From positions 10,606,501 to 10,670,500 of the forward strand of contig NC_134382.1 in NCBI RefSeq assembly GCF_035582795.1: a stretch of 64,000 nt of DNA, given 5' to 3'. The notes beneath the pieces were generated by a model. The model was given only the letters and a program-made list of their open reading frames with translations. It did not search any database and was not told the DNA's origin. This DNA comes from Mycteria americana. Taxonomy: Eukaryota; Chordata; Aves; Ciconiiformes; Ciconiidae. Below are positions 1 to 64,000 of this stretch, piece after piece (position 1 is the stretch's first letter; every line of letters begins with the position of its first letter). The position numbers were made by a program, and so were the translations under genes.

Positions 1-751
1 TCGCTTTGTAGGTTTGAGGTTTTCCCCAAATTAGATCTGCATCAGTGAAAGCCACTGAAAGCAAACATCCCGGCTAGGAAAGGAATTACACAAACCACCA
101 TTCAGAGCTGGCTCTTCGTCAAGAAACGCTTCCAGAAGTGCTGTGCGTGTGTACATTCGCGACAAGTGGATGCATGTGGGAGACATCTGGAAAGCAGGTC
201 GGCCGTTCAGTAACGCCGTCGCAGTGGGAGCGATGCCTTCGGCAGAGGGCTGGCGGTCGCCTCGCGCTGGCGCCGCGTGCCAGGGCAGCTTCCCCGAGCC
301 TCGGCGCCCTGGCCACTAGAAGGGCCACCGCCGAGCAGGGCCCCGTGCGCGGGACGGGGCTGTCTCTGCCCGGCCCGCAGCGGGACATCTCCCACACCTG
401 AGCCAACCCCAGAAAATCCCTGCCCGCTCCCCCGCCGGCAAAAGAGCGGCTTTGCGCAGGCAGATGCGCTAGAAATCCAGGGATCTCGGCAGCTCGCTGC
501 CTCCAGCGAGGATGAAGCTGGTAGAAGGGGATGGTTTAAGTGTATTGAGTTTACCCCTGGCACAAGTGGTGACCTGTTCAAACAGCCAAGCGACCCAGGC
601 CAGCTCTTTTGGCTGGCTTTCCCGCACGCTGGCCCTTTAAGGAGGCTGTAACAGGACACCTGGAGCCCTGGAGAAGTGTGGCTGAGGTTTCCATGTCTCT
701 AAACTGGCTGGTGTTTTCTTTTTTCCCTCCTCCCCTTTTCCCTTCCTCCAG
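1..751 (+). other. TP73: 3' end of the TP73 intron before exon 4
   Basis: This is GC-rich, non-coding sequence ending in a strong polypyrimidine tract and the acceptor AG at 750-751. I looked for the short exon that gives the alternative delta-N amino terminus of p73 (P2 promoter product) and for the transactivation-domain exons; none is recognisable here. They are expected upstream of the window. Confidence 0.8.
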
Positions 752-20466
<19,715 letters not shown>

Positions 20467-21429
20467 GGGCCTCCAGAAGGCAGCAGCAAGAGACCGGGGG
20501 AGGGGAGGGGAATGAAACCCCCTAGGAAAAATATTTTCAGCCTTGGGCGTCTGGCAAAGTGTAATTTTGGTGTCCGGAGGGGAACTGCAAGCCGCGTGTG
20601 AAAGCACGGCCCCCAGCCCCACGGGAGGCGCCTGCCCCGGAGAGGAAACCGCAGCGGCTTCGGCAGAGGGAAGAGGAGGGTGGCCGAGCCGGGTCGCCGG
20701 GCGGAGCGCGGCGTCCCGCCCGCCGCGGCAGCGGAGGCACCGGCTGGTGCTTCACCCCGTGTTGTGTTTTACTGGAGGATCCCCGCATCCGACAGATGCG
20801 GCGTAAAGGCGGCGTGTTCGTCTCTTCGCGAGACCGGCCTGCGTTACCGCTTACCTACCCCGCTCTGCATCCCCCGCGGTGTCCAAAACCGACAGGTCCT
20901 TGTCACCGTAGAAAGGACTTAGCCCTTACCTGTTCCATTTTCTGTACAGAGATCTGCCAGTGACTGATGCAAAGCAACGCAATCTGCTTTCCTGACGGAC
21001 TGCCAAGAAGTACCTGTTTCCTTCAGTTCTTTGTAGAGCAGAAAAGAACCTGTTTGTCAGTTCCCGGTGTGTCCATGTACTTAAATATTTGTGTATATAA
21101 ACAGAAGCAAATGTACATACAGTATACTCATTGTGCTGTAAGGAGAAAAAAAGATTTATTTTCATGTAAGCTATAAAAATTGATACTTACTCCTGAGACA
21201 CTATAGTGTCAAGTAAATTAATTTCATGTTCTAGCATGTAAACATGCAGAAAATCACGTCTCCAGCCTTATCTATTCAAAATGCAATTTTTTTTTCCTCC
21301 TCTGAATATCTTTCACGCAATTGCAGAGGAGGGGGTGAGCCCGTCAATCCTCCTGGGAAGTCAGAGGTCTGGATAATCCCTCCCCGCTCCATCGGGGCAG
21401 TTTGCAGACAGGTTAAACCTAGCGAGCAG

Positions 21430-21515
21430 GAACACGGGAGGCGTAAATTTGATCCTACTTTGGAGCAAGGAGGTGGACTAGGTGACCACGTGAGGTCTTT
21501 CCAGTTTTGTTTTCT
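21430..21515 (+). mobile_element. Old CR1 LINE remnant in the TP73 3' UTR
   Basis: GATCCTACTTTGGAGCAAGG followed by GGTGGACTAGGTGACC and GTGAGGTCTTTCCAG matches the terminal portion of CR1 elements. Only this last part is recognisable; the upstream boundary is uncertain. Confidence 0.7.
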
Positions 21516-22534
21516 GTTTCTGGTCATTTTTTCCCCGGTGCAATTTGTCTGTTGATTCAGGCCGGGGAAAAAACCTCAGCAGAAAGCAAGGACGCAAGCG
21601 GGTGTGTCCGTTCCCTCCCTCCCTCCCCGACTAGCGAGCACACATTTTGAAAGGCGACATCCCACAAGGGCTCTCAAAGGCCGCAGGGGCTGCCGCTGGA
21701 CGGAGGGAGCGAGGGAGGGCAGGGAGCTGCTTCCTTTGGGTCGCTCGAGGTTTCGGGCAGCCTGAGGGAATCCATGCAGAAACGACGCTGCCCGGCACCT
21801 TCCCACTGCTGCATCTCCCCCCCCGCATCGCCTCTGCGACGGAGGCCTCCAGAATTCAGACCTACAACTATTTCCCACCTCCCCCAGGCTGGGGAAGGAG
21901 CTAGGAGACCCTTCAAAAAGCCCTGGACCCTCCAACCTGTAGGGCAAAAGAAGAGCAGCTCGAGTCCCACCTACGACGTTCAGGGCTCGCCTCGGAGACG
22001 CGCCTTCTCCTCCTTGCAGGCCAGCGTCTGTCCCCGCTCGAAGGGAGGATCACGGGGAACGCGAGCGCGCACCCTGTACGTGCCGTAACAGCAGCCCCGG
22101 TCCCAGGTCCTCCCTCCGTCGCCTTCATCTTGGGGTCCAACAGCAGCTCCAAGCCTCGGGCACGCAGGAGGTGGCCTCCTCTCCCTCGGGCGATGGGCTC
22201 TGCTCTGCTCTCCCGCCCGGGGCGAGCCGCAGGTGGGAGCGCACGGCCCTGGAGGCCATTACGCCCCTCTACACTACCCCGATTAGGAACCCGACTCCTT
22301 TGGCGTTGCTGAAATGTGAACCTACGTCCTAAGATAATGGCTAATTAAAGCACTTTAATGCTTTAAAGGTTTTGAAACAATCGTTCGTGTTTTCAATGTT
22401 AACTAAGGCTTCGTCCGGCAGTATTAACCGATACACTCCAACCATGGTAGGAATGGTATTTTTTGTAATGTTATCTTTGGAAAATGTGTTATTTTTATAG
22501 CTGTGGTTTCTCTTTTTTTTTTTTTTTGTAACAC

Positions 22535-22540
22535 AATAAA
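22535..22540 (+). terminator. TP73: Poly(A) signal AATAAA, likely TP73
   Basis: First canonical hexamer downstream of the TP73 stop codon on the plus strand, immediately after a T-rich tract. Confidence 0.5.
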
Positions 22541-22560
22541 AGCACGTGGGAATTACAACA

Positions 22561-24533
22561 TCTGGCAACTAAAGTCTCGCTTATATCGTACGGAAAGTGT
22601 CCTCCTATACCAGCATAAGCCTTAAAGTGTAAGACCTTGAAGGGCCTGAAGTTGCTTTGCTTCATCAAGCAACCACGAAGCTACAAAGAGCCGCAGTTCT
22701 GCGCAGGAGCAGCTGCCAAAGCACCGGTGCCGTTAACAGGCCCTTTGCTCCGTACAGACATCAGGACAACCGGCCCGAGGCAGCAGAGAGCTTTCCTCCA
22801 CGACTAGGGTTACTGCTCTGGGGGAGCGTGCGAGAGCAGTTTGCTCCCCGTATGCAAGCAGCCTTACCCCTCCCCGAAAGCTCTCAGTGCTGCTTTCCGT
22901 TCCCAGCGCTCCGCGGGAGGAAGCGTACGTCCCACACGAGTCTCACCTGCACAGAGCCAGCCTGGAAACCCCACCAAAACGGAAAGAATCCCGCTTGCTG
23001 TTAATAAATTGCTATAGTGATTACAGAGAGGCAAACGTCTACTTCTTTATAGGTAAATTTTTTTTTTTTTTCAATAAATGACTAGAAAATAGAGAATGAA
23101 ATTGATAGCAATCTTTATCGTTAAGACATAGCTTTTCTGAGTTTGAAAAATTACACCGTTAAAAACAATTTCCACAAGAGAGTTGTCTTTAGTTATAAAC
23201 GTCACCGCTATTTCTAGTTTTAGTAATATATATTGCATATGTAGGAATTGGAAATTGATTGAACTAAAGAGTCTTGCAAGAAGTGTCGTTTATAAACTAA
23301 CACTCAAGGCAAGGACATTATTTTAATGCAATAAAAAAAGCTTTCAAAAGATCTTGAAAACTGGCGTGTGAGAAACAGACAAGAATAGTCAAATCTATAC
23401 ATCTGCAATAAGCTCAACACAAGGATAAAAAGGTACCAAGAACCTGGTTTAAAAGCAGACTTGCCTGTTGTTGAAGGCACTATCTTTTTCTGTGGTGTAT
23501 ATTCCAAATCTGCTGGACTGTAAAAAAAACAACCTTTAACATAGATACTCAGGTGCCCTTCCTACACTCAAGCAACGTGATTATTAGTTCAATTTTGCTA
23601 CTAAAATGTTAACATACAACATTTGCATTTAAGCAAGGAAAACAACAGCCTCCAGACAGCTACCTTGCTGCTGCCGTGAGTAATCAGACAACGCTCAGCC
23701 CGGGTGCCGAATAACCCACCCAGCAGCCGCACGTCTCGGTAACAGATGTTGTACAGGGCCCCTGTACAAATTCACAGATTGCATTCTGAAAAAAAACTTT
23801 AATAATGCAGTGCTTATTACTGAAATGCCCAAGTGCGTTGCTCCTCTATGGAATAGCCTTAATTTATGGCCCTGCTACAAAGTCTCATCTCTCTAACGTC
23901 AGGATGGTCGGAAGTCTCCCGCTCTGCTTTTTCATGTCTTTTCCCCACTCCCCAAGAAAATGAGATCATAATTTCTCTTCAAAAAGGTTTAGAAAACCCA
24001 GTAAAAAGAACAAACAAAACAATAAATAGGAGGCCCAGAGGCGAGTTCAGCACAGAAGTCACATTCCTGCATATACTGAAGGGAAATGAGCATGGACCAG
24101 ACGGGTGCTCCCGTATTTTTCTGGAGCATTACACCATCTCGCTTGCGAAGCTGCCAGGAAAGCCACCCACTTGCACCGTTCCCATCACGGACAGTGGTGG
24201 TCTACACCACCTTACCACGGCCCCAGGAGCATCGGTCTTCTCCCAGGCAAACAGAGCTCCACGGCCAGCAGAGCTCTCCAGGAGGAAAAGCCGCCTGGAT
24301 GAAATTGCCCAGAATTTCTCGAGGGCTCTGGCTGACGCGGCTAAGAAACATCCACAGCCTCAGCGCCGAGCACTTCTGGTTCAAAAGTGCCTCCGTCTTC
24401 TCCACATTCCCAGTGGAAACATCAAAACCGCAAGTCTTATTTTAAGGTTACAGTGGAGACATCGCTAGGTGGAAAGACCTCACTGTAGCACAGCTTAACA
24501 GTTATCCTTCACCTCAGAAAACAGCAGCGTGTA
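22561..24533 (-). other. Spacer and 3' UTR of the zinc-finger/oxidoreductase gene
   Basis: AT-rich, no convincing coding exon. On the minus strand it is downstream of the TGA at 24536-24534. I found no AATAAA on the minus strand near the stop; an ATTAAA variant at 23803-23798 is the best candidate signal. Plus-strand AATAAA motifs near 23003, 23073 and 24020 could serve long TP73 transcripts or an antisense RNA. Confidence 0.45.
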
Positions 24534-27500
24534 TCACATTATCTCAGTCTTGATTACAGACGAATCTATTGCTTCGTTGCGCAAGTCAACAGCGGATCCG
24601 TTTCTCCAGGACTGTTCAGCAGCTGCAGCGACCTGAATCGTCCAGAGAAACTGCTCTTTGGTTATCACGGGGGGTTCCTTGCCTGCAGGGACAAGGAATG
24701 AGGTGCTTAGGGACATGGTGTAGCGGTGGTCTTGGTAGTGTTAGGTTTACGGTTGGACTCGATGATCTTAAAGGTCTTTTCCAACCTATACGATTCTGTG
24801 ATTCTGTGAATGAAGCACTGGATGAAACCCGTATTATCACCTGCTCTGCCTTTTGGCACATCGCCGCCCACCACGGCATCCCTCCAGCTCCCGGAGCTGG
24901 GGCTTCAGATTTTAAAAGGAAACTTTCAACCCTCTCTTCCTTCCTGTCCTGTGACTAAAATCCTGTATTTTTGTCGATGCAGCCAGCAGAACAGAAATGT
25001 TTTTATTCCTTCTGGGCAGCCAGGACTCTAGATGAGGGTCTCCTTGCTGTTATAAATGGCTGCTTTCTTCACAAATGACAGTAAGGTCCAACGTAATTTT
25101 CCCTCCCAATTTTCATTTCTTCTCTGAACAGTTTCAGATCAACACTCCATCCCTCACCCATCTCACTTGACTTGAAAGTGAGAAAAGAAGCGCACCCCCC
25201 AACGAAGCCAAGTCATTCACTTTCATTTACTGAAACAAGGTTAGTTGTTCGCACTTTCATCGAACTACCAGCTCTTCGGAGGCTGACCACTCCGCGCATG
25301 TTTTTTACCGAGCTGCATGCACTGTTGTGCTCAACATGCATCTGCTGAGAACCCCAGCGCTTGTGAGGGCGGCAGCCCAGCCTGCGAAACCCCGTGTTTA
25401 CTTATGGGGAGCTTGCTCATCACCTGCACAACACTGGCTTAACCTTAACCATGACGAATCGCATTCCTATTTTTCACACCTACTCATTTCTCTTTGGGAT
25501 TTCAGACACAAACACCAAATTGCAATTGTTATTGGAACAGCTTCCAAGGGAAGTTTTCGTAGAAAGCAAATCCAAAGCAACGCTAGCCACTACCGTAAGC
25601 CTCGTCCTACCTTTCAGGGTTCTCAGGAAGTGTCGAAAGAGCTCCCTGTGTGCATCCCTGTAGCGATCAGCTTGGGTATGTGAATATATGGATACCGAGG
25701 TCCCGTGCTCCGTAATCCCCAGGGGATTCTGATTATCTACCCGTAACGTTCCTTGAGAACCGTGAACCTGCAGGGAAGGCAGCAAACAGGAAAGAGAACA
25801 ACATTTTTAAGTTATCCTGCTTTCGACCTTAAACACCTGGCTAGTCTATAGAAGCCCTGGTTTGTACAAGCAAGTAAAAAAGTAACTCCTAATTTTAGAA
25901 GCCACAACCGACATACCCCCTTGTATGGATCAGACACGACAGAAAAGACCAGGTACGTGTTGTTATACAGTGGCTTCCGCTTATGTGATACCTCCACTTT
26001 TTTTTTTTCTTTTTGTAAGCATTTAACAGATATTACTCCCCAAATCCAGCCCACGCATCTGTTATAATTCATGACTTGAGGAATTTACAGACAATTTGCC
26101 TCTGAGTTTACACTTTTCTTCCTCTTTAATATCTTTAACTCATGGCTTGCTATACACCTAAAAACACCTGGAAAGACAACAAATGAACTGTGCGACAACA
26201 TTTCAGCCTCAGGAGAGCTGACACCAATTCCTGCTCTAGTATGACTGCATGCAGCTTATAACCCCAACAGCACACATGTAAACAGAGGCAAAATTCAGGT
26301 AACAAAAGAGAAAGCGGATTGTAAATTAAACACACACAAGCAACCCACTGCTGCCGAGGTAGAGAGGTGTTTTGTGAAACGTGCTTGCAGGCATACGCAC
26401 GGGGCACAACACATACTGCCCCACGTGAACACATACAGGGTAAAACTTGCGCTAGCCTGCGGTGTCGCGACAGACTTGACTTAAAAGTAAGAACGCACCT
26501 CTAGTCTCTGATCACAGCTTTTAGTGCAGTGCTGACTGATGTCCAAAGTAACAATTGCTCCGCTAGGAAATTTCATGCTGACCGCTACAGTGTCTGCATC
26601 CTTCAAGTAGGCCATATCTGAGTGACAAAAAAGGCACTCACTCACACCAGGAACAGCAAACCAGCAAGTACTACGACTACAAAGTGCTCTTCTTCCTTTA
26701 AGAGGCGACACTAGCTCTACAATACCTTCGAACAGGAAGCAATGGCGACAGCAAAGCGCTTTCTGCAACGTACACCAGCTGGTTTACCTTTATCGGCACT
26801 TCTGATGGAGAACAACAAGCTCTGCAGAAACACACAGCCCCTGGGCCTGAACTCCGCCTTCCCAGCCCGTGGCTCTCCCTAAAGAAGGCTTCCACTTCTT
26901 CTTCCAAACACATTTGCCTTTGCAGCTTATTACAACCAAGATCAGGCAACTTCCAGCACGTAGCTAGAACGAGGCAGATGGTACAAAATCCTCCCTGGGG
27001 CATTTTGTTTGTTGCATTTCAGTGCTTTACCATAGATTATAACATTGCATACCACACCTTCTAACAACAGCCAGTCAAGGTTGGCGGCAGCTGCAATTAC
27101 CTAATTAAAACTCTGCATTTCCATTTAAAAAATGGCAGCTTCCAGTTTTATGGTTAGTTTAAATTAGTCTGGTAACCCAGAGTGCGCCCAGCAGTTTGAC
27201 ACAATCCAGAGTAAATTCACATCTTTAACTGTGCTGAGATCAACAGGAAAGTGCCAGAGAAATCAGAGAAAGCAGAGAACTGAAAAAGACTGCATTGACA
27301 TTCTTGTAAGCACAAAGCTTTGCTCATTATTTTCTGCACTCTGGTTTTCAAATGGCAAACTTGATACCCCGCAATTGCCACGCAGAGCAGAGTTCAGCAA
27401 TACCTCTACAGCAACAGCTCCACATCAGCAGGGAATTGACAAAATTCAGAAATCATCGCTAAATACCTGTCTACACAACTTCTTGAGAAACTTGCCTTCT

Positions 27501-30500
27501 ATTTCACTAGACTATTTTTTCAGCTGTTCTATGATGGAACAATTATGTCACGGCTACTGTGCTCTCGTACACTCTTTCCTCCCAATTTTAGTACTGAAGT
27601 CCAGAGGTACACAATAAACTACCAAAAGATTTATTCTTACCTGCACAGAATGCATGCCCCAATGAAAATATTGTATCCGGTGCACGCTCTCCCAACAACA
27701 AACTGATAATATCTATATCGTGCACAGCAGCATTATAAAAAATTCCACCTGGAAGGAGCAAAACTGGGCATTAAGGTCTCCACATTTAAAACCCACAGTC
27801 AACGTACATTTCTGAACTGTACTGAGGTCGATATAAAAAGCCCCCTACATCGAAGAAACTAAAAGCAAACAGAAAAACGCAACAAAAATAAAGATTGGTA
27901 AAGAAAATGCTCCTCAAAAGAAAACTCAGGCATCTTAGGGCTATATAAACATAGGGGACTTTCCACCAGAACACTGGGCAAGATACATTTCCAGTCCTTT
28001 GAGAACGAACTTTTCAGAAGAAAGCTACTCAGTACCTGATGTTTTTAGGAAGCTCAGAGACGCTGCTGGATATATGCTGCTAATCGTTGATATCCGGTGG
28101 ATCCTCCCCAGCGCCTGGCTGTCGTGGACTTTCTTGTACAAGAACTGCAGTGCTGGGTCAAAGCGCCTTCAAAGAGAAACAAGGAATGCGGTACAGCGTT
28201 TGGGAGGGAAGGAGGTCACCTGGGCCGCCGTTACCGCTGCGGTGCACGAGGCCGACTTCATGGCAGACAGCGGCGAGCGTGCGACACGAACCTCACCAGA
28301 CAGACGGGGTTAGACACAGCTTTCTAAGTTCAGACACTTATTATGTATGAATTTTTGCTTCTTGCAAACGAGCCTAATATCTGCACTTGTGAAGACTTAA
28401 ACTAACAACTTTAATGAAGAAATTAAACTATGGGGACTAAAAGCATTTAAAGGTCCAGTAAATTACCTACAGCTCTTCTCAGAGCCCTGCCTACAAGTTT
28501 ATATTCAGTTGAGTGTTGACCAAAACCTCAGCTGAGGTTCAGCCTTATGGCTGGGATCAGACCCGTACATATAGCACTCAAATGGAAAAGGCAAATATAG
28601 GGCAGATATTTTGTGTAATTACGTATTAGTGTATATAAAATACATATATATTTGTCCAAATAAGTTTTATTTGCAACAAAATTAACTATTCTCAGCAGAG
28701 GAGCACAAATGATCAGGTGTGTTTACTAACAACCTACATCCACTCAGCGTATGGTGTTCAATACTGGGCGCAAGTTTAAAGCAGCATTCTTGGCTTTTAG
28801 CAGAGCTCCCTGAGCTCCCGCAAGTTTAACAGAGCGGAAGCGAATTAAAATTAATCTACTTTCCTTCTGTTTCAACTATTTAATCTTAAAGGTCCAGACG
28901 TAAGGTCACAAGTGGAAATATCACTTTATAAAGATTTATTAATCTATTCCCATCAGATAGGCCAGTAATTCTAACAGCAAGCCGAATTTTCATGGCCACG
29001 TAGTTTGCAATCCTCAAGGTTAATAATCCTCAAGCACCATGCCTTCTAAAGGCATAAAAAGAAGGTGCAGGTAAAATGCAGCTCTCTGCAGACCCCAGTG
29101 TCTGGAAATTCAATCTGAGTGGAAAGTTAAGTAGTGGATGGGGTCAATGTCGCCCTAAAGACGGTGCTCTAAAAGGAACTTCAAAAGGTCGCTCGTTCTT
29201 TTGTTGAAGAGTTACTCTAAGCTTTCACTTGTATTTGCTAACACACGTACTTACGTTTCACAGGATCAACATCATCTAAGTAAGTACAGAATATAATTAG
29301 CAAATCAGTGAAAATACAAAGACATTACAAAAAAGGAAGAGTTTTCAGTATTATGAAAATATAATCAAAGAGCAGCCTTTTTGTCTGCTATTTTAAAGAA
29401 CGTAGCTAATTCACTGACCTTCTTCCAATGTTATTTCTAGTTTGCTGCAACAAAGCTGTCAAACAGGGAAAAAAGGAGAGATACCCTCAGATCCAGAAAA
29501 AATACAACACATATGGGCAGAAGTTGCATAAGGAAGTCTAATACATGAGCAAAGTTTAATGCCGTAGGGCATTACTAGACTGAGCAGGGTTGCAGACTAA
29601 ATGCGTTACAACAGAGCAGTGCAAAGCAGGTCTCAGTAGCTGCACGCTTAATAAAATCACAGACCTGCCTGACCTGGTGGTTGTACATGCACAAAAAACC
29701 ATAGGCAAAAAGCGTCCTAAAACCACAGACCAAGAAAGTGCCTCGGAGAATGGCACAGCACTGTCGGAATATTTCCTTCTCTGAAGCTCAACTAGCTGTA
29801 GCATTTGCAAAACCTCGAAAGGACTGCAGAGGTGTGGACCCCAACTGCCTTTGGCCATTCAAAAAAAAAAGTGAAGCTTTCACATCTTGAAAGCTTCATC
29901 ATTTGAGTTCCACCAGCATCCAATCGAGTGAACATTTATTTTAATCTTATGACAGCTAGAGTTTATCTCCATTAAGCATGAAGAATTAATCCAATCCAAT
30001 TAACTCCCAGATGAACAACGTTAACAAGCAGCAGTGAAACTAAGTTTATTTGAGGACAAATTCAGGAAAGCCTGAGGAATCAATGCTACTTTCAGAGACG
30101 TGCTTCTTATCAAGGATAAATCAGAAGAAAAATGCTAGTCTTACTTGTAGAACCCACACACCAATGGCCTTCCACATCTGTCAGCTTCATCGAAACAAGC
30201 TTCTGCCGTCTGCCTGTCAAAACTGGGCAGCCTCTCGCAAAATACACCTTTTCCTGTGCAAAATGGTACAGAACACAGGACTGAAGGCAAGACACGGTCT
30301 GCGCAAAATGTTTTTATCTTGCAATAACATATACATATCATTACATTCTAGAAAGGACGTTTGATGAAACTGCAGCATGGAGTTTTATTTGTTGATGCTA
30401 CTAACTCCCTTTTGGCCTCCAGCTGTGGTTTTGCTAGCTGGTTACAGACCCCAAGAAGCGTGACTGTTTTGACAGCCAGCTCTCCTTTGAGTCCTAGTGG

Positions 30501-32812
30501 TATTTCTAGGACTAGACACTCCGCAGCTGCACTGGGACCAGCACGGTACAAACTCCATTGGTGTTAAGCCATTAACAGCAGTGTCATCAGTGGACTTTCT
30601 CTTTAATTATGCAATTAGATAGTCTGCACAACTCAAGGGACACTGCTGAAACGAGAAAGCATTCACATTTGAAGCGTTTAGCAAACATACAAGGTCTGCC
30701 TCAACGTGTGCTACTAACTACAGATAAAAGCCGAGTTGTCAGTTGTTCCTCTTACCCGCTCGTAAAGCATCTATTACAATCTCAGAGGCTTCTTCAGGTG
30801 GCGAACAAATAATGGCTCCAGAGACTCTGCAGAGGTCAAAAGAAAGATCTTCAGTGAAGATAAGGTTTTTCCTAGAATGAACAACGCTCAAAAGCTCCTT
30901 TCAGTTACAGTTATTTTTACGATAGCCGCCTTAAACTTTGCGAAAGAGTTAAAAAAAAGACATAAAACCCCGTTGCTCCAGAAGAGCAAGCTGTTATAAA
31001 GGGAACTCTGTACCTGCTTGCAAGGATGAAATACGGGATGACTTATAAAGGTTAAAATTACAAGTGGCACAATGAAATTGCATTGCCCTTCCTGCATCTT
31101 AAAGGAGAAAGTCTTTTAAAGGTGTCCTTTGAAAATGAGTTAAATCCTGCTAGTTAACACATACAGTGAAATCAAAAGTATGCGGTAGAGCTGCTGAACA
31201 AGTGACTGGTACATCTTAGCTTATTACCATTCTTTAGTTTCTAATATCAAACCCATCTTTCTTGAAAAGCTCTGCCTTTCACTTTTGCAATGGTATTTAA
31301 AATACCAATTTGAGAACTGACTGTAACCACATCACTCGATGGTACTTGTTCAGTTCAGCTGTAAAGCACAACGCCACAATCTTTCCTATTTACAGCGATC
31401 CTCGCTTATCTCAAACAGTTTCAAAAGAGCCACCAAAGTCAGCCAGCTGCTTCGAGGCAGAAAAACTGGTAGGCAGCAGGAACGTGTGTCTATTGCTCTA
31501 TGGGAATGGAGGAAAACAAGGGGTTTTTATATTTCTTAACAAAACCGCCTGCAACTGAACTCTTCCGAGTTTCCATTGATTCTGGGCATGTGAGCCAAGC
31601 TAAGCTTCTCAGGGACTTCTGAAGCCTCTATGGGCAGATGACATGCTATGTAAGCCGTGGCCTGTAACAGCCCCTCGGTCTCGCTCCATTCCCATACGTG
31701 GGGCCAGACAAGCACAGTCTGGCTCCACTACGGCGCAGCGGCATTTTCCAGAGGGGGAAGCAAGCCTTGCGCGGAGACGCTCGCCCCAAGCCTCGCGGCA
31801 GGGAAGAAGCACGCACGGGAGTTAGCGGCGGACAGTACCGCTGATCGTTGAGCGCGACATCGGCGTCCTGCTGCCGCAGCACCCTGGTGCCGGCCAGGAA
31901 CTCGGCACCGAAGGCGCGCTCCACCTCCTCCAGCTGATCCTCCACAACGTAAAGCAAGCAGCAGCCGTTTTCCTCCATCAGGCTTTGAAACAAGGCTTTA
32001 TTAACGAGCCCTACGCCGAAGAGGGCGAGGCCAACGCCGCTGCCGGCGCTGCCGTGCCGTCCGGCGGGCGCCGGGCTGTCGGAGGCCTCGGGCGCAGCCC
32101 CCCTTTGGCCAGGCTGCTTTGAGGGGGCAGGTGCGATCCTCATGTGGAAGGCGGCAAGCGCCGAGGGGTGGCTGGCGGAGGTGGAAGGCGTCGGGTCTTC
32201 CCTGGGGGCGGCCCCACTGGCGGGGGAGCTGGCGGCGACGGGGCGGTGGGGAGCCAGCGGCTTGGGGTAGGAGGGCGGCGAGGGGACCGTGCCGTAGCTG
32301 GCGCTGGTGCCGGCGCTGGCGGCGAGGATGAAGGACGGCTGGGAGAGCAGGGAGGGCGCGTCGAGCTGCAGGGGCAGGCCGGTGCCGACGTCCGGACCTG
32401 CGGAGCTGGGCGAGACAGAAGAGGGCTTGGGGTGAGGCTCCGCTCCCCCTCGCCGAGCGAGGGGCAGAGGCCCCGCGCCTTCAGCCCGCTCCCCGCAACC
32501 CCCCCGCTGCCCAGCGGCCCCGGCCGGCGCAGGGAGAAGCCGGGCCGGCCCGGGCGCGGGCACTCACAGGAGCAGCGGGGCGCGCAGGCCGTGCTGGCGG
32601 AGGAGGCGGCGGTTGCGGTAGTGGCGGCCGGAGGAGAGGTGCTCGAGGATGCGGTCGCGGCGCACCCGCATGGGCAGCTGGCAGGAGGTGCAGTACAGCG
32701 TCTCCACCACCGCCGCCTCCCCGGCAGCGCCGCGCTCCAGGAGGTGCCGCTTCACCGCCAGCTCCGAGAACTCGGCCGCGTAGTCGTGCAGCGTCTTCTT
32801 CTTCCGCCCCAT
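24534..32812 (-). CDS. CGGBP1-like zinc finger / Gfo-Idh-MocA oxidoreductase fusion ('YrbE-like')
   Basis: Nine coding exons on the minus strand: 32812-32568, 32405-31839, 30826-30756, 30253-30145, 28166-28036, 27748-27641, 26617-26499, 25767-25611, 24682-24534. The sum is 1656 nt (551 residues plus TGA), with GT-AG sites and matching phase at each junction. Residues 35-70 form a C2H2 finger like that of CGGBP1 (C41, C44, H58, H64) after a basic start. Residues 83-205 are a Ser/Pro/Ala-rich linker. Residues 206-551 follow the Gfo/Idh/MocA fold: nucleotide-binding GVGLVN at 212-217, SPPEE at 279-283, KRFDP at 331-335, SGGIFYNAAVHDID at 374-387, GSQGTLRV at 453-460. The family triad Lys-Asp-His reads Arg302, Asn380, His384, so catalysis is doubtful. 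I recall 'uncharacterized oxidoreductase YrbE-like' models in other vertebrates; no gene symbol is recognised. It shares a CpG promoter with CCDC27. Confidence 0.88.
24691..24808 (+). mobile_element. CR1 LINE 3' end, relatively young
   Basis: Contains GGTTGGACTCGATGATCTTA, AAGGTCTTTTCCAACCTA and the terminal direct repeat ATTCTGTGATTCTGTG, all diagnostic of avian CR1. Much closer to consensus than the other CR1 pieces here. It is antisense to the host gene and begins within about 8-20 bp of the splice acceptor of that gene's last coding exon (acceptor AG at 24684-24683). Confidence 0.92.
25612..30755 (-). other. Introns between exons 3 and 8 of the oxidoreductase gene
   Basis: Between the coding exons listed for the gene, the intron sequence is AT-rich and I see no further exon. 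The longest piece, 28167-30144, holds a palindromic AT-rich patch near 28620-28660 and nothing else recognisable. Confidence 0.6.
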
Positions 32813-33096
32813 GGCGGCGGCGCGGCCCGGCCCGGCCCGGCCGCCCCGGAAGCGGAAGGCGCGGCCCCGCCGCCGTTGCCTGGCAGCCGGGCGCGGCGGG
32901 AGGGCGGAGGCTGCGGGCCCTGCCCCGAGCGAGCCCCCGCTCCCGCAGCCGGCGCCTGACGACGCCGGGAGAGGGGACGAGTCGCCTTGCCAGGCACCAG
33001 GGCGGACCCCGCCACCTCGGACTTCAGCCCCGGTTCCGAGCCCCCCCCCGCCCCCCTCTCCGGGCAGGCGTCCTCGGCCCTCCCTGCAGCGCGGAG
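32813..33096. promoter_or_regulatory. Bidirectional CpG-island promoter
   Basis: Only 284 bp separate the ATG of the minus-strand oxidoreductase gene (32812-32810) from the assigned ATG of CCDC27 (33097-33099). The interval and both flanks (about 32100-33280) are very GC-rich with dense CpG and no TATA box, as in head-to-head vertebrate promoters. Confidence 0.65.
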
Positions 33097-35623
33097 ATGG
33101 AAGGAGCGAGCCCTGCCAAGGCAGCCCCCGAGGAAGCCGTCGGCCACGCCGACGCCCGCGGGGCCCTGCAGCAGGAGCAGGCGCGGGTGGCAAAGCTCAC
33201 CGAGCTCCAGAACGGCGAGCGAGAGCTCCGCGAGGAACTGCAGAAAGCGAAGGATGACTACGGCATGGCCACAGGTACCGGGGGAAGGCGTCCAGAAAGC
33301 ACAGTTCTCCTAGCTACCAGGTTAATCTTCTTGCGATGCCACTTCTTTTACCTAGAAAAAATCCTAGGTTACGTTCGCGTGAGCACAAACCCTCCTGCAT
33401 TCGATTGTTGGTTACAGTGGGGCGGAACCGCCGCTTACTTCGAAACACCTTTCTCTCCCTGCTTAGAAGCGAAGCGCATGAGGGAACCCTGCAGAGGAAG
33501 CCCTGAGCAGTATTCTGGGGCACCCAGCAGCGTTGCAGCACTCTGGCAAAGCTGTGCTCGTGTTACCAACTCTGTTGGTCCTCAGAGTAGCTCCTACCTC
33601 ACGCAATGACATTAGTTAAGTTTAATACATATCCCAGCAAAGTGCTATGAAATGCATTATGAACCAGTGTCACCGTGGCTGAAGCGTTAACTTCGCCCAC
33701 GGTCTATACTCAGACGGTTACAACAGCTCTGCTTACGCTTACCTGACAAAGATGCCATGAAGCTTTTGGCGGGGATTCGGTTTGCTTACAGTAGTACGCC
33801 AACCTTACAGGTGCCATCTCTTCCTTGCAAAGACAACTGGAGATCCAAGAATCCCAGCTTCGGAGAATCAAATCTGAAAAGGAAATGCTCCAAAAGAAGC
33901 TCAGAGAGCGAGAAAATCAGCTACAAGCCATGTCTACCAAGGTACCCCCGAGAGCGTGCTGGGCATTGTTAGGAGAGCTGGCAGCAGGGAATTTGGGCTT
34001 TATGCAACAGTTCCTTTCCTCATAGACAGGAGGTGCACCTGTGAACTGTAAAACTAAAGTGTAACATATTTTCTCTTAAGTTTTGTAGCCTGAGAGAAGA
34101 ACAGAAACCCGAAGAAATGATGGTGACAATAGAGAAGGAGAACTGCAGTCTTCGACAGGTAAATTTGGTGCAAAGCCGCTACAGAAAATTCTTGTATTAG
34201 CTGCTTAGTTGTGCTTGTTTTAGGCTTGGGGGAGTTTGCCACATTAAAAAAACCTACTCAATCCAGTAATTTTAAAGAAAACACCAAGTAATAACAGTTA
34301 CCAGTACTGGCAAGGTTGTTAGTCTGTAGACTCTGCCCAGGAAATACAAGAAGCTTTTGGACCAGATACTGGGAAGATGCAGCCAAGCCTGCTCACTTTT
34401 TTCCTCACAATAATGGCTTAATTTATGTATCTCCTCAGGTTGTTACAGAACAAGAATCCAAACTGGCTGAGCAGAACAAGCTGATCAGTGAGTTACAGGG
34501 GACAGTCAGCCAGCTACAGGCAGAGGTTCTGACCAGCCGGTACCACATCCACAAGCAGCAACGGGCCCAAGAGGCGATCCAGAGCCAAGCTGAGACACTG
34601 CAGCACAGGGAGCTGCAAACTAGAGTGGCACTTGAATGCATCACCAGCAGGGTAAGTGTAGCCTCCTACCTCCCTCTTGGGAGACACTTCAACCATTTCA
34701 AGCAGAGAATCTGAAAGCTTAGAGACATTCTTGGGCAGAACCACCGTGGGAGATGCACCAGGACACTGCAGTCCTTTGCTCTTGGGGCCCGGCTTCCCTT
34801 TGCAGCCACAGGGCCAGAGGAGCAGGAAACAGTCCATTTGCTTCCCGGCTTTTTAGCACGCAGCTCTTATGTCACTTACAAAACAAACAGGCCTGAAATA
34901 CCAGAAGCCCTTGAGAAACTCGAGTTCAGAACAGTTACATCACCAGATTTCTAATCTCCTTCCAGGCTCAAAGTAACAGGTTATCACCTTAAAGCCATTT
35001 CCTGCAGGCATATGTGCCTGGTAGCAAGCACAGAGCCTGATACCTGGGTAAGGGACTCGGTCCACCCAGAAACACATCATTATCACAGTACTTGCAGTGA
35101 AGCCCAGTCAAACTGCCCGTCATTTCACATAAACAGACTTTCCATTTCATCATTCACTAGTACTTTGTCCAATCTGACAGCGTAGTCTCTGTAAATCCAT
35201 GCAAATGCCAAAGAATTGTGTATAAAGACTAAACACACCTACTTTCCTCTTTTATCAAAAGTTTGAAAGATACCGAAGCAAAATAATTCAGGCCACGTTC
35301 AGTACGGCAGGCAGCAAGCCTCCCCAGGCAGAGGTCACGGATGAGGAGGTGCTGGAGGCAATGCAGGTATGTGGCTCTTTCGAACTCTGCTTCTAGCAGC
35401 CGGCAAGGGACTGATAACAGAACACTTTGCAGTACTGCTCTCCACCTAATGCTTTCCCACCTCTTTACACATCCCTAATTTTCAGAAAATAATTAACGAA
35501 CGGATGGAGTTCTATCAGATGCTGAAACAGAAAGGCGTCAAGGTCCCATCGCTCTACAGCATCGACACGTCTACTTCATCACCTACCAGTGCTAAGGGAA
35601 GGAGAAAGAGTCCTACAAGGTAG
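33097..35623 (+). CDS. CCDC27: CCDC27, coiled-coil domain-containing protein 27
   Basis: Six exons: 33097-33274, 33811-33941, 34081-34158, 34439-34651, 35262-35366, 35486-35623. Total 843 nt, in frame, 280 residues plus TAG. Nearly the whole product is predicted coiled coil: runs of Leu, Glu, Gln and Lys such as QLEIQESQLRRIKSEKEML and EQESKLAEQNKLISEL, with a Ser/Thr/basic tail (STSSPTSAKGRRKS). The identity rests on this coiled-coil motif and on position between TP73 and LRRC47, as in human. The human protein is much longer (about 650 residues), so either the bird gene is short or upstream exons are missed; the sequence CCCTGCAG just before the ATG could be an acceptor. The stop TAG directly overlaps a possible donor (AGgtag), so an extra 3' exon is not excluded. 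Function is not established. Confidence 0.8.
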
Positions 35624-36006
35624 CATCTTTTAACGCCCGAAAAGCAGCCCTAATGGCCGAGTCAGAATACATCACCAACTTCAGGCTCCTGTTCCTTGGT
35701 TTTGAGATGGTAGCTAACAAATTAAACTCATTTTCCTAAAATCAAGTTCTGCAGGAATATCTAATTCAATTGTTTCAACCAACTTGGAGCACAATTCACT
35801 GTAAATCATTGGTCTGTAGAAACATTCGACTTCACAGGGAAGCTTGAAGCACTAGTAAGGACTGCTTGGCTACAAGTAGCTGGAAAGCATTAAATTACCA
35901 TTTTTGCAGTATACAATAGCTGCTTTGGCAAGTTTGTACAGTCACATGACTGGAAAATTCACCAATGCCAAAACAAGTGACAGTGACATATGAGTGCAAG
36001 AAATGT

Positions 36007-36012
36007 TTTATT
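36007..36012 (-). terminator. LRRC47: Poly(A) signal AATAAA, likely LRRC47
   Basis: TTTATT on the plus strand reads AATAAA on the minus strand, about 1.1 kb after the LRRC47 stop codon, and I found no closer canonical hexamer. Confidence 0.5.
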
Positions 36013-36384
36013 TTTCCATTCAATATGCAAGTCCCAACACGTGGACTTACTTCACACGGTATCTAGAAGTTCAGTTAAAGCTCTATATAATTTTTAACAG
36101 AAAAAAGTCCATCTGTAGGTCACCCTAGCTTATGGAGAGGTTTGCACTCATACAGGTAGTAGCCCGGACATAAGAGTCACCCACAGTCTGTAAAAATTAG
36201 AACCAGTCACACTACCTGTATTTCGGAAGGTGTCCCCAACACTCCTCCTGTGGGAGTGTGACAGAAAGCTCCAGGAGGGTCACGCTGGGCAAGACTGCTT
36301 ATATTTTGGGGAGACAGGGAGCTTTAGTAGTGTCGATGTAAGGCAGCATTAGCCCTCTGAACGGAACTGAACTTCATCATCAAG

Positions 36385-36390
36385 AATAAA
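36385..36390 (+). terminator. CCDC27: Poly(A) signal AATAAA, possible CCDC27
   Basis: First canonical plus-strand AATAAA after the CCDC27 stop (762 nt downstream). A weaker ATTAAA lies closer at 35889-35894. Confidence 0.4.
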
Positions 36391-37073
36391 TTCAGTGCTC
36401 GATCAACAGGTCCACAACAAGGTTACTACAGCTGGGATTTCCACAAGGATGGGTGATGGCTCTAAAACGTACTGGGACACACCAACCCCTGCAGTCAATT
36501 CAACGGACTTCACTTAAAAATGGAAGCTGTGTTAATGTCTGAACACAGAAACCATCACTTTAAAACTCATTCCTCAAGTTCTGACAGCAATTAAATTTTC
36601 ACAATTACTCCAGATACAAAAATAAAATTACGCAGAATAAGATGTTAGCGACGTAGTTTTGCATTCCGTCTTCAGTATTGGTACATAGCACATGACTTAG
36701 TTTCAATGCTGTCACCTACTGGACTTCTCAGTTTAAGCTGCCAAAATAATAATCCAGCTGAAACATACCGGGAAGAAATAGCGATCTTGCAGAAAAAGAT
36801 GACTGCACTCATTTTGTAAACGCTAGGATGTCATAATGGTTTTCTCTACAAGTTAATGCATTCTGACTTCCTTTAAGTTTGCATTTGAAGATGCTGTTAT
36901 CTCTACCTAGTCAGAATACTGATGACTTTCTATTAAGGCTGAAAGAAAGAATGCACTACTCCTTGCCGTAGCTTGATCAAACTTTGAAGTTTTTACATAC
37001 CCAGGCAGGATGTACTGCATCTTTCCTTTAAAAAAAACCTGCCTCACTGCATACAAGTTGCATTGTTGAATAT

Positions 37074-37090
37074 GGGGGGGGGGGGGGGGG
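37074..37090. repeat. (G)17 homopolymer, C-tract in LRRC47 3' UTR
   Basis: Seventeen consecutive G on the plus strand, that is a C17 tract in the LRRC47 message starting 30 nt after its stop codon. Confidence 0.9.
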
Positions 37091-37120
37091 AAGTAATAAT
37101 TTTCTTAGTTTTGATAGCTG

Positions 37121-43560
<6,440 letters not shown>

Positions 43561-43742
43561 GGAGCACCGCGTTTGCTGCAGCGGGGCAATACGGTGCGCC
43601 AAGGTGCTGCCGTGGCGTTGCTTCTGCAGCCACGCTTTCACCCCCCCTGTACTGATTTCTGTTGGAACAGCGTGAAAATGCAGAGGTACCGTCCAAACTT
43701 GCTAAACAAATTTATTAAACAAGTGCAATAAAAATAACTTAC

Positions 43743-43927
43743 ATGTTTAACATAAGTGACTTTTTCTCTTGAAATGATAGCGATAAAATCTCCAGGATTT
43801 AAATACCTTATCTGCTTATCCGCATAATCTATATAAATTGCTCTCTTGGGGTAGTGGAACTCCAAGCGTTCGCTTGAGATTAGATGAATTCCTGCACGCA
43901 GGGACACTGGCTGCTCTTGAGTCGTCC
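43743..43927 (-). other. Unidentified exon-like ORF upstream of LRRC47
   Basis: Minus-strand interval with a good acceptor (ACTGCAG, AG at 43929-43928) and a strong donor (CATgtaag, GT at 43742-43741) enclosing an open frame of about 61 codons. The peptide has a folded-domain-like composition (for example RLEFHYPKRAIYIDYADKQI and NPGDFIAIISREKV). I do not recognise the protein. No partner exon could be assigned in phase; an AATAAA on the same strand lies just below (43716-43711). It could be an exon of an unannotated gene, an alternative LRRC47 or CEP104 exon, or chance. Confidence 0.35.
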
Positions 43928-45075
43928 CTGCAGTTTAGATGGATGAAAACAACTTGGTTGACATTCAGGTACAGGATGGAGAAGGAGATCAGATAGAAAA
44001 AAGCCTGTGAGATAGGGACGACAGTCTGTTCTTTCTTTAATCAGTAATGGCGGTATATCATTATTAAAGTTTTCCAGTCCGACAGTTTGGAGAACTTCTT
44101 TCCGTTAGCCAGACCTGCACCTGTGTGACATTTTTGCTCCAGAACATTTTACTCAAGACTTCATCGCACAGGAACAAATTTCGCTGTGTTTTTCACACCA
44201 GTGTTTATTTTGCCACTGCAGAAAACACAGGTTGTTTATTAAGTGAAAGGAAGCGGCCCAGTGAAATCATCCTTTAAATATGACAGGCGGTACTACTAAG
44301 CTCAAAGAAGGTCCTTTCATATCCTAAAAAATTTTCCATTTTCTCACTCCTAAGTTGTTTCCAGTTCGTACCATTGAGTAGTTAATACTATCTTTATACT
44401 TCGCTTCAGAAGTGCATTTTTTTAGTCTAAAGATACCCAGCAATCTCACTGAGTGTTATGCGCTCTAAAATACTTAACTGATTTCTTTAAAATGTTGCTA
44501 AAGAGCTATTCTGGATTTGAAAAAAAAACTTACAAAGCCCCGAGGCGCACTGTGGCGTGCCCAAGCCTATGCATGTGTCTTTTAAAAGCTGTCAAGAGGC
44601 TCTGGAACGTGCTTCTCCTGCGCATACCTAATTCCTGCTCCCCAGTCTGGGCTGGGAAGGTGAGTGAGAGGGGTGGTAAGGACAGGGGAGAGGCAGGAAT
44701 CTCCTGCATGACAACTTCTTGCAGTGAAAAGGCTGCAGACAGGTATTGCACGGGTCCCTAAGGCATAACTGCTGTGCTCTACTACGGAGCAAAGAGAAAA
44801 GCAGTTACCATGCTCGCTCCGGAGCCCCAACAGCCACACGGGGAGACAGGCAGCCTGAGCACAGAGCAGCAGGAAAGCGTCCTGATACACAAACGTGAGA
44901 AACAAGTGCTACGCAGGGGAAAAATGCCTCCAAAGAGAAGGTCTGTAAAAGTGCCTTCTGCTGCTCCCAGCTTTTTTGCTCTTCAGATCAGTCAGCACTG
45001 GGAAATACGACCCTCACTATAGTTAACAGTGTTTGTGGGGTCTTGGTTTGGGGGTTTTTTGGTTTGTTTGGTTTT

Positions 45076-45107
45076 TGGTTGTTTTTTTTTTTTTTTTTTT
45101 TTTTTAA
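45076..45107. repeat. Poly(T) run
   Basis: About 29 uninterrupted T, preceded by TTTGG/GGTTTTT repeats; may be an old retroposon tail on the minus strand, but no body is recognisable. Confidence 0.6.
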
Positions 45108-45535
45108 ATCAAGTCTTCGTTTCTTTTTTTTTTAAAAACATGTTTAAAAAGGTTGTCCCATAAAGTTATAAAATGGAAGGCACACATCCTGCTACATGCA
45201 GGATTTAATGGATTATTTTAATTACGCTTTGCTTGGCTGGGTTTAAAAGCCACGGTTGAGGAGCAATGGAGAGCTGTATTTACCAATTCAATGTACATAC
45301 TATATCAGCCAATCCACAATACATGGAGGACCTTTGCAAACAGGTTTTTTTCATCAACCATGCACAACAGAAAGCTCACAGTTTTACGTCCAAGAGGAAA
45401 AAAATGCTCTGGGCAACAGCTCATGAGCCTGCAGTCCACTGCGCGTGCTAATCTCTGAGCAAAATCACTGGTTATTTTGCTTGCATGAGGAATCAGGTTC
45501 TCAAATAGGAACCTCTGCCACTAAAGTAGAAATAA

Positions 45536-45597
45536 AAATACATATATATTTGTTAATATATATTAATATACATACATTAGGAATATATATATATTTG
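45536..45597. repeat. AT-rich low-complexity / TATA repeat
   Basis: Interspersed ATAT and AATATATATTAATATA motifs with short palindromes. Confidence 0.7.
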
Positions 45598-46409
45598 GAA
45601 GAGTTAAATAAACAATTTATATAAAGACTTTCAAAATAGAAGCGCACCAATCTACCTGTAAAATTCCTAAGCTTGTAGACAGGCTGCACGCAAACGATAA
45701 AAACTGCATATTACAAAGTTAGTGCTGTATATACAACACAATACCGCAAATTCACTCCCTGGTAGCAAAAAAACCCAACCCCCAAAACATCTACTTATAT
45801 TATGGTGATCACTCATTCTTGTACCTGTGGGTACCTGGATGAGGGACAAATTAATTCTATCCTGGTAAGCAATTGCCTAAGTGTTACAAGTAGAAACGTC
45901 AGGATTGTTGCTTTAGGTACGAAGTTTCATACATTGTGTCTTAATAGAATTTGTTCTCTTTGGAGCTGTTAAACAGTCACATGCTGTAGTCTATGGATGT
46001 TTATTTCAATCAAGCTCTAACTAGAGAAGCTCAATATTAGAGCTGGATTTAGAAGCGAGCTGAGAGAAAGTACACTAAAGCAGGAAAAAAGGTCTAAATT
46101 TATTAATTCAAGCTTTTCAGGGCCCCACTAAGATTTTTTTCTTTTCTTTAAGGGGCCATTTCTTGGGGATATATTTCAGAATTAACTGTGAGATTTTAAA
46201 GCGTAACTTTAATTTTTACAGTAGCTCCATCGACACACACTCTTATTATGTACCAAATGGGACTCTTGCGGTTTAGCTTAATCCTCTTGTCAAGTGGACT
46301 AATAAGGCACTTAGTGCACAGCGAGAGAGGCAGCGCGGAACAGCCATTTCACATTGCTTCCTACGTAATGGCACGTCATACGGCAATATCCAACCAGCCC
46401 TTTAGCTTT

Positions 46410-46415
46410 TTTATT
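46410..46415 (-). terminator. CEP104: Poly(A) signal AATAAA, likely CEP104
   Basis: First canonical minus-strand hexamer downstream of the CEP104 stop codon that I could find. Confidence 0.4.
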
Positions 46416-48427
46416 TGGTGCTAATTCTTGGTGTTGAGTAGCGCTTTGGGTACTGCTCTACTGCCTTTAAAATTCTAAACCTGAAATATATGTAAAGGCC
46501 AGGCTTCCACAGCAAAGCTGCTTCTCACCACGCATGGCTTGTGTTACTCCTAGAGCCTCGGCGGAGCCAAGGAAGAGACATCCATTTCACTTGACGTTAT
46601 TAACATGCTTGAACTCATAAAATTACAGACACCGGTATTAGCAAGGAGAGCAAAGTTATCTGTCAAAATAACGTTTCTAAGAGTTTTAAAAATGAGTGGA
46701 AACGTTTTATGATGGCCCTGATCCAATTCCTTTCCTTGCAAGGTCAATTAGAGCTTTCAGCTAACTTAGGAGGTGTTCAAAGATACCAGTCAGTTTTAGA
46801 AAAAAGTACAGTTCCCATTTCCAATGAAGGAACCACGAGTTTTAGAGCCTAGCACAAATAAATAGACTTGTAAGCTTTCACAATGGCTATAAATTTGCCC
46901 CATTTTAGCTGACAAAGTTTATCATGACAAATACACGGAAGAAAAAGGCAGCTGTTGTAAACACACCAATAGTGTCTTTCCTACTATCAAAATACATTAG
47001 ATCCTGGCACAGTGGCTAAACTAATCACCGAGGAACGGCATGATTCTTTGATTTACTTCATTATACTTGAGGAGCAGACAACTGAAAAAGCTTTCCAATT
47101 CCTGGCCCTACTTGTAAACATGCCCTAACTGAAGCAAATAAATCCACACTATAGGACTTGCAGTGGAAAAAACAAACCCTATCACTTTCCTCGACTACAT
47201 TGCAATTTCTCCTTTTTTTTTTTTCCTGCTAGCAAACACACGAGGAAGAATTTTGCTTTATGGAATTGCTGTTTTACCCATTAATTGGTTCAAGAGTTTA
47301 TCTATACAGGATCACACAGGTCTTTTGGATGACCAAGATACACATTTCGTATAGTCTGACATGTCTGACGTACGTGCATTTTTCATTTCACCTTATGCCA
47401 GCTGCGCATCATAGCAGGCAAACAATGGTATTGCTGAGACACCAACATCATCATCACATCAAAGGAACCTGTGCGACTGCAACAAGCCTATTTTGCTCAC
47501 TGTATACCCGTATTTTCAACGGTGTTTCCTCAAGTCTAATTATGATGAATTCTCTGTAAATGCACTGATGTGATGCACAAATACACACAGGCAGCCTATC
47601 TCCTAGCCAACCAGTACACACAGTTTAACTTGCGACCTATTTGTCTACCATAAGTGTCTGATGGTAAGACAAAATTATTGACACTATTACTTTCAGCATG
47701 TTATAAAGTCAATTTTGGCAGAAAACGATTAGCAATATATTCTGCAATTATTACATTGAAGTGATCAGGTGGTAAAGTCAGCTAATACAGGTATTACTTC
47801 CCAAGCTTTCAGAAGATATAATTGCAAACAAGTGTCACACTTGCATCAAAAGAACAAATGCTGTTCAGCTCTGTCCTGAAAGTCTAGTACAATTTCTGCT
47901 TGGTAGGTTTCTTGCTCTTCCCCAAAAGAAAGCCAAAACACAAATGACAGTGGCTTTTGGATCATAAGGAAATTCCTTACTGGATCTCAAAACCAGGCTG
48001 TTAGAACCACAGCCCCAGAGTAATCCATGAACCAGGGTACAGCCTCTGTGCTGACTGCGACAGCAGCTACACAGTGTGGCCATGTTAACTCCATACTCAT
48101 TGGGGAGTTGTTTTAATATGAGGAACCAGTCAGAGACCAATGCACGGCCTTCCTTGTGCCATACAGGGAATGTGGCAGGCTAGATCTGTCCCAGAACATT
48201 TGTGTATTTCTAACATGCACATTTCTAGGAGAAAACCACAGTGCTGCACAGACAGCTAACACAAAAGTTATGTACCGCAGCTACCAGACTAGGCAAGTAC
48301 TGCTCAAGGCTGAGAACAGCCCCATGTAGTCAAGCAAAAAAGATGATATGAGTTGCCCACAATTTTTAAATAACTATTAACAACTATATGCCCAGTTATT
48401 AAGACAAAGGAAAAAATACTTGTCCTG

Positions 48428-51400
48428 TCATCGCTTTGAGTATGTTTTGCCAGTGCTTTTATTTGGGCCCCCTCTTGGGGTTGGGATCTTGCTTCCTATA
48501 GAGGGAGGTCGAGCGTTTGCTCCTGAAGGACCTGGTTTCCTTAAATACTGGCCACCTATTTTGCCTGTGAAGAGAAAATACAGATCGTTATTGCAAGCAC
48601 ATCTAGTCCCAGTCTTTAATTTTATCTCCCATTTTGATTCTCAAGATATATTAAGTCTGAATGACTGATGCTAGCAACTATATGTTGGCAGGCGTCCAGT
48701 CTGAGGTGTGTCTCATACCAGGAGCAGGAGGACTAAATGGTCAGGGTTCCTTTCCTGTCTCTAGGAAGTCACTGTGGAGCTTTAGCTGTATCCAGGCAGG
48801 ATTTAAGTTCCTTCAATGTTTCCAAATTCTAAGCAGCAGCAAACTAACTAGCATTCTCATTAGCAAGTAGAAACAGCAAAGCTGAAGACAGACAGACATG
48901 ATTGTAGGTCCAGTTCAATACTGGAAACTGTTGAGTTTAACCGCATCCACTTATGACAGCTGAAAGAAACAATTCAACAGTTCTTTCCAGGAACTTGGAG
49001 TAGTTGTAAAACGCAGATATGAGCAAAGCAAATATCAGACAGAGAAGGTTAATTCTAGCAACGACCTGAACGTGCAGCGGAATGAAGAACTCTGAAAAAA
49101 GTCTGAAGGAGGAAAGGTTTTGGATGTCACTGGCCAAAAGAGTTTTGGTGCTGCAGGCAGTGAAAATAGCTTGTTTAACTTCTGTGTTCAGGAAATAAAA
49201 TGATTTTGCATGTGCTTCATAAATAAAGATGACTGTAAAAAAAAAAACCAAACACCTGACATCAGCATCAATATCTCTTTGTTGGTGAAGAAGCTGCACA
49301 ATCATAAATTCTGCCTAGCTCCCGGGTCTGAATTGAAAAGGAAAAGCAGTACACAGCACTAACTATTCAATTCATCTGGTAATTAGGATTAGATTAGCAT
49401 CTTCTGATTGGACATTAAAAGCTAAATCAGGCTCTCAGTTCTTTGTGTCAGCGTTCAGGAGCTTTCCAGAATGTTAACTGTTTAGTATCACCGCTGATTT
49501 TCTATTCACGGTCATACTATTATGCAGAAAAAAACCCTGAACTGATCAAATTATCAAATATGCCAGTTTCCCCAATCAGCTGAGCTAATGCCCTCATTTT
49601 GAGATTATTGTTACTGAATGATTTTGAGAATTTGCTCCCTAAGCATACTGTAGTCTATACCAGTGTAAGAAATATCAGTTAGGTTACACAAATGCAAAAA
49701 ACGTGTTGAATTAAGACCCAGCTTGCTCTTGAGGATGAAATACTTTTCTTAAGTAAAGGCAACATAGTAAAAAGCATAATCATTATTATCATAAAAGAAT
49801 ATCTTACCAGGCTGCACCAGAAGAGTTTTGTTTATTGTGGGTAACCTCCGTTGATTCATTTTACAGCCATCTTTGCCCATTAGGTGAGATTTCCAGGCCT
49901 AAAGTCAATTAAAAAGTAGTGATATTACAATACCAGCAAAATTAGCCAATCTTTTATCTAGTCACTACGTACACACGCACACTTTTTAAAACATGGGGAA
50001 AGTGAGAGTTGTATACAGACTTTATGGCAATTGCATTTTAATCTGCTCACTCGTAAAAGCATGAGCACCTTATGACTAAGTGAAATAGAAATCAGTATAT
50101 CCATTTTTTAAATGTAACTTAAAAGGTATATCACAATAACAAACCCCAGCCAGATCCTAGAAATTAAAAGTGAGTGACATTTGTTTTGGGTTTTAAATTT
50201 TCTTAGTTAACAACTGAGTTCAAATCAGGAAAAAACAATGTACAAATAACATGGAAAATCTTTTCATCTATACATATTTTAAACTGAAAAAGCGTGGGCA
50301 TACCTACAAGGTTATGATAATAGTTAAAGCATTCAGCAACCCGAAGGAGTAGGAGCTGCTATTACAAGAAAACATGGCAGCCTCTTCAAACTAGAGGCTA
50401 TGTGAAGTCTCTTACTTACAAGAATAATTTGGGCAGAAGTAAGAAAAGAAAAAAAAAATCCAAACAATGCATACATTTCTCAACAAACGTTTCAGATTTG
50501 GTTACAATATTTTCTGAGCTCCTCACGCTGGGCAAAGCAAAAAGGATTTGGAAAAAAACTTGGTTTTGAGAACAGAAGCACTACTCAACAGTCCCATTGA
50601 AAGGAAGAAAATGACATAGATTACGTATCTGCCATTGACATTTAACTGGATCTAATACTCAGTATAGAGTTGTTGGCTGCCTCCTGGATAGTCTTTTTCT
50701 GAAAATTAAATCATACACAGAACTACTTAAATATGATCATAATGTAGTGTTAGATGATTCATATAAAAGACTGAAACAGATATGTTAAGTATTTTCTGAA
50801 CAAATCACTTTTTATATAATACCAATACATATTTTCAATTGCTGAAAGCACATTTTGGAGCTGGCATGGCAGACATTTCATAGCATTAGGCAGTTACAGG
50901 GAACAGTATGTAGAAATTAGAGAGAGAGGCCACCTCAACTCTCTTGACAATTATAGCAGTTCTTGCTTACTTTCTTCATGTCAACTTTTTATTATACCCA
51001 AATCAACAATATCTTAATCCTGGATGTCCTGTTGGATGTGCTCAGTCCTGCTGCAGTATTTTAAGCTGCATAATGTCACTCCAAACACTATGGCTGACAA
51101 GTGAACTCACAGAATCTGGTATCAGCTGGGAATTTGGAAAGCTGTAAGATGTATAGCTGCCTATGCAGGAGGAGAAAGACTGACACCAAATAGCCTGTAG
51201 CCCTGTGGTTCCCATATACACCTTTAAGGGTAGAAGACCCAGATTCAAATATGGTCCCCAGAGTGTGAGATAGCCATCATAGACCCCAGCAATAATCCAG
51301 GCAAGTTCTTAAGTCGTTGGGTATAAGCCAGTGTTAGAAGAGGACACGAATTCAGTCCCCGTGACATAACATCAGACCAATCTGGAAAGAAGTCTTACCT

Positions 51401-54400
51401 CCTCTCCTGGGGAAAAGTTGTCATGGCACAACGGGCAATGGTTTGCCACGTTTTCTGGTTTGGCAGCTGAAATGATTAGAAAAATAATGTAAGAGTTGCA
51501 AAGACAGGCTAATTTCAAATACAAGAGGAGAACTTGCACAGCAAAGATCATAAAACTACCCCACGACCAAACCAGCTCCTACCCTATTATCATTAACTGC
51601 TCTCAAAGAATTCCCACGTTTAATCATCTACATCAAAACAAGATCAAAAGGAATGATAGGGTTTAATCCGCAAGGATGTGGTAGAGGCTTTCTGTTCTCT
51701 TCACTCATCCTCCCCACATGCATTCATAGAAACGAAGCATTTCAACCACCGGGAAACTCAGGCATTTATTCCAAAAGCGATCCCTCCTGAGGATTTACTT
51801 AGATTTCTAAGTCCACAATGCAGTACCTAAATAGAAGTGGTCTGACTTGCCAAAAATACACAGCATTTGAAATTCTGACTGACTTGACCTTTGAAGTTCA
51901 ACCTTCCTGTTCGAAACTACTCACGATTGCAAGTCTTGCTCTTAATATGTTTGGGCAACTCATCTTTTGGAAGGGCCTCACTGCATCGTTGACATTTCCC
52001 AAAGCTGTCCTTTTTATCACAATCAGTCAACAAGTGCTCTGTCAGGCTTGCTATTTCCACCACCTGCAACAGAGCAAGAGGCATCCAAGATTTGTACTGT
52101 ACTGAGTAAATAAGGATAGCATTTAAAAAACTGCTTATGTGATTTGGGGAAGTTAAATCTCACTTTCCCAAATGACAAAGGGAAAATGAAATTTTAGTCC
52201 AGTTATTAATACAATTTATAATGCTGCTCTTTTCAAAAAGCACTACCCAAGATCACACAGTTGCGTTCAGAATTCATCTACCTTAGCATTAAATATCTTA
52301 TAGCACCTTAAAACCAGAATAACAACAGTTAACGTCTTGCAGCATCTCTAGAACGTTTATGCCTAACCTGCTTGCAGTGCTCGCATCTGGTTAACATAGG
52401 GCAGTGTTTCCAGTAATGGAGATCCAATCCTTCCTCTGTGAAGGATTCGTCCCTTTCACCACAAAAAATACATAAGCTAGGAATAAAAATACAAACATCA
52501 GTAACATCACAGAGCGAAATGGATGAGCCCTGTTTCTTCTGTTAGAAACTATTCTGTAAAATAGCTAACATCTTGGTACACCTTATTGTCCCTATATCGT
52601 GCTGACATTAGGATAGGGCGTGAACAGATACTATTATATAATTCACAGTAAATACAACTATAAAGCATTTGTTCATATAGAAAGACATAATTCCACAAAA
52701 GCACTGAGAACAGCTCACTGAAACTGGCTTTCATGGCTCCAGGATTTTCAAATGCTTTCTCTATGAACTTGTCCTACAATACACACGAAAACTACAATAT
52801 ATCTTTGCCTTATTTTATACTGGCAGCTGAATGTTAAACTGTGGCAATTTCTTATCCCAGAACCAACTCAGAAAACAAGTTCAAGGTCACGCTATCTTAA
52901 AAAATCAACTTCTAGGATTGCCTGGTGATAATTCCAAATCTGTTAGAAGAGATTTTCTTTTTCATTGTTTAAATGCTGAAGGTATTAGCTTTGATCTACT
53001 GGAAAAATGTTATTAATGTTATTAGCTCGCAGGTTATACTAAGTGCTTAAAGGTGATTAGAAGCTGCTCATCTAACTTACTTATCCAAGTAATTTGCAAC
53101 AGAGGAATGATCATCTGGAATCTCTGCTGCTGCAGGCTGTGGGCTTTCGTTTACCTTGTAACCTGTAAAAAGAGAACTATTAAAACCAAGATCACATTTT
53201 AATTAGTTTTTGTGCATGCCTAGAAATACTGCTTCTCTGGATCTTAACAGCAAAAAAAACCCCTTAACAGAAGCATACCATTGCCATACTGGTAAACAAG
53301 CACTGAAAGACAACATACCTGCAGGCAGCTGAGAAACTATGGCTTTAGTGATCTACAACAGTAAAATATTTTAGTGATTATTTTTACATGTAGTAGATGG
53401 TCTACATGTTGGGGAGAAATCTAAAGTGGTTTCAAGCCAAGACTTGAAACCAAGACTATTAATTTCTTATTAGAAATTAACCGGTTATCTGATTGTAAGT
53501 TTTCTTTCGTGAACATAATGGTTACCTCTATGGCAGACAGACTCAGCCAATTTGAAGCACTCTGGCATGTCTTTATCTGAGATAATTCAATAATCCATTA
53601 AGCATCTGCAGTGTTTCAAAGACATCTTGAAATATCTCTACATTTCTTAATACTATTTGAAACTACCTACCTTGATACTTTGGCTTCTGAAAATCAGATT
53701 CTTTCTCCTATTGAGCAAAGAAATTTAAGTCAGAAATTTCCTTAATGACAGTGATGCTTGCCAGGGAGAAAGAGAACAGATTATATCCTGATCTTTCTCT
53801 GGAATTAAAAGCTCAGAGGCAGAGCCAATGCATTGTAACGTTCATGCCTCTGGTCCTACAGCAATTCTCTCGGTATTGAGGCAGCAATCTTCTGAGGATG
53901 GAAAACAGTCCTACTTCCTGGCATTGGGGTAGCTGACTACCTTTCCAAGGCTGAGATATAAAACTTAATGGAAGTGCAGTACAGCAGGCTTCTGGAGGGC
54001 CTTGACGCACCCAGTACAATTCCTATACTCTAGCTGGCCCAGAAACACTTAGACTTGTAGAAACACCCTCAAATTTACCATACAATAGACAAAGCTGTTA
54101 TAAAAAAGAATCCAAATTTTATACTATGTTTAGGAAAAACACCCCCTTCAAATTTTAAGCTGGACTGCTGAGAATGAAAATCAGTTAGTGTATGTCATGG
54201 AGTCTCTTTCTCTCTCTTTTTTCTTTTTTTTAGTTTATAATGAGACAACAGTAACGTTAATTATCTAAGCCTGTGATACCTGAGGAAAAAAGGATTAAAA
54301 AAATAAAAATCAAACCCAAAACAACCTAACCTTTCCAGCTTGAACTTCTGCTTGTATCTCCTTTAGAGCTGCCAGCTGACCTTGCAGAACTTTTATCTCT

Positions 54401-57400
54401 TCCTTCTTCTGTTTCTCTGCTTCTTCTGTTGCTGCCTTTCTCTGTGCCTGTCAAGAAATACTCTTTCAATTGCAGAAGTTTTTGAACCGTCTGTCATATA
54501 GAAGAGATTGCAAAACACATCAGCATAGAACAAATGGTCAACGCAGGACAAGAAATATCTTGCTCGGTTAAATGATTGGTCTGTTACAGTAACACCTCCC
54601 TCCCCTCACATTCCTCCGTACTAACCTGAAAGAAACAGATGGCATTTCCTCTGTCCTTACTGTTCCCAAGGCTAGCCAGCATAAAATAGTATATGTGTAT
54701 TATTTCAGAAGTACCACCCCTGTATTCTTTGTAGGCTTTATTCGTACCAGTGAGTATATGTAATAAACTGAACACCAGCTTTTTACACTAAGTAATGTTA
54801 ACAACACACCTTAAGATACTCTGCTACGTGTGTCATTCAATGTCTAATATAGCTATGAAATCAATATATTGCTCAGTGGAATGCAATGTTTAAAGGAGCT
54901 ACCTGTGTTCTACAATCTTATTACATACCCTAATTTCAGCTTCAGAAAGTTTACCATCTATTTTAGTAAATCCATCAAAGAGTGTTTTATAGAGGACAGT
55001 CTTGCGAATGCTCGCGTCATCTGGAGGAAGATATTCTAGTATAGCAGCCTTGTGCTTCCTGTACATGTCAAAGATAATGCGCAATGCTACATCACGAACT
55101 TCATAAACTCTGTGTTCCAAAGCTCCTGTTGCAAACTGAAAAGAAAAAAAAACATTATGCCTCTCTTTTCCCATGTGTTTTTAAGGACTTGTTTATTAGT
55201 CTAAGACAGTTATTTCACTGCAGTGGGAGAAATCTTCATACAGACAGGTTTTTCCAACACTTTTTGACCCAGTGATTCTTTTTTTCTGTATTGGCATCTT
55301 GCTCCCTCACAAGGTTGTGTGTTGTCACCTCCAAGAGGCTCAAAAATTCTCTTTAGTAATTCACCAAGCACTCCAAAACAGACAGACAAGCCCTAATAAA
55401 ACAGCAACAAAAAAAAGCTTCACATGCTGTAAACTCAGACTCCTACCTTCATGACATTGCCGATGGTAAACCCAGAGTTTTCAGTTCCCATGTCTTTCAA
55501 GAGGCATTCCACTAATTCCACTTGACTCATTGCCAGATGTGTTGGGGAGTTCGGTTTTAATGGTTGAACCAAATGAACTGGAACAATCTGAAGAGGTTTA
55601 ACTTCACTACACAGTGCCATTTCCTATAAATGTACAGAGAGTCAGTGTGCATGTAGGAATGCTAAATGTGGAAAATTAACTGTCTTTGCAAAGTAGAGTT
55701 ATTCTAAGTTACTTATAACAAGTTAAGTAAAATGAAATAAGCCTTCCATAAGAAGTAGCTCTTTATTTGTTACTTTAGCAGCCAGAAATTGCTTGCAAAG
55801 GCTTTAAAGAGAAGATTATACAGATGTTCGGTCTTGCTTTTGGCATCAGAGAGAAAGCTACTGGGAAATCAATAAAATCTTAGACGTGCTCAGATGAGTT
55901 ATAGAACTGGACTGTAAGAAAAATTTCAAGAACTCCATCTTACACTGAACTATCTGAGGAGGAGGTAGATGAGAAGGGTCACAAAGGATACAAAGTCTTG
56001 ACATTGCATCAAGATGGATTTCAAGAGTGCTTCAGAAGACATATGCCATCTTATAATTTTTCATTCTATTTTGCAAAGAACCTTACGGGCTAACTTCTGC
56101 TGTTATTCAAAGCTCAATGTTTATTCCTTTGCTGGTAGCAGAATGTTTAATAACCTGAAGCACCCCTCCTCCAAGTTCCTGTCAGCTGACAGACACTCAA
56201 GCAGATGATGATGTCCTGCAGCCCCTCTTCCCGAGGGCCAGATGCAGTTGTCACTGGGTTGGCTGATCTGTTTTGGACATACCAATTTCTAGAAATATGT
56301 GGCACCTTCCCTAGAGAACTGCTTATTCAGGCAGTGTATCATCTATTAGCAGCAATACAAAATAAACACATTTTCCTTCTCTCTCGTCCTGTCTACGAAA
56401 ATACATTTGTAACCATGTTCTCATTTCCTTTCTCATTCAGTTACAAAATCTATTATAAACAAGCCAAGCAGTAGTAATAAAGTAACCTGTCACCTTTGGG
56501 GTTCCAGTGACACACCAGACCCCTTCACACAATAAGGCTGTTAAAATTTTAATTACATCCACAGCAAAAGAAAAGTCTGTTCCCTCCATGTGTGGATGCA
56601 AGCAAGGATAAGTAACCCAGAGCCAGTGATTCACTTCACTCCACTCCACTCCTGGGACTGAACTAACACATTTTCACACTGTTCTTTCTTCTAAATTCTA
56701 CTGGAAAAGAGAGCCTGTAATCCTCTAGCAGCCATTCACAGCTGCTCTTTGCTAACATTGAGCAAGGAATGGACTGTGTCTTTTAAAAAGGGCATCTTTT
56801 TTATACTTTTGCTAAGTTGACTTTCAAAAGTTGACTGTCAAAAATGCAATCAAATCACAACACAGTCTGAGGAGTACGTTGTATACCATCTTGCTCTCTT
56901 CTCTGTAGATCACTTGCAACTAAGAAGAATGGAAGAGCTATACCCTTCTTGCATCTGCAGCAGCAGCTACCTCCCCACGCTGTCCCCCACAACACAGGTG
57001 ACAATACACGGCTAGAAAAAACACTGCAAAGACACTAAGTTGGTGCTACCACTTTGCCTTCCATATAAGGCTTAATCCTTTACAGCAGAAAACTCTGGAC
57101 TTGAAGTCAAGTCTGATTAGATGTTACCCACCTGTAAGCTCTGTGACATTCTTAATGCAAATCAAACCGTAATTCAAAGAAAAACACCTACCTGAATAAA
57201 GTTAGAAGCCACAAGGCGAAGACGGCATGAAGAGTCTCCTGTTCTAGAAAGCAAATTTGGAAGCGTTTTTTCCACACAATGAGAAGTTTCTAGTTTTCCT
57301 AGTTTATGTTTTGGTATATATTGGGTAATGATCATTTTTAAAAGTTTCAGGGAAGCTTGAAAAACCTAAGTTAAAAAGAAAAAGGAAACACTGAACAAAA

Positions 57401-60400
57401 AACCCCACACAGATCCCTGTTTTCAGACAATATTATAAAATCTTTTCTGTAGTTCTAAAGAACAGCAGCAACAGGAATCTAGAATTACAGTAACACTCTT
57501 AATGGAAGCTACTTCAGATATCTCTCTTCCAGAAAACATGTTGCTAGGGCTTAGGCTTCAGAATTTGTTTTATAAAGAATAACACATCTCTTGATTTTTT
57601 TTCTTTTCTTCTTGTTTAAGGCTTATTTGAAGCCTAAGTCTGTTTAGGCTAACCGTAGTTTCTCAAGTTTGAAACTAAAACTTACCTCATTGCTGTATTT
57701 CAACTTTACCAAAAAAAAAAAAAAAAAAAAAAGCACAAACCAGAAAACCCCCAAAAGACTCAACCACACTATGCATTTACTGCATCAGCAGTTGTTTCTC
57801 AAGCTCATTACTCAGCCCAGGGCAGTATTTTCCATGCTGAATGCTAGACAGTGCCCAGTCCTTGATCCCAACTAAAAGCTGACATTTCTGTTGGTTTTGG
57901 TGGTTTTTTGGTTTGGTTTGGGTGTTGGGTTTGTTGTTTTTTTAACTTACTCAAAAGTAGTTTTACAAACGATTTGTTTAAATTATTTAAAGTGTGTTAA
58001 CCACACGGTTCTACAATTTTTGTTGTTAGCTCTTCGCTGGAGCATTTCTTATCAAACATATTACAACTTACTGAAGACACTATGTCTTTGATGGCTCTCC
58101 TTACAAGAAAAATGGCAGCCCTTAGCATGTTCTTTAAATCATCCTTTGGAGTGTTTACTGACATTTCCATCAGCTTCTTGTATACAGCCAGTAACGCATC
58201 TTCTCGATACGACCAAGTTTTGGAATATGCTCCTGAAACCTGAACACAGAACAAGTTTATCTCTTAAAAGGTCAGTACTGATATTTCAATATTTATTCAA
58301 CATTTATATATAGGAACAGCCTCAAAAGAACATATGAACTTAAGCATGAAATCCCCAGGTGTTTCCTACAGGAATCTGGCTTTTATTAAAAGCACATATT
58401 TTTTAAAAACGATGAATAAAATGGATTAACAGGTCAGGCTCAAGGAACCGTCTCAGGCACAGTAATGGTTTCTCTCCCTACAAAAGACAGTGGCAAGTTA
58501 TGGGTATTCTGGTAGAGTCCATACCCTAAAGCAGTCTACCGGACACTATCTGCTTAATAACTCATCAAGTAATCCATCATAAAAGCTACAGCATCATACA
58601 AGTGTTAAAAACAGGCACCCATATATCCAAGGTCAAATTTTAATCTCAGATTTTTAAGTAACAGCTCTGAACATGTAAAAATCGCATCAGTGGGTCGTTG
58701 TTGACAAGAGTGCATACCACATCAACTCAACACAGATCACAATAATCTATGTGTTTATTTTGTTGTTCTTTACCAAAGCTTCTCCAAAAACTTCAATAGC
58801 AGGGCTGGCCTCCCTCAGTGCCTTCTCAGTTAATGGTTCTGGTTCCCCAGTAATGCCGCTTCTTAGAGTATCATTGATACGCTCTTCAGTCATCTCCGTC
58901 TCAAGGTACGCAATTGCTTCGTCAGACTGTTTACAGATAGCTGGAAGAGGTCTCTCATCATAAGGTAAAAATTCAACCTAACAGAGAAGATAAAATTTGC
59001 TATTCTAGAAATGACTTAAATATGAAGTTGTTTCATGACTAATTCAATTCACCTCAATGTATTTTTTCCCTGTCAAAGCAGTATCGCTTTACAATTAAGT
59101 ACAGATGTTGAAGTTCCCATAATAACATCATGAAGAAATAGAATCAGTGCCTGTGAATAAAACTTATTTCTTGTCTATAAGATACAATAAAACACACACA
59201 AAATGCCTTCTGTGGAAGTGCACACGTCTACAGAAGAAAACACCTGTTGATAGGAAGTCAGAAAGTCATGAAGCTTTATTTGTTAAATTATTCTGTGTCA
59301 ACATCCTGTTAAGAGAGAATACTACTGCTGCTAGAGTCAACGCAAGTCTTCTTTAGCTTTGCCAAAAGCTGGAGCAGCAAAACCTAGAGATCAAGATAAC
59401 CAGACACTACGATTTTCTTCCTCTCTTCAGACATGACACCAAGACTCCTACCCTACCAACCACCTTCCAACAAATTCCCTTGCTGCTGTAGATTCATCCA
59501 ACACCATCTCTAAGAAGGAGATTTATTAAGCCATTAATGGAGCAAGCAGAATTCAGCTTCCACTATATTGGCTGCGTGACCCCCGATTAGTCATTCAATA
59601 CCTATTTGCTTCCACTTATCTATTTGTAAATCAGGTATAATCCCCTTTTGCCTCAATCTCAATGAACATTTGTAAAAGCTTCCAAAGAAATTCAAGAAAG
59701 AGAAAGACCAATGCCAATTATTAGATGGGCACTGCTCAGTAATACAGTCAATTTCAGATACTATATAAGCCATGAGAACAACCACAAAAGACCTTGTTGT
59801 TTTGGAAGGTTGAATACAAGATCATTTGCTGTGATAGATATCTGCAGTAATAGAGGCACACTACTCACATTTTCTTTGGGAAATACTTCCCTGGAGGTTG
59901 TGGGATGAGTCACGGGAGGAGGAGGGGACTGATGGAGAACAATGGGCTCAGTAGAAGTGGGATCTGCTGACTTCTCTTCCAGCAAAGGCTCTGCTTTCCA
60001 TGCCTCTCCTTTTTGTGGTTCTGTGTGCCCACAAAGAGGTGAATTTGTAGCTTTTGTGTGCTGAGGATTGTCAGTATAAATTGTAGGCTCCAAAGGCAAT
60101 TCAGGTGGTTTTCGAATCTGATAAAGGGAAGGAGATTTTGTAAAGCAAGGCTAACAATGTACTAAAATCAGAGTTAATACAGCTACAACTCTGACAGTCA
60201 ACAAGATTCTGCTGCTTTCAAGTAAATATCAGACCTCACTCACAGAAGTGTAATCAGTTCCACTGGGTGCAGCTTTATGAAACAATTGGAAATTTTATCA
60301 CATTAATTCTGTATGGTTAGCCATGATGCCAGCATAAGGCTGTTATACCCCTTCAAAATACGAGGAAGTACCTTATGAATCTGCATTGGGTAGCCCTGAA

Positions 60401-63400
60401 ATTATGCAAAATATTCAGGATTCTAATGCCATTTGCTTGAGACCTTAACAGTTTAATATAATGTCATTTACAGAGAACTAACCATGTTCATAAAATGCCA
60501 TGTGCAAGTCTTTGGTTAGGGGAATCCACAATCCAAACAGAAAACTTAAAATCCATATGTAAATGTCATAAAATACCTGTGTAACAACCCTTATTCCCTG
60601 AATTTATTTTGGTTGCTCTGCCATTTCTATTTAAAACACCCACACAATAAAGCCTCCTGAATTAGGAGTAACAGCACCCACCATCAGCTCTGCATCCAGA
60701 AGGTCGTGGAGCTCCAGTTGCTGATACACCTTCAGGCGGTATGCTTCCATTTGCTGTTTCTTCTTTTTAGCAAGATCATAATCCTCTTTCTCTACAGCAT
60801 AGCGCTTCTCTACCTCATACCGTCCAAGTCGTTCCCCTACCTAGAAGAGCATATAACAAGCTAGCCTGGAATCACATTACTGTACATACATATATGCTTC
60901 AGTATTTCCAGCCAAGTTATTAAATCAAGCTATCTGATTTTAAAATTACTATTTTGAAAATATAGTGGAAATCATTACGATTCCACATGAATGCTAGAGT
61001 CCCTGATGGACTACTGGCATACTGTTCGGCTTAAGAGATAAACAGTCTTTCAACAATACCTTTTGCAAGTCTGCAATAGCTTGTTTGAGTTTCTTGGCAT
61101 AATCGTAGCGTTCATGACGGACAGCTTCGCGCTTCTTCTCATCCAGTCTACGTATTATCTGAGCGACTTCTGGATCCTGGTACATGTCAAAAGCCAAATC
61201 ATCCAGAGGTGAAATGGAGTCAGGTTTCCTGAAGATATAAAATGAATAAAATAAACTTTCAGCTAATCCAAAATAGACCAGCATATGTCTTCTCTTTTCA
61301 TTAGCAGGGAACTAACAAAATAGAGACTGAGAACTACTTTAGACCAAGTAGATATTTTGCCAGGGTATATGCAAAAGAACATCCTTACCCAAGGTAAGTT
61401 CCATCTAAGGCAGGATCATCTGATTTAATTCCTAAGTAGTGGTCTATCAGCTTCTCTCTGGAAGGCTTTGTAGGGGAGAAAAGAAAAAATCTTAATGCAC
61501 ATTCATCAAGTGTGTGTTCAAGACAGAAATTCTGACTTGCCGCAATGAACACAAGCTATGCAACTTATAATACTTATGTTTTGGGGCATATTTAAACAAG
61601 AGAATTTGGAGAGGCTGAAAATGCAAACATTCCAATTGATTATGTTTTATTTTTTGTATCCACAAATTAGGCTCAATTTTTGAGAGCTTTCTTGCTTCAA
61701 GATAACATAAAAAAAAAAATTAAAAAATCAATACATGGCAGCTCTGCTACAGCACAAAACTAGGAGAACAAAGATGCATTCCATTGCCCCAAGAACCCCA
61801 TAACTGAACACGTGTAGCAACAGTAAAAAGACTGGGACGCTTTGCACTTACAGTATTATTGTTGTCATTACTGTAGTCTGCTGGATCTCCAATGATGTTT
61901 ATAGCTACTAGGGCAACCTGGGATAGATTTAAAGAAAATGTAAATGCATAAGGTCATTACTTTTTCTGTATCTTATGAAAACTGAAACAAAAAATGGTAT
62001 TTAAAAAAAAAAATGGGACCTGGGGTCTCCAGGGTGGTATGGAAGCAAAGAAAAGCACTAAGTGCTAAATGTACTTCATGCTTCATTAAAAATTTATTAC
62101 CAGATCTACAGACCACATTGCATACTCATCAGTTGTTCCCTTTTCTGGCCTGGAATGGAAGTGAAAAGAGCCACTGCAGAATTGAGGCAAATACTTGCTT
62201 TTTCTGTAACAGCATGGCTGTACAGCACCTCCACTTAATGCCACATCAGATCCTAAAGACTAAGAGTGGCTTTGTAGCGACCACAAAGCCATTCTCAGAG
62301 AAAGTACTTTGTCTTCAGCACAGAGCCTGCTGTGCAGTCTAAAACTCAAAATGAAAGGCAGTAATGGAATGTGCACTTGACTTGTTTCTTCTGGATAAGT
62401 TGCGTGCACTTGGTCAAGATTCCGAGTCACTTCTAACCTCTTATTTGTATTTTCTATTTTAAAAGAAACCAAAAATAAACCCAGGAGCTTTCAACCAACA
62501 TTTTTAGCTTCTACAAATCAAGGGAGCAGATTTCTATGCCTGTCCTGTACTACTGAAACTTTATCTAGCTTACAAAGTAAGGACTCTCAACTCAACTTAC
62601 CTGACCGTATAAGTTGTATTTGTTGACATAATTTTTATGGAAAATCAGCTTCAGGTACTGGCCAACTGCATCCATATACACAGATTTTAACTCTCGTGCT
62701 TTGAAATCAGTCTTTTCATTGTCTGAGAGCGGGACATAACTGAGAAAGAAAATGTAACAAGTAAGCAGGGAAAACGTACAAATACATAGCTGTATTTTTC
62801 CTCCTCAGGTTAGTACTTTTAAAACTCCCTCGTAACTAAAACAATGTGTGCTGTCATCTGACAAGAGTGTTCATCTGCATCATGCCTCTTACACCTACGT
62901 CTTCAGCCTTGTTACAGATCTAAGCAAGTACGGAATCTCTTTACTGCTTGCAACACAGCGTATCAACGTTGCGTGCAAAGCATAATGAACATTATTTCCT
63001 CCTGAGGCCTTTCTGATTAAGGTAGTAAAACCATTTAGAGCTTTTTCACTTACCCTAGTCTGTGAAACCTCTCTGACTGATAAGGAGCAAAGTATTCAGG
63101 CAAGCTTTCACTGATGTAGAACTCAATTTTGCTTGAAATCATGTACTGGTGAGCAAGCAACTGCAGTTTTCGTATTCGACATCTCTCCACCAACTGCAGA
63201 ACAATTTCCTGTGGATACTGACAGAGTCTGAAAACACACACAATTTCTGAGTTTTAAAGATTTTTTTAAAGATGACTTAACATTTAATCATGAAACTTTC
63301 CAAAGTTATTATAGTTTAATTCAGCGTTACAAATATTGTAGAGTAGAAGAGTAGAAACACTCTTCGCTTTATTGCATGCATGCGTATGTTAAAGTGCCCC

Positions 63401-63844
63401 ATACATATCTAGAGGGTGTGCTGCAAAGACTGGATTTTTAATACTCAGCCAAAGCAGCTGCAAACTCCAAGACAACTGACAAGAACAAATATAGTTCCCT
63501 TTTTTTCTTTTAAAGGACTTTATTTAAATGCAATGGGATGCCTTCAGCTGGTAACCAAGGCGTTCTTTTCCCCCCAGGATAAGGATTCCATGGGATTAAA
63601 GTAATTTTTGGGGGTTTATAATCAGTTTGGTCTGGGATGCTGTAAACTACTCTGACCATGCATGGTACATCTCCCAGTCATTTTAAACTCAGTGCTTCAG
63701 AACTACGCACATTCCTCCCACTCGCAGTACCTGGGTGATCGCCATCCATTCACTGTCGGTGCATGAACCATCAGCTCTTTTGCGCTGAAGCCATCTTCAT
63801 GTCCCGATGAACTAACAACTATAAAACCGATCTTGTGTGGCATC
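48428..63844 (-). CDS. CEP104: CEP104, centrosomal protein of 104 kDa (complete coding sequence)
   Basis: Ciliary-tip and centriolar microtubule regulator. Minus-strand coding exons: 63844-63731 (ATG 63843-63841), 63227-63054, 62739-62601, 61917-61852, 61465-61389, 61228-61060, 60840-60682, 60117-59869, 58977-58774, 58239-58072, 57365-57192, 55623-55447, 55135-54929, 54447-54331, 53707-53671, 53342-53319, 53162-53081, 52476-52368, 52063-51925, 51466-51399, 49898-49808, 48564-48428. Coding total 2880 nt, 959 residues plus TGA, in phase throughout. Domains: N-terminal jelly-roll 1-150 (starts MPHKIGFIVVSSSGHEDGF); coiled coil about 215-300; Pro-rich linker 300-420; TOG array about 430-690; second coiled coil 693-735; Cys/His zinc fingers about 779-905 (CIFCGERDESF, CEHCKQ, CQRCSEAL, CPLCHDNFSPGEE); SKIP motif at 939-942 in GSKIPTP, the EB1-binding signature known for this protein. 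Human CEP104 is 925 residues. The initiation exon has an acceptor one base before ATG, so a 5' non-coding exon lies beyond the window. Confidence 0.97.
53319..53342 (-). other. CEP104: CEP104 24-nt candidate microexon
   Basis: Acceptor TAAAG, 24 nt, donor gtatgt. It enters and leaves in phase 1, so it can be included or skipped without frame change; it encodes AIVSQLPA plus split glycine codons. The preceding exon (37 nt) joins equally well to the next exon if it is skipped. Confidence 0.55.
57709..57732. repeat. Poly(A) run in a CEP104 intron
   Basis: About 23 consecutive A. No retroposon body is recognisable next to it. Confidence 0.8.
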
Positions 63845-64000
63845 CTGCAGAAGTGAGCTAGTCAAAGCAACAATGTTTCAAGCTTAAGCTAATCCCTGGA
63901 AGGACAGTAAAAGAACACTGAAACACTAAAGTCAAAGAATTAAATCCCGTGGTCCATCAAGTCAGTAGATGATGACCACAAATCTAATTTTTAATTAATA
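63845..64000 (-). other. CEP104: 3' end of CEP104 intron 1
   Basis: Ends in the acceptor CTTCTGCAG (AG at 63846-63845). No exon is visible before the window ends, so the non-coding first exon and promoter are outside. Confidence 0.7.

Follow-up and report, generated by a model that had tools for sequence, protein, structure and literature searches.

A nine-exon gene beside TP73

In the 64,000-nucleotide stretch of the Mycteria americana genome analysed here (the window; contig NC_134382.1, positions 10,606,501 to 10,670,500), a gene lies tail-to-tail with TP73. Its nine exons run along the minus strand from position 32812 to 24534 and, as the sequence-only reading had claimed, join into a single frame of 551 residues, the exon chain of 1656 nt corresponding to these residues and a TGA stop. 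Exon 1 (32568..32812), recognised by a Kozak-like ATG (GCCGCCATGG) and by its GC content per codon position, encodes residues 1-82, which comprise a basic start (MGRKKK) and a zinc finger; its last codon is split. Exon 2 (31839..32405) carries a linker and the initial part of a Rossmann domain. The exon chain continues with exons 3 (30756..30826), 4 (30145..30253), 5 (28036..28166), 6 (27641..27748), 7 (26499..26617) and 8 (25611..25767), and closes with exon 9 (24534..24682), which includes the stop and encodes the C-terminal residues IKTEIM. All eight introns are GT-AG with compatible phases (16 of 16 splice ends canonical), and the nine exons contain no internal stop or frameshift. The donor of exon 1 is good. 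Scored with a donor matrix, donor 2 (GCG/GTACTG) reached only 1.65, and the remaining seven donors ranged from 4.85 to 11.34.

The GC content at codon positions 1/2/3 was 0.741/0.457/0.988 in exon 1 and 0.670/0.693/0.920 in residues 83-170, the stretch of the linker that precedes Met171, the first in-frame methionine of exon 2. In both regions, the excess at the third position (GC3) was matched by none of 5000 base shuffles. The linker as a whole, rich in Ala, Pro and Ser, spans residues 83-205 (32036..32404, minus strand); its residues 171-205 displayed no GC3 excess, with 2354 of 5000 base shuffles reaching the value. GC was flat by position over the 245 nt that precede the ATG (0.841/0.829/0.840), and in the frame tested, intron 1 lacked a GC3 excess (0.741/0.870/0.778). 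Gene structure and coding signature indicate a real protein-coding gene whose predicted product is one protein of 551 residues. The earlier claim of a zinc finger fused to an oxidoreductase is supported by the continuous frame and by the coding signal found in exon 1 and in residues 83-170 of the linker.

An inositol dehydrogenase-type domain with altered catalytic residues

Residues 206-551 fall within the Gfo/Idh/MocA proteins, in their inositol 2-dehydrogenase branch. The NCBIfam model TIGR04380 matched with 177.8 bits (E 2.6e-52), below its equivalog cut-off of 355, while the Rossmann and C-terminal alpha/beta domains of the superfamily were matched above the Pfam cut-offs (PF01408, 28.5 vs 24 bits; PF02894, 61.4 vs 22.9; PF22725, 63.6 vs 27). 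Exons 2-9 also matched solved inositol dehydrogenases across ~325 residues, including PDB 3ezy (E 1.1e-36), 4hkt and 3euw, and these matches together back the fold assigned in the sequence-only reading. YrbE-like is a name used for animal relatives. It was found for one moth gene (PMC11766081).

The catalytic triad of the Bacillus subtilis inositol dehydrogenase IolG consists of Lys97, Asp172 and His176 (PMC9603128). In an alignment to 80 bacterial relatives, the catalytic lysine, present in 80/80, is replaced by Arg302 (30231..30233, minus strand), and Glu-Arg-Leu stands in place of the Glu-Lys-Pro of the relatives, the proline following the lysine being lost as well. Asn380 (27732..27734, minus strand) replaces the catalytic aspartate (Asp in 79/80, Glu in 1/80), and His384 (27720..27722, minus strand) is the sole triad residue retained. 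The GVGLVN motif (residues 212-217; 32000..32017, minus strand) was located where it had been described, as were C41, C44, H58 and H64 of the finger; it carries Asn in place of the last glycine of GxGxxG, a position occupied by Gly in 80/80 relatives. The replacement of two of the three catalytic residues and of this glycine is newly found here.

Among the 80 bacterial relatives, 33 positions are invariant; the bird protein keeps 21 of these, including G212, G214, D238, E301, H384, D385 and D387, so that the core of the domain looks constrained. At the 90 positions with at least 90% conservation in the bacterial set, the bird protein keeps 45 and the bacterial minimum is 69, which indicates that the losses are not limited to catalysis. 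Together with the glycine change in GVGLVN (G217N), the substitutions H220L and H284A alter positions that are presumably parts of the cofactor site, and NAD binding may therefore have been lost. Asp238, at the end of strand 2, aligns in our own alignment with an aspartate tied to NAD+ preference (PMC9603128). The domain thus resembles IolG in its full-length match, the triad histidine, the NAD+-linked aspartate and the core glycines; it differs in that IolG has the lysine and aspartate of the triad as well as the final glycine of GxGxxG, and is without the N-terminal finger and linker found here. For OxiC, a bacterial paralogue in which the aspartate and an intact GxGxxG are missing, a lack of inositol dehydrogenase activity is reported (PMC9603128). 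We infer that the bird protein is most likely a pseudo-dehydrogenase in which catalysis is absent. The Arg and Asn at the triad places could allow other chemistry, and the substitutions, which come from one genome, could be lineage-specific or a sign of early decay.

A CGGBP1-like zinc finger

The core of the finger, C41-x2-C44-x13-H58-x5-H64 (32621..32692, minus strand), was recognised by its pattern, and its best match is the CGGBP1 of the same genome, with 13 of 40 residues identical, CTSC among them, and a Smith-Waterman score of 63. This score was reached by 0/5000 shuffles, and again by 0/5000 with the Cys and His residues held fixed (maximum 61). The CGGBP1-like character proposed for the finger is supported, but the likeness is short (40 residues) and takes in only half of the CGGBP1-defining features. 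Exon 1 aligns to CGGBP1 over the finger only, the second half of CGGBP1 being unmatched. The finger region (residues 36-82) has a net charge of +7. Across all six frames of the window, the Cys-Cys-His-His spacing by itself is found at two further sites.

With CGGBP1 and the hAT-derived CGG-binding proteins, the bird protein shares a C-x2-C-x13/14-H-x5-H finger and a leucine two positions ahead of the first cysteine, here Leu39; such a leucine has been linked to sequence-specific binding (PMC8097297). By pattern and by its likeness to CGGBP1, a BED-like Cys-Cys-His-His finger of the CGGBP type is present. The CGGBP proteins differ in that a Hermes-type second half of the DNA-binding unit stands behind their finger (PMC8097297), whereas here it was found neither in the exon 1 alignment nor in the Pfam search with the whole protein, and the oxidoreductase domain is fused instead. 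The Pfam Hermes domain gave no match for CGGBP1 itself either, and the same was true of zf-BED, which matched neither the fusion protein nor CGGBP1.

A search of the whole genome with exon 1 returned only exon 1 itself up to E 5, and CGGBP1 was not among the hits, indicating that a search that large is beyond the reach of so weak a likeness. The finger gave no family-level Pfam match; AKAP95 was reported at E 0.016 and 0.0088, both below the cut-off. CGGBP1's own finger also matches AKAP95 (E 0.00023 with the whole protein, 0.0022 with the finger), yet on arrays the human CGGBP1 binds DNA in a sequence-specific manner (PMC8097297), and the AKAP95 match is for this reason not evidence against DNA binding. 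A PDB search with the finger returned solely a designed protein (E 0.024). An AlphaFold model of exon 1 alone had a mean pLDDT of 50.0 and was discarded as unusable.

A putative regulator and its neighbourhood

The reading that we favour, with a probability of about 0.45, is that the single finger, the flexible linker and the catalytically dead inositol-dehydrogenase-type domain make up a nuclear, nucleic-acid-bound regulator of transcription that responds to a ligand or partner. The residue changes suggest a former metabolic enzyme turned sensor or regulator. The finger with its basic flanks would bring the protein to nucleic acid within the nucleus, and the dead dehydrogenase, probably oligomeric as in its relatives, would serve as the ligand- or partner-binding module, with a dinucleotide or a small polyol as candidate ligand. 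Binding would then alter the effect of the bound protein on transcription, much as in Gal80 but with a built-in DNA-binding part. A nuclear location and DNA binding are put forward with moderate confidence, and ligand sensing with a transcriptional effect only tentatively.

Yeast Gal80 is likewise a Gfo/Idh/MocA-type protein serving as a regulator, the role that we propose here; its Rossmann fold binds NAD(P) and its cleft binds an activation domain (PMC8801411). The analogy with Gal80 had been drawn in the sequence-only reading, and the replacement of two of the three catalytic residues makes the idea more plausible; a sequence link to Gal80 did not emerge, as chains named Gal80 were absent from the 39 PDB sequences matched and from the best 60 of 111 matches in another listing. 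Gal80 is not known to have its own DNA-binding domain, the part that the finger would supply in the fusion. Two loci of the same genome, L085 and L086, which we take to be GFOD1/GFOD2-like genes, also encode Gfo/Idh/MocA-type domains that deviate from the catalytic motifs; in L085, Asp-Arg-Thr takes the place of Glu-Lys-Pro. They differ in belonging to another branch, and the finger is absent from the stretches examined.

The protein might instead be an active dehydrogenase or reductase with changed chemistry, which the finger merely localises or tethers to a partner or RNA. The intact fold and the retained His384, Asp238 and GxG fit such an enzyme, but the replacement of the triad Lys by Arg and of its Asp by Asn, the loss of the proline behind the lysine and of the last GxGxxG glycine, and the inactivity on inositol reported for the comparable bacterial paralogue (PMC9603128) make it unlikely. 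We regard it as rather unlikely, too, that the finger binds RNA or protein instead of DNA, as in the U1-like/AKAP95-like class, with the dead oxidoreductase as a ligand-less scaffold. AKAP95 is the sole Pfam match of the finger, albeit below the cut-off, and the GFOD-like paralogues of this genome likewise deviate from the catalytic motifs; the finger of CGGBP1, however, matches AKAP95 as well and belongs to a protein that binds DNA in human (PMC8097297).

The fusion itself would be an annotation artefact if the locus gave two products, a short finger peptide from unspliced exon 1 and a separate oxidoreductase lacking the finger, whose start would be Met171 or lie in a different 5' exon. A TGA does follow immediately after 32568 in the unspliced exon 1 frame, and Met171 lies upstream of the entire domain, with residues 171-205 behind it free of GC3 excess. 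We nevertheless consider this quite improbable, given the strong coding signal ahead of Met171 in the fused frame, the poor start context of Met171 (CACATGA), and the good donor of exon 1 with its compatible phases. Finally, early decay of the gene in this lineage, with incidental catalytic changes, would account for the alteration of half of the strongly conserved positions; it is very unlikely in view of nine open exons, canonical splice ends throughout, the invariant positions that are kept and the GC3 bias of exon 1 and the linker.

The sequence-only reading knew of no human gene between TP73 and CCDC27, which does not stand: this interval contains TP73-AS1, a lncRNA that is encoded on the opposite strand to TP73 and is reported to be ubiquitously expressed (PMC12028249), and the bird gene occupies its reported place and strand. 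About 55 conserved human lncRNAs are estimated to derive from lost coding genes, and their expression is noted to be broader (PMC5577775). The main text of that paper mentions neither TP73-AS1, KIAA0495 nor an oxidoreductase. A zinc finger-dehydrogenase fusion was not among the literature matches listed (2 of 2; best 12 of 1,120). As a bold and improbable extension, the gene could encode a transcription factor of sauropsids, or of vertebrates more widely. A finger of the domesticated-transposon type would be joined in it to the dead inositol dehydrogenase, giving a metabolite-gated regulator that unites Gal4 and Gal80 in a single chain and perhaps exerts its effect beside TP73. The coding role of the gene would have been lost in the human lineage, with promoter and transcript persisting as TP73-AS1.

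Metabolic enzymes turned regulators are known case by case. If the favoured reading is true, a single chain would connect metabolite level directly with gene control. The gene sits next to TP73 and on the same strand as a human lncRNA studied in cancer, which raises the question of whether TP73-AS1 is what remains of a coding gene that was lost.

Gene structure and surroundings

Splicing of the exon chain gave a continuous frame of 551 residues from nine exons on the - strand, running from 32812 to 24534, with GT-AG borders at all eight introns and compatible phases. The coordinates, the 32568/32405 junction, the finger residues and the GVGLVN motif proposed by the sequence-only reading all proved correct. 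Exon 1 is without counterpart among the bacterial relatives and therefore requires separate evidence. Its GC content at codon positions 1, 2 and 3 is 0.741, 0.457 and 0.988, and that of linker residues 83-170 is 0.670, 0.693 and 0.920; in each case, the GC3 excess was reached by 0 of 5000 base shuffles. Linker residues 171-205 showed no such excess (2354 of 5000 base shuffles equaled or exceeded it), nor did intron 1 in the single frame tested, and the 245 nt 5' of the ATG have a flat GC content across codon positions. The ATG of exon 1 lies in a strong start context and Met171, the first in-frame Met in exon 2, in a poor one. Together, the GC3 signals, the flat upstream stretch, the lack of GC3 excess in the tested frame of intron 1 and the start contexts favor a predicted translation running from exon 1 on through the linker.

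On the + strand, TP73 is represented by a p53-family DNA-binding exon at 14851, which does not separate p63 (4.1e-18) from p73 (1.6e-17), by a SAM exon at 18383, whose match to p73 (4.2e-17) is much stronger than that to p63 (2.7e-8), and by an exon ending near 20466, taken as the last coding one. A coiled-coil-like gene starts near 33.1 kb on the + strand, head to head with the 551-residue gene; it had no Pfam match over the cut-off, and we, like the sequence-only reading, name it as a putative CCDC27. A very GC-rich stretch (32812-33170) separates the start codon of the 551-residue gene from the first coding exon in this + strand neighbor, and looks like a candidate shared bidirectional promoter. 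Further along, a - strand leucine-rich-repeat gene at 42-43.4 kb is presumably LRRC47-like. In intron 8, shortly before exon 9 begins, the sequence at 24750-24810 resembles an avian-type CR1-like repeat end. The gene and TP73 lie tail-to-tail, their stop codons (24534-24540 and 20466) being ~4.1 kb apart. The human lncRNA TP73-AS1, as described in PMC12028249, is also tail-to-tail with TP73, between TP73 and CCDC27, a likeness of place.

The exon 1 finger

The CGGBP1 of the same genome was located by the human sequence (89% identity). Aligned with it, exon 1 shares 13 of 40 residues (29.3 bits, E 8e-6 in a 617-letter set), and the Smith-Waterman score of 63 exceeded the maximum of 5000 full shuffles (53) and of 5000 with Cys/His fixed (61). 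The likeness of the predicted finger to CGGBP1 is thus real, though short. AKAP95 is the top Pfam match for both fingers, below the cut-off. A genome-wide search by exon 1 found no match besides exon 1 itself, and the bare finger pattern occurs at two further places within the window. CGGBP proteins are defined by having a Hermes-type domain in addition to the finger (PMC8097297); the exon 1 alignment spans the finger alone. Elsewhere in this genome, a second CGGBP1-like stretch (G000:C8:38832152-38832367, +) matches residues 16-88 of CGGBP1 at 37% identity (E 1.1e-4). The Cys and His of the finger can be made out in it; its finger segment had no Pfam match.

The dehydrogenase domain and its catalytic site

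Three Gfo/Idh/MocA domains exceeded the Pfam cut-off. The nearest NCBIfam model is inositol 2-dehydrogenase, TIGR04380 (E 2.6e-52; 177.8 bits against a cut-off of 355), and the top PDB matches are 3ezy, 4hkt (inositol 2-dehydrogenase) and 3euw (myo-inositol dehydrogenase). Inositol dehydrogenases carry a Lys97, Asp172, His176 triad plus a GxGxxG motif, according to PMC9603128. We compared the domain with the best 80 of 585 confirmed bacterial loci from one scan, many from Alphaproteobacteria. All 80 have the catalytic Lys, the Pro next after it and the final Gly of GxGxxG, where the bird protein has Arg302, Leu303 and Asn217; the catalytic His, also in 80/80, is retained as His384. The site of the catalytic Asp is spanned by one of the two scan patterns, which permitted either Asp or Asn there; 79 of the bacterial sequences have Asp and one has Glu, and the bird has Asn380. 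Lys-to-Asp and Asp-to-His spacings are 77 and 4 in 75/80 bacterial sequences, where the search expression matched both motifs, and 78 and 4 in the bird. Among these best 80, 33 positions are invariant (21 retained, 12 altered in the bird) and 90 are at least 90% conserved, of which the bird retains 45 (bacterial minimum 69, median 89). By these counts, the predicted domain is widely diverged, yet both triad changes fall on otherwise nearly fixed residues. The protein is probably not an inositol dehydrogenase by function, and we put the loss of that activity at about 0.8. It may still bind a dinucleotide, with GxG and Asp238 retained, or may have lost this binding through G217N, H220L and H284A.

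A family search of the genome returned five Gfo/Idh/MocA stretches, three over the cut-off; an exon of the present gene appeared below it. Of these three, we read the stretches on C2 and C8 as GFOD1/2-like and that on C78, which retains Glu-Lys-Pro, as dihydrodiol-dehydrogenase-like. The C2 gene L085 reads Asp-Arg-Thr at this place, with Arg for the catalytic Lys, so a Lys-less Gfo protein is not unique to the 551-residue gene.

Proposed role

We propose that the protein would be nuclear, its finger touching nucleic acid and the dead dehydrogenase domain acting as a ligand or partner module. The start and the finger flanks are basic (net charge +7 in residues 36-82), the linker is rich in Ala/Pro/Ser, and one sumoylation-type motif, Ile-Lys547-Thr-Glu, lies close to the C-terminus; as sequence features, these would fit a regulator and prove nothing. 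We somewhat favor a nucleic-acid-binding role, and consider a ligand-gated regulator a tentative reading at somewhat under even odds. Both halves are familiar types of domain, and some generic name may already have been given to the gene; the join of the two, with catalysis probably lost, is new as far as the searched papers show.
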